64,000 bases of DNA, from NCBI RefSeq assembly GCF_014695385.1, contig NZ_JACJOD010000006.1, positions 310,001-374,000 of the forward strand. The letters run 5' to 3'. Position 1 is the first letter of the stretch; every line of letters starts with the position of its first letter. Position numbers and translations under genes: made by a program. The notes under the pieces were generated by a model that saw only the letters and a list, made by a program, of their open reading frames with translations, was not told where the DNA came from and made no database searches. Positions 1-64,000 of this stretch are shown here, piece by piece. Source of the DNA: Trichocoleus sp. FACHB-46 (GTDB lineage Bacteria; Cyanobacteriota; Cyanobacteriia; FACHB-46).

Positions 1-915
1 ATCAGCGCGATCGCCATTTTGCTCGGTAGCGATCTAATGCTGCCTCACTCTGCTGCTGCTTATCCGGTCTATGCTCAGCAAGCTTACGAGAATCCTCGTG
101 AGGCCACAGGTCGGATTGTTTGCGCCAACTGTCACTTAGGCGCTAAGCGGACTGAAGTAGAAGTACCTCAAGCCGTTCTTCCAGATACGGTGTTTGAAGC
201 AGTCGTCAAGATTCCTTACGACACCAACGTACAGCAGGTGTTGGGCAATGGTGAAAAAGGTCCTCTGAACGTTGGTGCGGTCCTGATCCTGCCTAAGGGC
301 TTTAAGATCGCTCCTGAGGACAGAATTCCTGAAGAAATGAAGGAAAAAATTGGCGGTCTGTATTTCCAACCCTACAGTGCCGACAAGGACAATATCGTGG
401 TAGTGGGTCCGTTACCTGGAGAGCAGTATCAAGAGCTGACCTTCCCAGTCCTCTCCCCCGACCCTAACGCCGATAAGTCTGTGAAATTTGGTAAATACCC
501 AATCAACGTGGGTGGTAATCGTGGTCGTGGCCAGGTTTATCCTACTGGTGACAAGAGCAACAACACGATTTACAACGCTTCTGCTGCTGGGAAAATTACC
601 CAAATTACTAAAGCCGAAAGTGGTGGTTATGCTGTCACCATTCAATCTGCTGACGGTGGCACCGCTGTAGACAACATTCCAGCGGGTCCTGAGCTAGTAG
701 TCGCGGAAGGCCAAGAAGTGAAAGCGGGTGAAGCGCTCACGACTGATCCTAACGTGGGTGGCTTCGGTCAGGTTGATACAGAAATCGTGCTGCAAAGCCC
801 TGCTCGCATCCAAGGCTTGGTTGCCTTCTTCGCTGCAATCACTCTCTCTCAAATTATGCTTGTCCTGAAGAAGAAGCAGGTTGAGAAAGTGCAAGCTGCT
901 GAAATGAACTTCTAA
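1..915 (+). CDS. petA: Cytochrome f (PetA), 5'-truncated by window edge
   Basis: Cytochrome f is the c-type cytochrome subunit of the thylakoid cytochrome b6f complex and passes electrons from the Rieske protein to plastocyanin or cytochrome c6. The frame is open from base 1, so the start codon and part of the signal peptide lie outside the window. The end of the signal peptide (SAAA) is followed by the mature N-terminus [12 protein letters not shown]. Its first Tyr (codon 61-63) is by family knowledge the axial haem ligand through its amino group. The haem-binding motif CANCH is at bases 121-135. The large lumenal domain contains the [17 protein letters not shown] stretch, and one C-terminal membrane helix ([17 protein letters not shown]) precedes a KKK stop-transfer sequence. 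A strong hairpin terminator follows at 942-981. In cyanobacteria petC normally lies just upstream; it is not visible here. Confidence 0.98.
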
Positions 916-941
916 AACAGCCCTCGTCCATCATGGCTGTA

Positions 942-981
942 AGACACCTTTGTTGAGTATTTCAACAGAGGTGTCTTTTTT
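942..981 (+). terminator. Rho-independent terminator of petA
   Basis: A 15-bp stem with one mismatch (942-956 with 962-976) and a 5-nt loop is followed by a T-run at 975-981. It lies 27 bp after the petA stop and ahead of the convergent gene at 1009-3222. Confidence 0.9.
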
Positions 982-1008
982 ATGTTAGGTATCCCAATTA
1001 GAACTTAA

Positions 1009-3222
1009 TTAAAACTTGAAGGCGGATTGGTAACTGTCGGAAGCTTGGGCGACCTGTTCGACCTGTTGGGAAACTTCTGGATTGTAGAGGCGTAGATAGT
1101 TCCAGTAGTTTTCAAACACCGACTTCACGTAGCCTTTGGTTTCGCCGTAGGGGATTGCTTCCACAAATTGATCAAGATCGCTGAAAGTGTTTTTATCTAC
1201 CCAACCCGCTACAGCCCCGGGACCCGCATTGTAACTGGCAACCGCGAAGAGAGAGTTATTGTCGTACTCGCGGTGGGTGTAGGCTAAATACCAGGTACCT
1301 AGTTTGATGTTGTCTTCCGGTTTGTCCAGTTTGTACTGCTTCAGCTTAATTTGCGAGGCGATCCAAGAAGCTGTCTCGGGCATGACTTGCATCAGTCCAG
1401 TTGCTCCCACAACAGAGCGAATTTGCGGCTGAAACCGGGATTCCTGGCGGATTAAGGCTGTGACAAGCAGGGGATTGAGTTGCCGTTCTTGCGACCAAGC
1501 CTCGATGGGTTGCAGAAAGGGAAAAGGATACAGTGCTTGCCAGAAAGCAGGCTGTTGCTTAAGGGTTTGGTATTGCGATCGCTCCTCAGTTTTTTCGCGC
1601 CAAGCCAAGCTCGACAACATAAAAATGCCATCGAGATGATCGCCCACTCCTACTCGCAACACCCCATCGGTAAACTGCTCCGCTACCGTTGGCTTAGTGG
1701 GATTTTTGAATTCTACTTGCCAGAGCGCCCAAGCATCTTGGCTTTGCCCCAACTGATACAGCTCTTGCAAGGTGGCAGAACCCGTGGGTAATGGGCTGGA
1801 GTGACCAGAGCGCACAACTTGAGGCTGGAGTTGACGGACGCTATCAAAATCGCCTACGTTCCAGCCTAGCTGTACAGCCGATCGCCAAGCATAATAAGAC
1901 TCTGGATATTTCGCCAAGACATACTCAAAGGCACTTGTGGCATCTTGCTCACGCCCAATTTGGTTCGCCCACTTACCCACCCAATAAGCGGCTTCTGGGG
2001 CGAATTCACTCTCAGAGTTTTGCTTGGTAATCGGTTCAGCCCACTGCCAAGCAGCCAAAAAGTTTCCGGTGTTGGCTTGGCGCTGGGCTTGTTTCCAGCG
2101 AATTTCGGCGGCAGCATCTGATTTTGGATACTGGCTCAAAACCGATTGGCGAGATTGCGCGGCTGATTTGCCACTACCTAAGCCTTCTAGAATGTCAGCC
2201 TTGACCATCAGGGCTTCTGCTGCCTGGTCGGGGAATTGGCTAATGACTCGATCTAGATAGGGAATGCCATTAATCGGTTTAGGCGTAAGCTGAGCCATGC
2301 GAATTAGAGCTGTGGCCGTTTCCTCAGCTTGGGGGAAAGCGGTGGCTAACAGTTGGTAAGCTCGGTAGGCTTGAGAGTTTAAGCCGCTGAGTTGCAACCC
2401 GCGCCCAATCCGATATGTGTTGAGGGAATTACGAGGGGCACGGGCATAAGCTTCTGCGGCTTTGCCATATTCCTGGTGCTCCCAGTAGTTAAAGGCGATC
2501 GCTTCCCAATCTTCGGGCTGGAGTGTAGCGGTAAAGCTGGCGTTTTCGGTTAGCCGATTCAGCACCGGGACAATGCCTGGAGCATTAATGCCATACTTAG
2601 CCAAAATTAAGAGCAATTTTGGCTGATTTGGGTTCTGGCGCAGGCGTTGCCGAATGATGTCTTGAGTGCGAGGATAAGTTGGAAACTTGGCAATCGCTTG
2701 GTCCCAATACTGCCGATCTTGGCGGCCTAGCACGAATAAAGCTTCGGCAGCGACGGGGTGATCCGGATATTGTCGCAGCAGACTTTTCCAAGCGGCGGCT
2801 GCCTCGGCTGTTTTGCCACTAACCGTATAAGCTTGGGCCTGCTTAAAAGCAACGTAGGCAGCAAGCTCCGGGTAATCTGACTCTAAACCCTTGAGCCACT
2901 GGAGCGCTTTTTCTCCTTGGCGTTGCCGAATTGCATCACTTGCTAGCAAATAGCGAGCGCGGTTGCGGTCTGCTCCTTGTTTGCCTTGGGCGATCGCTGC
3001 TAGTTTGGCGGCTCGTTGCTCGGGAGATAGGTCGGCTAAAGCCGCAACGGCAGAGTCAGCAGCTTGGCTTTGGCTGGGCAGAGATGACGGCTGTGGTTGA
3101 ATCCAGCTTTGCCATTTGCGAGTGAAACCGCTGGTTGTAACCGACAACGTTGCCCCTAAGAGTAAGGCGCACAGCCCTGCTCCAATGGCCAAAGAAACTT
3201 GCGTGCCTCGTCGCTTCAGCAT
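1009..3222 (-). CDS. Slt70-like lytic murein transglycosylase with TPR-like superhelix
   Basis: This 737-residue protein is a soluble-lytic-transglycosylase-type peptidoglycan hydrolase that would cleave MurNAc-GlcNAc bonds with formation of 1,6-anhydroMurNAc in the periplasm. Residues about 9-31 form a signal/anchor helix. Residues about 55-560 are an alpha-helical region with TPR-like repeats (for example AYVAFKQAQAYTVSGKTAEA), corresponding to the Slt70 doughnut. The C-terminal SLT domain starts near residue 585, with the catalytic Glu at about E594 in LIRQESRF, then GLMQVMP and SYNAGPG, all family hallmarks. It is transcribed toward petA and diverges from pepA across 275 bp. The ATG at 3222 is followed directly by a positively charged n-region, supporting this start. 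The fold is clear; the cellular role (cell-wall turnover or septal cleavage) is inferred. Confidence 0.93.
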   Translation of the reverse strand: MLKRRGTQVSLAIGAGLCALLLGATLSVTTSGFTRKWQSWIQPQPSSLPSQSQAADSAVAALADLSPEQRAAKLAAIAQGKQGADRNRARYLLASDAIRQRQGEKALQWLKGLESDYPELAAYVAFKQAQAYTVSGKTAEAAAAWKSLLRQYPDHPVAAEALFVLGRQDRQYWDQAIAKFPTYPRTQDIIRQRLRQNPNQPKLLLILAKYGINAPGIVPVLNRLTENASFTATLQPEDWEAIAFNYWEHQEYGKAAEAYARAPRNSLNTYRIGRGLQLSGLNSQAYRAYQLLATAFPQAEETATALIRMAQLTPKPINGIPYLDRVISQFPDQAAEALMVKADILEGLGSGKSAAQSRQSVLSQYPKSDAAAEIRWKQAQRQANTGNFLAAWQWAEPITKQNSESEFAPEAAYWVGKWANQIGREQDATSAFEYVLAKYPESYYAWRSAVQLGWNVGDFDSVRQLQPQVVRSGHSSPLPTGSATLQELYQLGQSQDAWALWQVEFKNPTKPTVAEQFTDGVLRVGVGDHLDGIFMLSSLAWREKTEERSQYQTLKQQPAFWQALYPFPFLQPIEAWSQERQLNPLLVTALIRQESRFQPQIRSVVGATGLMQVMPETASWIASQIKLKQYKLDKPEDNIKLGTWYLAYTHREYDNNSLFAVASYNAGPGAVAGWVDKNTFSDLDQFVEAIPYGETKGYVKSVFENYWNYLRLYNPEVSQQVEQVAQASDSYQSAFKF

Positions 3223-3497
3223 GCGTCCTCGCTCGAAGATTTGGACCGAATCCCATGAGACTCTAGCATTTTTAATTCCGTTTCCGCCCTAGGTCTTGCT
3301 CCTTTAAACAGGGAATTCTACCTAGATCCGACAATAGTTGAAAAGTGATCAGGCTGGTACTTCCATTTGGTGCGCTAGTTCGTAGGAGAGAATCAGGGAA
3401 AAATCGTCACTTTTTTGGAGTTAATCCGAAAAATTTTCTCTTGCAACTAGTAGCCTGAAGAAATAGAGAAGTCTTTGATTTAGAAGGACAAGAAGGG

Positions 3498-4970
3498 ATG
3501 GATGTTCGCGCGACAGATACCTCATGCCTAAACTGGGCGGGAGACATTTTAGCTCTAGGGTTGTTTGAAGATGGGGTGGAACTGACGGGTGATCTAGCGA
3601 CCTTGGATGAGAAACTCGCAGGCACCTTAAAAGAGTTAATGGCTGAGGCTGATTTTAAGGGGAAAGAAGGCAGCAGTGCTCTTGCCCGTGTAGGCGGTGG
3701 CAGTGCCATTCGCAAAGTGCTTTTAGTTGGTTTAGGCAAACCCGACTCGCTAAAACTAGAAAGTTTAAGACGGGCCGCAGCTTTGAGTATGCGACAAGCG
3801 AAAAAAGAAAAAGGCAAGACCTTGGCTATTCAGTTCCCGGTATGGAATAGTCAGACTGAAGCTACTGTGCAAGCGATCGCCGAAGGGGCAGAGTTAGCCG
3901 CCTATCAGGACACCCGCTTCAAGTCAGAATCGGAAGACAAAAACTCCCAGATAGAACAAATTGAGATTTTAGGTGTCGGTGACCAAAGCGCTGCCATTCA
4001 GCGGGCGCGGCAGATTTGTTCGGGAGTAATTTTGGCGCGAGAACTGGTTGCTGCTCCTCCCAACGTGGTCACTTCACTGACGATGGCAGAAACGGCTGAA
4101 GCGATCGCCCAAGAACACGGCTTAGAAATTGAGATTCTGGAGCAAGAAGACTGCGAAAAGCTGGGCATGGGAGCTTTCTTGGGCGTGGCTAGAGCTTCTG
4201 ATATTCCGCCTAAGTTTATTCACATCACTTACAAGCCCAACGGCACTCCTCGACGCAAAGTTGCGATCGTGGGGAAAGGACTCACCTTTGACTCTGGTGG
4301 CCTCAACATCAAAGGGGCAGGCAGCGGCATCGAGATGATGAAAACCGACATGGGGGGTGCCGCTGCAACCTTGGGTGCTGCTAAGGCGATCGCGCAAATT
4401 AAACCCGATGTAGAAGTGCATTTCATCAGCGCCGCAACTGAGAACATGATCAGCGGTCGAGCCTTGCGTCCTGGCGATGTACTGACTGCTTCCAACGGCA
4501 AAACCATCGAAGTGAATAACACCGACGCAGAAGGCCGTCTTACCTTGGCCGACGCCCTGGTGTTTACCGAAAAACTCGGTGTCGATGCAATCGTAGATTT
4601 AGCCACCCTCACTGGAGCCTGTGTCGTTGCCTTAGGTGATGATATTGCGGGTCTCTGGAGTAGTGACGATACCTTGGCTGCGGAGTTACTAAATGCGGCT
4701 GAATCCGCAGGTGAAAAGCTCTGGCAAATGCCAATGGAAGAAAAATACTTTGACGGTCTGAAATCGATGATCGCAGACATGAAAAATACTGGTCCTCGTC
4801 CTGGTGGCTCCATTACTGCGGCTCTCTTCTTAAAACAGTTTGTGAAAGAAACGCCGTGGGCTCATCTCGATGTCGCTGGCCCAGTTTGGGCAGACAAGGA
4901 AAATGGCTATAACAGTGCTGGAGCCACGGGCTACGGGGTCCGCACCTTGGTCAACTGGGTCGTTGCTTAA
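3498..4970 (+). CDS. pepA: Leucyl aminopeptidase (M17 family)
   Basis: This 490-residue cytosolic di-metal aminopeptidase removes N-terminal residues from peptides, notably Leu, and Cys-Gly in glutathione turnover. The N-terminal half is the macro-like domain and the C-terminal half is the catalytic domain. The metal-binding signature KGLTFDSGG begins at K260, MKTDMGGAA follows near residue 280, and the M17 hallmark NTDAEGR is at 341-347, containing two metal-binding acids and the bicarbonate-binding Arg. Length is normal for the family. The ATG at 3498 is preceded by AAGGACAAGAAGG, a good ribosome binding site. It is a single-gene unit; a hairpin at 5052-5086 may end its transcript. Confidence 0.96.
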
Positions 4971-5051
4971 CCTGGCTACCTTAGTCGCAGTCTGGAATGC
5001 CGAGTGCTATTCAAACCCCCGCTAAACTCCAGTTAATCTCAGTAGTCCTGA

Positions 5052-5086
5052 TGAGAGTTTTTTAGATCACGTCTAAAGAACTCTCA
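5052..5086 (+). terminator. Hairpin after pepA, possible terminator without T-run
   Basis: Inverted repeat TGAGAGTTTTTTAGA / TCTAAAGAACTCTCA with one mismatch and a 5-nt loop, 82 bp after the pepA stop. No T-tract follows, so termination is inferred from position and stem strength only. Confidence 0.5.
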
Positions 5087-5552
5087 CCCACTCGGGGTAG
5101 GCTCTGTACGGCTAGCAACCTGCCTCAGAGGAGCATTCATCAACCATATTCACGAACGGAAATTTGCTGGAAACTGGTTATTATAAGAACCAATAATGCG
5201 CGTCAAGCTAAGGAATTTTACTTAAGCTTTATATGGGTGCTGGAACCCTGCACCTAGTTTAAAGTTGGCATGAAGATGCCAGCCTAGGAATAGCAGCGCT
5301 TAAGACATCCGGAATATAGTGCAGTTATGCTCCGCAAATTTACATAAGCTCGACTTTACTTTTAGAGGAACCTTGAGTAATTTAAACAGATCTAGAATCT
5401 GTTTAGCCGAATGGACCATCCAACTGTAAACCTTAGCTTCGTGTTTCCCGCAAATTGGTATTTAATTACACAAGCTTAATTCACTCTTACTTCGGCTCGC
5501 GGTTTTGGGGAGCAACGTCCAAGACAGGAATACTGAGAGCGATCGCAAACAT
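5087..5552. other. Intergenic region upstream of glycosyltransferase cluster
   Basis: AT-rich DNA between the pepA hairpin and the first glycosyltransferase. I see no tRNA, no convincing ORF and no known RNA motif. It presumably holds the promoter of the cluster; no confident -10/-35 pair was identified. Confidence 0.6.
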
Positions 5553-6542
5553 ATGATTGACTTTACTGTCGCCATACGTACTTATAACGGGGAAAAGCGT
5601 CTACCTGCTGTTTTGGATCGGTTGCGATCGCAGGTGGGAACGGAGGGGTTCTCTTGGGAAGTGCTGATTGTCGATAACAAAAGCACTGATAACACCAAAA
5701 AGGTCGTTGAAGCTTACCAAACCAACTGGCCCCAAGCTTATCCCATCCGATACACCTTTGAAGGGGAGCAAGGGGCAGCGTTTGCCAGACAGCGGGCGAT
5801 TCGCGAGGCCCAAGGTACCTTCATTGGGTTTTTAGATGACGATAATTTGCCCACCCCAGATTGGGTTGCGAAAGCCTGTGCCTTTGGCCAACAGCATCCC
5901 GAAGCAGGGGCTTATGGTAGTCAGATTCGGGGAAACTTTGAAGTTGCACCCCCTCAGAACTTTGAGCGAATTGCTGCATTCCTAGCAATTATTGATCGCG
6001 GTCAGCAGGTATTCCGGTATGACACCAAGGTACTGCCTCCTGGTGCAGGCCTGGTGGTCCGTAAGCAAGCTTGGTTGGAGAATGTGCCTTCTCGCCTTCT
6101 GTTACGGGGTCCTGTCGGAACGTCCCTATCTGCCAAAAGCGAAGATATTGAAGCTTTGGCTTACCTCAAGCGTGGAGGCTGGGAAATTTGGCATAACCCA
6201 GCCATGTGTATTTATCACGAAATTCCCAAGTCCCGTCTAGAAAAAGCTTATTTGCTCAACTTGTGTCGAGGCGCGGGGCTAGGTCGTCACCACATTCGGA
6301 TGATTGGCTTCAAGCCGTGGCAAAGACCCTTCGCCTTTCCAATCTACCTAGCCAATGATGTTCGCAAGGTGCTGCTGCACTTCATCAAGTACTACTCAGT
6401 GATTAAAACTGATGTGGTTGCCGCTTGCGAAATGGAGCTACTGCTAGGAATTCTGATTAGTCCTTTCTTCCTTTGGCGGGAAAAGTACTTAGAGGTGAAA
6501 GCAGCAAGTAGATACCCTAACTCTCTTTCTACCTCGGTCTAA
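5553..6542 (+). CDS. hpsE: Glycosyltransferase family 2, HpsE-like (hormogonium polysaccharide type)
   Basis: This 329-residue GT-A glycosyltransferase most likely adds a sugar during assembly of a secreted polysaccharide. The N-terminus MIDFTVAIRTYNGE matches my memory of the cyanobacterial HpsE family, first described in the hormogonium polysaccharide locus of Nostoc punctiforme. The nucleotide-sugar site includes VDNKSTDNT and the metal-binding FLDDDN near residue 90. The C-terminal third has a hydrophobic stretch (LLLGILISPFFLW). An in-frame TTG start exists 48 bp upstream (5505), but the extra residues do not resemble the family, so the ATG at 5553 is preferred. It is the first of four co-directional genes running to 9774. 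The specific donor and acceptor cannot be told from sequence. Confidence 0.8.
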   Translation: MIDFTVAIRTYNGEKRLPAVLDRLRSQVGTEGFSWEVLIVDNKSTDNTKKVVEAYQTNWPQAYPIRYTFEGEQGAAFARQRAIREAQGTFIGFLDDDNLPTPDWVAKACAFGQQHPEAGAYGSQIRGNFEVAPPQNFERIAAFLAIIDRGQQVFRYDTKVLPPGAGLVVRKQAWLENVPSRLLLRGPVGTSLSAKSEDIEALAYLKRGGWEIWHNPAMCIYHEIPKSRLEKAYLLNLCRGAGLGRHHIRMIGFKPWQRPFAFPIYLANDVRKVLLHFIKYYSVIKTDVVAACEMELLLGILISPFFLWREKYLEVKAASRYPNSLSTSV

Positions 6543-6688
6543 CTGAAGCCACACTTCAAAGTGAAGGGGGTTAATCTGCTTCAACGGAGTTCTGTGAAGC
6601 GGTAAAGTGGTGCTGCTTAGCCTAAGCTAACAACTTGGCGATCGCTTTAGGCAGATTTGAAGTGGCGATCGCTAACTCGCTTCACACA

Positions 6689-6730
6689 AACCTGACAGAG
6701 AAGAGCTGTTTTGTTAAAAATTGTCAGGTT
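6689..6730. repeat. Inverted repeat upstream of GT4 gene
   Basis: Perfect 9-bp arms AACCTGACA (6689-6697) and TGTCAGGTT (6722-6730) around a 24-nt loop, 79 bp before the next start codon. It could be a terminator/attenuator between the two glycosyltransferase genes or a protein-binding site; the sequence alone does not decide. Confidence 0.55.
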
Positions 6731-6809
6731 GACGGGTCGAGTCATAGCTACTTGCTCAAGGTTGCCGATTTAATTGCAGAGGAGGAGTCTGCGACTTGGA
6801 GCCCACGTA

Positions 6810-8012
6810 ATGCAGAGAAGAGTAATCATCTATCGGGATCTGTTACTTCCCTACTCGGAAACCTTTATTCCTGCTCAAGTGGAAAGTTTGACTGCTTATA
6901 CAGGGTTATACGTAGGCACCTCGCGTACCGCTAATGCCACATCTTTAATTCCCGCTGATAGAAGTCTCACCTTGAGCGACTTTGTTCAATCAGCGGGTGT
7001 CTGGAAAATGGCCTTTAAGCTAGGCGGTGTAGTTCACCCTCAATGGTTACAGAGCCTACAAGCGTTATCGCCCAACTTGATCCATGCTCATTTTGGACTA
7101 GATGGAATCTGGGGAATGCGGTTGGCGCGGCGGCTACAGTTGCCCCTAGTTGTGACATTTCGCGGCAATGACATCACAGGCATGGATCTGAAGCCGGGAC
7201 AAAGGGCACCGTCAGTCCTTGATTTTTGGCATCGCCGTGGACAGTTCTTCCGAGACTATTACGTACAGCGACGGCCCGAACTCTTTCAAACGGCTCGTTA
7301 TTGCATTGGTGTGTCCGATTTTATTCGCCACAAGGTGGTAGAAAAGGGTTGCCCACCTGAGAAGGCGGTGGTCATCTATAACGGCGTGAATCTCGACAAG
7401 TTCAGCTTTGACCCAACTTTAACCCGTGAGCCAGTAGTCTTGTTTGTCGGGCGGTTGGTTGAGAAAAAAGGCTGTGAATACTTGATCCGGGCAATGGCTG
7501 CGGTACAAGCAGCCCGACCTGACGTAGAACTGGTGTTGATTGGGGATGGACCGCAAAGAGCTGAGTTAGAGAGCTTAGCTCGGAGTGTCTTGAAGCAATA
7601 TCGTTTTTTGGGGCCCCAGCCTCATCCCACCGTGAAAGAGTGGATGAATCGGGCCAATGTGCTTTGTGCCCCTAGCATCACTGCGGCCACGGGCGATTCT
7701 GAAGGCTTACCAAATGTGGTCACAGAAGCACTGGCTATGCAACTACCTGTGATAGGGTCAATTCATGCGGGAATTCCCGAAGCGGTGGTTCATGGAGAGA
7801 CAGGTTTCTTGACGGCAGAACGAGATTGGGAGGCGATCGCAGAGCATTTGCTGGTTATTTTCAACAATCCTGAAATGCGAAATCAAATGGCGATCGCGGG
7901 CCGTCAGAGGATTGAGCAACAGTTTGATCAAAAACACAGTATCGCCAAGCTTGAAGCGCTGTATAGCGAGATTTTGGCTGAACCTAGTGTAGTCACGAAA
8001 CATCCCCTTTAA
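6810..8012 (+). CDS. Glycosyltransferase family 4 (WcaL-like)
   Basis: This 400-residue GT-B glycosyltransferase is of the type that builds exopolysaccharide repeat units on the cytoplasmic membrane face. The N-terminal acceptor domain contains the HAHFG motif and TFRGNDITG. The C-terminal donor domain contains LFVGRLVEKKGCEYLIRA and the GT4 E-x7-E signature in EGLPNVVTE. ATG 6810 was chosen because GGAG lies 8 nt upstream; a TTG 36 bp further upstream (6774) is possible but lacks a well-placed ribosome binding site. It lies 267 bp after the HpsE-like gene, with an inverted repeat in the gap, and 33 bp before the next glycosyltransferase. The substrate is unknown. Confidence 0.9.
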   Translation: MQRRVIIYRDLLLPYSETFIPAQVESLTAYTGLYVGTSRTANATSLIPADRSLTLSDFVQSAGVWKMAFKLGGVVHPQWLQSLQALSPNLIHAHFGLDGIWGMRLARRLQLPLVVTFRGNDITGMDLKPGQRAPSVLDFWHRRGQFFRDYYVQRRPELFQTARYCIGVSDFIRHKVVEKGCPPEKAVVIYNGVNLDKFSFDPTLTREPVVLFVGRLVEKKGCEYLIRAMAAVQAARPDVELVLIGDGPQRAELESLARSVLKQYRFLGPQPHPTVKEWMNRANVLCAPSITAATGDSEGLPNVVTEALAMQLPVIGSIHAGIPEAVVHGETGFLTAERDWEAIAEHLLVIFNNPEMRNQMAIAGRQRIEQQFDQKHSIAKLEALYSEILAEPSVVTKHPL

Positions 8013-8045
8013 GCGCCCGCTTGAGATTAATGCAGGAATGAGGAC

Positions 8046-9059
8046 ATGACGGATTGGCAACTCAAAACCCCAGTCGCTCTATTGATTTTTAGGCGACCCG
8101 ATACAACCGAGAAAGTCTTTGAAGCGATTCGTCAGGCTAAACCTCCCAAGCTCTTAGTAGTTTCGAATATGGGTCGCCCCACCCACCCAGAAGAAGTTGC
8201 GAAATGCAAGGCTGCCCGCTCCATCATTGAGCGAGTTGACTGGGATTGTGAGGTTTTAACGAACTACGCAGATACTTATTTGGGTTGCAAGGAGCGGATT
8301 TACAGCGGCTTGGATTGGGTGTTCCAAAATGTTGAAGAGGCAATAATTTTTGAGGACGACTGTGTGCCTCATCCCAGCTTTTTTCGCTTCTGTGAAGAAA
8401 TGCTCGAGCGCTATCGGCAAGATGACCGAATCATGGCTGTGACGGGAGATAACTTCCAAACTGATCACCAACGCAATGACGCGAGTTATTACTTTTCTCG
8501 CTACACTCATTTTTGGGGTTGGGCGACTTGGCGACGGGCTTGGCAGCACTACGATGTGAATATGAAGGTGTGGCCTGAAATTCGTGACAATGGCTGGCTG
8601 CTAGATTGGCTAGGTGACCCCAAAATGGTTGATTGGTGGGCAGCCCGGTTTGAAGAGGTGTACAGCGATCGCAAAGATACTTGGGACTACCAGTGGATTT
8701 TTTCTTGCTGGGTGCAAAGTGGTCTGTGCATTGTGCCTAAAGTCAATATGGTTTCAAACCTTGGTTTTGGCTCCGAATCAACCCATACCCGTGATAGCTA
8801 CGATTGGCGGGCAGGGCTACCTGTGAACGAGTTGTCATTTCCTCTCATTCATCCTCGATTTATCTTGCAAGATGAGCAAGCCGATGCCTTCACTCAAGAT
8901 AGATACTATTACTTCATCACTAACCAACGTACTTTGACTCAACGGGCCAAACGTAAGATTTATCGCGCCAAAAAGCTGTTGCAAGAGTTTCAGTCGGGCG
9001 ATCGCAGTGGCAGTGTTTGGAGCCTAGTCAATCAAATCCTGAAGGAAAAAAATAATTGA
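8046..9059 (+). CDS. Glycosyltransferase, GT-A fold (HlpA-like/GNT-I-like)
   Basis: This 337-residue protein resembles the bacterial family often annotated 'hemolytic protein HlpA-like' or glycosyltransferase family 2. The N-terminus (PVALLIFRRPDTTEKVF) is the usual start of that family. IIFEDDCVPHPSFF near residue 100 supplies the acidic DxD-type metal site, and FWGWATWRRAW near 158 is a conserved acceptor-side motif in these enzymes. GAGGA stands 6 nt before the ATG. It is 33 bp after the GT4 gene and 13 bp before the acyltransferase, so co-transcription is very likely. The name HlpA is historical; the role in exopolysaccharide or glycan assembly is inferred from fold and neighbours. Confidence 0.85.
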   Translation: MTDWQLKTPVALLIFRRPDTTEKVFEAIRQAKPPKLLVVSNMGRPTHPEEVAKCKAARSIIERVDWDCEVLTNYADTYLGCKERIYSGLDWVFQNVEEAIIFEDDCVPHPSFFRFCEEMLERYRQDDRIMAVTGDNFQTDHQRNDASYYFSRYTHFWGWATWRRAWQHYDVNMKVWPEIRDNGWLLDWLGDPKMVDWWAARFEEVYSDRKDTWDYQWIFSCWVQSGLCIVPKVNMVSNLGFGSESTHTRDSYDWRAGLPVNELSFPLIHPRFILQDEQADAFTQDRYYYFITNQRTLTQRAKRKIYRAKKLLQEFQSGDRSGSVWSLVNQILKEKNN

Positions 9060-9072
9060 AGCAGAGATCACA

Positions 9073-9774
9073 ATGAGTTCTGAAACTGTCACGCCGTCCA
9101 GCCGCTCCTCTCAGCGTCTAGAAGCGCTACTGTTAGTTTTGGCAGGTTGGGTTCCTCTCTCGCCCGGTTTTGCCCTCCGCAGAATTCTGTATCGCTTTGT
9201 ATTTCAGCAACTGGGCTCATCAGTTCAGCTTCAGCCAGGGGTAGAATTTTTAGGCGCTCATCAGATTGAACTCGGAAATCAGGTGACGATCAATCGAGGT
9301 GCTCGCCTGAACGCCAGTGGGTCTCATAGCAAAATCACTCTAGGCGATCGCGTGCAAATTGATATTGGCGTTGATATTCGCGTTAGTCGAGGTGATTGCC
9401 TGATTGAGATTGGCCCACGCACCTCGATTGGCCCCTACACCTGTATTGCTGGTCCCGGAAACATTAAAATTGGTCAGGATTGCCTAATTGCAGCGCATGT
9501 TGGCATTTTTGCTAATAATCATGAATTTGCTGAGCGCGATCGTAAAATTCGTGAGCAGGGTGTCAGCCGCAAAGGAATTACGATCGGAGATGACTGCTGG
9601 CTTGGTAGTGGCGTGAAGGTGCTAGATGGCGTCACTATTGGCGAAGGCAGCGTCATTGGTGCTGGAGCAGTAGTCACCAAAGATATCCCACCCTATTCTG
9701 TCGCGGTGGGTGTTCCTGCCCGGATTGTGGCTCAGCGGGGCACTGTTGAACTCGCCAAAGATCTAATCTCTTAG
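9073..9774 (+). CDS. Hexapeptide-repeat acyltransferase (left-handed beta-helix)
   Basis: This 233-residue protein is of the WcaF/NodL/LpxA superfamily and probably transfers an acetyl group to a hydroxyl of a sugar during polysaccharide assembly. About six hexapeptide-type turns (e.g. IELGNQVTINRGARL, ITIGDDCWLGSGVKVLDGVTIGEGSVIGAGAVV) form the beta-helix from about residue 65 to 215. The putative catalytic His falls in FANNHEF near residue 152. It ends with the usual VPARIV motif. It is the last gene of the 5553-9774 cluster; the hairpin at 9843-9884 follows. The adjacent secreted SGNH esterases make O-acetylation of an extracellular glycan a reasonable guess. Confidence 0.9.
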   Translation: MSSETVTPSSRSSQRLEALLLVLAGWVPLSPGFALRRILYRFVFQQLGSSVQLQPGVEFLGAHQIELGNQVTINRGARLNASGSHSKITLGDRVQIDIGVDIRVSRGDCLIEIGPRTSIGPYTCIAGPGNIKIGQDCLIAAHVGIFANNHEFAERDRKIREQGVSRKGITIGDDCWLGSGVKVLDGVTIGEGSVIGAGAVVTKDIPPYSVAVGVPARIVAQRGTVELAKDLIS

Positions 9775-9842
9775 AAGTTCAAGCACCCGAGATTGAGGAA
9801 AGTAAATCTAGGGTCAACAAGACAATTCATAAACTAAATTTA

Positions 9843-9884
9843 CATCAGGCAGTTGGCCACACGTACGAGGTATACTGCCTGATG
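9843..9884. terminator. Hairpin between convergent transcripts
   Basis: Perfect 11-bp arms CATCAGGCAGT and ACTGCCTGATG separated by 20 nt, in the 131-bp gap between convergent genes. There is no T-run on either side. Probably a shared terminator. Confidence 0.6.
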
Positions 9885-9905
9885 GTGAAAAGAGAATGAT
9901 TCGAG

Positions 9906-12533
9906 CTAGGCCGTAATCATAAACTGATTCGCCGATAGAGAGGGGAGTGTGTTGAACGTGGCGATCGCGACAGCCGTACCGCTTCCTACGCCGTCTTGGT
10001 CAAAGCTCAGAACCCCATTCGTTGCGTTGTAGAGGAAGTTAGCACTGCTACCGATCGCAGTTGGATTACTTCCACTGACAAAGACACCAGTTGCAGCCTC
10101 CGCCGCACTCAAAGCTACACCTGCCACTAACCCGCCGCCAAAGCCCGCCGCAGAAACTTGTAGTAGATCATTCGCTGCAAAGTCAGTAATTATGTCCCCA
10201 GCCTCCAAAAGGTTTCGGTAGGCAAAGGTATCCGCACCACTCATACCTGTGAGCTGATCTTTGCCACTGCTACCTTCCAGAACATTGGCCTCATTGTTGC
10301 CGACAAGGATATCGTCAAAGTCACTGCCAGTCAGATTTTCGATGCTGTTGAAGGAATCGCGATCGATCGTGACATTCTTGAAGATGGCGTCATACCAGGT
10401 GTTGGCAATCTTGTTATAGCCGCTCTCATTGGGATGTAAGCCGTCTGAGACCAAATCGCTCACCACTAAGTCGTCAGCCGTTCCACTCTGCCCATCATTG
10501 CCCTTAATTGTGTCCACCAGCGCTACCTTCTTGCCCGCAGCCGCTTTGGTGCTGATGATTGTCGGCAAACTGTTGTTAAAGGCGATCGCTTTTTGAGCTG
10601 CGGTAGAACTGCGACTTGGGTTAATCGGGGGAATAGTAGAAACCAACAACTGCACATCAGGACGCTGGCTTGTAATTTGGTCAATGAGCTTGCCCAGATC
10701 GCTCTTCATCTGATCAACCGAACGTGTAGACATGGCGTCATTCGTTCCGATCGTCAGCAAAATTACATTTGGCTTCAGCTCTTGTAAGCGTGGATTCAGA
10801 TTGACCTGGGTGGACGTGGCAATCTCACTAATTTTCTTTCCAGGGTATCCTTCATGGTCTTGGTCAAAGCCATCAGGACTATCAGGGTTTTCGCTCAGAC
10901 TGCCATTGCGCTGAGACCCAACGAAATCCAGAGGAATCGAGTCTGTCTTGAATCGCTCCCATAAAGGAATTCGGTAAGCCCCTGGATAAGCGAGTGGGTT
11001 AGAAGGAGGCATCCCGTGAGTAATGGAGTCGCCTAGAGGCATAATCCGCAGAATGGCACTAGCCAGCCCGGTCGCCAAATTGGCGCTAACACCGCTACTG
11101 GATTGAGCATAACTGGCTGTGTCGTTTCCCAAACCGCCATCTAGCGCATCACTACCGAAACCACCATTCAGCAGATCGTTGCCCTCACCGCCATTGAGAA
11201 TGTCATTGCCCCCAAAAGCACTGATGATATTGTCAAGAGCATCCCCATTGAGGGTTTCTGCCGAGTTAGTACCATTGATGCGTCCCACGGGAACTGGGGT
11301 AAAGTCGATGTAATTGAGGTTAAGGCTATCGGTTAGCATCTCAACCCGCAATTGGTGACGACCAGCCGTCAAATTGACATTTGCTTTAGTAATGTTCTGC
11401 CAAGACTGCCACCCAGACGCATCTGTAAGACTCAGTGTCCCCATATCCTGCCCATCAATTTTGATGCGAAGAGATTTGGTCCCTACAGCCGCAGAAGCGA
11501 CACGAGCAGTGAGGTCATAAAATCCAGTTTGAGCCACATTAATGTCGTAGGTCAGCCACTCTCCAGCCTTGACCCAGCCAATGTTATAACCACCACCGAT
11601 ATCTACCGTTGCTTCAATGTCTACGTTGTCGTTGCGGTAAACTGCCCCTGAGTTACCAGTTGTGGTATCAGAAGAGCTGATATAGTCTTCGGCTTGGACT
11701 CGACCTGGTAGCGCAATCCCACCGGTCTGAGCGGCTACAGTCGCTTGAAAGCTGCCTAAGTTGCTGGCAATTACAGCGTTGCCGCTGGTATCGCGGACCT
11801 GATTACTTTGAATCGCGATCGCGTAGGTGCCATTGTCAGCGTCATCCCAGGAACCGCCTGGAGCAGTAATTCGATAGGTGGCAGTGCGGGGACTCCCATT
11901 CCCTGTGGTATTGACGCTGACGAGAGTCGATGCTTGCTGAAATCCGTTGGGTCCCGTAACAATGACATCGCCATCACTCAAGCTAGCCAGGTCGATCGCT
12001 TGGTTATCTTGATAAGTAACCGTAAAGGTGTAATCAGCAGCTCCCGCCGTAGTGACGTTGGTTGCAGTCAAACTGGCAGTTGGAGCGATCGCATCGGTAA
12101 CACTAACAGCAGGGGTAAGTTCGATGTAGTTGAAATTAAGATTACCAGTCACCATTTCAACTCGCATTTCGTGCTGACCAGCACTCAAGTTCAGCCCCTG
12201 CTTGGTGAGGTCACGCCAAGATTGCCAGCCAGAGGCATCTGTAAAACTGAGGCTGCCAGTTACGTCTACACCGTCAATGAGAATTCGTAATGTTTTGGTG
12301 CCGCTTGTACCAGAGGCAACCCGAGTCGTCAGATCATAGAACCCAGCTTCTGTTAGCTCAAAGTTATAGGTCAGCCATTCGCCAGATTTAGTCCAACCAA
12401 CGTTGTAACCACCTCCCACATCAGTGGTAGCTTGAATATCAACATTGTCAGTGCGATAGACACTACCGGAGTTGCCAGTTGTGGTGTCGTAATAACCCGT
12501 GTAGTTTTCAGCTTCAATTCGAATGGGTGGCAT
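9906..12533 (-). CDS. RTX-type exoprotein with two CBM6 modules and an SGNH esterase domain
   Basis: This 875-residue, probably type-I-secreted protein has these domains in order: CBM6-like carbohydrate-binding module (about 1-142, starting IRIEAENYTGYY); Ig-like/cadherin-like module (about 148-265); a second CBM6 (about 273-413); RTX calcium-binding repeats (GGNDILNGGEGNDLLNGG, about 430-475); an SGNH hydrolase domain (about 495-720) with GDSITHG (S503), GTNDA near 595 and DGLHPNE near 697; more RTX-type sequence (GSDFDDILVGNNEANVL); and a C-terminal RTX-associated segment. It has no N-terminal signal peptide, fitting RTX type-I secretion. The SGNH domain could deacetylate a glycan bound by the CBM6 modules; this is inference. 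It is a paralogue of the next gene, with which it shares nearly identical DNA. The ATG at 12533 immediately precedes the CBM6 fold. Confidence 0.88.
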   Translation of the reverse strand: MPPIRIEAENYTGYYDTTTGNSGSVYRTDNVDIQATTDVGGGYNVGWTKSGEWLTYNFELTEAGFYDLTTRVASGTSGTKTLRILIDGVDVTGSLSFTDASGWQSWRDLTKQGLNLSAGQHEMRVEMVTGNLNFNYIELTPAVSVTDAIAPTASLTATNVTTAGAADYTFTVTYQDNQAIDLASLSDGDVIVTGPNGFQQASTLVSVNTTGNGSPRTATYRITAPGGSWDDADNGTYAIAIQSNQVRDTSGNAVIASNLGSFQATVAAQTGGIALPGRVQAEDYISSSDTTTGNSGAVYRNDNVDIEATVDIGGGYNIGWVKAGEWLTYDINVAQTGFYDLTARVASAAVGTKSLRIKIDGQDMGTLSLTDASGWQSWQNITKANVNLTAGRHQLRVEMLTDSLNLNYIDFTPVPVGRINGTNSAETLNGDALDNIISAFGGNDILNGGEGNDLLNGGFGSDALDGGLGNDTASYAQSSSGVSANLATGLASAILRIMPLGDSITHGMPPSNPLAYPGAYRIPLWERFKTDSIPLDFVGSQRNGSLSENPDSPDGFDQDHEGYPGKKISEIATSTQVNLNPRLQELKPNVILLTIGTNDAMSTRSVDQMKSDLGKLIDQITSQRPDVQLLVSTIPPINPSRSSTAAQKAIAFNNSLPTIISTKAAAGKKVALVDTIKGNDGQSGTADDLVVSDLVSDGLHPNESGYNKIANTWYDAIFKNVTIDRDSFNSIENLTGSDFDDILVGNNEANVLEGSSGKDQLTGMSGADTFAYRNLLEAGDIITDFAANDLLQVSAAGFGGGLVAGVALSAAEAATGVFVSGSNPTAIGSSANFLYNATNGVLSFDQDGVGSGTAVAIATFNTLPSLSANQFMITA

Positions 12534-12679
12534 GTGGAAATCTCCGAAATAATGGTTGTCAGTTAGCCTAAGTCTCAGTATTTTTAGTGGCTCTCAGGTC
12601 AGCGATCGCCTTTGATATCTGAGACTGCAAGCAGAGACTAAAAGAGGGATGAGTTGGCTCTCTTAGCCTTGATTCGTCT

Positions 12680-15214
12680 TTATGCGGTTGTGAAGTCAGT
12701 AGTCGTAATATTGGTAGCCTGCACACCCATTAAGGAAGCTAACAATTGGCCGTTTGAAGTCAGGCTAATCAGGGTGTGATTAGCGTTATCCCCTAGGCCC
12801 TGCGCGATCGTGAGTTGACTGAACTGGAGGCCATTTGTTAAGCCCAGCAAGTCTTGATCATTCTGGAAATCGAGAATGGTCGGTTTGCCATCTATCCCAA
12901 CACCATATACATCGCTCCCTGCACCGCCGATAAAGGTGTCATCACCACCCCCGCCCAGAATCTTGTCGTTGCCCGCTCCTCCGTTGAGCACATTGGTACC
13001 AGAACTGCCGACCAAGACATCATCAAAGTCACTACCGAGGAGATTCTCGACACTTTTGAAGGTGTCGCGATCGATCGTGATGTTGTCGGAAAGTGCTTCA
13101 TACCAAGTATTGGCGGTTTTGTTGTAGCCTCCCTCATTAGGATGGAGGCCATCCGCGACAATGTCAGAGAGTTTCAAGTCATCTGAGGTGCCACTGCGAC
13201 CATCGACACCCTTAACGGTGTCTACAAAAAGGACATTTTTGCCAGCAGCAGCTTTAGCACTGATTAAACTCGGAAGATCTCTGTTAAAGGCGATCGCTTT
13301 TTCTGCCGCAGTTGGGCTGCGCTCCGGATTGATAGGCGGAATCGTTGCGACAAACAACTGAGCATTGGGCTGCTGGGTGGTAATCTGATCAATCAAATTA
13401 CTCAAGTCACTTTTCATTTGATTGACGCTGCGATTAGACATGGCGTCATTCGTTCCGATCGTCAGCAAGATTACATTTGGCTTCAGCTCTTGTAAGCGTG
13501 GATTCAGATTGACCTGGGTGGACGTGGCAATCTCATTAATTTTCTTTCCAGGGTAGCCTTCGTGGTCTTGGTCAAAGCCTGTGGGACTATCTGAGTTCTC
13601 ACTCTTGCCCCCATTCTTTTGAGAGCCCACAAAATCTATCAAGATGGAGTCTGCTTGAAACTTTCTCCAGAGCGGAATTCGGTAAGCCCCTGGGTAAGCC
13701 AAAGGGTTAGAAGTCGGCATCCCGTGAGTGATGGAATCACCCAACGGCATAATCCGCAGAATCGTAGTGGCAGTTCCCTGCCGCAGGTTGGCACTAATGC
13801 CGCTGGTTGATAGGGCATAGCTGACGGTATCAATGCCGTCGCCACCGTCGAATGTGTCACTACCAGCGCCGCCATCGAGCAAATCATCGCCCTTATTCCC
13901 ATTAAGGATGTCGTCCCCTGCCAAACCATTGATGATGTTGTTGAAAATATTTCCGTTGAGCGTGTTGTTGGCTGGGGTGCCATTGATCGGGCCATTATCA
14001 ATCGCGATCGCTGCTAGCCCAGCAGGTTGAACAAAATTACCGTTGATATCAGCAACTTGACCGGGTTGAACGCTAAAGCTGTAGATACCACTATCAGCAG
14101 CATCCCAGATGCCTCCGGGGGTCATAAATTGATAAGTAGCCCTCGCAGAACTATCATTATCCGCAGCATCAACACTTACCAGCGTTGCCAATTGTTCGAA
14201 ACCGTTGGGGCCAACAACTCGAATGTCACTTCCATCAATGCTGGCTACATCGATTGCGACATTATCGGTATAGGTGACTGTAAAAGTATTAGTAAGATTA
14301 ATGGTGATATCGTCAGATGATAGATTGGCCGTCGGAGCAGTGACCTCAATAGGGTTCCTTGGTTGAGTACCCAGTCGATTCTCTTCAAAACCGAATATGA
14401 CAAAGTGATCTAAGGCACTACCAATCTCGCCGTTTTCAACTGCTGCCTTAACATCAGGGTTTTGTTCTAAATAGAAGGTGGGGTCAAACAAGGTGCTGGG
14501 AGCCCGCTCCTCGTACTGGCCGAACGAGACGAAGTGGTGCCAGGCGCTTGTGAATATGTTGTTTTCAACTGCTGCCTTAACATCAAGGTTTTGTTCTAGA
14601 TAGAAGGTGGGGTCAAACAAGGTGCTGGGAGCCCGCTCCTCGTACTGGCCGAACGAGACGAAGTGGTGCCAGGCGCTTGTGAATATGTTGTTTTCAACTG
14701 CTGCCTTAACATCAAGGTTTTGTTCTAGATAGAAGGTGGGGTCAAACAAGGTGCTGGGAGCCCGCTCCTCGTACTGGCCGAACGAGACGAAGTGGTGCCA
14801 GGCGCTTGTGAATATGTTGTTTTCAACTGCTGCCTTAACATCAAGGTTTTGTTCTAGATAGAAGGTGGGGTCAAATAAGGCGCTGGCATTGCGGTTTTCA
14901 TACTGACCAAAATTCACAAAATGGTCCCAAGCGCTTTTTATAGCACCGCTGGCAATGGCTGCCTTAACATCAAGGTTTTGTTCTAGATAGAAGGTGGGGT
15001 CAAATAAGGCGCTGGCATTGCGGTTTTCATACTGACCAAAATTCACAAAATGGTCCCAAGCGCTTTTTATAGCACCGCTGGCAATGGCTGCTCTAACATC
15101 TGCATTTTGCTTAAGGTAAAAAAACGAATCGAATAAGAGGTTAGAAAGGGGCGGTTCACCCTGACTTGCTTGAGTCGTTTCCTCGTTCGTAATGTTCCAA
15201 GAATCAGATGCCAT
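12680..15214 (-). CDS. RTX-type exoprotein with six 43-residue repeats and an SGNH esterase domain
   Basis: This 844-residue paralogue of the downstream gene has no CBM6 modules. Residues about 27-285 are six tandem copies of a 43-residue unit (LFDPTFYLEQNLDVKAA...SAWxHFVSFGQYEER). This cyanobacterial/proteobacterial repeat recurs next to RTX domains, and I know no reliable function for it. An Ig-like module (about 290-405) and RTX repeats (GDDILNGNKGDDLLDGG) follow, then the SGNH domain with GDSITHG (S494), GTNDA and DGLHPNE, and more RTX repeats (GGAGNDKILGGGGDD). It lacks a signal peptide, so type-I secretion is likely. The gap to the downstream paralogue is 146 bp with no recognised terminator, so they may be co-transcribed. 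The esterase substrate is unknown; an O-acetylated exopolysaccharide is plausible. Confidence 0.86.
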   Translation of the reverse strand: MASDSWNITNEETTQASQGEPPLSNLLFDSFFYLKQNADVRAAIASGAIKSAWDHFVNFGQYENRNASALFDPTFYLEQNLDVKAAIASGAIKSAWDHFVNFGQYENRNASALFDPTFYLEQNLDVKAAVENNIFTSAWHHFVSFGQYEERAPSTLFDPTFYLEQNLDVKAAVENNIFTSAWHHFVSFGQYEERAPSTLFDPTFYLEQNLDVKAAVENNIFTSAWHHFVSFGQYEERAPSTLFDPTFYLEQNPDVKAAVENGEIGSALDHFVIFGFEENRLGTQPRNPIEVTAPTANLSSDDITINLTNTFTVTYTDNVAIDVASIDGSDIRVVGPNGFEQLATLVSVDAADNDSSARATYQFMTPGGIWDAADSGIYSFSVQPGQVADINGNFVQPAGLAAIAIDNGPINGTPANNTLNGNIFNNIINGLAGDDILNGNKGDDLLDGGAGSDTFDGGDGIDTVSYALSTSGISANLRQGTATTILRIMPLGDSITHGMPTSNPLAYPGAYRIPLWRKFQADSILIDFVGSQKNGGKSENSDSPTGFDQDHEGYPGKKINEIATSTQVNLNPRLQELKPNVILLTIGTNDAMSNRSVNQMKSDLSNLIDQITTQQPNAQLFVATIPPINPERSPTAAEKAIAFNRDLPSLISAKAAAGKNVLFVDTVKGVDGRSGTSDDLKLSDIVADGLHPNEGGYNKTANTWYEALSDNITIDRDTFKSVENLLGSDFDDVLVGSSGTNVLNGGAGNDKILGGGGDDTFIGGAGSDVYGVGIDGKPTILDFQNDQDLLGLTNGLQFSQLTIAQGLGDNANHTLISLTSNGQLLASLMGVQATNITTTDFTTA
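14363..15142 (-). repeat. Six 129-bp in-frame tandem repeats
   Basis: The period is exactly 129 bp: the same motif starts at 14492, 14621, 14750, 14879 and 15008. Three middle copies (about 14492-14878) are almost identical to each other, and two upstream-in-gene copies (about 14879-15136) form a second near-identical class; the terminal copies are diverged. The repeat encodes the 43-residue units at the N-terminus of the 12680-15214 protein. Confidence 0.95.
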
Positions 15215-16006
15215 AAGTTCGGAATTCCCCCTGTTAACCCACCACAGATGGACACGTTTAAACGTGTTTAACTGACTGCATTAAAGATGTCTCAATCACG
15301 TGTAAGAGCAGTGCAACGTTGCGCTTCTAGGTTTTAGTAGCGCTAGCTCTATAAATGTGAAGCTGTGTTTATATGTGTACGGACTAGCACCCAGACTTAT
15401 AGCCAAGTTCATAAAATTCATATGGATGCTTCAGTAGATTTTTGAAGCATTCCGCTCATCCAATCTCTAGACTTATGCCGCTTCTGAAATATATGTCTTC
15501 GTCCTTGGGTTTGCTCGCTGTGCGGTTTACCTGCTATATGCTAGTTTTATCTACGCGATTATAACTAGTGCAAATCGTATAAATTTATTCTTTCTTTGCG
15601 ATCGCCTAATACTTTTTACTGAGCCTTCATACTTTTAGCGTAAGGTTACGCAAAACTGGCAAGGCTAACTGGCTAATCTGAAAAATACAAATTGCCCTTC
15701 TCTATTGGATTCTTTGAGGAGAGGTGTGATCAACCACCTGCAATCCTCGCCTGGGAACAGAGTTGCAAGGTTGGCCAACCTATAGGTTCTCTAACAGGGC
15801 GAACCTGTGTAAATGGTTTCTTTGAGTTTTCACACAAAACCCTAATGAATTCACCAGATTTTTACAGTAGATCGCTTCACCTTTGGCTAGTATTACTACG
15901 CAGAGGTATAGTGCTTCGGTTTGTGTTCCCGTCTCAACGCTTATCGGTCTACGTGAAAGCACAAAAACGCACCAACTGGTCTTCTTGAAAACTACGGGGT
16001 TACCCT
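15215..16006. other. Divergent intergenic region with palindromes
   Basis: A 792-bp gap between the divergent RTX gene and rfbF, presumably holding both promoters. No ORF here looks real and no RNA motif was recognised. A compound palindrome at 15768-15788 is described separately. Confidence 0.6.
15768..15788. promoter_or_regulatory. Overlapping palindromes, possible operator
   Basis: AGGTTGGCCAACCT (15768-15781) is a perfect 14-nt palindrome and overlaps a second perfect palindrome AACCTATAGGTT (15777-15788). This gives three AGGTT half-sites in alternating orientation, 218 bp before rfbF. It resembles a dimer-binding operator, but no regulator is known. Confidence 0.45.
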
Positions 16007-16780
16007 ATGAAAGCCGTGATCTTGGCTGGCGGACTCGGAACTCGTCTCAGCGAGGAAACGACCATTAAGCCTAAACCAATGGTGGAAATTGGCGGTCGGC
16101 CGATCCTTTGGCACATTATGAAGACTTACTCGGCTCATGGCATCACCGACTTCATTATTTGCTGCGGTTACAAAGGCTACGTCATTAAAGAATATTTTGC
16201 TAACTACTTTTTGCACATGTCTGATGTCACGTTTGACATGCGCTTTAACCAAATGAACGTGCATTGTGGTTATGCCGAGCCTTGGCGGGTGACCCTAGTA
16301 GATACCGGAGAAGACACCCTTACGGGCGGTCGGCTGAAACGGGTGAGAGAGCATATTGGCAACGAAACCTTTTGCTTTACCTATGGCGACGGCGTTAGTA
16401 ATGTTAATGTTCAGGAGTTAGTAGAGTTTCATAAATCTCAGAAAACTCTGGCGACTCTAACCGCAACCCAACCACCTGGACGTTTTGGTGCTATTTGCTT
16501 GGGCTCAGAGCAAAACAAAATCGAAAATTTTCAAGAAAAGCCGGAAGGGGATGGCGCTTGGATCAACGGTGGCTACTTTGTTTTGGAGCCGGAAGTGATT
16601 GACTACATCGCAGGCGACTCGACAATTTGGGAAAAAGAGCCGCTTCAGAAGTTAGCTTCCGATGGCGAGCTTTCGGCCTATAGACACAATGGCTTTTGGC
16701 AGCCGATGGATACGTTGCGAGACAAGCAATATCTAGAAGAGCTGTGGAAGAGTGGTAAGGCTCCTTGGAAAGTGTGGTAG
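16007..16780 (+). CDS. rfbF: Glucose-1-phosphate cytidylyltransferase
   Basis: This 257-residue enzyme makes CDP-glucose from glucose-1-phosphate and CTP, the first step of CDP-linked 3,6-dideoxy- and branched-sugar pathways. The N-terminus [14 protein letters not shown] is the nucleotidyltransferase signature, with the activating Lys in [10 protein letters not shown]. Further family motifs are [22 protein letters not shown] (metal-binding Asp) and [19 protein letters not shown]. Length is exactly typical. It heads a five-gene operon running to 20956. The usual partner CDP-glucose 4,6-dehydratase (rfbG) is not recognisable next to it. Confidence 0.95.
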
Positions 16781-16838
16781 CCACTCCTTACCTTACAGAT
16801 GCAAACGTTAAAGGCTCAGCTCAGGGGCAAATAGCTTT

Positions 16839-18053
16839 ATGTATGATTTCGCGATAATTGGCGGCGGTATTGCTGGCCTTTCCACTGGGATGGCGTTAGG
16901 CCGCAAATATCCAGATGCCAAGATTTTGGTCCTAGAGAAGGAAAGTAATTGGGCCTTTCACCAAACGGGCAATAACAGTGGTGTGATCCACTCCGGGATT
17001 TATTACAAACCAGGCAGCTTCAAGGCGAAGTTCTGTCGCGATGGCAGTCGCTCAATGGTGGAATTTTGCCAAGAGCACGGCATCGCTCACGAAGTCTGTG
17101 GCAAGGTCATTGTTGCAACAGACGAGAGCGAACTATCCCGCCTGGAAAATCTTTATCAGCGCGGTTTAGAGAACGGCTTGAACGTTACCAAAATCAGCGC
17201 TGAAGAAGTCCGGGAAGTTGAGCCTCACGTGAGCTGCATCGCTGGGATTCGCGTTTCCACGACGGGGATTGTCAACTACAAACAGGTTTGCCTCAAGTAT
17301 GTCGATCTAATTCGGCTTCAGGGCGGTGACTTGCGGCTGAATACGAAAGTCACCAAGATTGTCCAGAAAGGCGATCGCCAGGTGCTCGAAACCAATCAAG
17401 GCGAATTTGAAACGCGGTTTGTAGTGAATTGTGCGGGGTTGCACAGCGATCGCGTGGCTAAAATGGGCCAAGCCGACCCCAAAGCTAAGATTGTGCCCTT
17501 CCGGGGTGAATACTACGAACTGGTGCCCGAAAAGCGCTACTTGGTTAAAACGCTGATCTATCCTGTGCCCAACCCTGCCTTTCCCTTCTTGGGCGTTCAC
17601 TTCACCAAGATGATCGACGGTACGGTGCATGCGGGTCCTAACGCGGTTCTCAGCCTCAAGCGCGAAGGATACAAGAAAACCGATTTTGACTTGCGAGACT
17701 TTGCCGAAGTCATGACTTATCCTGCTTTCTGGAAGCTCGCCGCTAAACATGCGGACGAAGGCATCCAGGAGATTATTCGCTCCTTTAGTAAAGCTGCCTT
17801 TGTTCGCAGTTTGCAAAAGCTAATTCCGGAAGTGCGCTCTGAGGATTTGATTCCTACCCATGCAGGCGTGCGGGCACAAGCTTTAATGAATGACGGAAAA
17901 CTAGTGGATGATTTTCTGATTGTCCCTGGCCCCAATTCCATCCATGTTTGCAATGCTCCCTCTCCAGCGGCCACCTCTTCTTTAGAGATTGGTAAGGCGA
18001 TCGCCGCTCAAATTCCCCAACCGCAACATCTTCAGGCAGCTTTAAGCGTATAG
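16839..18053 (+). CDS. lhgO: L-2-hydroxyglutarate oxidase-like FAD protein
   Basis: This 404-residue flavoprotein of the DAO/LhgO family is classically an oxidase or dehydrogenase of L-2-hydroxyglutarate to 2-oxoglutarate. The FAD-binding Rossmann motif IIGGGIAGLSTG starts at residue 6. QTGNNSGVIHSGIYY near residue 45 and VNCAGLHSDRVA near 205 are strong LhgO-family motifs. PTHAGVRAQ and the C-terminal NAPSPAATSSLEIG complete the fold. It is 58 bp after rfbF and 13 bp before the SDR gene, so it is clearly in the sugar operon. It may therefore act on a 2-hydroxy-acid or sugar-acid intermediate rather than in general metabolism; this is inference. Confidence 0.88.
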   Translation: MYDFAIIGGGIAGLSTGMALGRKYPDAKILVLEKESNWAFHQTGNNSGVIHSGIYYKPGSFKAKFCRDGSRSMVEFCQEHGIAHEVCGKVIVATDESELSRLENLYQRGLENGLNVTKISAEEVREVEPHVSCIAGIRVSTTGIVNYKQVCLKYVDLIRLQGGDLRLNTKVTKIVQKGDRQVLETNQGEFETRFVVNCAGLHSDRVAKMGQADPKAKIVPFRGEYYELVPEKRYLVKTLIYPVPNPAFPFLGVHFTKMIDGTVHAGPNAVLSLKREGYKKTDFDLRDFAEVMTYPAFWKLAAKHADEGIQEIIRSFSKAAFVRSLQKLIPEVRSEDLIPTHAGVRAQALMNDGKLVDDFLIVPGPNSIHVCNAPSPAATSSLEIGKAIAAQIPQPQHLQAALSV

Positions 18054-18066
18054 GATTTTGACACCC

Positions 18067-19092
18067 ATGAAAGTATTGGTTACTGGCACAGAAGGATATC
18101 TCGGCTCTCTGTTTGCGCCGCTGTTAATGAAGCACGGTCACGAGGTGATTGGGGTAGACACTGGATATTACAAAGTTGGCTGGCTCTACAATGCCACCGA
18201 CCTTACCGCTAAAACCCTCAACAAAGATATTCGTCACATCACCGCTGAAGATTTGCAAGGCGTCGATGCGATCGTTCACATGGCGGAACTGTCTAACGAC
18301 CCCACCGGACAGCTCTCCCCCAACATCACCTACGACATCAACCACAAAGGCTCCGTCCGCTTAGCAGAATTGGCGAAAGCTGCTGGCGTGCGCCGCTTTG
18401 TCTATATGTCTTCTTGCAGCGTCTACGGCGTAGCGACGGGACAAGATGTCACGGAGGAGTCAGAAGTCAATCCTCAGACCGCTTATGCCATCTGTAAAAC
18501 CTTGGTAGAGCGCGACTTGCAGCCAATGGCGGACGACAATTTTTCCCCCACCTTCATGCGGAACGCTACCGCTTTTGGGGCTTCGCCTCGGATGCGCTTC
18601 GACATCGTGCTGAACAACCTAGCGGGTCTGGCTTGGACAACCAAAGAAATCAAGATGATCAGCGATGGGACTCCTTGGCGGCCTTTGGTTCACGCCTTGG
18701 ACATTGCTAAAGCTCTTCTCTGCGTCCTGGAAGCTCCCCGCGATATTATCCACAACCAAATCTTCAACGTTGGGGATACGGCGCATAACTATCGCGTCAA
18801 AGAGATTGCGGAAATCGTCGCGGATATCTTCACCGGATGTCAGCTCAGCTTTGGTGCCAATGTTGCGGATAATCGCAGCTATCGCGTTTCTTTCGAGAAG
18901 ATCAACACCATCCTGCCTGGCTTTAAGTGTGAGTGGGATGCCCGACGCGGTGCTCAACAATTGTTTGATTTGTTTAACCAAATCGACATGGATGAAGCCA
19001 CCTTCCTATCTAGAGGCTTCACCCGCCTAAAACAGTTGGAATATCTCCTGCGGACGCAGCAAATTGACCAAGATTTCTTCTGGAGACAGTAA
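18067..19092 (+). CDS. NAD-dependent epimerase/dehydratase (extended SDR)
   Basis: This 341-residue nucleotide-sugar-modifying enzyme has the N-terminal NAD-binding motif VTGTEGYLGS (GxxGxxG), the catalytic Ser region MSSCSVYG near residue 117, and YAICK near 141 giving the Tyr and Lys of the SDR triad. It could be a 4-epimerase, 4-ketoreductase or 4,6-dehydratase of a CDP-sugar; the sequence does not decide. A TTG start 9 bp upstream is possible, but the ATG at 18067 opens directly with the Rossmann strand MKVLVTG. Its stop codon overlaps the ATG of the next gene (TAATG), implying translational coupling. Confidence 0.9.
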   Translation: MKVLVTGTEGYLGSLFAPLLMKHGHEVIGVDTGYYKVGWLYNATDLTAKTLNKDIRHITAEDLQGVDAIVHMAELSNDPTGQLSPNITYDINHKGSVRLAELAKAAGVRRFVYMSSCSVYGVATGQDVTEESEVNPQTAYAICKTLVERDLQPMADDNFSPTFMRNATAFGASPRMRFDIVLNNLAGLAWTTKEIKMISDGTPWRPLVHALDIAKALLCVLEAPRDIIHNQIFNVGDTAHNYRVKEIAEIVADIFTGCQLSFGANVADNRSYRVSFEKINTILPGFKCEWDARRGAQQLFDLFNQIDMDEATFLSRGFTRLKQLEYLLRTQQIDQDFFWRQ

Positions 19093-19643
19093 TGCTATTC
19101 ACCGAAACGCCACTCAAGGGTGCCTTTGTCATTGACCTAGAACACCGCAACGACCATCGCGGTTTCTTTGCTCGTACCTTCTGTGCCAAAGAGTTTGAAG
19201 ACCACGGTCTCAAGCCCACTGTGGCACAGTGCAATCTCTCCTACAACCATAAGCAGGGGACGTTGCGCGGGATGCATTATCAAACTCCTCCCGCTGCTGA
19301 AACCAAACTGATTCGCTGCACCCAGGGGGGAATCTATGACGTGATCATTGATATGCGTCCAGACTCTCCCACCTATTTAGTACACTTTGGCATTGAGCTG
19401 ACCGCAGAAAACCGTCGGGCGCTGTATGTGCCTGAAATGTTTGCTCACGGCTATCAAGCGCTGACCGATGGAGCAGAAGTGATTTACCAAGTAGGGGAAT
19501 TCTACACCCCTGGCTACGAGCGGGGTTTGCGGTATAACGACCCATTTTTCAAAATTGAATGGCCTTTGCCCGTCACAGAAATTTCGGAAAAAGACCAATC
19601 TTGGCCCTTGTTTGAAACGGTAATGGTAGGAGCACAGGCATGA
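19092..19643 (+). CDS. rfbC: dTDP-4-dehydrorhamnose 3,5-epimerase-like protein
   Basis: This 183-residue cupin-fold sugar epimerase of the RmlC/RfbC family inverts C3 and/or C5 of a 4-keto-6-deoxy nucleotide sugar. Recognisable motifs are HRNDHRGFFARTFC, GTLRGMHYQ (catalytic His region), GGIYDVIIDMR and PEMFAHGYQAL. The context with rfbF suggests a CDP- rather than a dTDP-linked substrate; in characterised CDP-tyvelose/yersiniose clusters related enzymes act on other sugars, so the exact reaction is uncertain. The start overlaps the upstream stop by 1 base and its stop overlaps the next start (ATGA), so expression is coupled. Confidence 0.87.
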   Translation: MLFTETPLKGAFVIDLEHRNDHRGFFARTFCAKEFEDHGLKPTVAQCNLSYNHKQGTLRGMHYQTPPAAETKLIRCTQGGIYDVIIDMRPDSPTYLVHFGIELTAENRRALYVPEMFAHGYQALTDGAEVIYQVGEFYTPGYERGLRYNDPFFKIEWPLPVTEISEKDQSWPLFETVMVGAQA

Positions 19644-20956
19644 TTATTGTCGATCGCGCGTTACAAGCCCGCGCTGAAGCAGGCAACCCCGTCCGAGTCG
19701 GCATGATCGGTGCTGGATTCATGGGCCGAGGCATTGCCAACCAAATTGCTAACTCGGTGCCAGGGATGGAGTTAGTCGCCATCTTCAACCGCAACCTGGA
19801 CGGAGCCAAACGCGCTTATACCGAAGCAGGTATCACCGATGTTCGCGTGGTGAATACGGTCACTGATCTAGAATCTGCGATCGCCCAAGGTCAGTATGCG
19901 GTTACCGATGACGCGATGCTGTTGTGCCAAGCCGAAGGCATTGACGCACTCATCGAAGTTACAGGCACGATCGAATTTGGCGCTCAAGTGGTGCTGGAAG
20001 CGATCGCCCACCACAAGCATGTGATCTTGATGAATGCCGAGCTTGACGGCACCATCGGCCCCATCCTCAAAGTCTATGCTGACCGAGAAGGTGTGATTCT
20101 CTCCGCCTGTGATGGCGACCAACCAGGTGTGCAGATGAACCTGTACCGCTTCGTCAAGAGCATTGGCTTAACTCCCCTGCTGTGCGGCAACATCAAAGGT
20201 TTGCAAGACCCCTACCGCAACCCCACCACTCAAGAAGGCTTTGCCAAACGCTGGGGCCAAAAAGCCCACATGGTCACCAGTTTTGCCGATGGTAGCAAGA
20301 TCTCCTTTGAGCAGGCGATCGTGGCAAACGCAACGGGTATGAAAGTTGCTAAGCGCGGCATGTTGGGCTACGACTACACAGGTCATGTAGACGAAATGAC
20401 CAACATGTACGATGTAGATCAACTCAAAGAATTGGGTGGCATTGTGGACTATGTGGTTGGTACTAAACCAGGTCCAGGGGTGTTTGTCTTCGGCACCCAC
20501 GATGACCCCAAACAGCAGCACTACCTCAACCTGTACAAGTTGGGTGAAGGCCCTCTCTACAGTTTTTACACGCCCTACCACCTCTGCCACTTTGAAGTTC
20601 CTCTCTCAGTAGCTCGCGCCGTGCTGTTCCAAGATCCCGTCATGGCTCCTTTGGGTAGTCCTGTCGTGGATGTAGTCACCACTGCCAAAATTGACCTGAA
20701 AGCAGGAGAAACCCTGGATGGCATCGGCTTCTACATGACCTACGGCCAGTGCGAAAATTCTGATGTCACTCAGGCTCAAAACCTGCTGCCAATGGGCTTG
20801 GCCGAAGGCTGCCGTTTGAAGCGGGATGTGCTCAAAGACCAAGTGCTCACCTACGATGACGTAGAACTGCCCGAAGGTCGCCTCTCTGACAAGCTCCGAG
20901 CCGAACAGAATGCTTACTTTGGGGTTGCTGCAAAGGTACCTGCAACAGTTTCGTAA
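19640..20956 (+). CDS. Homoserine dehydrogenase-like oxidoreductase with C-terminal SAF domain
   Basis: This 438-residue protein has an N-terminal Rossmann domain with VRVGMIGAGFMGRGIA and an NAD(P)-binding fold like homoserine dehydrogenase. The central part contains ACDGDQPGVQMNL and a homoserine-dehydrogenase-like dimer region. Residues about 350-425 look like an SAF domain (AKIDLKAGETLDGIG ... GCRLKRDVLKDQVLTYDDV), as in sialic-acid synthases and UxaA/FlgA proteins. Such proteins recur in bacterial O-antigen and exopolysaccharide clusters, and I know of no defined reaction for them. It starts inside the upstream stop (ATGA) and ends the operon; the hairpin at 20976-21008 follows. It is unlikely to be the threonine-pathway enzyme. 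Confidence 0.82.
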   Translation: MIIVDRALQARAEAGNPVRVGMIGAGFMGRGIANQIANSVPGMELVAIFNRNLDGAKRAYTEAGITDVRVVNTVTDLESAIAQGQYAVTDDAMLLCQAEGIDALIEVTGTIEFGAQVVLEAIAHHKHVILMNAELDGTIGPILKVYADREGVILSACDGDQPGVQMNLYRFVKSIGLTPLLCGNIKGLQDPYRNPTTQEGFAKRWGQKAHMVTSFADGSKISFEQAIVANATGMKVAKRGMLGYDYTGHVDEMTNMYDVDQLKELGGIVDYVVGTKPGPGVFVFGTHDDPKQQHYLNLYKLGEGPLYSFYTPYHLCHFEVPLSVARAVLFQDPVMAPLGSPVVDVVTTAKIDLKAGETLDGIGFYMTYGQCENSDVTQAQNLLPMGLAEGCRLKRDVLKDQVLTYDDVELPEGRLSDKLRAEQNAYFGVAAKVPATVS

Positions 20957-20975
20957 ACCAAATCGGCAAAACCCT

Positions 20976-21008
20976 GCATGCCTCAAGACCTGAAATCTAG
21001 AGGCATGC
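20976..21008 (+). terminator. Hairpin terminator of the rfbF operon
   Basis: Perfect 9-bp arms GCATGCCTC / GAGGCATGC with a 15-nt loop, 19 bp after the last stop codon of the operon. No strong T-run follows. A second perfect 7-bp hairpin (ATCCTAC 21095-21101 with GTAGGAT 21110-21116) lies about 90 bp further on. Confidence 0.65.
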
Positions 21009-21311
21009 GCTCAAAAATAGGTGTACTTGCGGGCGATCGCGATTCACTAACTTCTCCAACAACTACACCACCGATAGTCTTTGCCTAGACACTAATCCTA
21101 CTGATGCTTGTAGGATGTGATTTGCAACAGCAACTACATAAGCCCAGTTCACCTTGAGCTAAAGCGATAGTAAAATAACTCAAATCCCCAGAAAAATTTG
21201 GTGTTGTAATTTAGCATTAAAGGTCTGTGGAAGCCGCTGAGTATGAGTTGTGAAAGTTGCTACATTGCTTTAGCAGCTCATCTTCTGATTATTTCCTTAA
21301 AAGATTTTTCT

Positions 21312-22175
21312 ATGAAGCTGAGTGTAATTGTTCCTTGCTTCAATGCGGCTGACACGATCGGAGTGCAATTAGAGGCACTGGCAAAGCAGGAGTGGTCCGA
21401 ACAGTGGGAAGTAATTGTTGTAGATAACGGTTCAACCGATAACTCACTAGCGATCGCCAAACAATTCAAAGATCGTGTTCCAAATCTGCGAATTGTTGAT
21501 GCATCTGATCAACCTGGTGCTGCTCATGCTCGCAACACAGGAGCCAAAGTGGCTCAAGGAGAGTTTCTTGCCTTCTGTGATGCGGATGACGAAGTTGCCG
21601 AAAGTTGGGTGGCGGCAATGGGGCAGGCCTTGGCTGAGCACGACTTTGTTGCCGGTCGCCATGAATTTGACAAGCTTAATGAACCTTGGCTTCTCAAATC
21701 TCGTACTCTTTTGCAGCAAAAAGGCTTGCAGGACTATAAGTATCCTCCGTTCTTACCTCATGCTGCTAGCAGCAATTTGGGCATTAAACGTGCCATTCAC
21801 GAAGCTGTTGGTGGGTATGACGAAACAATGCTACGCCTGCAAGACACTGATTACTGCTGGCGAGTCCAACTAGCAGGAACTGAGCTGAAGTTTGTGGATA
21901 CGGTGGTGATTCAGTACCGTCTCCGTGATTCTTTAGCCAAACGGTTTCAGCAAGCTCGGCTCTGGGGAGTCTACAACGTCTTGCTCTACAAGAAATACCG
22001 ACCTTTGGGTATGCCTGCGTTACCTTGGCAATCTGGTCTTTTAGAATGGGTCCGTTTGTTGAAACGCTCTCGTCAGCTTTCTCAAAAAGGTTCACGAGTG
22101 CGCTGGTTGGGTGATCTAGCTAGGTGCATTGGTAGAATTGAAGGCTCGATTAAATATCGGGTTTGGGCTTTATAA
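21312..22175 (+). CDS. Glycosyltransferase family 2
   Basis: This 287-residue GT-A glycosyltransferase begins MKLSVIVPCFNAADTI, the canonical GT2 N-terminus, continues with VDNGSTDNS, and has the metal-binding FCDADDE near residue 95. LRLQDTDYCWRVQLAG near 180 is the acceptor-side catalytic-acid region (ED-like). An upstream ATG at 21243 would add 23 residues unlike the family, so 21312 is preferred, although neither start has a strong ribosome binding site. It stands alone 355 bp after the CDP-sugar operon and is followed by a hairpin at 22278-22302. It probably transfers a sugar to the same or a related extracellular glycan. Confidence 0.88.
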   Translation: MKLSVIVPCFNAADTIGVQLEALAKQEWSEQWEVIVVDNGSTDNSLAIAKQFKDRVPNLRIVDASDQPGAAHARNTGAKVAQGEFLAFCDADDEVAESWVAAMGQALAEHDFVAGRHEFDKLNEPWLLKSRTLLQQKGLQDYKYPPFLPHAASSNLGIKRAIHEAVGGYDETMLRLQDTDYCWRVQLAGTELKFVDTVVIQYRLRDSLAKRFQQARLWGVYNVLLYKKYRPLGMPALPWQSGLLEWVRLLKRSRQLSQKGSRVRWLGDLARCIGRIEGSIKYRVWAL

Positions 22176-22277
22176 AACGATGTATCTAAGTCAGTAAGGA
22201 TTTTGTAAAATATCTGAGCTTTCATAGCCTGGTGTTTGAGAAGTACTGTATAAGGAACACAAGGCTCTAGATTAAAC

Positions 22278-22302
22278 GTGGTCTATTGAGTCCTTAGACC
22301 AC
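22278..22302 (+). terminator. Hairpin downstream of GT2 gene
   Basis: Perfect 8-bp arms GTGGTCTA / TAGACCAC with a 9-nt loop, 102 bp after the stop of the 21312-22175 gene. No T-run follows, so this is a candidate terminator only. Confidence 0.5.
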
Positions 22303-22340
22303 TGTTAAGTGAAGCCTATACTTAGCAGCTTTTCGATTGG

Positions 22341-22367
22341 AAACTCTAGAGTTTTGCAAAAACTCTA
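22341..22367. promoter_or_regulatory. Overlapping alternative hairpins upstream of GT2 gene
   Basis: AAACTCTAGAGTTT (22341-22354) is a perfect 14-nt palindrome. Its second half can instead pair downstream as TAGAGTTTT-gca-AAAACTCTA (22347-22367, 9 bp). The two pairings exclude each other. It lies 100 bp before the next start codon and may be an operator or a small RNA switch. Confidence 0.4.
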
Positions 22368-22467
22368 TGGGGATATTTCAACGTTCTAATCGGAGGCCAA
22401 ATTAGTCGTAGTTACAATCCCTAATTAAGTCTTTTACTTACCTACCTCAAGCTTTAAAGTTTGTTCA

Positions 22468-23460
22468 ATGTCTCAATCAGTAGCCAAATTAGTTACGGTT
22501 GCAATCCCTGTTTATAAGTCTCTTGCATATTTGTCTGAAGCCTTAAAGTCAGTCAATTTACAAGACTATCCTTATATCGAATTAATTGTTTCTGACAATG
22601 GCATGAATGGTTCAAAGGTTCGTGACCTGGTCTGTCAGCACTACTTCAAGCCTTATAAATTTCGGCAGAATCCTACCAGCGTGCCTGTTGTAGAACACTT
22701 TAACCAATTAATACAAGCCGCTTCTGGAGAGTATTTTGTTTTGCTCTGTGATGATGATGAAATTAGCCCGAATTATGTCTCAGAGTTGGTCAGTGCTTTA
22801 GAAGCTCATCCTAGTGCATCGGTAGCCATTTCCCACCAAGAGGTGATCGATCGCGCTAGCCAAGTGATTTCAACATCCACCAATAAACTGCTGGGATTAA
22901 TGACAGGGCAAGATTTTATCCGTCGCTGGAACTTAGGCCAGCATGGCTTTAAGTGCTTCGTCACTAATTTGGCCCGAACCAGTGAAATTCGCACCCTCGG
23001 TGGTTATCCTGACTTCCCTCGGGGATTTCATAGCGACAGTGGTTTGTTGATGAAATTGTGTTTAGGGCGTGATGTGATTGTGAGCAAGGCATGTACGTTT
23101 CGCTGGCGAGTGCATGGAACGAGTAATGGAGACACTACCAATGTGCAGGATTTAACTGTAGCCACTCAGCAATTTATGCGCTTTTTGTTAGAAGACCACC
23201 ATTTTCAATCCTTTGCCAAAGCTCATGCTCAAAAATGGTGCTTCTTACAAGATGACTTAGTATCTCTAGAGTGGAACATTTACGTTCGCAAGTGGCAGTC
23301 TGCTCTGGGACGTGAACTATCTGTTCAAGAAAAACTCAAAGCAGCTCTGTCTATGCCATTGGTTTTACGATATTACAGACGCCATCCCCGCCTGTGGATT
23401 AAAGAATTTCTGCCGATGTTTCACAAAATGTATCGTCAAGCTAGGTATAGAGGGGCATAG
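22468..23460 (+). CDS. Glycosyltransferase family 2
   Basis: This 330-residue GT-A glycosyltransferase has the N-terminal motif VTVAIPVYKSLAYLSEAL, VSDNG near residue 45 and the acidic metal site LLCDDDE near 92. The C-terminal region is basic and helical (KEFLPMFHKMYRQARYRG), fitting peripheral membrane attachment. The ATG at 22468 opens a typical family N-terminus, though no clear Shine-Dalgarno is visible. It is the last gene of the polysaccharide region. Donor and acceptor cannot be inferred. Confidence 0.88.
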   Translation: MSQSVAKLVTVAIPVYKSLAYLSEALKSVNLQDYPYIELIVSDNGMNGSKVRDLVCQHYFKPYKFRQNPTSVPVVEHFNQLIQAASGEYFVLLCDDDEISPNYVSELVSALEAHPSASVAISHQEVIDRASQVISTSTNKLLGLMTGQDFIRRWNLGQHGFKCFVTNLARTSEIRTLGGYPDFPRGFHSDSGLLMKLCLGRDVIVSKACTFRWRVHGTSNGDTTNVQDLTVATQQFMRFLLEDHHFQSFAKAHAQKWCFLQDDLVSLEWNIYVRKWQSALGRELSVQEKLKAALSMPLVLRYYRRHPRLWIKEFLPMFHKMYRQARYRGA

Positions 23461-23650
23461 CAAGCATAGAGACTAGCCTAATTTCAACAGATGAGGCAAA
23501 CCCTATTTTACAGAGTTGATTTTAGACGATGAGCTTCCAAGCGATCGCCTTTCCCTTAATTTTTCCTTAACTAAAGAAGTTTTAGGTTAAGAGTATCCAT
23601 AGCTATAGCGTCCTTCACCTTAGCCGGTTAAGCATCAACAGTTTCAATGG

Positions 23651-23686
23651 TAAAAAAGCCCCCAGACCTGTAGGCTGAACCGGGGG
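23651..23686 (-). terminator. Minus-strand terminator hairpin
   Basis: Read on the minus strand, CCCCC (23686-23682) pairs with GGGGG (23663-23659) and is followed by CTTTTTTA, a classical Rho-independent form. On the plus strand there is no T-run after the stem. Confidence 0.6.
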
Positions 23687-23912
23687 TCAATAAATTCTTC
23701 ATCTTCCTTATGAAGATTCGATTTGTAGGTGGGCTAATCCGGATGAAGTTAGCACAAAAAGACAATCAAGCTTTACTAAGCCGAGCTTCCAATCTGCCTA
23801 TTTCTGATGCTAGAGCCATTACCCTAAAACTAGAGAAATCTTCCAGGAATTGGCCAACCTGAGCTTGTATCAATGAATAAAGTATTTAACATTTCGGATT
23901 TTTCTCCTCTCT

Positions 23913-23938
23913 AAAACCTCGGCAGGGACCGGGGTTTT
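23913..23938 (+). terminator. Bidirectional terminator hairpin
   Basis: AAAACCTCGG pairs with CCGGGGTTTT (one mismatch, 6-nt loop) and runs into a T-tract on the plus strand; the minus strand also ends in TTTT after the stem. It separates the glycosyltransferase region from the RNA gene beyond. Confidence 0.7.
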
Positions 23939-23976
23939 TCTTTTGATGCAGTCGGGCCGTTGCAAAAGAAATGGGC

Positions 23977-24007
23977 AAAAAATAACCTCTAGATTGGCGT
24001 CTAGAGG
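23977..24007 (-). terminator. Terminator of the candidate 6S-like RNA
   Basis: On the minus strand the perfect 8-bp stem CCTCTAGA-cgccaa-TCTAGAGG is followed by TTATTTTTT. It lies about 60-85 nt after the rod-like RNA described at 24062-24220 and is oriented to end that transcript. Confidence 0.75.
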
Positions 24008-24061
24008 CTAATAAGTTTTGTATTGGAGAAATCTGGCTAACTGAGTATCTAGTAAGAGGAG

Positions 24062-24220
24062 GACTGGGCTCGCTTCCCGTTCCCTTGTTGAATACACTGT
24101 AGCTTGGCTGGTTTCTGTTTTCTTCCACCTAAGGAAATTGGTCGATAGGCGGAGTTCCCTAGCCCTGAACCAGATTAAGTTTGCAGGGCTACATTGCGCA
24201 CAGCAGCCCTAGCAACGAAA
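24062..24220 (-). ncRNA. Candidate 6S RNA (long rod-like structured RNA)
   Basis: On the minus strand nested pairings form one long imperfect rod of about 150 nt: GGGCT (24210-24206) with AGCCC near 24066-24070; TGTAGC with GCTACA (extending to CAATGTAGC/GCTACAGTG with one mismatch); CTGGTT with AACCAG; and the apical stem TCCGCCTA/TAGGTGGA with a 14-nt loop. Such a rod with an internal bubble and length of roughly 150-190 nt is the hallmark of 6S RNA, which binds the housekeeping RNA polymerase holoenzyme as a promoter mimic. Cyanobacteria are known to have one (ssaA), but I cannot confirm sequence homology here. A minus-strand terminator follows at 23977-24007, and no ORF explains the conservation of pairing. 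The 5' arm can also form competing hairpins (see findings). Confidence 0.6.
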
Positions 24221-24262
24221 TTAGCGTGGCGGGATATTAAGTAGAAGCTATGGAAAGGTAGA

Positions 24263-24913
24263 GTGGCAGCGGATGGCATGGAATTAAAACTGAATTTAAG
24301 CACTACTAGTAGCAGTCTCCCAGCCTGGACGCAGGAGATTAATCGAATCTCAGAACAACTGCCTGACTTAGAACAGAACTTTGAAACTCAAGCCACCATT
24401 CTAGGAGGGCTACTGCTGTCAATTTGGGCCTTGGAAATCATTGACTTTTTGATTTTTCAAGGAGCCTTGAATCGGTTTGGCATTCGACCTCGCAGCCTCA
24501 GAGGACTAAGTGGCATTATTCTAGCTCCGTTCCTGCATGGCAGTTTTAAGCACTTAGCGGCTAACAGCATGCCCCTTGTGACTCTAGGTTGGCTGGTGAT
24601 GCTCCAAGATATTCACTACTTCTTTGTGGTGAGTGCCGTAACCGTTCTCGTCAGTGGGTTGGGAGTTTGGCTGTTTGGTGCCCCCCGCTCGGTGCATCTA
24701 GGAGCGAGTGGCTTAATCTTTGGTTACTTGGGGTTTTTACTTTTATACGGCTACTTTGAGCGCAGTCTTTGGACTGGCATGATTTCGCTCTTTGTGGGCC
24801 TGTTTTATGGTGGCTTGATTTGGGGCATTTTGCCCTCACGCCGTGGTGTGTCTTGGCTGGGGCATTTGTTTGGTTTTGTGGGCGGAATTCTGGCAGCCCG
24901 TTTGTTGTCTTAA
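24263..24913 (+). CDS. Rhomboid-family intramembrane serine protease
   Basis: This 216-residue integral membrane protein belongs to the rhomboid family, which cleaves substrate proteins within membrane helices. After a soluble N-terminal segment of about 45 residues there are about six membrane helices. All catalytic landmarks are present: HxxxN (H97-N101 in FKHLAAN), GASG with nucleophile S149, and the partner His H201 in WLGHLFGFVGG. The GTG at 24263 is preceded by GGAAAGG 4 nt upstream; an ATG at 24278 is a possible alternative start. It diverges from the candidate 6S RNA, so the two may share a promoter region. Substrate unknown. Confidence 0.9.
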   Translation: MAADGMELKLNLSTTSSSLPAWTQEINRISEQLPDLEQNFETQATILGGLLLSIWALEIIDFLIFQGALNRFGIRPRSLRGLSGIILAPFLHGSFKHLAANSMPLVTLGWLVMLQDIHYFFVVSAVTVLVSGLGVWLFGAPRSVHLGASGLIFGYLGFLLLYGYFERSLWTGMISLFVGLFYGGLIWGILPSRRGVSWLGHLFGFVGGILAARLLS

Positions 24914-25162
24914 TTAAGGGCTTCGCTATCCAAGGTATTTCAGTAATAGCGATCGCCTTTGGTATTTTTCTTGAGTGAAGGCTGCGGAGAATACGGCTCG
25001 TGATTTTACTGGAGCTAATTTGGGGGAGACCAAGATTTCAGTAAAGGCTCGCATTTAACCCAGAGCTGGAATTTTTACTATGAACCCAACTTGATGCAGA
25101 TAACAATCTTCTCAAGCCTGCTCTCCTCCCACCCACTCTAACCCCCAGAAGGTAGGTAGGCC

Positions 25163-25321
25163 ATGGAATTGCAACGTAAGCATTGGAAACGGCTATTTGT
25201 GGAGTTAATCCTAGAAGCAGTCATGCTAGTTGCACCCGTCAGCCTAGACTTTTTGGGTGTTGCAGGCGAATACCTGTTAGAGGCAGGTCGAGAAAAGACT
25301 GAGGCAGTTAACTTTGCTTAA
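25163..25321 (+). CDS. Small hypothetical protein (52 aa)
   Basis: The ATG at 25163 is preceded by AGAAGGTAGGTAGG, a strong ribosome binding site. The 52-residue product (MELQRKHWKRLFVELILEAV...) has a basic N-terminus, a hydrophobic/amphipathic middle (ELILEAVMLVAPVSLDFLGV) and an acidic C-terminus, so it may lie on the membrane. I do not recognise the family. Codon use looks like that of neighbouring genes, and it is followed 76 bp later by another tiny membrane protein. Confidence 0.6.
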   Translation: MELQRKHWKRLFVELILEAVMLVAPVSLDFLGVAGEYLLEAGREKTEAVNFA

Positions 25322-25397
25322 CGATGAGTAGCAGGCTTACAGACATTACTGCAATGAGCGATCATTCTCTCCGAAACTTAAACTCTAGGAAAATCTT

Positions 25398-25517
25398 ATG
25401 GACTTCGCATTTAATTCGACCAACTGGCTCTTGTTGATTACCTTCTTTGCTACCACTTCCTATGGTTACTGGCTCATCGGTGAAGCAGAAAAGCAGAGCC
25501 GGAAACACCGAGGTTAG
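25398..25517 (+). CDS. Small single-helix membrane protein (39 aa)
   Basis: An ATG with AGGAAA 5 nt upstream opens a 39-residue reading frame, MDFAFNSTNWLLLITFFATT..., with one membrane helix followed by a charged tail (GEAEKQSRKHRG). Tiny one-helix proteins of this shape are common in cyanobacterial thylakoid complexes, but I cannot assign it to a named photosystem or b6f subunit. The overlapping minus-strand frame has no supporting features. Confidence 0.55.
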   Translation: MDFAFNSTNWLLLITFFATTSYGYWLIGEAEKQSRKHRG

Positions 25518-25699
25518 ATGACTGCTGACCTTTGCTCCGTCAGGGTTTGGGTTATCCCTCGGCGAGTGAAAAAACATTGTAACGCAGGCGCGATCGCTAG
25601 ACTGGCAAAAACTTTACAAAATTAAGGCGTTTGAATACAGAATTCTCGGATCGGGTGTTGTATCTACAATAGATATCAACCTGCGATTGGGAAGTCAGA

Positions 25700-26185
25700 A
25701 TGAACATGAAATTGGAGCAGTGGTTAACAGTCGGAGCTTGTCTCGGCTGCACCGTTTCAATCACTGCCATGCTCGCGATCGCTCTCCAATCTGATATTGC
25801 CCCTCAGCGTATTTCGCTTTCGTTGGGGTTGCCTGTAGTAGACGTAGGGGCAGTCACTCAGCTTGAGACCGCTACGGTAGCGCTAGAACCTTTGCAAATT
25901 GACGATTTGGTTGATGTGGATTGGCTTCAGTCCTTAGAGCCGACCGCAGTTAGCCAAAGCTCAACTGGCCTAGAAGACCTATCTCTGCCAGAAAAGACCT
26001 GGGAAGCGGAACTGGTAGCCTGTTCTAGCACTTATAACTCCAGGCTGATGCTTTTTGCGGCCTGTGAGTTGGAGTTTCTCGCTCCCCCAGCGCGATCGAT
26101 CGCCGCCGCATCGGCCGACTTCCCTACACCGTCTCAACTTTTAGGGAACACATTACTCAGACAAAATCTTCAAGAGTATCAATAG
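25700..26185 (+). CDS. Hypothetical membrane-anchored protein
   Basis: This 161-residue protein has an N-terminal hydrophobic segment (WLTVGACLGCTVSITAMLAIAL, residues about 8-29) acting as signal or anchor. The rest is acidic, with no motif I recognise (LEPLQIDDLVDVDWLQSL) and a few Cys. The ATG at 25700 and the one at 25706 are both possible starts; upstream GGGAAG favours 25700. It ends 2 bp from the convergent ABC transporter gene. Function unknown. Confidence 0.65.
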   Translation: MNMKLEQWLTVGACLGCTVSITAMLAIALQSDIAPQRISLSLGLPVVDVGAVTQLETATVALEPLQIDDLVDVDWLQSLEPTAVSQSSTGLEDLSLPEKTWEAELVACSSTYNSRLMLFAACELEFLAPPARSIAAASADFPTPSQLLGNTLLRQNLQEYQ

Positions 26186-26187
26186 TG

Positions 26188-27999
26188 TTAGGACTCCAGC
26201 ATTTGGAGTCGGTAGAGACTAGCGTATAAACCGCTGAGTTCGAGTAATTCGTCATGACTACCGGATTCTACTAGCTGACCGCGTTTGAGTACAAAGATGC
26301 GATCGACGTTGCGAATGGTGGAGAGTCGGTGAGCGATGATAATGGCGGTACGGCCTACGAGCAAACGGTCTAGTGCTTCTTGAATCAAAGCTTCGGTACT
26401 GACATCTAAACTAGCAGTCGCTTCGTCTAGCACCAAGATTTGAGGGCTCCGAATAGCCACGCGGGCAAAGGCTAGGAGCTGTTTCTGGCCTCCCGATAAG
26501 TTGGTGCCCCGTTCTCTCAAAATGGTGTCGTAGCCTTGAGGCAATTGCTCAATTAGTTTGGCGACATTGGTTCGCTCGGCGGCATCTTGGATATCTGCAA
26601 AAGGATAATCTTCGCCCAGAGAAATGTTGCCTTTGACATCTCCGGCGAAGAGGAAGCCGTCTTGCAGAATCACGCCAATGTGCTGACGCAACTCGTGTTG
26701 AGGCAAATTCCGAACGTCAATGCCATCGACCAAAATGCGGCCTTGAGTGGGTTCGTACAAGCGGCACAGCAGCCGAATAATCGAGCTTTTTCCGGCTCCA
26801 GTTGGGCCGACTAGAGCAATTTTCTCTCCAGGACGAATCGTGAAGTCCAGGTCTTTGAGCACGTACTCATCGTTTTTGTAAGCAAACCAGACGTGCTCGA
26901 AACGAATTTCCCCTCTAGTGGCAGCATCGGGGAGTTTGGGTGTGACTCCGACAGGATCACGAATCTCGATGGGTTCGTTCAAGATGTCGCTAATCCGTTC
27001 AACTGCGGTAAAACCCGATTGAATCGCTGTGAATTTTTCGGCAAATTGTCGCAGTGGATCAAAGAGGCGCTGGGCAAAGATCACGAAAGCCGAAAGTGTA
27101 CCTAGGGCTAAATTGCCTTGGAGAATCAAGGTGCCACCCAACCAAAGCACTGCCGCGATCGCCACGAGTGAGACCCATTCCAAGGTGGCCGAAACTGCCG
27201 AGTCGTAAAAAATGGTGCGATCTACTTCTTTGACATATCGCTGGTTAATATTTCGGAACAATTCCGAGTTGAATTTTTCCCGGCGAAACAGTTGCACCAC
27301 GCCGATGCCGACAATATTTTCTTGCAGCGTGGAGTTGAGGGCTGAGAGTTCTTCTCGTGCTTTGTAGTTGGCTTGGCGATACTCTTTCTGGAAGTAAATA
27401 ATTAGCCCGGTGACAGGCAACAGCATCACCACCAAAATTGCTGCTAGTTGCCATTGCAAACTGAACATGGCGATCGCGATCGCGACCATATTGAACAGAT
27501 CGCTGACAATGCCGACGGCTCCAGTGGCAAACACGTCACCCAAGGCTTCCACGTCGCTAGTAAGACGGGTGATTAAGCGACCTACGGGAGTGCGATCAAA
27601 GAAGCGCACCGCTAACGATGTGACATGATCGAACAGGTCATTCCGGATATCAGCCGTAATCTGCTGGCCCAAGTTCTGCACTAAATAGCCTTGGATCGAG
27701 TCCAAAACCAGGCGCACCACAATCGTCAGGAGCAGCAAACCCGCCAGGATATTGATGCCATCCAGAAGTGGCTGGTTTTGCAGAAAATCAAAAGTTGCTG
27801 GTTCTTGCTTAATAAAGGAAATCGCCTGCCCAATAATGATGGGTTGAATGGCTCCCGCGATCGCCAGCGGCACCAAAAGCACCGTAGAGGTGGCAAGCAA
27901 GCGACCACTGCGCCGAGCATAAGGCACTAATCTGAGAAACAGCCGCCAGTCATTTTCGCGCGATCGCCGCTGTTCCGTTCGAGGCAATGAACCAGCCAT
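26188..27999 (-). CDS. ABC exporter, fused permease and ATPase
   Basis: This 603-residue half-transporter of the MsbA/multidrug exporter type has an N-terminal six-helix membrane domain (about 30-340) and a C-terminal nucleotide-binding domain. Walker A is GPTGAGKSS near residue 398, the signature is LSGGQKQL near 505, and Walker B is ILVLDEATASLD. It would dimerise and export a lipid, peptide or drug-like compound. It lies downstream of hisG on the same strand with a 98-bp gap, an arrangement I recall from other cyanobacteria. The ATG at 27999 precedes a soluble elbow segment (RRSRENDWRLFLRLVPYARR), as is usual. Substrate unknown. Confidence 0.93.
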   Translation of the reverse strand: MAGSLPRTEQRRSRENDWRLFLRLVPYARRSGRLLATSTVLLVPLAIAGAIQPIIIGQAISFIKQEPATFDFLQNQPLLDGINILAGLLLLTIVVRLVLDSIQGYLVQNLGQQITADIRNDLFDHVTSLAVRFFDRTPVGRLITRLTSDVEALGDVFATGAVGIVSDLFNMVAIAIAMFSLQWQLAAILVVMLLPVTGLIIYFQKEYRQANYKAREELSALNSTLQENIVGIGVVQLFRREKFNSELFRNINQRYVKEVDRTIFYDSAVSATLEWVSLVAIAAVLWLGGTLILQGNLALGTLSAFVIFAQRLFDPLRQFAEKFTAIQSGFTAVERISDILNEPIEIRDPVGVTPKLPDAATRGEIRFEHVWFAYKNDEYVLKDLDFTIRPGEKIALVGPTGAGKSSIIRLLCRLYEPTQGRILVDGIDVRNLPQHELRQHIGVILQDGFLFAGDVKGNISLGEDYPFADIQDAAERTNVAKLIEQLPQGYDTILRERGTNLSGGQKQLLAFARVAIRSPQILVLDEATASLDVSTEALIQEALDRLLVGRTAIIIAHRLSTIRNVDRIFVLKRGQLVESGSHDELLELSGLYASLYRLQMLES

Positions 28000-28097
28000 G
28001 CTAAGACCTAAACGTTAAGTTCCAGAAAAGGGCAAGTCCCTCCAATGTAGCGCGGTCGAGCCTGCCACAAATTTAGCTGAGGCAATGAACTCAAAGG

Positions 28098-28742
28098 CTA
28101 AGCGCTAACTAAGCTGGCAGCCCGCAACTTCTCAATCCAATCGTGGAGGTTGCCTGTATTGGTGCGGTAGCTGAGAGGATGGGCGATCAGCCGGGCGGTA
28201 CTCTCAAACAAAATATCAGTTTCAATTAAGCCGTTTTCGCGCAGCGTCTTGCCACTAGAAACCAAATCTACGATCGCCTCAGACATGCCTGTAATCGGTC
28301 CTAGCTCTACCGAACCGTAGAGCGGAATGATTTCTACGGGCAAATCTAAACTTTGGAAATAATCGTGGGCGCAGTGGACAAACTTAGACGCAACCCGGCT
28401 GTTAGGTGACAATTCCAAAGCCGAACGGTAAGGACTCGATGCTTTCACCGCTACCGAGAGGCGGCAATAGCCAAACTTCAAGTCAATTAGTTGAGCCACC
28501 TGCGGCTTTTTCTCACGTAGCACGTCATAACCCACAATGCCTAAGTGTGCCTGCCCATACTCCACATACACCGGAACATCCTGCGCCCGGACCAATAATG
28601 CTTTGGCGGTGTTTGTTGGGTCTGAAATTTGCAATTGGCGATTGGCCGAGTCCAGAAAAGCACTAAAGTCGAGTCCAACCGATTGCAGCAGACGGATAGC
28701 ATCCTTGAGCAGGGCACCTTTGGGTAATGCGACGGTAATCAT
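28098..28742 (-). CDS. hisG: ATP phosphoribosyltransferase, short form
   Basis: This 214-residue enzyme catalyses the first committed step of histidine synthesis, ATP + PRPP to phosphoribosyl-ATP. The N-terminus [15 protein letters not shown] and the motifs [14 protein letters not shown] and [18 protein letters not shown] (PRPP-binding loop) are typical. The length is that of the short HisG form, which needs the HisRS-like regulatory subunit HisZ; that subunit is not in this window. The ATG at 28742 is preceded by GAAACGTTC with no strong ribosome site. It diverges from the response regulator at 28817. Confidence 0.95.
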
Positions 28743-28816
28743 AGAAACGTTCAGCGTGCAGCGGTCAGCAGGATAATAATAGCTGAAAGCTGATCGCGAA
28801 TTGCTGTTGGTTGCTC

Positions 28817-29512
28817 ATGCGAATTCTATTAGTAGATGATGAAGTAGAACTTACCGATCCGCTGAGCCATGTTTTGCGACGAGAAGGATACGGTGTTGAT
28901 GTAGCCTATGACGGAGCCGCAGGGGGAAATTTGGCAACGCAGGGGCACTACGATTTGCTGATTCTGGACTGGATGTTGCCACAGCAAACGGGCTTAGAGA
29001 TTTGCCAGAAGTTGCGATCGCAAGGCGACACCACCCCAGTTTTGTTTCTCACCGCCAAAGACACCCTAGACGATCGCGTCCAAGGCTTAGATGCAGGAGC
29101 CGATGACTATCTCATCAAACCCTTTGAACTGCGAGAACTGCTAGCTCGCGTACGGGCTCTACTCCGTCGCCCCGCCACCCTAGAACCCACCACCGCACCC
29201 TCCCGCCTGCGAGTCGAAGATTTAGAACTCGATCGCGAAAACCAGTTAGCGTACCGCCAAGGTCGCTCGATCGATCTCTCCGAAAAGGAAAGCCAATTGT
29301 TGGAATACCTGATGCGGCATCCAGGCCAATTGCTCACCCACCAACAAATCCACGAATATCTCTGGGGTGACACCGACCAAAAACCAGGCAGCAACGTCCT
29401 AGCCGCTCAGATTCGCCTCCTCCGCCGCAAAATCGAAGCCGAAAACGAACCCCCCCTCATCCACACCGTCTACGGTCGAGGCTACCGCTTCGGCTCAAGC
29501 TCAGAGAACTAA
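28817..29512 (+). CDS. OmpR/PhoB-type response regulator (RppA-like)
   Basis: This 231-residue two-component DNA-binding regulator has a receiver domain (1-120) with the acidic pair D7-D8, phospho-acceptor D51 (LLILDWMLP) and the conserved Lys in LIKPFE near 101. The winged-helix domain (about 135-228) contains LSEKESQLLEYL and HTVYGRGYRFG. Sequence style is close to cyanobacterial RppA, which with RppB links redox and metal signals to photosynthesis genes, but I cannot assign orthology. ATG 28817 is preferred over TTG 28811. No sensor kinase follows directly; the nearest are at 30431-34656. Confidence 0.92.
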   Translation: MRILLVDDEVELTDPLSHVLRREGYGVDVAYDGAAGGNLATQGHYDLLILDWMLPQQTGLEICQKLRSQGDTTPVLFLTAKDTLDDRVQGLDAGADDYLIKPFELRELLARVRALLRRPATLEPTTAPSRLRVEDLELDRENQLAYRQGRSIDLSEKESQLLEYLMRHPGQLLTHQQIHEYLWGDTDQKPGSNVLAAQIRLLRRKIEAENEPPLIHTVYGRGYRFGSSSEN

Positions 29513-29542
29513 GTCTAGCTTGAGACAGCCTTGCACTCTGGA

Positions 29543-29587
29543 GGGGGTTTGGGGGACGCAGCTGTCCCTCAATTGGGGGTTTGGGGG
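29543..29587 (+). other. Potential G-quadruplex / GGGGGTTTGGGGG repeat
   Basis: Four G5 tracts at 29543, 29551, 29575 and 29583 arise from a duplicated GGGGGTTTGGGGGA unit. Each unit runs into a short inverted repeat (for example GGGAGAATCTCCC). It lies between the convergent response regulator and SGNH hydrolase genes. Confidence 0.6.
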
Positions 29588-29655
29588 AGAATCTCCCAAG
29601 GGTCGGTTTCAGAGATCCTGAGCGTGTCACAGAGAATCGTGTCATAAACCAATGT

Positions 29656-30270
29656 TTAGCCCCGATCAGGAAACCAACCCCGCCAAGCCGACCAACTCTG
29701 CACCAACTCCGCCAACTCCGCATAACCCGCCGCTCTCGGATGTGCCCCATCATTGACGATCGCCTCTGAAATCCAAACCTCAGAATTTCGCAGTGGACCC
29801 GCAATTTCCAAAAACGGCACCTCAAGCCCCTGACAAAGCGCACCTAACTGCCCTGACAGATCAATAATTCTTTGATTTTGCTCAGCATCAGCTATCGGGG
29901 GTGGCCCTACCATCAACACAGGCAACGATCGCCGTGCTTCAGTCAAAATCTGACGCGCATTTTTGATCGAGTCACTGGGATCAACGCGCGGCTTACCATT
30001 TTCGATCGTGGTATCGTTCACCCCAAACGAAAAGACCACTCGGCGATCGCAACTTGCTGGAAGACGACGCTCTACTTCTTGCTGCCAGCGATCGCGAATA
30101 TCCGCACTAGTCTCACGCCGAATGCCTAGGTTGTAGTAAGTGACGTTGTAGTTATTATGACTAGCCGCAGCGCAGATTCTACCCGTCCAACCTAGGCATT
30201 CTGGGTCGCCAGTGCCATTGACGAAGGAGTCTCCGACAAAACAAATTCGGATATCAGCTTGATCGGCCAT
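29656..30270 (-). CDS. SGNH/GDSL-type lipase/esterase
   Basis: This 204-residue single-domain SGNH hydrolase shows block I FVGDSFVNG (Ser about 14), block II Gly in YYNLGIRRETS, block III FSFGVNDTT (Asn), and block V DGAHPRAAGY (Asp, His near 180). It has no signal peptide, so it is probably cytoplasmic. The likely activity is hydrolysis of a small ester, such as an acyl chain or an O-acetyl group. It is a distant relative of the SGNH domains in the RTX proteins at 9.9-15.2 kb, not a close copy. The ATG at 30270 fits the family start. Confidence 0.88.
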   Translation of the reverse strand: MADQADIRICFVGDSFVNGTGDPECLGWTGRICAAASHNNYNVTYYNLGIRRETSADIRDRWQQEVERRLPASCDRRVVFSFGVNDTTIENGKPRVDPSDSIKNARQILTEARRSLPVLMVGPPPIADAEQNQRIIDLSGQLGALCQGLEVPFLEIAGPLRNSEVWISEAIVNDGAHPRAAGYAELAELVQSWSAWRGWFPDRG

Positions 30271-30430
30271 GGTTATGAAAGGAAGTCTAAGCTTTGGGTA
30301 AAACGGTCAGGCCACAGGTTTTCTCAAAACTAGAAAGTAACAATAAATACAGATTTTCTTAATTGTGAGGATGTTTTTTGACAGGGTGGGAACCATAGAA
30401 ACACATCCTGACTTCAGTGGTCGCTGAGCT

Positions 30431-33253
30431 ATGTTGTCTGATTCTATACCGAACGCCGTAGTTAAGGCCTCTGGAAAAGTTCCGCTCAGGACAGTTCTGG
30501 TAGTTCCATTCATCCTGCAGATTTTTGTAGCGGTGGGGCTGACAGGGTACTTATCACTGCGAAACGGACAAAAAGCGGTGAATGAGTTGGCAACCCGATT
30601 AGAAACAGAGGTGAGTAATCGCGTCAATCAGCACCTCGATAATTATGCGGCCACCACTCGGTATCTGACTCAAATCGATGGCGAACAAATTGATTTAGGT
30701 CTACTGAATCCAGCAGACGCTGACCGCTTGGCGCAATTTTTCTCTAAACAGGTAAAAATTTATAACGTTGGCTACATTCTGTACGGTTCTAAAACAGGAG
30801 AATTCATCGCCTCTGGGTACTATCGCGAGTCTTCAATTCCGAAGCATGGCAACCCCGATATCAGTCTAGTATTGCCAAAGCGCTACGGCAGCACAGACCT
30901 GTATAACTATGCGACGAATGACCAAGGTCAACCAGTCCAATCCTTTCCAGGCACCAAAGATTACCAATATCAAAAAGAAGGCTGGTATGCCAAAGGCGTT
31001 GAAACGGGTAAGCCAGGATGGAGTGAAATTTACCAATGGGAAACTAACTCGTATCCCCTGTCGATCGCGACCAGTCGTCCGATTTATGACAAAACGGGCC
31101 AGCTGATTGGTAGTGTTGGCGTAGAGCAGCGGTTATCTCAAATTGGAGATTTCCTACGACAAATCCAAGTCAGCCAGTCCAGCAAAATTTTCATTTTGGA
31201 AACTAATGGTTTCTTGGTCGCAAGCTCCAGCGATCGCCCTGTCTTCTCCGTGGTAAATGAGAAGCCGCAAAGACTGCGAGGTGTAGAAAGCCCAGACACT
31301 CTCATCCAAGCCACCTCTAAATATTTAGGCGATCGCTTTGGTGACCTGAAAACAATTCAAAATCAGCATCAGCTAGACTTCCGACTAAACGGCCAGCGTC
31401 AGTTTGTCCAGGTGAACCGTTGGCAGGATGAGTGGGGCTTAGATTGGCTCGTCGTAGTTGCCATGCCCGAATCAGATTTCATGGGCCAAATCAATGCCAA
31501 TACTATCAACACGATTTGGCTTTGCCTTGGTGCGTTGGGGTTGGCTACGCTCCTGGGGATCTACACCTCTCGGTGGATCACCCGACCGATTTTGCGACTC
31601 AGTCAAGCTTCAGAGGCGATCGCCCAGGGTGAACTTGACCAAAAAATCGAGGTTTCTGGAGTCAAAGAACTTACTGTTCTGGCTCAATCTTTCAATCGCA
31701 TGGCCCAACAACTACGAGACTCCTTTAAAGCGCTAGAAAATACCAACCAAGCCTTAGAACAGCGAGTGGAAGAGCGCACCGCAGAACTCAAGAATGCCAA
31801 AGAAGTCGCCGACAGCGCCAACAAAGCCAAGAGCGAGTTCCTCACCAACATGAGCCACGAGCTACGCACTCCCCTCAATGGTATTCTCGGCTACACCCAA
31901 ATCCTCCAGCGCACCGAATCCATGACCGATAAGGGGCGCAAAGGCATCAGCATTATTCATCAGTGTGGCTCTCACTTGTTGATGCTAATCAACGACATCC
32001 TCGATTTAGCCAAAATTGAAGCTCGAAAAATGGATTTGAGTCATAGCAAATTCCATTTTCCGTCCTTCCTCCAAGGCATTGCCGAAATTTGTCGAATTCG
32101 GGCAGAGCAGAAACAAATCGCCTTTGTTTATCAGCCAGATGCAGAGTTGCCAACTGGGATTCGAGCTGATGAAAAGCGACTACGCCAAGTACTGATCAAC
32201 CTGCTGGGAAATGCCATCAAGTTTACTGATAGCGGCAAGGTGACTTTTCGGGTGGAAGTGCAAGCCATACCAGGAGCTAACAGCCACGCGGCAAAACTCA
32301 AGACCGATGCCTCTCCTTGGCGAATTCGCTTCCTCGTAGAAGACACAGGCGTAGGGATGACGCCAGAGCAAGTGAAGAAAATCTTCCTACCCTTCGAGCA
32401 AGTGGGAGATGTCAGAAAGCAATCTGAAGGCACTGGGCTGGGCTTGGCAATCAGCCAAAAAATTGTGGGATTGATGGGTAGTAGCCTGGAAGTACAAAGC
32501 AACTTTGGCCGAGGCAGCAAATTTTGGTTTGATGCAGATCTGCCCGAAGCCAAAAATTGGGCCGCTGCTGCTAGGACAGCTCAGCAAGGCACGATTGTAG
32601 GTTATCAGGGAGCCAGACGCAAAATCCTAGTCATTGACGATCGCTGGGAAAATCGTTCTGTTTTAGCGAGCCTACTAGAACCAATCGGTTTCGAGGTGAT
32701 TGAAGCAAACAATGGCCAAGAAGGATTAGATACAGCAGTTGCTATACGTCCTGACCTGATCGTCACCGACTTAGTTATGCCAGTCATGGATGGCTTTGAA
32801 ATGCTTAGACATTTACGGCAGCTCTCTCAGTTCAGAAATATAGCTGTGATTGCTTCTTCCGCGAGTGCTTTTGAGACGGATGAATATAGGAGCGTGACAG
32901 CGGGTGCGAATGAATTTTTACCCAAGCCGATTCAGACTGAAACCTTATTGCAATGGATACAACACTATCTAGAACTGGAATGGATTTATGACCATAAGCT
33001 GGATCAGCTAGGTGCAACCGTCGATCCAGCTGAGAGTATAGATTCAACCTGGAAACCCCCAGCCGCAGAAGGATTGCAACACCTACACCAACTGTTAGCG
33101 ATGGGAGATCTGGACGGCATTGTAGAGACAGCTCAGCGACTAGAACAGGCCGATCCTCAACTGGTTCCCTTTGCCCGCAAAGTAGCGGAGCTAGCTGAAG
33201 GCTGCGAACTAAACGCACTCACGACTTTGCTCAAGCAGTCCATGCCAGAGTGA
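30431..33253 (+). CDS. Membrane hybrid sensor histidine kinase with receiver domain
   Basis: This 940-residue sensor has membrane helix 1 (about 20-42), an extracytoplasmic dCache-like sensing domain (about 45-345), membrane helix 2 ([17 protein letters not shown], about 357-375), HAMP (about 378-430), a coiled coil, and HisKA with phospho-acceptor H476 ([11 protein letters not shown]). The ATPase domain has DTGVGMTP and GTGLGLAIS. The receiver has DD near 738 and D780 (IVTDLVMP). The C-terminal tail (about 865-940) is helical. Its stop overlaps the ATG of the next kinase, so the two are almost certainly co-expressed and may form one relay. The signal is unknown; dCache domains often bind small molecules. 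Confidence 0.95.
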
Positions 33254-34656
33254 TGCCCCAGACTGCTGACTTAAATTCATATTGCCGCTTTAACAGCTTC
33301 ACTTTTAACAAACACTGCTTATCAGCTATGTATGACCAATCGACCGGATTCATTTTGATTGTGGATGACAACTCCACCAACTTGTCGGTGTTGTCTCAAG
33401 CACTCAAACAAGTAGGTCTAAAAGTGCGGGTAGCAATGGATGGAGTCAGCGCCATTAATATTGCTCAGCAACAATTACCCGAACTCATTTTGTTAGATAT
33501 TCAAATGCCAGGAATAGATGGCTTTGAAACTTGTACTCGCTTGAAAGCTGATCCGTCTACCCAAGCGATTCCCGTGATTTTTATGACGGCTCTGGCGGAT
33601 AGTGAAAGTAAGGTGAAGGGCCTGTCACTAGGGGCAGTAGACTACATCACCAAACCCTTTGAAGAGCAGGAGGTGATGGCTAGGGTCAATATTCATTTAC
33701 AACTGCGGCAACTGACGAAAGCTTTAGAAGAGAAAAATGCTCAACTTCAGCACTCAACAGAAGTGCTAGAGGAGCGGGTAACAGAGCGAACTGCTGAACT
33801 CTCTAATGCTTTACAAGATTTGCAACGCTCCCAAGTGCAACTGGTGCAGAGTGAAAAAATGTCTGCCTTGGGGCAACTAGTCGCGGGTATTGCTCACGAA
33901 CTGAACAATCCCATCGGCTGTATTGTCAGCAACTTGGCACCAGCGTTTGAGTATGTCACTGAGATCACGAAGGTTATTGAGTTTTATCAGCAGGCTTGTC
34001 CTGAAGCGGCTTTGCAGTTGAAGCAAACCTTAGGCGATATTGACGTTGAGTTTGCATTAGAGGATTTGCCAAAGCTGCTCCATTCTATGAAGTTGAGTAC
34101 AGAGAGAATTAAAGACATCTCAATTTCTTTGAGAACTTTTTCTCGCTCGGATGCCACCGTGAAAATGCGAGCTGATTTACATGATGGCTTAGAGAGCACC
34201 TTAACGATTTTGCGCCACCGCTTGAAGGCTGGGAGTGTGCGAGTAGCGGGTAAGGAGCATCACCGTCCTGCCATTGAGGTGGTTAAGCACTACGGTGAAT
34301 TACCTCCGGTGGAATGTTATCTAGGGCTACTCAACCAAGTGTTTATGAACATTCTGGCCAATGCAATTGATGCTTTGGAGGAAGCGCTACCCGCTACACC
34401 CCAGATCTTGATTCAAACCGTTCTGGTTGAGCAGCAGATTGTTGTTTATATCTCTGACAACGGAGCGGGGATGCCGCCAGAGTTGCAGCCAAGAGCTTTT
34501 CAGACATTCTTCACGACCAAAGCCGTGGGTAAGGGTACAGGTTTAGGATTGTCGATCGCTCGGCAAATTGTGGAAGAAAAACACGCAGGCCATTTGAGTT
34601 TCACTTCTGAACCTGGTCAAGGAACGAAGTTTGCGATCGCCTTGCCCCTCAGTTGA
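33253..34656 (+). CDS. Response regulator-histidine kinase hybrid
   Basis: This soluble protein of 467 residues has an N-terminal receiver (D82 in LILLDIQMPG, K in ITKPFE), a coiled coil (EERVTERTAELSNALQDL), HisKA with H215 in IAHELNNPIG, and an ATPase domain with NILANAIDAL, DNGAGMP and GKGTGLGLSIA. A receiver ahead of the kinase is typical of intermediate relay kinases, so it probably receives phosphate from the upstream hybrid kinase. The ATG at 33253 overlaps the upstream stop (TGATG); a start at 33328 (MYDQSTGFILIVDD) would remove 25 non-conserved residues and is a real alternative. No output regulator follows, since the next gene is convergent. Confidence 0.93.
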   Translation: MPQTADLNSYCRFNSFTFNKHCLSAMYDQSTGFILIVDDNSTNLSVLSQALKQVGLKVRVAMDGVSAINIAQQQLPELILLDIQMPGIDGFETCTRLKADPSTQAIPVIFMTALADSESKVKGLSLGAVDYITKPFEEQEVMARVNIHLQLRQLTKALEEKNAQLQHSTEVLEERVTERTAELSNALQDLQRSQVQLVQSEKMSALGQLVAGIAHELNNPIGCIVSNLAPAFEYVTEITKVIEFYQQACPEAALQLKQTLGDIDVEFALEDLPKLLHSMKLSTERIKDISISLRTFSRSDATVKMRADLHDGLESTLTILRHRLKAGSVRVAGKEHHRPAIEVVKHYGELPPVECYLGLLNQVFMNILANAIDALEEALPATPQILIQTVLVEQQIVVYISDNGAGMPPELQPRAFQTFFTTKAVGKGTGLGLSIARQIVEEKHAGHLSFTSEPGQGTKFAIALPLS

Positions 34657-34698
34657 AACCAAGCTTTTTCTCCTCAGCCAATTCTAGGAGTAATGGGT

Positions 34699-37515
34699 TT
34701 ACCTATTAGCAGAGCGGTTGGGTGTTGAGCTAAGCGTCACGCGATCGCCGTAGTTCAACAGGGTGTCGATGGTGTCTAGGCGGTGCTCCCAAGCGTCTAC
34801 CTGGTAACGATGCTCTAGGGCGTATAAGTTCATCCAACTGCTAAATTGAGCCCGGAAGTTAGTCAATTCTCGTTTGGCAGTTTTTAAGCGATCGCGTCCG
34901 GGGCGTTCGGCTAGAGCTTGGAGCGCTTGGTCCAAAGCTTTTGATTGATTTTGCCAACGGCTTAAAGCAGGTTCCCGCATCCAAAGTTGCTTTTGCCCTT
35001 GAAGGAAATTCCACTCACGTTGCAGAGCTGTGTAACGTACCGCTGCCGCCGCAAAAGGTTGACGATAAGGGACAGGCTCTTTGGGAGTTCGTTGAATTGG
35101 TCCTTGAGTTTTCTGAAAGATGGTCTGCAAGCGATCGTTGAAATTCTCAGCTGCAAATAGAGCATAACCCCCAGAGGGCAAGTCTCGTAGCGCCTGAATT
35201 TGATCGATTGCCACCGCTTCGGGGAGGTTCAACAGCCGGATTCCTGGCATGATCAAGGTTGAATTGAGCTTGCTGGAAGTTAGGTAAGGCTGGACTAAGC
35301 GTTGGAAGCGATTGGTATCCATTGCGTACGCCATCGGCACGACCAAATCAATATCTCCCCGCTCTGCCCAAGTTTCCCAATGCTGTTGCAGCTTCTGGAT
35401 GCGTTCGTGCTGCGGTAGGGGAAACACCGCGACTGACATGACCAAATTAGGTTTTGCTCGACGTAATTGCTGTGAGGTTTCGGCTACAAAACTGTCGATT
35501 TGTTGGGTGCGGAAGTTAGTCCAGCGCTGCCATAGGTTGCGATCGCTGGGAGAGATTTTGAGGGGGTCAACGCCGGCAAATTGCTGAAATTGCTGACGAG
35601 CGGCTTTGCCATAACCGTAAGTGCGCCCAGCCGCTGGGTCTTGGAAAGGATAGCGAATGTAGTCTAACTGAATGCCATCAACTTGATAGCGGCTGGCAAT
35701 TTCGTTGAGGAGTTGCTGCAAATAACGCCGTACTTCAGGATTAGCTGGATCAAGAAATGGTTTCTCTTGGCCTGCTGGGATGATGCGACCCCGGTTGTCG
35801 TAGTTGGCCCAGTCTGGATGAGCTGAAATGACTGGCCCTGGGTAATCTTTGGGAAGATTTAGCAGCAAGTTGTGGCGCTCGTTGCCAGCGGCAAAGGCCC
35901 AAACCCAAGCGTGTAGTTCCATGCCTCTAGCATGAGCCAGCTTAACGGCAGCCGCTAGCGGATCCCAGCCACGGGTGAGCGGGTTCTGTTGTGGTGCAAC
36001 TTGGCTGGGGTAAATGGTATAGCCTGCATTAACGGTTTCAAAGAAAACTGTGTTAATGCCCGATGCTGCCAAGCGATCGAATAAAGCTGCGAGTCCTTGC
36101 TCAGAACCCGCTCGGACAATGGTGCCTCGGTCCAGCCATATAGCACGAATTTCCGGTTGAGCCCGTAACCGTTCAGTCGGATAGTTATCCCAAAGGAATC
36201 GTCGAGTTTGGATCCACTGGCTACGAGCTTTGCGGTAATCTCCTTGCGCTACTAATTGAGAAAATTTTTGCAGCCCTTGACGAGCCGTGGCTACAACTTG
36301 AACCGGGTCAGAGGAAGCAGCCGTGGCTGAAGTTTTAGTAGGCGTAGCGGCAACAAACTCCTTGCTGCTGGCAACTAAGCTGGATGCGGTTGTGTTATCG
36401 GATGTAGAGATTGAAGTAGCTGTCTGAGCAGAGCTGTTAGCGGCATTGGCAGTGAGGAGAGCGCTTGCCACTCTGCCGATCAAATTCTCTAGCTCTTGGC
36501 GCATTGCGATCGCTTCGAGCGTGGCGATAGGGAGTGCCCCTGGCTCAACTTCTATGCCTGGAGGCGCTACCTGCTCGGCGGGGTCGTTGCCAGACTGGGT
36601 AGGTGCCTGACGCAACGCTGTGGAGCCTGTTGGCGGTGTAGAGCTGAGAGGAAGGCTGAGGGTGCTGGTGCCTACGCTGGGTTTTGGGGCTGTGCTGTTA
36701 GTTGGAGTCGCGGGCAGTGGCGCTGCTGCGATAGGAACTGTGACGACTGGCACTTCCCCATAGCGGCTCAAAGCGGCTCGGAGCCAAGTGCCATCAAACT
36801 CAGCAGAGCCTGAAGAGCGCCGACCCCAATTCCAACCAAAGAAAGTGGATCGCTCCGTGGTCACGATCGCCGGTGGGTTGTCACTAGGCGCTCCAGTGGC
36901 AGTGACAGCAGGATTAACTCCTGTAGCACTTTTCCAAGTCGCAATCGTTTGGCTGCTGAGGCTAGAAGGCATAATCACACCTCCCCAGAGGCCACTGGCC
37001 GCTTGACCTTTGCGCGCCCAAGACTGGGGTTGCCTCGTGATGGTTTGCAAACCCGTGGGTTCTGAAAGAGGGTAGGCCCAGTAAGCACCCAAGAGCGATC
37101 GCAGGGCTTGCCGTACCCCTAAAGGCGACAACCGACCGACAGGGCCACTAACGACCACCCGCCCACCTCGGCTCATCCACTCTTCTAAGGCGATCGCTTG
37201 CGCTTCTGTAACTGTTTCCACATTTGGCAGAAATAGCACGCTGATGCCGTTGAGGTCAGCGGCTCGCTGTACCTGTTGGAAATCAATCACGCGATAACCG
37301 ACTTTAGCGGCTTGCAGCCGAGTGGTAATACTTTCCCAGTCAGCCGCATTATCTGAGCTGCGTGCCACTCCTAGAGATATCCGTTCGGCAACCGCTGGGG
37401 AGAGCAACACGAGACATTGCAGCAACAAGCCCAAACAAACACTAGTCGCTAGCCGACTCTTGCTCATCAGATTCAAAAGTAAACGAGTTGAACGAGTTGA
37501 GCGCCTTTGATGCAT
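34699..37515 (-). CDS. Secreted family-10-like glycosidase (GHL10/YngK type)
   Basis: This exported protein of about 938 residues has an N-terminal signal peptide around CLGLLLQCLVLLSPAVAE, then a ThuA/DUF4350-like domain with GRVVVSGPVG (about 45-260), a Ser/Thr/Pro-rich linker (about 260-420), and the GHL10 (beta/alpha)8 domain (about 440-790). Motifs include EIRAIWLDRGTIVR, GMELHAWVWAFAAGN, QLDYIRYP and MAYAMDTNRF. The family is related to glycoside hydrolases; Asp in QLDYIRYP is a likely catalytic acid. The C-terminus is helical. The ATG at 37515 or 37446 could be the start; the latter begins nearer the signal peptide. It probably acts on an extracellular or cell-wall polysaccharide; the substrate is unknown. 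Confidence 0.88.
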   Translation of the reverse strand: MHQRRSTRSTRLLLNLMSKSRLATSVCLGLLLQCLVLLSPAVAERISLGVARSSDNAADWESITTRLQAAKVGYRVIDFQQVQRAADLNGISVLFLPNVETVTEAQAIALEEWMSRGGRVVVSGPVGRLSPLGVRQALRSLLGAYWAYPLSEPTGLQTITRQPQSWARKGQAASGLWGGVIMPSSLSSQTIATWKSATGVNPAVTATGAPSDNPPAIVTTERSTFFGWNWGRRSSGSAEFDGTWLRAALSRYGEVPVVTVPIAAAPLPATPTNSTAPKPSVGTSTLSLPLSSTPPTGSTALRQAPTQSGNDPAEQVAPPGIEVEPGALPIATLEAIAMRQELENLIGRVASALLTANAANSSAQTATSISTSDNTTASSLVASSKEFVAATPTKTSATAASSDPVQVVATARQGLQKFSQLVAQGDYRKARSQWIQTRRFLWDNYPTERLRAQPEIRAIWLDRGTIVRAGSEQGLAALFDRLAASGINTVFFETVNAGYTIYPSQVAPQQNPLTRGWDPLAAAVKLAHARGMELHAWVWAFAAGNERHNLLLNLPKDYPGPVISAHPDWANYDNRGRIIPAGQEKPFLDPANPEVRRYLQQLLNEIASRYQVDGIQLDYIRYPFQDPAAGRTYGYGKAARQQFQQFAGVDPLKISPSDRNLWQRWTNFRTQQIDSFVAETSQQLRRAKPNLVMSVAVFPLPQHERIQKLQQHWETWAERGDIDLVVPMAYAMDTNRFQRLVQPYLTSSKLNSTLIMPGIRLLNLPEAVAIDQIQALRDLPSGGYALFAAENFNDRLQTIFQKTQGPIQRTPKEPVPYRQPFAAAAVRYTALQREWNFLQGQKQLWMREPALSRWQNQSKALDQALQALAERPGRDRLKTAKRELTNFRAQFSSWMNLYALEHRYQVDAWEHRLDTIDTLLNYGDRVTLSSTPNRSANR

Positions 37516-37900
37516 CACTAGATCGGCAACATCCAAAATAACTGACTGAGAGCAAAGCGATCGCTGGAACCAACGCCACAGCTTCTGTTGCAGATTGCTA
37601 TGAAAACCATGTATGCGAAAAAATCAGCTCCTAAAGCGGATATAGCAGCCACAAGCAATTTCCCATAGCTATTGCCAGGGAGAAACTGGAGCCTTCTAGG
37701 AGCAAGATTTTAAGACTTATTTCAACTTGAAGGGTTCCCTAAATAGGCCCAAAAGCTCAACGATCTCTGCACCCCTGCTCGATTAAATTCTGTGTAGAGC
37801 TTTACCCCGCTGTTTATCCTACCCCTGCTAGTTCCTGAGTGCAAACTGTGACATCGTTCAAGTAGACCTTGCCATCCAACACTCAGGGTTGCAGTATCTC
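37516..37900. other. Intergenic region without recognised feature
   Basis: A 385-bp gap between two co-directional minus-strand genes. I see no ORF, RNA motif or strong terminator. It presumably contains the promoter of the glycosidase gene. Confidence 0.5.
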
Positions 37901-40558
37901 CTACTCAACCGCCTCATTGACCGGGAAGCGATCGATCAACTGAATAGCTCGGTAGGCATTCTGGCGCAGCGAATTTGGCAGATGTGGGACATGGGGAATT
38001 TGCGAAAGGAAATCTAAGGTCCGTCGCAAAATTCGTACTACGTCTCCTTCATCCAAACTGGTGTTTTCTCCCAGTTCCGCCCATTCCACTCCCAGAGCCC
38101 ACTGCTCGACCAAAGCAATCAGCTCGTCTTCTAGCCAAACGGGTAAAGCCACTTGATGCCGTCGTTGCACCTGGAATAACTGCCGTCGTAAGCCCCGTAA
38201 GCCACCCAGCGCTTCTTCAACTGCCGAGGAAGCTTGGTAGCGAGTCCAACTGTCAGGACGCGAGACCTCTGTGACCAAAGCAGCACAAGCGGCAGCCAAA
38301 TGGTGCGGGTCCAAATCATCGAGTTCTCCCGACATGAGGGAGATGCCCAGCCATAACTCGTTATCTCCACGAATGGCTGCTGCTGCTTGGCCCAGAACAG
38401 TCGGAGTTAAGCCATCCAAGCCGCCAAACGTCTGCAAAATCTCAATCAAGTGAACAAACTCTTCCCAATGCTGGTGGGATAGCTGCTCTAACTTGGCTTG
38501 GCGTTGAGCAATATCTTCTTGCAAATTCTGGACTCGGCGCTGCCGCTTTAACAGCGTGGCAGAATTGCCCCATTGATGTAGGGGATGCGCCTCTAGTTGG
38601 GTTTGCACCGCTTGCAGCCGTTCGAGTTGGGCTTGGACTTCTGGGGCAGTTTCGAGGAGCGAAGGCACAGGAGGAATTTGCCGGGCGATCGCTCCAGTTT
38701 CTTCGTTGCCTTTACGGCATTGTCCTGGTTTCAGCGGCATCTCAGTGGGAGGGATGAGGCTGTCTACTGCCTTAATGCGAGGGATCTCGGCTCGCAAGCT
38801 GACAACGTCTCCCACCGCTACGACATACCAGCGATTATCTTGACCCAAGCAAACGAGATAAGGAAATTGGCCAGAACCTGGAGTTTTCATCACCAGAGCC
38901 GCTGGGATTGGGTCGGCGGTAGGGACGTTCTCTCCCTTCAGCCCCAGTACGGTGCCCGCGATCGCAAATGAGAGTGCTACAGCAATGTCACCCGACTGCA
39001 TCTCCTGGGCTTGGTGCTGCAAAATTTTCAGTAGGCGGCGTTCTTCTTTCAGGCGCTCTTGTAGCTTTTCGTAACTCGAAAATAGTTGTGGATCAACCAG
39101 TTCGAGCTGAGCTTGAAGTTGCTCAAGCTCTTTAGTTAGATCAGCGATCGCCTGCTGTTGGGGCCGCAAAGACAGCGTGGCGAGATATTGCCCAAAACTG
39201 CGCTCAACCAGCTCTTGCGCTTCCTCTAAGGTGTGAGTTTGCAGCAAGTTTAGGACCATGCCATAGCTGGGAGTGAATTGGCTGATCAACGGATCAGCCC
39301 CGACTGTGGCTAAGTATGCGGCTTCTTTGGCCCCCTCAAAGGGAGTTTGCACCGTGACGACATGCCCTAACTCGTCCATCCCCCGCCGACCCGCTCGACC
39401 CGACATCTGGAGAAACTCTGAGGGATTGAGGAGGCGATGTCCTAAATCGGTGCGCTTGGAGAGGCTAGAAACCACTGTGGTGCGGGCAGGCATGTTGATG
39501 CCAGCGGCCAAGGTTTCGGTGGCAAAGACCACCTTGATCAGCCCTTGCTGAAAGAGTTCTTCAACTAAGCCTTTCCAGGCAGGCAAAATTCCAGCGTGGT
39601 GGGCGGCAATACCCCGGTAGAGCGGCTCAATCTGCCCAGCCCGCCCAGCGTCAGGGTGTCGCATCAAAAACTCATCAATCAGGTGTTTCAGCTTTGCCGC
39701 TTCCGCCTCGTTGACCAAGGATAAATGCTCGACTTGGGTAATGGCGCGATCGCAATTACGACGGCTAAAGATGAAATAGATTGCTGGAAGCATGTCCCGC
39801 TGCTGCAACTGGCTGACCACATAAGCCAGCCCAGGCTCGTCTTCCCGCTTGCGTTGGCCTCGGCCTCCTTTAGGTTTGAGGCGGGCGTTGATCTTTTTTT
39901 GATCTTGGCTGAGGAGAGGAAATAAGCCTTTGGGGTTACAGAAATGAAAGCGCAAAGGAACGGGTCGGAAATCTGAATAGATCAGTTCTGTGGGGCCATG
40001 TACCCGACCAATCCAATCCGTGAGTTGATCGCTGTTGGCAACGGTGGCTGACAGCGCGACTAGCTGTACATCTGGTGGGCAGTAGATAATTGATTCTTCC
40101 CAAACGGTGCCCCGCTGGCGATCGTTCATGTAGTGGCATTCGTCCAAAACCACTGCTTCTACGCCGACCATTGAGGTGCCAACTTCACCGATCGGAGTGC
40201 CGTAAAGCATGTTGCGGAAGATTTCGGTCGTCATGACCAAAATGGGTGCTTCCCGGTTGATCGATACATCTCCTGTCAGCAGCCCGACTTGCTCAGGGCC
40301 AAAGCGATCGCGAAAATCTCGTAACTTTTGATTGGATAATGCTTTGAGCGGAGTCGTGTAGAACACTCGTCGCCCCTGAGCCAGAGCGCGATAGATGGCA
40401 TACTCGCCAATTAACGTTTTGCCTGACCCCGTTGGCGCACAGACTACGACCGATCGCCCCGCATTCAGAGCCGCGATCGCTTGATACTGAAACGCATCTA
40501 ATTCAAAGGGAAACAGCTCTCGTAAATTTAGTTCTGGCAGAGTAGAGGAAACGTTCAC
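37901..40558 (-). CDS. Ski2/Mtr4-like superfamily 2 RNA helicase
   Basis: This 885-residue DExH helicase has Walker A APTGSGKT at 41-48, DExH-box DECH at 139-142 (VVLDECHYMN) and motif III LSATVAN near 170. The second RecA domain has FATETLAAGINMPARTTV and QMSGRAGRRG (motif VI). A long coiled coil (about 465-520) follows, and the C-terminus carries a DSHCT-like domain (about 710-880, LDEGDVVRILRRTLDFLSQI). Cyanobacteria and plant chloroplasts share such Ski2-like helicases (ISE2-like), thought to unwind RNA in processing or degradation; the specific role here is inferred. The ATG at 40558 begins the conserved N-terminus. Confidence 0.93.
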   Translation of the reverse strand: MNVSSTLPELNLRELFPFELDAFQYQAIAALNAGRSVVVCAPTGSGKTLIGEYAIYRALAQGRRVFYTTPLKALSNQKLRDFRDRFGPEQVGLLTGDVSINREAPILVMTTEIFRNMLYGTPIGEVGTSMVGVEAVVLDECHYMNDRQRGTVWEESIIYCPPDVQLVALSATVANSDQLTDWIGRVHGPTELIYSDFRPVPLRFHFCNPKGLFPLLSQDQKKINARLKPKGGRGQRKREDEPGLAYVVSQLQQRDMLPAIYFIFSRRNCDRAITQVEHLSLVNEAEAAKLKHLIDEFLMRHPDAGRAGQIEPLYRGIAAHHAGILPAWKGLVEELFQQGLIKVVFATETLAAGINMPARTTVVSSLSKRTDLGHRLLNPSEFLQMSGRAGRRGMDELGHVVTVQTPFEGAKEAAYLATVGADPLISQFTPSYGMVLNLLQTHTLEEAQELVERSFGQYLATLSLRPQQQAIADLTKELEQLQAQLELVDPQLFSSYEKLQERLKEERRLLKILQHQAQEMQSGDIAVALSFAIAGTVLGLKGENVPTADPIPAALVMKTPGSGQFPYLVCLGQDNRWYVVAVGDVVSLRAEIPRIKAVDSLIPPTEMPLKPGQCRKGNEETGAIARQIPPVPSLLETAPEVQAQLERLQAVQTQLEAHPLHQWGNSATLLKRQRRVQNLQEDIAQRQAKLEQLSHQHWEEFVHLIEILQTFGGLDGLTPTVLGQAAAAIRGDNELWLGISLMSGELDDLDPHHLAAACAALVTEVSRPDSWTRYQASSAVEEALGGLRGLRRQLFQVQRRHQVALPVWLEDELIALVEQWALGVEWAELGENTSLDEGDVVRILRRTLDFLSQIPHVPHLPNSLRQNAYRAIQLIDRFPVNEAVE

Positions 40559-41143
40559 GCACTAAGTTCCAATCAGGTTGCGATCTATACTCAAGAGGCA
40601 AAATTTCGCGAGAAATTGGCCTACAATTCATCTTTTTAATTGTAAACCGCAGCTACTAAAGCTGTTTGCTAAGATCAACCTCGTCGCCTTACGAGGAGGT
40701 CGAGCCAACTCAGTTGTCGCCTTCAAGAATCTTAATAATTGATTGTGATTAAAGCTTGACTATTCTTCAGCTTAATCTAGGGCAAATCAGACCGCGATCG
40801 CCACTTCATACATACATTTCTGGCGAATAGCAACCGAGGATACAGCGGCAAATATCTGATTGATCGTAAACTTGGCTACTGCTTTTAGGTAGATGACCAT
40901 GCGGTTTAACGTGAGCTATATTGTCTCAAGGATGAAGGGTTCAATCAACCTCGGATAAGGAATTCCTCATACAACCGTGTTGGTGAAGGATTTCTTAACG
41001 TTATTTAAATCACATCTGAGCACAATCTTTGCTCTGAAATAGAACCGTCTTTTGATGGCATTTCTTACATCAAAAAGGCGTTCATTAAAACATTCAGTGG
41101 GTAGCCTAATCCGGATTAATAAGCATCAAGGTGAAAACTTGAA
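40559..41143. other. Intergenic region upstream of riboswitch
   Basis: It holds the promoters of the divergent helicase and the riboswitch transcript. Visible structures: hairpin CCTCGT/ACGAGG (40679-40696), hairpin TTTTGATG/CATCAAAA (41050-41075), and the perfect palindrome TAATCCGGATTA (41107-41118) 26 bp before the riboswitch, a candidate operator. No ORF looks real. Confidence 0.55.
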
Positions 41144-41248
41144 TGCTGTTTCGTCTGGAACGGAGGAACCGATTTTTGGGGCTAATCTCAAAGATTAATT
41201 TGAGAGAGACACCTTCCAGTCTTAGCCCGTCAGCTAACTCCGTCGGCA
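41144..41248 (+). promoter_or_regulatory. c-di-AMP riboswitch (ydaO/yuaA class)
   Basis: Matches the ydaO-yuaA consensus as I remember it: GGAACGGAGGAACC then GATTTTTGGGGCTAATC, and the near-invariant 3' block AGCCCGTCAGCTAACTCCGT. P1 closes through TGCTG (41144-41148) with CGGCA (41244-41248, one G-U pair). The class binds cyclic di-AMP and normally turns genes off when c-di-AMP is high. A terminator follows at 41368-41399, just before the Usp-like gene. Confidence 0.9.
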
Positions 41249-41367
41249 GTGGGAGGAGTACCTAGGACGCAGGCTTTTGATAGCAACGGTCATTGCGGTC
41301 TCCTAGCAGATATCAGATTCCCCTAAGAGATTTCTCTCAGAGTTGATGATGTCTGTTTCCTGGCCCA

Positions 41368-41399
41368 CCTCTCGAAACAAGTAGTCTGGAGAGGTTTTT
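41368..41399 (+). terminator. Riboswitch-linked terminator that also covers the ribosome site
   Basis: Stem CCTCTC (41368-41373) with GAGAGG (41389-41394), then TTTTT. It ends 4 bp before the GTG start at 41403. The 3' arm contains GGAGAGG, which is also the only plausible Shine-Dalgarno for that gene (8-nt spacing), so the same stem could stop transcription or block translation. Confidence 0.8.
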
Positions 41400-41402
41400 A
41401 TC

Positions 41403-42230
41403 GTGAATATTATGCCAATGTTGGTGCGGCTACAGGGCGCACTGGGTTCAACTGACTTAATCGAGCAAATTCTGCTGTTGCCTCAGCGGCCCAAGGGCGA
41501 TCGCTCGTCCGGTAAACTGCATTTACCAGGTCAGGCTCGGCGGGCTACTAAACGGCACCTCCAGGCTAACCGTCCAGAAGCAGCGTCTGGAGCTGATGCT
41601 GAAATTAATTTGGTGGTGGGCTACAACAGCTCCCCCAAAAGCCAGACCGCTTTGGATTTGACCCTGTGGATTGCTCACCAGACTCGTTTAGCGACTCGTC
41701 GCCAAGTGACCGTACAGGTGGTCTATGTCATCAATCCCACTGACTGTCTAGATAGCATTCCCACTACAACCGATTTTCGCCCGGTCAGAACGGGCAAGAA
41801 ATCTTCTCAGCGCCAAGCGCAGCTATCTAAGGCACTGGTGGCACCTGATACTTATAGTGCGGCCTCTAGTGCCACTTCGGAGCGGGAAGGCGCGATCGCA
41901 ACTCTAGCTGAACCAACCCTAGAAGATGCTGGGCTACCATTTGGCAATTACCCCCTGTGCCAAGTAGACCAATTTGAGCAGGCAGACCGAATTTTGTGGC
42001 AAGCCCGCTGTCTAGCTAACGAGTGGCGTGGTTCCCTGAAAACGCACCTACGATTTGGGCAAGTCGCTCAGGAATTGCGGAGTGTTGCTAAAGCAGAATC
42101 GGCAGTGCTGTTGTGGTTGGGTTGTGACTCTCCCAAGAACTCCATTGTCCGAACCTTGAGCGCCAATAGCCCTTGTCCCGTCTTGGGCGTACCCTCTTCT
42201 CTCCATCCCGATCGCTACTTTGATGCCTAA
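41403..42230 (+). CDS. Universal stress protein (UspA)-like protein
   Basis: This 275-residue protein has the UspA fold split into two recognisable parts. Residues about 66-110 give the first strand and helix (INLVVGYNSSPKSQTALDLTLW ... VQVVYVINP). Residues about 195-270 give the C-terminal strands (LKTHLRFGQVAQELRSVAK, VLLWLGC, NSPCPVLGVP). A low-complexity insert of about 80 residues separates them, and a 60-residue basic segment precedes the domain. Usp proteins bind nucleotides or signal stress, often near ion transporters. The GTG at 41403 is chosen because GGAGAGG is 8 nt upstream; ATGs at 41412 and 41418 are too far from it. Control by the upstream c-di-AMP riboswitch is expected. The function is not known. 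Confidence 0.82.
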   Translation: MNIMPMLVRLQGALGSTDLIEQILLLPQRPKGDRSSGKLHLPGQARRATKRHLQANRPEAASGADAEINLVVGYNSSPKSQTALDLTLWIAHQTRLATRRQVTVQVVYVINPTDCLDSIPTTTDFRPVRTGKKSSQRQAQLSKALVAPDTYSAASSATSEREGAIATLAEPTLEDAGLPFGNYPLCQVDQFEQADRILWQARCLANEWRGSLKTHLRFGQVAQELRSVAKAESAVLLWLGCDSPKNSIVRTLSANSPCPVLGVPSSLHPDRYFDA

Positions 42231-42258
42231 GTCCCGCTTGGGCCTAGAGCGGTTGTGC

Positions 42259-44733
42259 TTAGAGCCGTGGCAAAATTTCAGGTAATAAATGACCTGGTAA
42301 TAGAGATAGCGCTAAGTTCTGGCCTTGCAGACCACACTCGCTGTAAAAAGCCCGTACCGTTTGCAGGACATAGCCTAGCGCTGTTTGGTAAAAATCAGGT
42401 TGGTGCTGCCATCCTTGTAATGCTTGCAGATGGTGACGCAGAGACGCTTCTAAATGAGCAGACTTAGCAGGCACCGGAATAGCGCCCGCCTGATCGGTTG
42501 CCACTTGGTAATGGGCTAAACCTAGGTTGTTGTGAGTTGCGAACACGTCAAAGGTCAGTTTAGCGCCAGCACCATTAGGCGTTTGGTTTATTTGTTCAAC
42601 GATGGCTAAAGCTGCTTCGTAGGCTACGATCGCGGACCGTAAAGCTTGTTGTTGAGCTTCTGGTTGTTCTTTGGAACGGCTAGCCAGGTGCCAATAAGCG
42701 GTGCCCAAATTGTTTTGAGTCGCTGCATAGGCAGCAGGATTAACTTCTACGGTGCGGTAAATTAAGGCGATGCGGTAGCAACTAATCGCCAAATTGAGAA
42801 ACTCTTCCGGTTGCTCATGCTGGGCTAAATTCCAATAAGCCGTGCCCAAATTGTTTTGGATCATGGCGTAATGCAACGGCTCCTGCTCTGGGTTGTAGAA
42901 GCTGAGTGACTCGGTGTAAGCAACGATGGCCTGCTTCAGATGTAGGGCAGGTTGATGGTGTTGTGCCAAGTGCCAGTAAGCCGTACCCAGGTTATTTTGG
43001 GTGGAAGCATACTTCAAAGGTTCTACGTCTGGTTTGCGATGTCGCAACGCTTCCTCGTAAGCTGTGATCGAGCATTGTAGGTTCTCGATCGGCTCCCGGT
43101 AGCGAGCTAAATCTCCATAGGCGGCTCCCAAATTATTCTGAATCATGGCGTAGGATTGCGGTTGCTGCTCAGAACTTACCTGAGTCAGCGCCAGGTGATA
43201 GGCCGCGATGCCTTGCTCTAAATAAGGCAACCGTTGTTCCGGGTTGGGCGGAAATCGGGACAACATCCAGTAGAGATTGCCTAAGTCGTTGAGAATATCC
43301 GGAACTAAAGCCGAAGACTCTTCTAGGTGAATTAAAGCTTGCTCATAAGCTTGAATGGCGATCGCTAACTGTTGAGGAGAGTTGTGTCCTTGCTCAATGC
43401 GATCGCGATAAAAATTACCAAGAGTGCGATAGGTGACAGCTAACCCTGTAGTTTCTGCTTGTTGTTGATGTAACTGCTCTAGATGCCGCAACATCCGCAA
43501 AGGCGGAAAGTCTTCTAGAGCAGCCACTAAAGGGGCAGGCAAGGTAGCACTAAGACGAGAGAGAGACGGAACCGGAGCATTGGCTCGTAGCGCTGTTGCC
43601 CCCCCAATCTCTTGAATTGCCGCTGTCAGAACTAAATTGACAAGTTCCGGCGCAATCGATGGAAGAGGAGCTTCTGTAGGTGCATTGTCTAACTCTGATG
43701 AGTTCGCTGCTGGAGCGGTAATCGATGGGGATTGAGGCTCTGTAGCAACCGTACGCAGCGGCTGCGGTTCTGAGGCGGGTGATTCTGAGTGAAATCCAGA
43801 GCGGGCAGGCAGGCTGTTGGCTGTAACCTGGTTGGTTGGCGCGGCAGCAGTCGGAACGTGAACGCTCCAGGAGTTGGGTGGAGGAGAACCTAGGTCGGCA
43901 GTCAGACGATCGCCTGTACTTTCTGTTGTGTTTGCTGGAGCTACTGTGGTTTCTAGGTCATCCACCAGATCTCCAAAGGCCAACTCATCAGCCAATAAAT
44001 CCCGTAAACTAATGGGCACATCTACAGGTTTCTGATTGGCAGGCGTAACTGGAGGATGGGCAACGTCAGAAGTAGACACGATCGCTGGCTGGGGACGCTT
44101 CGGCGTTGGCTGATGAGTGAGAGCTACTTGGTCTGAATGACGGCGCTTGGGTTGTTCAGAAACGACTGAAAGTGGTGTAGGTTCTCCGACAAACTCAAAC
44201 ACGCCAGTCCGCCAACCCCAAAACTCCGGGGCAGACTGTTGAATGGCTCGAAACCAGGGATGCGGCACCCATAACAACAAACTAGCCTCTAAAGTGGGCA
44301 AGCTGCGATCGCACCCTTGTAGATAGCTGAGAAACAACCGCTGTACCGCAGCCGATTGTCGCGTCAGTCGCTCAGTCCCCAAGATTTGGAAGCTAGGGGT
44401 CGGTGGCTCTGTTCCTGATCCCTTGGGTAAAGGATGACGAGCTAGCCACTGAGTCACCTGAGCGATCGGATTAGGATCGTTGAGATTGAGGTTGAGCGTA
44501 ACCAGTCGGGGATAATCTGAAGCAAGCCCAGCCTCTTCAGGGTGACGCGTGGTTGTCGAAGCAGCGGGATAGGCGAGTTCCGCATGGAGCCGAGCCGCCA
44601 AGCGATTTCGTAGGGCTAGATCATCGCAGACCGCCACAAAAATTTGACGGCGTAAGTGTAAACTCAGCGCTCGTTTTAAACGCTGGTAACTCTGCCGATT
44701 CAAATGTGAACTGGTTTGATTCGGCCCAGTCAT
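42259..44733 (-). CDS. Tetratricopeptide-repeat protein
   Basis: This protein of about 824 residues has an N-terminal segment (RLKRALSLHLRRQIFVAVCDDL) resembling the start of a family of cyanobacterial TPR proteins. A Pro/Ser/Ala-rich linker (about 220-370) follows. The C-terminal half contains at least six TPR-like repeats with the recurring core QNNLGTAYWHLAQH, spaced about 45 residues apart. TPR arrays bind partner proteins. ATG 44733 is preferred; a GTG at 44814 would add 27 residues. It is convergent with the Usp-like gene (28-bp gap). The partner and role are unknown. Confidence 0.85.
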   Translation of the reverse strand: MTGPNQTSSHLNRQSYQRLKRALSLHLRRQIFVAVCDDLALRNRLAARLHAELAYPAASTTTRHPEEAGLASDYPRLVTLNLNLNDPNPIAQVTQWLARHPLPKGSGTEPPTPSFQILGTERLTRQSAAVQRLFLSYLQGCDRSLPTLEASLLLWVPHPWFRAIQQSAPEFWGWRTGVFEFVGEPTPLSVVSEQPKRRHSDQVALTHQPTPKRPQPAIVSTSDVAHPPVTPANQKPVDVPISLRDLLADELAFGDLVDDLETTVAPANTTESTGDRLTADLGSPPPNSWSVHVPTAAAPTNQVTANSLPARSGFHSESPASEPQPLRTVATEPQSPSITAPAANSSELDNAPTEAPLPSIAPELVNLVLTAAIQEIGGATALRANAPVPSLSRLSATLPAPLVAALEDFPPLRMLRHLEQLHQQQAETTGLAVTYRTLGNFYRDRIEQGHNSPQQLAIAIQAYEQALIHLEESSALVPDILNDLGNLYWMLSRFPPNPEQRLPYLEQGIAAYHLALTQVSSEQQPQSYAMIQNNLGAAYGDLARYREPIENLQCSITAYEEALRHRKPDVEPLKYASTQNNLGTAYWHLAQHHQPALHLKQAIVAYTESLSFYNPEQEPLHYAMIQNNLGTAYWNLAQHEQPEEFLNLAISCYRIALIYRTVEVNPAAYAATQNNLGTAYWHLASRSKEQPEAQQQALRSAIVAYEAALAIVEQINQTPNGAGAKLTFDVFATHNNLGLAHYQVATDQAGAIPVPAKSAHLEASLRHHLQALQGWQHQPDFYQTALGYVLQTVRAFYSECGLQGQNLALSLLPGHLLPEILPRL

Positions 44734-44995
44734 GCGGAGCAATGGGGAGTGGCGATCAGCTAGTTGCACCAACAATACCCTTAATCGTGGCGAGGAAATC
44801 TGGAGGTATAACACTCTTCAAATTCCTCAAGCTCGATTCAGGACTAAAGCTTGATTTTGACGAACTTTTAATGTACAGCGATCGCGCTAAACGTCTTCCT
44901 ATCGCAGCCAACCATAGCAAAAAGCCAGGTTGCTCATAAAATAAGCAGCACCTGACTCAGGTTTATATTTATGAAAGCTTTAAAGCTGATTTTTT

Positions 44996-45175
44996 CTAGC
45001 CTAGGTTGGATACGGAGAAGGCGACAAAGACGAGCCCACCGACTAAAACCATTCCTAAAGCTCCCAAAATGAGGGAGTTTCTTTGTTGGGATTTAGTGGG
45101 TGGTTCTGCTTGATACATCTTCGGCTCAACAGCGAAGTTATTTAAGCGTCCACCTTCCTCGGTCGTATAACGCAT
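44996..45175 (-). CDS. psb34: Photosystem II assembly protein Psb34 (Ssl1498-like)
   Basis: This 59-residue single-helix thylakoid protein has the N-terminus MRYTTEEGGRLNNFAVEPKMY, a very strong match to the Ssl1498/Psb34 family. It is related to high-light-inducible proteins and attaches to photosystem II during assembly, near CP47. The membrane helix is SLILGALGMVLVGGLVFVAF (about residues 34-53). The ATG at 45175 has GAGGG 8 nt upstream; a TTG six bases earlier is less likely. It lies downstream of the ThiO-ThiG gene with a 103-bp gap and is probably transcribed separately. Confidence 0.93.
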   Translation of the reverse strand: MRYTTEEGGRLNNFAVEPKMYQAEPPTKSQQRNSLILGALGMVLVGGLVFVAFSVSNLG

Positions 45176-45278
45176 GAACAAAACCCTCAGTTTTTGTATT
45201 AACTAACAGTAACAAAAATTAGGAAAATACTCTCGCTCCTAAGTTAGAAACTGGAAAATGCTCAAATTTAGTTCGGAT

Positions 45279-47318
45279 TTACTGAGTGATGGTTCCTGTG
45301 AGGGGTGAGCTAGCGCTGGCGTGGCTTTTCACCGGAATACGACCTGCTAGGTAAGCCAATCGACCTGCTTCGGCAGCCAAACCCATCGCTCTAGCCATTG
45401 CTACAGGATTTTGCGCTTCAGCGATCGCGGTGTTAATCAGTAAAGCTGAAGCCCCCATTTCCATTGCTTGGGCGGCTTCACTGGGTGCCCCTAAACCTGC
45501 ATCTACGACGACAGGCACTTGGGCATTCTCAATAATGATTTGGATATTGGCAGCATTTTTGATGCCCTGCCCAGAGCCAATCGGCGAACCCAAAGGCATC
45601 ACCGTCGCACATCCCACTTCTTCTAATCGCTTGGCTAGGAGTGGGTCAGCATTGATGTAGGGTAACACGGCAAACCCTTCTTTAACCAATTGTTCGGCTG
45701 CTTCTAGAGTGCCGATGGGGTCGGGTAGCAGGTACTTGGTATCTGGAATCACTTCCAATTTGACAAAGTTGTTGTCTTCCTGGCCCAAGAGTTTTGCCAT
45801 TTCTCGGCCTAAACGGGCAACTCGGATCGCTTCCTCTGCGGTTTTGCAGCCTGCGGTGTTGGGCAACATCCAAATTTTGCTCCAGTCCAGTGCTTCGGCT
45901 AAGCCTTCATGGCCTGGGGCTTTAGTTTGTACTCGTCGCACCGCCACGGTGACAATTTCACAGCCACTCGCCACGACACTCTGCTGCATGTCCGCAATGC
46001 TGCGATACTTGCCAGTCCCCGTCATCAAGCGGGAGTGAAAGGATCGCCCAGCAATCACTAAGGGGCTATCTAGCGTCGTGATATCGGCTTGAGCTAAGGC
46101 AGGAACAGCGTGAGTCAACACAGAATTAGACCTTGGGAGAACGTGGGTGGAAGAACTAAGGGCAGCAGGAGTTGAGGAAGCTGCCAACGAAGCAGGGGGA
46201 GTTGAGGGTTTCGTTTGATGAAAGCGCTGCCAACTAAAATGCTCTAGTAATGGATCGGGTTGTTGTGCGATCGCATCGGCAATCAGTTGAGCTGTAATTG
46301 GTGCCAGCAAAATGCCGTTGCGGTAGTGCCCGGTAGCGAGTAGCAGGTTAGTGCAAGCACTCGCCCCTAGAATCGGCAATTCATCTGGAGTTGCAGGCCG
46401 AAAGCCCCACCATAACTCTTGTAAAGCAAAATCTTGTAGGGCTGGATACAGCCGGATCGCTCGTGCCAGTAACTCTTGAACGCCTGCGGGGGTGTTGTTG
46501 GGGGTAAAACCAACCTCCTCACTGGTGGCTCCAATAATAATCCGACCATCTTGGCGCGGCACGATATACAAATCGGAGCCAAACAAAACTCGTCGTAAAG
46601 GTAACCCTGCGGCTGAGTCGGGTGACTGAACAGCTAACATTTGGCCTTTGCGAGGCTGCACTGGAATTGGCAACAGTTCATTCGACCAAGCCCCTGTGGC
46701 TAAGACATAATGCTTGGCTTGCCAATCTCCCACCGAAGTTTGGACGCTGACGACTTGGCGTTGCTGCTGCTGAATTGCTTGGACGCTGACGCCATCCTGA
46801 ATACTCACGCCGAGGGTTTGGGCAGCAATCCATAGCGTTTGGGTGAGGGCGCGGTTATCCACTTGAGCATCCTCTGGAAACCACCAACCACCCATCACAT
46901 CTGAGCCTAGCCCCGCCTGATATTGGTGAATCACAGCTTGATCTAGCCATTGAGCTTCGGTTCCGGAGGCTCGGGCGATCGCGGCTGCCTCTCTTAAATC
47001 TGTCCGTTCTGCCTCGGCTGCATAGACAGGAGCCAAGATACCACAAGGCCAATAACCTGTTGAAGCTCCGGTTAGTTCCTCCAGCTTGCGAATCCAGTTG
47101 GGATACAGTTGGCGCGATCGCAAGCACAGTTCCAGCATCGGGCCTAGGGGGATGCCTTCGGCTTGAGGCGCTAACATCCCGGCGGCGGCGTGAGCGGCGG
47201 CTTGCTTAAAATCACGGCTGAGAATGGTTACCGTAGCTCCTCGCAATTTCAGCTCAATCGCGATCGCAAGGCCGACGATACCGCCGCCAATGATGAGAAC
47301 GTCACTGGTTGTATTCAT
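45279..47318 (-). CDS. thiO/thiG: ThiO-ThiG fusion: glycine oxidase and thiazole synthase
   Basis: This 679-residue bifunctional enzyme makes the thiazole half of thiamine. Residues about 1-370 are FAD-dependent glycine oxidase (ThiO), with [19 protein letters not shown] and the C-terminal [14 protein letters not shown]; it makes dehydroglycine. A linker rich in Ala, Ser and Pro (about 370-415) joins residues about 420-670, ThiG, with [33 protein letters not shown] and [19 protein letters not shown]. This fusion is known in cyanobacteria and lets the reactive imine pass between domains. The ATG at 47318 opens the FAD motif. Confidence 0.96.
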
Positions 47319-47354
47319 GCAAGCTGAAATTGAGTCACAATTACTAAGTCGTGA

Positions 47355-47720
47355 TTACCAAAGCGCTGGAACTGGCTTACTACCTGCGCCCGCAGCGCTA
47401 GGAGCAGTTGTCGTGCTGCCGCCACCAGCACTTGATCCGGCGGTGCCTGTAGCGGAAGTGCCACTGGGTTGGGTGGTTGTGGTGGTTGTGGTGCCAGCGG
47501 TACCAGTTTGGCTAGCAGGAGCAGAAGTGACAGGCTGATTGGTCGAGCGTTGAGTGGTTTGGCCCACACTCCGCACCTGAGTAGCAGGAGAAGCACTGGG
47601 GCTAGGACTTGCTGACCCGCCAATCTGTTGAGTCGAGTCACGAGCGCGCAAGGCAATGAATGCTCCCAGCAAGATAGCGAAAACTATCAGTCCAATCACA
47701 GCTTTTAGTAAGTCATTCAT
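47355..47720 (-). CDS. Hypothetical protein with membrane anchor and low-complexity tail
   Basis: This 121-residue protein has one membrane helix at residues 5-25 (LKAVIGLIVFAILLGAFIAL) and a Ser/Thr/Pro/Ala/Gly-rich tail, including a run of six Thr. The tail has no fold and is probably periplasmic or lumenal. It lies between thiO/G (36 bp away) and the ferredoxin gene on the same strand, so the three may be co-transcribed. No function can be assigned. Confidence 0.65.
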   Translation of the reverse strand: MNDLLKAVIGLIVFAILLGAFIALRARDSTQQIGGSASPSPSASPATQVRSVGQTTQRSTNQPVTSAPASQTGTAGTTTTTTTQPSGTSATGTAGSSAGGGSTTTAPSAAGAGSKPVPALW

Positions 47721-47752
47721 TGGTGTTTTTCTTCCCCAAACCTCTCTTCAGT

Positions 47753-48091
47753 CTATCCCTCTGGAGTCCAGAGCGGTTGAGTGCCTTGGCCCCAAAATCC
47801 ATCAAACTTAGTGACTCGCACATCCCCTAGTACTTTGGTTTGACAAGCTAGTCGGCGGTTTTGGTTAGTGTCATGGGGTGGCAAAGACCGCCGAGTGCGA
47901 TCGCGCCAATTGGGTTTTGAGACTTCCCCCTCGACCTCAACGGCACAAGTGCCACAGCTTCCTAAACCATGACAGTTGATGAAGCTGGCGTTGCCATTAT
48001 GCAAAGCAACGCTATTTTGAAGCAAAACCTGACGGAGATTGGCTCCGCGATCGCAGATAAAAATTTTTCCTTGAGCTGTAACCTGCGGCAT
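47753..48091 (-). CDS. [2Fe-2S] ferredoxin-like protein
   Basis: This 112-residue plant-type ferredoxin fold has cluster ligands C40, C46 and C49 (CHGLGSCGTC) and C83 (RRLACQT). The Cys spacing CX5CX2C differs slightly from the usual CX4CX2C of photosynthetic PetF, as seen in the more diverged 'ferredoxin-like' cyanobacterial group, so it is not the main photosynthetic ferredoxin. An insert of about 33 residues, rich in Arg and Pro, lies before C83. Its ATG at 48091 diverges from cimA. The electron partner is unknown. Confidence 0.87.
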   Translation of the reverse strand: MPQVTAQGKIFICDRGANLRQVLLQNSVALHNGNASFINCHGLGSCGTCAVEVEGEVSKPNWRDRTRRSLPPHDTNQNRRLACQTKVLGDVRVTKFDGFWGQGTQPLWTPEG

Positions 48092-48199
48092 GATTTTAAG
48101 CTGTGCGAACCAACGATTGTCTTACAGCTTTAAAGTTTAAATTTCTTTACGCTTTTTGAAACGCGTTTATTCCATCCTTCCTCTGCTTTGGCTGCTTCC

Positions 48200-49858
48200 A
48201 TGACCTCACAACCTTCTCCCCAACTCTGGATTTATGACACTACCCTGCGGGACGGTGCCCAACGCGAAGGGTTATCTCTATCCCTAGAAGATAAACTCCG
48301 CATTGCTCGGCAACTCGACCAACTGGGAGTGCCGTTTATTGAGGGAGGCTGGCCCGGAGCGAATCCTAAGGATGTGCAGTTCTTTTGGCAAATCAAAGAA
48401 GCACCACTGGCTCAGGCAGAAGTTGTGGCGTTTTGCTTTACTCGCCGTCCCGGAAGAACCGCTGCAACTGATCCCATGTTGCAACCCTTACTAGCCGCAG
48501 GTACCCATTGGGTCACGATCGTCGGAAAATCTTGGGATTTGCATGTGACTGAAGGACTGAAAACCACGCTGGCCGAAAATCTAGCGATGATTCAGGACAC
48601 GATCGCCTACCTTCGCAGCCAGGAGCGACGGGTGATATACGATGCAGAGCATTGGTTTGATGGCTACAAGCACAACCCTGACTACGCGATCGAGACGCTA
48701 GAAACCGCGATCGCGGCAGGAGCGGAGTGGTTAGTTTTGTGTGACACCAACGGCGGAACCTTGCCGCACGAAATTAGTCAGATTGTGCGAGAGGTCAAGC
48801 AGCGCTTAAGGGAGCGTCGAGTCGCTCAAAACGCGGATTTCCACGCTCCCTTACCCCCCTTGGGTATTCACACCCACAACGACACAGAAATGGCGGTGGC
48901 CAATGCGATCGCGGCAGTAATGGAAGGGGCGCAGATGGTGCAGGGCACGATCAACGGCTATGGCGAACGCTGTGGCAATGCCAATCTTTGCTCTTTGATT
49001 CCCAACTTGCAATTGAAGCTGGGTTACTCCTGCCTACCTCCCGAAAAACTGACGACGTTAACGCAACTCAGCCGTTATGTCAGTGAAGTAGTAAACCTGG
49101 CTCCCGACGACCATGCTCCTTATGTGGGACTTTCGGCCTTTGCTCATAAAGGGGGCTTGCATGTCAGCGCTGTGGAACGCAATCCCATCACGTACGAGCA
49201 CATCCAGCCAGAGTTAGTCGGCAACAACCGCCGAATTGTGATTTCTGACCAAGCAGGTCTGAGCAATATTCTGGCAAAGGCGCGGAGCCTCGGTATCGAA
49301 CTCGACCCGCAAGACCCCACCTATCGCCAAATTCTGCAACACCTGAAAAATCTGGAGCACGAAGGGTATCAATTTGAGGCGGCAGAAGCCAGCTTTGAGT
49401 TGCTGATGCGCGAAGCATTGGGTCAACGGCAACCACCATTTGAACTCAAAAGCTGGCAAGTTCACTACCACATGATGCCCGACACCGACCCATCGCAGAG
49501 TTTGTCTTTGGCAACGGTGAAATTGGCAGTAGATGGCCAAGACATTCTCGAAGCAGCGGAAGGTAACGGCCCCGTCTCTGCACTGGATACAGCTTTGCGT
49601 AAAGCCCTAGTTAACTTCTATCCAGAAATTGAGAGTTTCTATCTCACCGACTACAAGGTGCGGATTTTGGATGGTGGGTCGGGCACCTCTGCTAAAACTC
49701 GCGTGCTGATTGAATCTAGCAACGGCTATCAACGCTGGACTACGGTGGGCGTTTCAACCAACATTCTGCAAGCGTCTTACCAAGCTGTGGTGGAAGGTTT
49801 GGAGTACGGCCTGCTACTGCAACACCAAGCTAAGGTACCCCTGACTACTTCTACCTAA
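48200..49858 (+). CDS. cimA: (R)-citramalate synthase
   Basis: This 552-residue enzyme condenses pyruvate and acetyl-CoA to citramalate, opening the threonine-independent route to isoleucine used by many cyanobacteria. The TIM-barrel domain begins IYDTTLRDGAQREG, and GIHTHNDTEMAVAN near residue 225 supplies metal-binding His. GYGERCGNANL is typical of the family. The C-terminal LeuA-type regulatory domain (about 405-545) suggests feedback inhibition by isoleucine. Length and style distinguish it from LeuA and NifV. ATG 48200 is chosen over TTG 48188. It ends 4 bp from the convergent ZIP gene. Confidence 0.92.
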   Translation: MTSQPSPQLWIYDTTLRDGAQREGLSLSLEDKLRIARQLDQLGVPFIEGGWPGANPKDVQFFWQIKEAPLAQAEVVAFCFTRRPGRTAATDPMLQPLLAAGTHWVTIVGKSWDLHVTEGLKTTLAENLAMIQDTIAYLRSQERRVIYDAEHWFDGYKHNPDYAIETLETAIAAGAEWLVLCDTNGGTLPHEISQIVREVKQRLRERRVAQNADFHAPLPPLGIHTHNDTEMAVANAIAAVMEGAQMVQGTINGYGERCGNANLCSLIPNLQLKLGYSCLPPEKLTTLTQLSRYVSEVVNLAPDDHAPYVGLSAFAHKGGLHVSAVERNPITYEHIQPELVGNNRRIVISDQAGLSNILAKARSLGIELDPQDPTYRQILQHLKNLEHEGYQFEAAEASFELLMREALGQRQPPFELKSWQVHYHMMPDTDPSQSLSLATVKLAVDGQDILEAAEGNGPVSALDTALRKALVNFYPEIESFYLTDYKVRILDGGSGTSAKTRVLIESSNGYQRWTTVGVSTNILQASYQAVVEGLEYGLLLQHQAKVPLTTST

Positions 49859-49862
49859 GCAG

Positions 49863-50657
49863 TTAGCCCAAGGTGACATCTAGAAACATCATGGAAACGA
49901 AGCCGAGGATGACCCCAAAGGTTGCGCCTTTTTCGTAACCGAGGCGATGGGACTCTGGAATAATTTCATCGCTGATCACAAACAGCATGGTTCCTGCCGC
50001 AAACGCCATTGCCCAAGGCAAAATCGGTTTGGCAACGGAAACCACACCTGCGCCGATCGCGCCACCCACAGGCTCTACTAAGCCAGTCATCAGAGCCACT
50101 AGCAGGGCCGTCCATTTAGAATATTTCTCACCAACTAAGGCTAAGGCAACGACGAAGCCTTCGGGCATATTTTGCAGCCCAATTCCGGTAGCGAGGGTGA
50201 TGCCGTTGGCTAGAGTTTCGCCACCAAAACCCACTCCTACCGCTAATCCTTCAGGGAAATTATGAATGGTAATCGCAATAATAAAGAGCCAAATCCGCTT
50301 TAAGCTCGCCGGATTGGCACCTTCTGGGCCCTTAATAAAATGCTCGTGAGGAGAATAGCGATGGCTGAGACAGAGAAACAATCCACCTAGAATTATCCCC
50401 ACGGTAACGATCGAGGCTGCTACCACTTCGCTACCTGTCTGCTCCGTTGCGGCTTCAATCCCTGGAATTACCAAGGAAAATGAAGTCGCAGCTAGCATCA
50501 CCCCTGCGCCAAACCCCATCAAAGCCCCTTGAAACTTCTGGGTAACTTTGCTCAAGAATAGGATAGGTAAGGCTCCGACCCCTGTGGCCAGTCCTGCGAG
50601 CAGACTGCCGAGCAATCCCAGATAAAACACTGGTAGTTGAGCAAAGCTGTGGAGCAT
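49863..50657 (-). CDS. ZIP-family metal transporter
   Basis: This 264-residue membrane protein has about eight helices and belongs to the ZIP family, which imports Zn2+, Fe2+ or similar divalent metals. The metal site in helices 4-5 is visible as HNFPEGLAVGVG and NMPEGFVVALAL. A short His-containing segment (SHRYSPHEHF) lies between helices 3 and 4. The longest open frame starts at 50801 but overlaps the upstream gene and lacks family similarity there; the ATG at 50657 gives a normal ZIP start. Metal specificity is not predictable. Confidence 0.9.
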   Translation of the reverse strand: MLHSFAQLPVFYLGLLGSLLAGLATGVGALPILFLSKVTQKFQGALMGFGAGVMLAATSFSLVIPGIEAATEQTGSEVVAASIVTVGIILGGLFLCLSHRYSPHEHFIKGPEGANPASLKRIWLFIIAITIHNFPEGLAVGVGFGGETLANGITLATGIGLQNMPEGFVVALALVGEKYSKWTALLVALMTGLVEPVGGAIGAGVVSVAKPILPWAMAFAAGTMLFVISDEIIPESHRLGYEKGATFGVILGFVSMMFLDVTLG

Positions 50658-50689
50658 GGGGTAAAGCCAGAAGAGATTAACGAGATGGG

Positions 50690-51940
50690 CTAAGCCTGGG
50701 TGTAGCTCCGCCCTCGCCACTGAATAGAGGTTTGAGTAGACGAGAGAAAGATGCGGAGTACAGCCAAGGGATCGGCTAAAGGAGAGAGCCAAAAAAGCCA
50801 AGCTGCTTTAGCTTGTGTGAGGTCGTAAGACGGCGCGATCGCCCACAGCAATCCTATCCGCATGACTAACAAGCCCAGGTTTAAGCTTAAAGCCGCCACC
50901 ACAGGTAAAGAACCCATCCCCAGGCTAATCCAGCTCAGCAAAATCAGGGTTAAGGGTATTGGTAATCCCTGCACAGCGGCGAGTAGCCATAGATCACCCC
51001 AAATCTGACCACGGGCTGCCGCATCCTTGAGGTCGAGCGATCGCCCCCACTCGCGCCAAGTTTCTGCTGCTCCTTCGTACATTCGCACCTTCAGCAACTT
51101 CGAGCCATCAAAGAACCCCACCTTGGCTCCTTGAGCAGCCGCATGACGAGCCAGGGTGACATCATCACAGAAAGAGTTGCGAGCACTGCTGTAACCACCT
51201 AGCGCTGCCAAAACCGAGCGGCGACTGAGGAAGCATTGGCCATTCGCCATCACCCGCTCAACGGAATTGTTAGTTTCGCCAGCGGGACCGAAGCGATACA
51301 CCAACGTCATCAGCAGAGCGGGCTGTAACCACAGCTCTCCCGGATACTTGAGGATGAATTGAGGGGCTAGGGAGAGAATGTCGTAGCCTTCCGCGATCGC
51401 GGTCTTCACCAAACTGCTAACCAAGCCAGGGTTGAGGTACGTGTCGGCATCCACGCCCAGCACCCAATCGCTTTGTTCCGAGCTTTCGATGAAACCTGTA
51501 TGTAAAGCCCAAGGCCGTCCCACCCAACCTGGAGGTAAAGGATCATCCGTCAGCAACCGGAAGCGTGGATCAGCTTGACCCGCTCGTTTCACCAGATCTG
51601 GCGTGCCATCTTGGGAGCGGCTGTCCACCACCAAAACTTCTCGCACTTCGTAGCTTTGCTGACTCAAACTGGCGAGACAAGGCCCAATTCGTTCTGCTTC
51701 GTTGAGCGTAGGTACAACGATACTGACCTTTCCCAGCAGCTCTGGGCTAGGTTTCTGAGGCTGTAAGGGCGGGTGACGAGTAGGACCGCGCAGCAAACGG
51801 GACAGCAGAATCGCGACGGCGGGAATTTGTAGCAGCAGCAGGACAAGGGCGATCGCTCCTGTTACAGAACTATCTCCTTGTCCACTGAACGCTACTGGAG
51901 TCAAAGCGAACTCATGCAACAAGACGAAACTGAGATTCAC
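50690..51940 (-). CDS. cruG: Glycosyltransferase CruG-like (carotenoid 2'-O-glycosyltransferase)
   Basis: This 416-residue membrane-bound GT2 enzyme has an N-terminal helix (GAIALVLLLLQIPAVAILLSRL), a catalytic domain with VVPTLNEAERIGP, VLGVDADTY (DxD) and FCDDVTLARH, and C-terminal membrane helices (about 310-400). It overlaps the CruF-like gene by four bases. In Synechococcus PCC 7002 neighbouring cruF and cruG make myxol glycosides, with CruG adding the sugar to the 2'-hydroxyl. The assignment rests on this neighbourhood and the GT2 fold; sequence identity to CruG was not tested. Confidence 0.82.
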   Translation of the reverse strand: MNLSFVLLHEFALTPVAFSGQGDSSVTGAIALVLLLLQIPAVAILLSRLLRGPTRHPPLQPQKPSPELLGKVSIVVPTLNEAERIGPCLASLSQQSYEVREVLVVDSRSQDGTPDLVKRAGQADPRFRLLTDDPLPPGWVGRPWALHTGFIESSEQSDWVLGVDADTYLNPGLVSSLVKTAIAEGYDILSLAPQFILKYPGELWLQPALLMTLVYRFGPAGETNNSVERVMANGQCFLSRRSVLAALGGYSSARNSFCDDVTLARHAAAQGAKVGFFDGSKLLKVRMYEGAAETWREWGRSLDLKDAAARGQIWGDLWLLAAVQGLPIPLTLILLSWISLGMGSLPVVAALSLNLGLLVMRIGLLWAIAPSYDLTQAKAAWLFWLSPLADPLAVLRIFLSSTQTSIQWRGRSYTQA

Positions 51941-52908
51941 TTCGAGCCGAGTTCCATAGGCGCAACAGACAATTCACTCGCCAGACTAATCGCTGGTTCA
52001 CTGACTTCGCCCACAAAAGGCAACACAGCCTCTGTCGTATCGCTAACTTGGTAGGCAATGCTAGTAGCGGGGGCCATGCGCCACAGAATCAATGCTGGAG
52101 CCACGCCAAGCGCCAGGCCTAAGAGCACTGGAATCCAGATGCCTGCGGCCAAGCTCATGATCATCGCGAAGGCGAAATTGCTGAGGTAAATAGCCAAAGG
52201 TAGTTGTAACTGCTGCCGAGTGAGTTGGATGGGCGCTTTACCCCATAGCAAAGCGGCCACGCTCATAAACACCGCACCAGTGCCCCACCAACCTGCAAAG
52301 TTTTGGTAAGGCATGCCGAAGAAAGCGCCTGGTTGTTTCCACTCCCAAAAAGGAACTGCCGTTTGGCTCATCGCAGGGTCGAGCACAAAGTCCCAGGAGG
52401 TAAGTAGCAGAGCACCCAGGGCGATCGCCAAACCACTCCGTACCCATCTTGGCAAATTGGTCTGCTGGCTGGACTCCAAACCCACACGGGCCAATAGATA
52501 AGAGGCGCAACCGAGGTAAAACCAAGACAAAGGAATCGTGAACGGCACCAAGCCCGCAATCTTGTAACCCAAACCGCTCAGATAATCGTAGTTACCAAAG
52601 GGGAAACCAGTGCTAGTGCCCGAAAGTTCGCTGGAAAGAGAAATGCAGACAGAGGGCACCATAAACGCCAGCCAACGCTGCCAGCCTAAAGTCCGATAGG
52701 TGTAGATGGCAACGGCGATCGCTCCTAGCAGAATGTAAACCACGCCGCCCCCAGCCATACTCCACTGAAACAGCGTTTGCCCCGCTGGAGGTAACATCAG
52801 AACAAACTCTGGGTGGGGTAAAACTAACAGCAATCCAGCTAGTCCAAAGGCCATTGCTACCACATGGCCAATTAAACTGAAGCGCTCAGCAGTCAAAAGT
52901 TGCTTCAT
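51937..52908 (-). CDS. cruF: Carotenoid 1',2'-hydratase CruF-like
   Basis: This 323-residue protein with about eight membrane helices belongs to the DUF422/CruF-like family that hydrates the 1',2' double bond of gamma-carotene derivatives on the way to myxoxanthophyll. Charged, family-type motifs lie between helices: SGTSTGFPFGNYDY and TSWDFVLDPAMSQ near residue 175, PFWEWKQPGAFFGMPYQNFAGWW near 190. Its stop codon overlaps the start of the CruG-like gene (ATGA-type), so the two are coupled. The ATG at 52908 fits the first helix. Confidence 0.87.
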   Translation of the reverse strand: MKQLLTAERFSLIGHVVAMAFGLAGLLLVLPHPEFVLMLPPAGQTLFQWSMAGGGVVYILLGAIAVAIYTYRTLGWQRWLAFMVPSVCISLSSELSGTSTGFPFGNYDYLSGLGYKIAGLVPFTIPLSWFYLGCASYLLARVGLESSQQTNLPRWVRSGLAIALGALLLTSWDFVLDPAMSQTAVPFWEWKQPGAFFGMPYQNFAGWWGTGAVFMSVAALLWGKAPIQLTRQQLQLPLAIYLSNFAFAMIMSLAAGIWIPVLLGLALGVAPALILWRMAPATSIAYQVSDTTEAVLPFVGEVSEPAISLASELSVAPMELGSK

Positions 52909-53360
52909 ACAGACTCCTCAGAAACCAAAGCACTCTGTGAGTGCATCCTAAAAGTTTACAAACGTTTAAGAAAAATCTACCGACTCAGTTCAGCCAGGTT
53001 CGATCGAGCTGAGCAGCTATATTGACAGATTTGGATCAACTCCAAGCCCTGACAGCTATAGCAATCTCCAGCCGCTCAAACTTGATTTACTTATCATAAT
53101 AAGTTTTGTAAACCTGAAGCGAGAAAAAAGCTGTTCGTTTCGGAACATCTGGCACTGGCTTGAATAATAAGGCTATTAGCTGGACGCTTGAGTCCAGAGG
53201 GAAACTTGACAAAAACTATGATTTTCCTCGCTGCCAAGCACCCGTTTCTTCTATAGACTTAAAGACGCATTGTTTCGAGTACCTGGACTTGGTTAGATAT
53301 CACACTGCCTTAAAGTGGTTTGATTGCAACCAATTTGCACTAGGTAATTGCTTTAGTTAA
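52909..53360. other. Intergenic region between divergent genes
   Basis: A 452-bp gap with no recognised RNA or convincing ORF. A 66-residue open frame at 53160-53360 has no ribosome site, no helix and odd composition and is not called. Promoters of cruF and of the 53361 gene are expected here. Confidence 0.5.
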
Positions 53361-54581
53361 TTGATCGAGGGTTGGGCGACTGTGGGGAGTATCGGAATTG
53401 GTTTGGGAGCAGCGGCGCTACTCGTCGGGCTAGGGGGCTTAGCGCTAGAGAGTCAATATCGTCGCCGTCCGGGAAACGACCTGGAGTTGACCTCAGGTAA
53501 CTGGCAACTGGAGGTGTACGAACCGCAACGGTATGTCTTGGTCGGTGAGCTAGAGCTGTGCAACCGGACTCGCAGCCTAGAAATTATGGTGCCAGAAGTT
53601 CAGGCTCAGGTAAAACTGCTGTCCAAGGCGAGCTTGGAGGGTGTAACCCACACCACCAGAGTGATTCCTAATCATGCAGATACCCCAGCTAGACCTGATG
53701 ACTACTGGTTTGGCTACATCGTTAAAATTGGTAAGTCCACACGCTTGCAAGTTGTGGTAGAGATGCAAGGTGAAGACCTAACACCGCTTCAGGTCGCCTG
53801 GATTCAAATTCGCTATGTCACCTATGGTCCGGAGGGACGCATTCCCAAGGTGCGGCATGTGATTGTGCCTTTGCAATTCCCGACCCCTGAAACCGCTCCT
53901 TCGCGCTGGCGGCCTGCCACTAATGCCGATGTGTTGCCCATCCGCACACATCTTTTGACTCACTTAGATGATCCGGTTGAGGTGATCAAGCGTTATGTTG
54001 CGCCTTACTCGCAACCCGGAGATGTGGTCACCCTGGGAGAAAGCCCGGTAGCGATTATGCAAGGGCGGTTTCGACACCCCACCCAAGTTAAGCCTGGCTG
54101 GGTTGCGAAGCGATTGTGTTACTTCTTCTTGCCGACTTCCAGCTTGGCGACTGCTTGTGGGTTGCAAGCCTTGGTGGATATTGTGGGGCCTGGGCGAGTG
54201 GTCTTTGCATTCGTGGTGGGCGCGATCGCCAAGATCTTTGGTAAACCGGGGATGTTTTACCAGTTGGCTGGGGAACAAGCTCGCCTGATCGACGATGTAA
54301 CGGGTACTCTGCCGCCTTACGACCAATTTATTGTCATGGGGCCAGAAAACCCGCAGCAAGTGGTGGATCAGATCTATCGAGAAACGGGTTTACTAGCCGC
54401 GATCGTAGACGTGAACGATTTAAAAGCAGTTAAGATATTGGCAGCATCCCCTGGCCTAACTCAAACCTTTTTAGAGCAGGCATTAATCAGTAATCCTGCC
54501 GGAAATTCTGACGAACAAACGCCAATCGTTTTGATTCGACCCACTGATGCCAATGGGAGCGTCAAGCCAGCAGTTAGCTGA
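53361..54581 (+). CDS. CofE-like (F420-0:gamma-glutamyl ligase-type) membrane-anchored protein
   Basis: This 406-residue protein has an N-terminal helix (IGIGLGAAALLVGLGGLAL). Residues about 30-175 form a beta-rich domain peculiar to cyanobacteria. Residues about 180-390 resemble the CofE ligase fold, with IRTHLLTHLDDPVEVIKRYV, GDVVTLGESPVAIMQGR and FIVMGPENPQQVVDQI. CofE adds glutamate to coenzyme F420; few cyanobacteria are thought to make F420, so another substrate is likely. The start is uncertain: TTG 53361 has no ribosome site, while GTG 53382 has GAGGG about 10 nt upstream. It is the first gene of a long plus-strand series. Confidence 0.75.
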   Translation: MIEGWATVGSIGIGLGAAALLVGLGGLALESQYRRRPGNDLELTSGNWQLEVYEPQRYVLVGELELCNRTRSLEIMVPEVQAQVKLLSKASLEGVTHTTRVIPNHADTPARPDDYWFGYIVKIGKSTRLQVVVEMQGEDLTPLQVAWIQIRYVTYGPEGRIPKVRHVIVPLQFPTPETAPSRWRPATNADVLPIRTHLLTHLDDPVEVIKRYVAPYSQPGDVVTLGESPVAIMQGRFRHPTQVKPGWVAKRLCYFFLPTSSLATACGLQALVDIVGPGRVVFAFVVGAIAKIFGKPGMFYQLAGEQARLIDDVTGTLPPYDQFIVMGPENPQQVVDQIYRETGLLAAIVDVNDLKAVKILAASPGLTQTFLEQALISNPAGNSDEQTPIVLIRPTDANGSVKPAVS

Positions 54582-54737
54582 GTAAATTGATGGTTTTTTG
54601 ACTGCTTTTATGCGTTCAGTCTGGTTGCCTCGACGACTTGGAGCCGTGAGTTTGGGTTGATAAAAAAGCTCTACAGGGGTAGATGAAGACTTCGGGCCTT
54701 AACTGTTACCCTAGGCTTAACTGTAGCCTTACCTGTC

Positions 54738-56132
54738 ATGACTTCAGTCTCCCAAAACTCCAACTCTGTGATTCGTCCAGTCCAGCACCAAGACCTGGAC
54801 ATTGTTGAGCCGTTGTTTGTGGAGGCTGCGATCGCAGACAATCACAGCAACTTAGATGCCGTGCAGCGACGCTTACAGCAGGTACGGCGCTGGTATGGGC
54901 TGTTCAAGTTTCTCAGCTTGTTTCCTAATCCGTTCCAGTACCGCTTTTGCGCCTATGTCGCAGAGCAAGATCATCAAGTGCGGGGCGCAATTCAAGTGTC
55001 CCCGTTTAATCGCACTCGCAGCACTTGGCGGGTAGAGCGAGTGGGGGTGGTGGAGACAGAATCTCAGACTCAAGGGACAGGCTCTCAACTGCTGCGGTCT
55101 TGTTTTGAGGCGATTTGGGAAGCGCGAACTTGGCTGTTGGAAGTCAACGTCAATAACAAAACCGCTTTAGCGCTCTATCGTCAAAATGGATTTCAACCTT
55201 TAGCCCAACTAACTCACTGGGCGATCGCGCCAGAGTTGCTGCAAGAACTAGCCGAGCGCGAACCGGATTTGCCTAACTTGCTGCCTGTGAGTAATGCCGA
55301 TGCGCAGTTGTTGTATCAGCTCGATACGGCAGCGATGCCACCTTTGGTACGACAGGTGTTCGATCGCCACCTACACGACTTCAAAACCAGCTTGTTTGGG
55401 GCACTACTAGAAGGTGTGAAGCAGTGGGTTAATCAGACTGAAGTGGTTAGTGGCTATGTGTTTGAACCTCAACGCAAAGCTGCGATTGGTTACTTCCAGA
55501 TTCAACTCTGTCGCGATAGTTCCCAAAACCATGTCGCTCAGTTGACTGTTCATCCTGCCTACACTTGGCTATACCCAGAACTACTATCTCAGATGGCCCG
55601 GATTGCCCAAGATTTTCCGGCGCAGGCGCTGCTTTTGTCTTCGGCAGACTATCAACCAGAGCGAGAAGAATATTTAGAGCGCATTGGTGCAACCCGCACC
55701 GAGCATACGCTAATGATGTCGCGATCGGTCTGGCACAAATTGAGAGAAGCCAAGCCCGTCTCACTAGAAGGCTTGCAGCTATCCGATGTTTTGCAAGGCT
55801 TCCAACCTGCGCGTAAGCCTGTGCCTGGTCGGATGTCTCTCCCCAACCTATGGCAAGGCGACAAAACTCCTGATTCAACCGAAGCTCCTTTAGCTTATAG
55901 CGAGGCTTCCGACGCTGAAACAGCAGCGGGATCGCTTTCCACACCAGAGTCATCTGCCGTCGCACCTCCATCTCCAACTGTTTCGGAAGCACCTGCCCGC
56001 AAGTTAGGCTTTTCGATCGGTCGTAACTTTTGGGGTAAGCGCCGCATCTTCACCAGCAAGAAAGAGCTAAAGCTCAACCCTGTGCCAGAAATTCATTTTC
56101 CCCAGGGACATCAAAATGATTCCTGGTGTTAA
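54738..56132 (+). CDS. GNAT-family N-acetyltransferase
   Basis: This 464-residue protein has an N-terminal GNAT domain (about 8-160) with the acetyl-CoA-binding motif VETESQTQGTGSQLL and the C-terminal GNAT motif NNKTALALYRQNGFQPL. A second, poorer GNAT-like half (about 195-345) follows, then a disordered Ala/Ser/Pro tail (about 375-430) and a basic end. The size is unusual for a plain GNAT enzyme. The ATG at 54738 is the only sensible start. It precedes ruvX by 64 bp. The substrate cannot be predicted. Confidence 0.85.
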   Translation: MTSVSQNSNSVIRPVQHQDLDIVEPLFVEAAIADNHSNLDAVQRRLQQVRRWYGLFKFLSLFPNPFQYRFCAYVAEQDHQVRGAIQVSPFNRTRSTWRVERVGVVETESQTQGTGSQLLRSCFEAIWEARTWLLEVNVNNKTALALYRQNGFQPLAQLTHWAIAPELLQELAEREPDLPNLLPVSNADAQLLYQLDTAAMPPLVRQVFDRHLHDFKTSLFGALLEGVKQWVNQTEVVSGYVFEPQRKAAIGYFQIQLCRDSSQNHVAQLTVHPAYTWLYPELLSQMARIAQDFPAQALLLSSADYQPEREEYLERIGATRTEHTLMMSRSVWHKLREAKPVSLEGLQLSDVLQGFQPARKPVPGRMSLPNLWQGDKTPDSTEAPLAYSEASDAETAAGSLSTPESSAVAPPSPTVSEAPARKLGFSIGRNFWGKRRIFTSKKELKLNPVPEIHFPQGHQNDSWC

Positions 56133-56196
56133 GCTGGCTGAGTTGATGCAGTTCACTCAGCCTCACTGCTACGGCTGCCATAGGAATTAACCCAGC

Positions 56197-56667
56197 ATGG
56201 CGAGGATTTCAGCTCTAGGTTTAGATGTCGGCAGAAAGCGCATTGGCGTGGCAGGTTGTGATGGCACTGGGCTGATTGCGACTGGGCTAACGACGATTGA
56301 GTACAAATCCTTTGTCCAGGTAGTAGACCAACTTAGAGACTTGATTCAGCAGCGTCAGGTGCAAGTTTTGGTAGTCGGTTTGCCTTATTCCATGGATGGG
56401 AGCTTGGGTTTTCAAGCTAAGCAGGTACAAAAATTCGCCAAACGGCTAACAGCAGCCCTGCAACTGCCCGTGGAATATATGGATGAACGACTTACTTCGT
56501 TCCAAGCTGAGCAGTTACTTCAAGCTGAAAATATTTCCCCATCACGGAATAAGGCGTTAATCGATCGCAAGGCTGCGGCCCTAATTCTGCAACAATGGTT
56601 AGATCAGCGCCGCTCTCAAAAAATGCAGGATTCTGCCATGACAACCCCAAACTCTGCACTGATGTAG
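56197..56667 (+). CDS. ruvX: Holliday junction resolvase-like RuvX (YqgF)
   Basis: This 156-residue RNase H-fold nuclease has ALGLDVGRKRIGVA at the N-terminus (first catalytic Asp), VVGLPYSMDGS with the YqgF signature, and MDERLTSFQAE with acidic residues near 96. The C-terminal DRKAAALILQQWLD supplies the last conserved Asp. It is linked to pre-16S rRNA 5' processing or recombination. The order ruvX, DUF3727, mltG, yqeG is one I recall from many cyanobacteria. ATG 56197 opens the conserved fold. Confidence 0.94.
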   Translation: MARISALGLDVGRKRIGVAGCDGTGLIATGLTTIEYKSFVQVVDQLRDLIQQRQVQVLVVGLPYSMDGSLGFQAKQVQKFAKRLTAALQLPVEYMDERLTSFQAEQLLQAENISPSRNKALIDRKAAALILQQWLDQRRSQKMQDSAMTTPNSALM

Positions 56668-56846
56668 TATGCTGGCTTCGCCGCTTCTACGTTGCGATAT
56701 TTTGCCAATTCAACCGATTGACCCATTCACTGGTCAGGTTGAACTCAAAAGATTGCCTGAGTCAGATGCAGTCAACCAGGCTGCAAAGTGTCTATGTAGG
56801 AGATACTTTTCAGAGGAAAGCGCTTGAATAATGCAGGAGAAATCCG

Positions 56847-57434
56847 ATGACTGAGTCAAATATGGATCGAGAAGGCGCAGGCATGCACGAAGAAGATTTT
56901 GATGCCCCAACGGTAGTACTAACCGATGATACAGGGCGATCGGTGAGCTGCTATATCGAACATTCCATTGATATCGAGGGCCAAGACTACGTATTCCTGC
57001 TCCCGGTTGACTCTCCCGTCGAAATCTTTGCTTGGCAAGAAGAAGGAGATGAGGAAGAAGCCATTCCCGTCGAGGACGAAGCAGAAATTGAACGGATTTT
57101 TCCGATCGCCCGTGCCGTTCTGCAAGAGCAAAATTTGGAACTTAAACGGACTGCGGTCACTCTTACAGTGGAGGGTGATCTGCCAGAAGTTAGCGAGGAA
57201 GACTTAGAAGTCGCTAACGATGGTGATTCGGAAGAGCATGAGGAGTTGCAATTGCTCGCCAGCTTCTACGACGAAGAGCAAGAATATGCCATTTATGCGC
57301 CCCTAGATCCATTTTTCATTTTGGCTAGGCTAGATGCCGATGGTCAGCCTAAATTGCTCTCACCCGAAGAACTGAGCAAGATTGAACCGATGCTGCCGAT
57401 GATTGAAGATCAACTCTTTGATGAAATGGAATAA
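56847..57434 (+). CDS. DUF3727 (DUF1292-like) acidic protein
   Basis: This 195-residue, strongly acidic protein (many Glu and Asp, e.g. EEGDEEEAIPVEDEAEIERI) of a family I recall as DUF3727, conserved in cyanobacteria and plastids, is formed by two related DUF1292-like halves: VVLTDDTGRSVSCYIEHS... and ELQLLASFYDEEQEYAIYAPLDP. Both halves share a fold of short beta strands. The function is unknown; conserved linkage to ruvX and mltG suggests a link to cell-wall or RNA metabolism. The gap of 180 bp after ruvX contains no other clear gene. Confidence 0.88.
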   Translation: MTESNMDREGAGMHEEDFDAPTVVLTDDTGRSVSCYIEHSIDIEGQDYVFLLPVDSPVEIFAWQEEGDEEEAIPVEDEAEIERIFPIARAVLQEQNLELKRTAVTLTVEGDLPEVSEEDLEVANDGDSEEHEELQLLASFYDEEQEYAIYAPLDPFFILARLDADGQPKLLSPEELSKIEPMLPMIEDQLFDEME

Positions 57435-57490
57435 GGCTGAGTTGAGCCTTGCACGCACCTGCCGGGAAACGTGATTCACTCAACTAAACC

Positions 57491-58633
57491 ATGAAAGCTG
57501 TTCAACGTATTTCCAAGTGGTCGTTCTACTTATTACTCCTACCCGCAGTTCTAGGCCTATCGGCCTGGCAAGGTTGGGCTTGGTGGAGTTGGGCAAGTGC
57601 CCCTCCCTTGACAGTAACTTCGTCAACCTCAAACTCAGCACCAGCGGCGGCTACTAGTAAAGCAGTACGGATTCAAATTCCTCCTGGTACGCCTGCCCAG
57701 CAAATTGGTCGCGATTTGGAGGGGGCGGGATTAATTCGTTCGGCCACGGCTTGGGATCTCTGGACCCGCTGGCTATCTTTGCAGAATCGTCAGGGTGGCT
57801 TTCAAGCTGGAACTTATGAGTTGTCACCCGCACAACCTTTGCCTGCGATCGCCGACAAAATTTGGGCTGGAGAGGTAGTACAGGCTAGCTTTACCATTCC
57901 GGAGGGCTGGTCCCTGCAACAAATGGCGGCTTATTTTGAGTCGCAGGGCTTTTTCAAAGCTCAAGAATTTCTCACCGCTGCCAGCCAAATTCCCCAAAAT
58001 CAATATGCTTGGTTGCCGCCAGGGCTACCCCACTTGGAAGGCTTTTTGTACCCCGATACTTATCAGTTGTCAGACGGCCAAATTACGCCTCAAGCAGTGT
58101 TAGAGCAAATGCTCAACCGCTTCGAGCAAGTTGCCTTACCGCTCTATCAACAGAATCAGCAACAAACCAAACTGAGTTTGCTGGAGTGGGTGACCTTAGC
58201 CAGTATTGTGGAGCGGGAAGCAGTAATTTCTGCCGAACGACCCCGAATTTCTGGGGTGTTTACTCAGCGGCTGCAACAAGGCATTCCCCTAGGCGCTGAT
58301 CCAACCGTGGAATATGGCTTGGGAATTCAACAAACGCCTGACCAACCTTTGACTCTGGCTCAAGTCAATACAGCCTCGCCTTACAATACCTATCTCAATG
58401 CAGGTCTACCCCCTACACCCATCGGCAGTCCTGGCTTAGCGAGTCTAGAGGCAGCTCTGAAGCCTGAAAAAACGGAGTACCTCTATTTTGTCGCTCGCTA
58501 TGATGGCACGCATGTGTTCAGCCGTACCTTAGCAGAGCATGAAGCTGCCCAAGCTCAAATTCAGGACGGGCGGGCGGCTGTACGTAATGCTGAAACAGAG
58601 AATGCCTCAAAAACTCCTCAGAAACGTGAGTAA
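57491..58633 (+). CDS. mltG: Endolytic transglycosylase MltG
   Basis: This 380-residue inner-membrane enzyme cuts nascent glycan strands and limits their length. One N-terminal helix (WSFYLLLLPAVLGLSAWQGW) anchors it. A LysM-like subdomain (about 55-130, VRIQIPPGTPAQQIGRDL) is followed by the YceG catalytic domain with PEGWSLQQMA, GFLYPDTYQL, the catalytic Glu in SIVEREAV, and YNTYLNAGLPPTPIGSPG. Length fits the family. It lies 57 bp after the DUF3727 gene. ATG 57491 precedes a basic n-region. Confidence 0.95.
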   Translation: MKAVQRISKWSFYLLLLPAVLGLSAWQGWAWWSWASAPPLTVTSSTSNSAPAAATSKAVRIQIPPGTPAQQIGRDLEGAGLIRSATAWDLWTRWLSLQNRQGGFQAGTYELSPAQPLPAIADKIWAGEVVQASFTIPEGWSLQQMAAYFESQGFFKAQEFLTAASQIPQNQYAWLPPGLPHLEGFLYPDTYQLSDGQITPQAVLEQMLNRFEQVALPLYQQNQQQTKLSLLEWVTLASIVEREAVISAERPRISGVFTQRLQQGIPLGADPTVEYGLGIQQTPDQPLTLAQVNTASPYNTYLNAGLPPTPIGSPGLASLEAALKPEKTEYLYFVARYDGTHVFSRTLAEHEAAQAQIQDGRAAVRNAETENASKTPQKRE

Positions 58634-58745
58634 CCTCTGACCTGTGGTTGATAAAGGTTTGACCGAGTGAGTTGCTGGTCTGGTTTTATCAGCCGACTTT
58701 CCCTTGTTAATTTCTCTCTTTGTTAGCGCTATCCTGTTTTGATTT

Positions 58746-59267
58746 ATGTCTTGGGGTTCCCTATTACAGCCTGATTTGAATTTGGAAGGCTCGATCCTAA
58801 CGCTGACACCAGAGATTGTGCAGCAGTATGACTTGAAGGGGTTGATTTTAGATGTGGATGAAACCCTAGTACCTTTTAGAACGACGCAAGCCTCAACGGA
58901 ATTGCTGTATTGGGTAGAAGACATTAAACAAGTTGCGACGATCTGGTTGGTGAGTAATAACTTGAGTGAGAGTCGCATTCGTGGCATTGCTCAATCTTTG
59001 AATTTACCTTACCTATTTGGAGCAGGCAAACCCTCTCGCCGCAAATTAAGACAAGCTGTGACTGCGATGGATCTGCCCGTGGAAAAAGTAGCAATGGTGG
59101 GCGATCGCCTCTTCACGGATGTTTTGGCAGGGAATCGGTTTGGTATGTTTACCATTTTGGTAGAACCAATGGTAGACCCTACTCAAGTCGCTCGTCGCCA
59201 TCCTGTCCGTACGTTTGAAGTTTGGTTCTCACAAGCTTTGGGTGCTTCTTTAACCTCCAAGCAATAG
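58746..59267 (+). CDS. YqeG-family HAD IIIA-type phosphatase
   Basis: This 173-residue HAD-superfamily phosphatase has motif I LDVDETLVPF (nucleophile Asp near 37), motif II WLVSNNLSE, a Lys in GAGKPSRRKL, and motif IV MVGDRLFTDVLAGNRFG. The YqeG subfamily in cyanobacteria resembles the plastid phosphatidylglycerophosphate phosphatase, which makes phosphatidylglycerol needed for photosystem II; that role is inferred from family knowledge. It lies 112 bp after mltG and closes the series. Confidence 0.9.
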   Translation: MSWGSLLQPDLNLEGSILTLTPEIVQQYDLKGLILDVDETLVPFRTTQASTELLYWVEDIKQVATIWLVSNNLSESRIRGIAQSLNLPYLFGAGKPSRRKLRQAVTAMDLPVEKVAMVGDRLFTDVLAGNRFGMFTILVEPMVDPTQVARRHPVRTFEVWFSQALGASLTSKQ

Positions 59268-59430
59268 GCTTAATAAGTATTCGCAGAGCTTGATAAATCT
59301 AACAAATCAAAAATATAAAGAAAACATTATGAGATCCGAGCTCTGCTAAAAATTTCTGGCATTCTATATAAAGTTCAATTGGGGTCAGCGAAGATAAAGA
59401 CCCTAACGCATAAATCGCTGTGAATACTTA

Positions 59431-59473
59431 TGTAAAGCGCCAGCCTCATCAATAGAGGGTCTGGCGCTTTACA
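59431..59473 (+). terminator. Perfect 13-bp hairpin upstream of proB
   Basis: TGTAAAGCGCCAG (59431-59443) and CTGGCGCTTTACA (59461-59473) are perfect inverted copies around a 17-nt loop, between the YqeG gene and proB. It probably terminates the upstream operon; it lies 39 bp before the proB start. Confidence 0.75.
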
Positions 59474-59511
59474 CTTTCTCTAGTGACACTCGCGAAATTC
59501 AGCCTGTTTTC

Positions 59512-60684
59512 ATGCCTCAAACCCTAGTTATCAAGATTGGAACTTCGAGCTTGACGAATCCCAGTACTGGGTATTTGGCTCTATCCACGATCGCGGCTTT
59601 GGTAGAAACATTAAGCCAATTAAGGCAACTGGGCCATTCCGTAATCTTGGTGTCTTCGGGAGCCGTTGGGGTTGGCTGTGCCCGCTTAGGCATGACCGAG
59701 CGACCCCGCACGATCGCCCTGAAGCAAGCTGTAGCGGCTGTAGGTCAGGGCCGATTGATGCGGGTTTATGATGACTTTTTTACGTCCCTACAACAGCCGA
59801 TCGCTCAAGTGCTGCTGACCCGGACTGACTTAGTGCAGCGCAGTCGCTACCTGAATGCTTACGGTACCTTCCAGGAATTGCTGCGGTTAGGCGTGATCCC
59901 GATTGTCAATGAAAATGACACCGTCGCTGTAGACGAGCTAAAGTTTGGCGATAACGACACCTTATCTGCTTTGGTTGCCAGCTTGGTAGAAGCAGATTGG
60001 CTGTTTTTGTTGACCGATGTCGATCGCCTGTACTCGGCTGATCCCCGCAGTAATCCAGACGCCCAACCGATTAGTTTAGTGCAATCGATCGAACAGTTGG
60101 AATCGCTACAAGTACAAGTTGGCGATCGCGGTTCCCGTTGGGGCACGGGCGGCATGGTCACCAAAATTACAGCGGCCCGCATTGCCACAGGCGCAGGGGT
60201 ACGGACGGTGATTACGGAAGGGCGATCGCCTCAGAATCTACTCAAAATTGTGCAAGGCGAACCAATTGGGACTCACTTTGAGCCTCAGCCCCAAGCGGCC
60301 AGTGCTCGTAAGCGTTGGATTGCTCACGGTTTGCTACCCGCTGGCAAACTATATCTAGATGACGGTGCTGTTAAAGTGATTTGTCAGTCAGGCAAATCTT
60401 TACTCGCAGCTGGAATTGTGGAAGTGGAAGGGGAGTTTCAGAGCCAAGACGCGGTACAACTCTGCGATCGCAATGGTCGCGAAATCGCCAGAGGCCTAGT
60501 CAACTACACCAGCATAGAACTACAACGAATCCGAGGCTGCCGTTCTGAAGCAATTCCTAGTATCTTGGGTTATGCCGCGCCCGAGACTGTGGTGCATCGA
60601 GATAACCTAGTGCTGAGTGGGCAACCCAGCCCCAACTCCCCTTCGCTAAGGGTGATGGTTGAAGAACCGGATCTTCCCCTTTAG
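59512..60684 (+). CDS. proB: Glutamate 5-kinase
   Basis: This 390-residue enzyme phosphorylates glutamate in the first step of proline synthesis. The amino-acid kinase domain (about 1-255) has [12 protein letters not shown] at the N-terminus, VSSGAVGVG and [17 protein letters not shown] (glutamate binding). [16 protein letters not shown] is the conserved nucleotide-site loop. The C-terminal PUA domain (about 280-370) is typical of bacterial ProB. ATG 59512 follows the hairpin at 59431-59473. The gene is followed by a perfect hairpin at 60714-60735. Confidence 0.96.
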
Positions 60685-60713
60685 CCGTTGGGACACCAGT
60701 CGAGGTTTGGATC

Positions 60714-60735
60714 AGGGCGAACGGTAATTCGCCCT
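60714..60735. terminator. Bidirectional hairpin between proB and RodZ-like gene
   Basis: Perfect 8-bp arms AGGGCGAA / TTCGCCCT with a 6-nt loop, in the 83-bp gap between convergent genes. No T-run, but position suggests a shared terminator. Confidence 0.65.
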
Positions 60736-60767
60736 TGCATAGCCTTGCGTGAATGTTGATTGAATTG

Positions 60768-61886
60768 TTAGTTAGAAAATGCCTCTGGTGGGGCAATATC
60801 TGGCCCAGCTACAGCTCCAATCTTGCTTGCTTTCAGCCCTGGGGTCGTCTTAGGCGTTTGCTGACGTGACGAAGGAGTAATGGAGGCTTGCTCTGGAAAG
60901 ACCTGAGTGGTGTCAGTAGCAGCTTCGGGTGCATGTTGATGTGATAGCCAGGTTAAACCACCTACGGCACCCGCCATGAGAGCCGCATAACCAACATATA
61001 AATGTACGGGCCGCAGGCATAATCCACCGGACTCGGCTTCTGGATGATACCAGGATGGTAAAACTGATTTGACTGGATCGGGCGCTGGGATTCCCGCCAC
61101 GAGATTATTACCATCTAAGCCCAAAGCGTTGCCAATGCGCCGGATAAAGCCCCGGACATAGACATCTTCTGGCAATTGCTCAATGCGGCCTGCTTCGAGG
61201 GCTTGGAGCTGATGAATCGGCACCAGCGTTAGGCTGTGGAGTTGGTGCAACGAGAGCGATCGCGCCTGTCGAGCTGCCCGAATATCCTGACCAACTTGAC
61301 GCAGGCTTTCCTCTCTTTCTTGAGCAAACTTCTGCGCGGCTAGCTCTGCCTTTGTGAGTTTCTTAGTTGGCTTGCCCATCATGCCTAAAAGGAAGGGCTG
61401 CTCTTCTACAGGAGTTGATTTGACACCTTCAACCGCCGTTGATTCCAAGAGAGCATCCTCTACGACCACAACCATATTCTCGTTAGTGGTGTTTTCGTCG
61501 GTGAAGGTAGAAGTTGTTGGGGTTGAAGTTTCGATGGGGCTTTCAAGAGTAGCGGAGCTAACTGCGGCTGGTAGCTCTTCTGCTGCCTCTACAGTTTCAT
61601 CCTGACCAGCCTCTTGCTTGAGCGAAGCAGAAATAGCTCGGTATTGCTTAAAAAATTGCCGAAATGCGAGGCGAATGGCTTCTCTGCTCACTGCTTTGAC
61701 GAGGGTCTGAGCCCCTCCAGCAGTTTCGCCCAGCATGGTTTGTAGGCCAGCCAACACTCGGCGATAGACTTCACTGTGATAGAGTTCGGACTCTATTTGG
61801 CCTAGGATGGTTCGCAATTCTTCTTGGGAAATCTCAATTGCGATGTTTCCAGTAGCGTCTGAGCAATACACAGGTTTTAGTACCAC
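60768..61886 (-). CDS. RodZ-like helix-turn-helix membrane protein
   Basis: This 372-residue protein has an N-terminal domain of about 95 residues (EISQEELRTILGQIESELY) found in cyanobacterial homologues, a low-complexity linker (about 95-180), and an HTH_25/RodZ-like domain (about 195-265) with GQDIRAARQARSLSLHQLHSLT and LEAGRIEQLPEDVYVRGFIRRIGNALGLD. One membrane helix (LYVGYAALMAGAVGGLTWL, about 305-323) and a short periplasmic tail complete it. RodZ links MreB to the cell envelope in rod-shaped bacteria; this protein has the same layout but an extra N-terminal domain. Function inferred from fold only. Confidence 0.85.
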   Translation of the reverse strand: MVLKPVYCSDATGNIAIEISQEELRTILGQIESELYHSEVYRRVLAGLQTMLGETAGGAQTLVKAVSREAIRLAFRQFFKQYRAISASLKQEAGQDETVEAAEELPAAVSSATLESPIETSTPTTSTFTDENTTNENMVVVVEDALLESTAVEGVKSTPVEEQPFLLGMMGKPTKKLTKAELAAQKFAQEREESLRQVGQDIRAARQARSLSLHQLHSLTLVPIHQLQALEAGRIEQLPEDVYVRGFIRRIGNALGLDGNNLVAGIPAPDPVKSVLPSWYHPEAESGGLCLRPVHLYVGYAALMAGAVGGLTWLSHQHAPEAATDTTQVFPEQASITPSSRQQTPKTTPGLKASKIGAVAGPDIAPPEAFSN

Positions 61887-62363
61887 GATGTCTCGAATCT
61901 CCTTGCTTAACTAGAGATAGGGCTGAACTGACTAAGCGATCAGGATGCAGCAAGGGACTCAGCCCCCGTGTCTTGGTCCTGTTGATTAAACTTTTTTCAA
62001 AAGGTATTTGTAGGGCAACAAGTGATATTGAAAAAGGTTTATTCAATCAGTCACAGGTGTCAGTACATCGACCCTCTATCCAATCATTTCTTCGCTCAGC
62101 TGGTACTAATTCCGGACAAGCCTTGAGATTATTATCTATCGTGAGATTTGGCTATAAGATTTGGCGATCGCGACCTAGCAAAATGCGAGCCCTGAGATCA
62201 TTAAAGACTCAGAACTCGCATCGTTGTTATCTATAACCGCATCCATCGTCTAGGGAGTGTATGGATGATGACAATCAAAATCTGGCAGATGCGGTGATTT
62301 TAATCATAGGTAAAAATTTATGGCTGCTCAGAAATAAGGAATAATTCCTCAGAGCAAATCCTT
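61887..62363. other. Intergenic region with one hairpin
   Basis: A hairpin ATGCGAG/CTCGCAT (62183-62221), extended inside by TGAG/CTCA, lies about 140 bp beyond the stop of the 52-residue minus-strand gene and may terminate it. No other feature was recognised. Confidence 0.5.
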
Positions 62364-62522
62364 TTAGCGGCGTCCTTCGGGTTCATAGGCTCTCGACCAG
62401 CAACGCTCTAACACTTCAACTTTGTGCACATGCCAGAAGCGCTGGGGATTTAAAATCACTTTATGGCTGGAGGAGAAAACAGGTTGATTGAGGAATTGCC
62501 AGAAGGGGAAACTCATGTTCAT
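62364..62522 (-). CDS. Small aromatic-rich protein, conserved-looking (52 aa)
   Basis: A minus-strand ATG at 62522 opens a 52-residue frame, MNMSFPFWQFLNQPVF..., with internal HKVILNPQRFWHVHKVEVLER and ending CWSRAYEPEGRR. It is rich in Trp, His and Arg, has no membrane helix, and its composition is unlike a random frame. I recall similar short proteins with the ending VEVLERCWxRAYEP in cyanobacteria but know no function. A second ATG at 62516 is possible. It stands alone between the RodZ-like gene and glyS. Confidence 0.65.
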   Translation of the reverse strand: MNMSFPFWQFLNQPVFSSSHKVILNPQRFWHVHKVEVLERCWSRAYEPEGRR

Positions 62523-63075
62523 AGGGTTGTGCTCTTGAGGTGTAGGGCGGAGGTGATGAAGCAGGTGTCAGAAGATACCGACGTTTTATTCTGCCGCGCT
62601 GTTTGGTGTTGTTATTAACATGCCAGAAGTCACTACTAAATTTCCTAGTGAGGATTGCGGAATCTTAGAGGCTATTTTTTCAGGCTCCGTATTTTCACGA
62701 GGTAAAGAACGCGACAGTACTGAAATATCGGTGGTGGGTAATGCTGTTGAACTGCACCAAATGGGCTGGCTGTAGTCATGTCGTGGGGGCTCTATTTCAT
62801 GAATCGCTCCAAAGGAATCGAAACAAAATCTCTATCTTTAGATTCCGCAATGGTAAGAGCTAATCCGCACTGTTATAGATGAAAAGTTGATGTTTAAATG
62901 CACTTTAAAGAGATTTCTTTATGTAGTTGAGGATGTGGACAGGGGCAGCGATCGCTATAGCGGCAAATTTGGGATTTCCTCAAATCCGTTCGGGACACGT
63001 CCGACAGGATTCTTCCCAAGGTAAACTGTTGAAATTGGCTGGTACTTGGCCGCTTGACGTTTGAGATGGGGCGCT
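62523..63075. other. Intergenic region upstream of glyS
   Basis: A 553-bp gap. No convincing ORF, tRNA or structured RNA is visible. It should hold the promoters of glyS and of the small minus-strand gene. Confidence 0.5.
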
Positions 63076-64000
63076 ATGGCGACGTTTTTGTTAGAAGTAG
63101 GCACGGAAGAACTGCCTGCAAGTTTTGTGGATTCAGCTTTGGAGCAGTGGCGATCGCAGATTCCTCAAAGCCTGACTGAGCGCTACTTATTGCCTGAAAA
63201 TCAAGCGACTGAAGCGGTTGAGGTCTATGGCACCCCCCGGCGCTTAGCTGTACTGATTAAAGGTTTGCCCACTCAACAACCGGACCAAACAGAAGAGGTG
63301 AAAGGCCCTCCGGTTCAGGCAGCTTTTAAGGATGGGAAGCCTACCAGAGCCGCAGAAGGATTTGCTCAGAAGCAGGGTGTGACTCTGGAGGCGCTAGAAA
63401 TCCGGGCGACGGAGAAAGGAGAGTTTGTTTTTGTTCAAAAGGTGATTGCTGGCCGCCCCACGGCTAAGCTGCTCACAGAGCTGGTGCCGCAGTGGATCAA
63501 CAGCTTGGAAGGGAAGCGATTTATGCGCTGGGGAGATGGCGACCTGAAGTTTCCTCGCCCAATTCGTTGGCTCGTGACTTTGCTAGACGAGACTGTTTTA
63601 CCCCTCAAAATCGTGAGCGGTTCGGAAGTGGTGACGAGCGATCGCGTTTCGCGCGGTCATCGGGTGTTACATCCCCAACCTGTCACCATTCAGCAGCCTG
63701 GAGATTATTTAGCAACCATGCGGGCAGCCTCGGTAGAGCCTGACCCAGAGCAGCGGCGAACTACGATTCAATCACAGGTACAGGCGGCGGCGCAAAAGGT
63801 TGGAGGTTACGCTTTAATCTCGCCTAGCTTGTTGACAGAAGTAACGAATTTAGTGGAATGGCCTTCCGCTGTCGTCGGTCAGTTTGATGCGGAGTTTCTG
63901 GAGCTACCCTCGGAAGTTAGCATCACCGAAATGGAAAGCCATCAACGCTACTTCCCAGTTTTTCAAAGTGAAGGCTCTACGGAACTCCTGCCCTATTTCA
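63076..64000 (+). CDS. glyS: Glycine--tRNA ligase beta subunit, 3'-truncated by window edge
   Basis: A frame from ATG 63076 stays open to the last base, so only about the first 308 residues are seen. The start [18 protein letters not shown] and the motifs [48 protein letters not shown] and [12 protein letters not shown] are characteristic of bacterial GlyS. The beta subunit works with the catalytic alpha subunit GlyQ in an alpha2beta2 enzyme that charges tRNA-Gly. The end and any downstream partner lie outside the window. No strong Shine-Dalgarno precedes the ATG. Confidence 0.96.

Follow-up and report, generated by a model that had tools for sequence, protein, structure and literature searches.

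A cyanobacterial universal-stress protein gene behind a c-di-AMP riboswitch leader with a conserved Shine-Dalgarno-sequestering hairpin

In cyanobacteria, cyclic di-AMP (c-di-AMP) serves as an osmotic signal, and few of its targets are known. Is a universal-stress protein (Usp) gene one of these targets, and at which step of its expression would the nucleotide act? This question is raised by a leader in the 64 kb stretch of DNA analysed here (hereafter, the window), for which a first-pass annotation had proposed a riboswitch, a terminator and a split Usp gene.

A covariance-model search with cmscan matched RF00379 at 41134-41263 (forward strand) over the full length of the model. The score was 70.3 bits against a gathering threshold of 38 (E 2.9e-14), and RF00379 was the sole Rfam family to reach its threshold in the whole window. 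The blocks quoted earlier as marks of a ydaO/yuaA motif, GGAACGGAGGAACC and CCCGTCAGCTAACTCCGT, are both present at the locus. In addition, the P1 strands GCC and GGC, the AAU that follows, and the GGAACC and CCCGUCAGCUAAC cores were found. The observation of a c-di-AMP riboswitch in front of the Usp gene is confirmed. Judged by its sequence, the leader is a genuine member of this known riboswitch class, and c-di-AMP would be its ligand.

The 5′ end of the aptamer had to be moved, because the first-pass annotation, like Rfam, placed it about 40 nt too far downstream. The P1 strand used by cmscan is UGCU at 41144, which lacks the conserved AA, while GGGTAGCCTAAT at 41099-41110, upstream of GGAACC, agrees with the Rfam consensus GCcgAAu. 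This block is common to 41 of 43 Usp leaders, and its part GCC-UAAU is invariant. Therefore, we place the 5′ end near 41097 (Table 1). The start was set too far 3′ because P2 holds an insert, and the extended P2 stem, as judged by eye, is retained in the two sister species. The GCC and GGCA of this leader presumably correspond to the published ligand-contact positions, if we have the numbering right. The contacts tabulated for the class are G5, C6, C7, A9 and G107, C108, A109 (PMC7288161). Separately, an inverted repeat, TTTTGATG-N10-CATCAAAA, lies 5′ of the aptamer at 41051-41076. It is retained in both sister species and may be a regulator site.

Table 1. Features of the riboswitch leader and the Usp gene (positions in the window)
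Feature	Position	Strand	Basis or remark
c-di-AMP (ydaO/yuaA) aptamer, corrected 5′ end, conserved 3′ flank GGGAGGAG	41097..41258	+	RF00379 match and GGGTAGCCTAAT
5′ flank GUGGGU	41097..41102	+	candidate long-range partner of GCCCAC 41363-41368, just before the anti-SD
P1 5′ strand GCC, paired to GGC 41245-41247	41104..41106	+	invariant block; Rfam consensus
Extended P2 hairpin, lineage-specific insert	41111..41158	+	MFE -17.9 kcal/mol
Conserved CCCGTCAGCTAACTCCGT core	41226..41243	+	direct reading; near-invariant columns of leader alignment A3
Hairpin b	41254..41304	+	5′ arm overlaps conserved 3′ flank of aptamer
Hairpin d	41306..41356	+	position conserved, sequence variable
SD-sequestering hairpin	41367..41395	+	anti-SD ACCTCTC 41367-41373 with GAGAGGT 41389-41395
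Shine-Dalgarno (SD) GAGAGG	41389..41394	+	direct reading; 8 nt 5′ of GTG
Usp-domain protein, 275 aa, GTG start	41403..42230	+	PF00582

The gene behind this leader encodes a Usp, with a PF00582 match of 28.1 bits (cut-off 24). In an AlphaFold2 model (40 homologues; mean pLDDT 74), residues 111-184 form a disordered insert of about 70 aa, with pLDDT mostly below 50, that breaks up the Usp fold. Thus, the gene is indeed of the universal-stress type but is not split: it encodes a single domain with an insert. The best Foldseek matches were Usps, namely 4wny (E 4.5e-7), TeaD (3hgm; 1.6e-6) and the Usp domain of KdpD with c-di-AMP (7ji4; 0.012). A sequence-profile search for PDB relatives of this Usp found none. 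The GTG start is conserved: V comes first in 49 of 51 homologues, its codon is mostly GTG in the family, and VKIKPMLARLQ follows in relatives of many genera. The ATP-binding motif Gx2Gx9G(S/T) was not found in the 40-sequence alignment, where only its first Gly (G240) is retained. The c-di-AMP motif of KdpD, (A/G/C)XSXSX2N(Y/F), is absent as well. The segment of the window protein reads GYNSSPKSQ, and in the alignment N, D or S replaces the first Ser and Ser replaces Asn. A role of this Usp as a KdpD-like c-di-AMP receptor was therefore rejected.

RF00379 was found in 94, and this Usp subfamily in 52, of 386 cyanobacterial genomes. The riboswitch is present in 51 of the 52 Usp-bearing genomes against 43 of the 334 without Usp (Fisher p 3e-36), and it lies directly upstream of the Usp gene in 42 of the 52. 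Thus, the suggested link between c-di-AMP and a Usp in a cyanobacterium is supported and is not unique to the window. The osmotic or stress connection suggested along with it is counted as supported together with the riboswitch class and the Usp target. In four more genomes, the Usp gene lies distally, downstream of an ABC operon led by the riboswitch. In another three, it follows an ATPase gene, and the riboswitch is on another contig or was not found; three further genomes have neither arrangement in the stretch covered. A second set comprises 77 named loci from another collection, which overlaps the 386-genome sample. The riboswitch is just upstream of the Usp gene in 51 of these loci and somewhere in the available upstream DNA in 71. 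Genera include Myxacorys, Leptolyngbya, Phormidesmis, Nostoc, Microcoleus, Fischerella and Tolypothrix. When genome contigs were queried for Usp relatives, an alignment query found 238 and a single-sequence query found none. One Usp leader (L050), which cmscan did not report, has an insertion of about 170 nt in its aptamer; it nevertheless retains the platform and the two conserved halves.

Three hairpins, b, d and the SD hairpin, lie 3′ of the aptamer. Hairpin b is conserved, with co-adapted arms and a mean z of -2.8 (41 leaders); in alignment A3, it pairs columns 29-36 with 74-83, with A-U to G-C changes in six sequences. Hairpin d (MFE -16.5 in the window) is stable in most cases: the mean z is -2.4 in 40 leaders but only -0.39 for the window copy. 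In the SD hairpin, 95.9% of cells were paired across 36 distinct leaders, whereas slid controls did not exceed 66%, and the SD itself is retained as GAGARG in most relatives. Its covariation is mostly in one column, a U-A/C-G double change in six sequences that reflects few independent events. The hairpin goes with the riboswitch: 41 of the 48 Usp genes that have a riboswitch of their own carry it, against 3 of the 27 that do not (Fisher p 1.9e-10). Orthologues without their own riboswitch often retain the GAGAGG, and the anti-SD arm is mostly missing. One of the three exceptions has a decayed riboswitch (GTCAGCTAATTCCGTGGG) and an intact SD hairpin. The stability of the SD hairpin is not unusual (mean z -0.7), and the pairing probability of the SD is not above that obtained with shuffled upstream sequence. 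Therefore, the case for this hairpin is made by conservation and covariation: the anti-SD:SD helix is conserved, covaries and is tied to the riboswitch.

Our conclusion is that the hairpin controls ribosome access and that any contribution from termination is local. Because the hairpin goes with the riboswitch as an SD stem and its U-tail is not conserved, we infer translational rather than transcriptional control of the Usp gene. Attenuation is the usual mode among the best-studied members of the ydaO class. It would here mean that c-di-AMP promotes intrinsic termination ahead of the Usp gene, at either hairpin d or the SD hairpin. The first-pass annotation had described a terminator with the SD in its 3′ arm. 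A hairpin with the SD in that position exists, yet as a terminator it is not conserved: a U-rich tail, defined as at least four T among the six bases after the SD hairpin, was seen in no more than 3 of the 48 named leaders, and the other 45 have no U-run. In the window itself, the tail TTTTTATC is rich in U, and therefore some termination is possible in this species; short U-runs also follow hairpin d in a few relatives (L043, L052, L060). However, the U-run is already broken in both sister species (TTTTCATC), most relatives have TTAAAACT or a similar tail, the 3′ arm of the hairpin is the SD itself and a simple terminator scan did not detect the hairpin. Attenuation is thus unlikely, and we dropped the termination reading because the U-tract is not conserved across the named leaders.

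The neighbourhood of the Usp gene suggests what the protein does. Elsewhere, the Usp gene is often the last gene of a riboswitch-led NrtABC-like ABC operon, and an NrtC-like ATPase gene is found less than 1 kb from Usp in 52 of the 77 named loci. This linkage to a transporter, as in TeaD, is absent from the window genome. There, a second riboswitch leads an operon of permease, binding-protein and ATPase genes. The permease matched the ntrB model (238.9 bits) and the ATPase the ntrCD model (367 bits), both above the cut-off; the binding protein gave a weak SsuA-like match. The nitrate label of this operon is taken from the model name. It might be argued that the Usp is a general stress gene that captured a riboswitch, and that its association with ABC genes is positional hitch-hiking. 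Indeed, the Usp gene (C6) and the ABC operon (C8) of the window genome are on separate contigs, and Usp is a single gene there, with a convergent TPR gene next to it. Yet both are preceded by RF00379, although unlinked, in all three genomes of this genus, each of which keeps both riboswitches, one Usp and one ABC permease. Moreover, the linked arrangement recurs across many lineages, and a Usp gene inside the operon usually lacks a separate riboswitch and SD hairpin. We consider hitch-hiking rather improbable. The Usp protein probably works with the ABC transporter in osmotic balance, and by analogy a TeaD-like partnership of the two is plausible. An enzyme to make the ligand is also encoded, by one diadenylate cyclase gene (133.7 bits; C6:397677). 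This single gene adjoins uppS-like and lysA-like genes about 46 kb from the riboswitch.

In which direction would the ligand act? By analogy with known members of the class, which are OFF switches (PMC7288161, on KimA and KtrAB), high c-di-AMP would turn Usp synthesis off. An ON switch, in which c-di-AMP would expose the SD so that more Usp is made, is quite unlikely in view of these precedents, although the direction is not readable from the sequence and SD accessibility in the folding test was independent of the aptamer flank in either direction.

When the aptamer 3′ flank was blocked in silico, the predicted SD accessibility was unchanged. Two switch helices were rejected: one would pair the aptamer 3′ flank GGGAGGAG with the anti-SD, the other the 3′ arm of hairpin b with the SD. 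Neither was co-adapted, and constrained folding had no effect. Co-adaptation was confined to the anti-SD:SD and lead:b3′ helices. The 5′ flank of the aptamer offers another lead. It reads GUGGGU in Usp-type leaders, with GGGT/C in 65 of 84 of them against 3 of 136 other leaders, and two of those three are Usp loci missed by the classifier; most other leaders have AAGUC. In 60 of 74 leaders, the best partner of the 5′ flank lies on the 5′ side of the anti-SD, compared with 749 of 1480 shuffled flanks (51%). The energy comparison of the 5′ flank with whole platforms was weak, and the helix is hardly formed in the unconstrained fold of the window (0.53 expected pairs). We regard the helix of GUGGGU with CCCAC as a candidate switch helix, as a lead only. 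Transporter-type RF00379 leaders (L016, L018, L219 and others) have a 5′ flank, AGUAAGUCAGCC, that includes the P1 strand. It is complementary to GGCUGGUACU past the post-aptamer hairpin and resembles a P1-strand switch.

Taken together, we propose that RF00379 in the 5′ leader controls mainly the translation of a cyanobacterial Usp gene whose SD can be locked in the conserved hairpin ACCTCTC:GAGAGGT. Binding of the ligand to the aptamer would shift the leader to the locked state, so that high c-di-AMP would give less Usp. The Usp would act together with an NrtABC-like ABC transporter under the same signal and may adjust the uptake of solutes or ions during osmotic acclimation, much as TeaD may do for TeaABC. 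The basis is computational, consisting of the aptamer, the SD hairpin, conservation, gene linkage and the diadenylate cyclase gene, and we judge the explanation as a whole, a translational c-di-AMP riboswitch with the Usp as ABC-transporter partner, to be somewhat more probable than not. A more tentative extension is that, in many cyanobacteria, c-di-AMP governs both an NrtABC-like osmolyte or ion transporter and a dedicated Usp regulator, each with its own version of ydaO, and that the 5′ aptamer strand differs to suit the two platforms; the Usp might then adjust the transporter, perhaps by sensing an adenine nucleotide.

The Usp target is conserved and apparently undescribed. We found no mention of a Usp as a c-di-AMP riboswitch target in the literature searched, and an earlier listing, for example in Nelson 2013, is possible. 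The conserved set of riboswitch, Usp and ABC transporter provides named, testable targets in culturable strains, an unnamed Usp subfamily gains a possible role, and the expression platform departs from the usual terminator. Other genes also lie behind RF00379. In four leaders (L031, L110, L126, L137), it precedes a glycosyltransferase-like gene (IALISVDGDPAVEIGQEEAGGQN), possibly for compatible-solute synthesis. Three others (L011, L068, L108) have a CCCACCTC-type platform before short non-Usp ORFs (e.g. MINYKQSVPESNTELNDVAGDYTEPEENQYQE).

How does this leader compare with known systems? It shares with ydaO/yuaA RF00379 an aptamer above threshold, the GGAACC and CCCGUCAGCUAAC blocks and a diadenylate cyclase gene in the genome. 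It differs in its Usp target, an SD-sequestering platform in place of a terminator, an extended P2 and a class-specific flank, GUGGGU, on the 5′ side. A passage of PMC5986932, citing Nelson 2013, refers to cyanobacterial c-di-AMP riboswitches for osmoprotectant genes. The slr0753 riboswitch of Synechocystis is likewise a cyanobacterial use of RF00379 in an osmotic context, but its target is a putative chloride efflux transporter and not a Usp (PMC10117731). RF00379 before SLC13/ArsB-like permeases, assigned by sequence pattern, was seen in L007, L009, L030, L078 and other leaders, which are perhaps of the slr0753 type. The Usp domain of KdpD with c-di-AMP (PDB 7ji4; PMC8214093) has the same fold, and both proteins lack the full Walker A motif and retain its first Gly. 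In contrast to KdpD, the window Usp lacks (A/G/C)XSXSX2N(Y/F) and is a free-standing protein, not a kinase domain. TeaD (PDB 3hgm; PMC5549992), which may regulate the ectoine transporter TeaABC, is 13-14% identical to the window Usp. The latter differs by its long disordered stretch and retains none of the ATP motif beyond the first Gly. The partner of TeaD is a TRAP transporter, whereas here it would be an ABC transporter. Nevertheless, the two proteins have in common the Usp fold and a transporter-linked gene.
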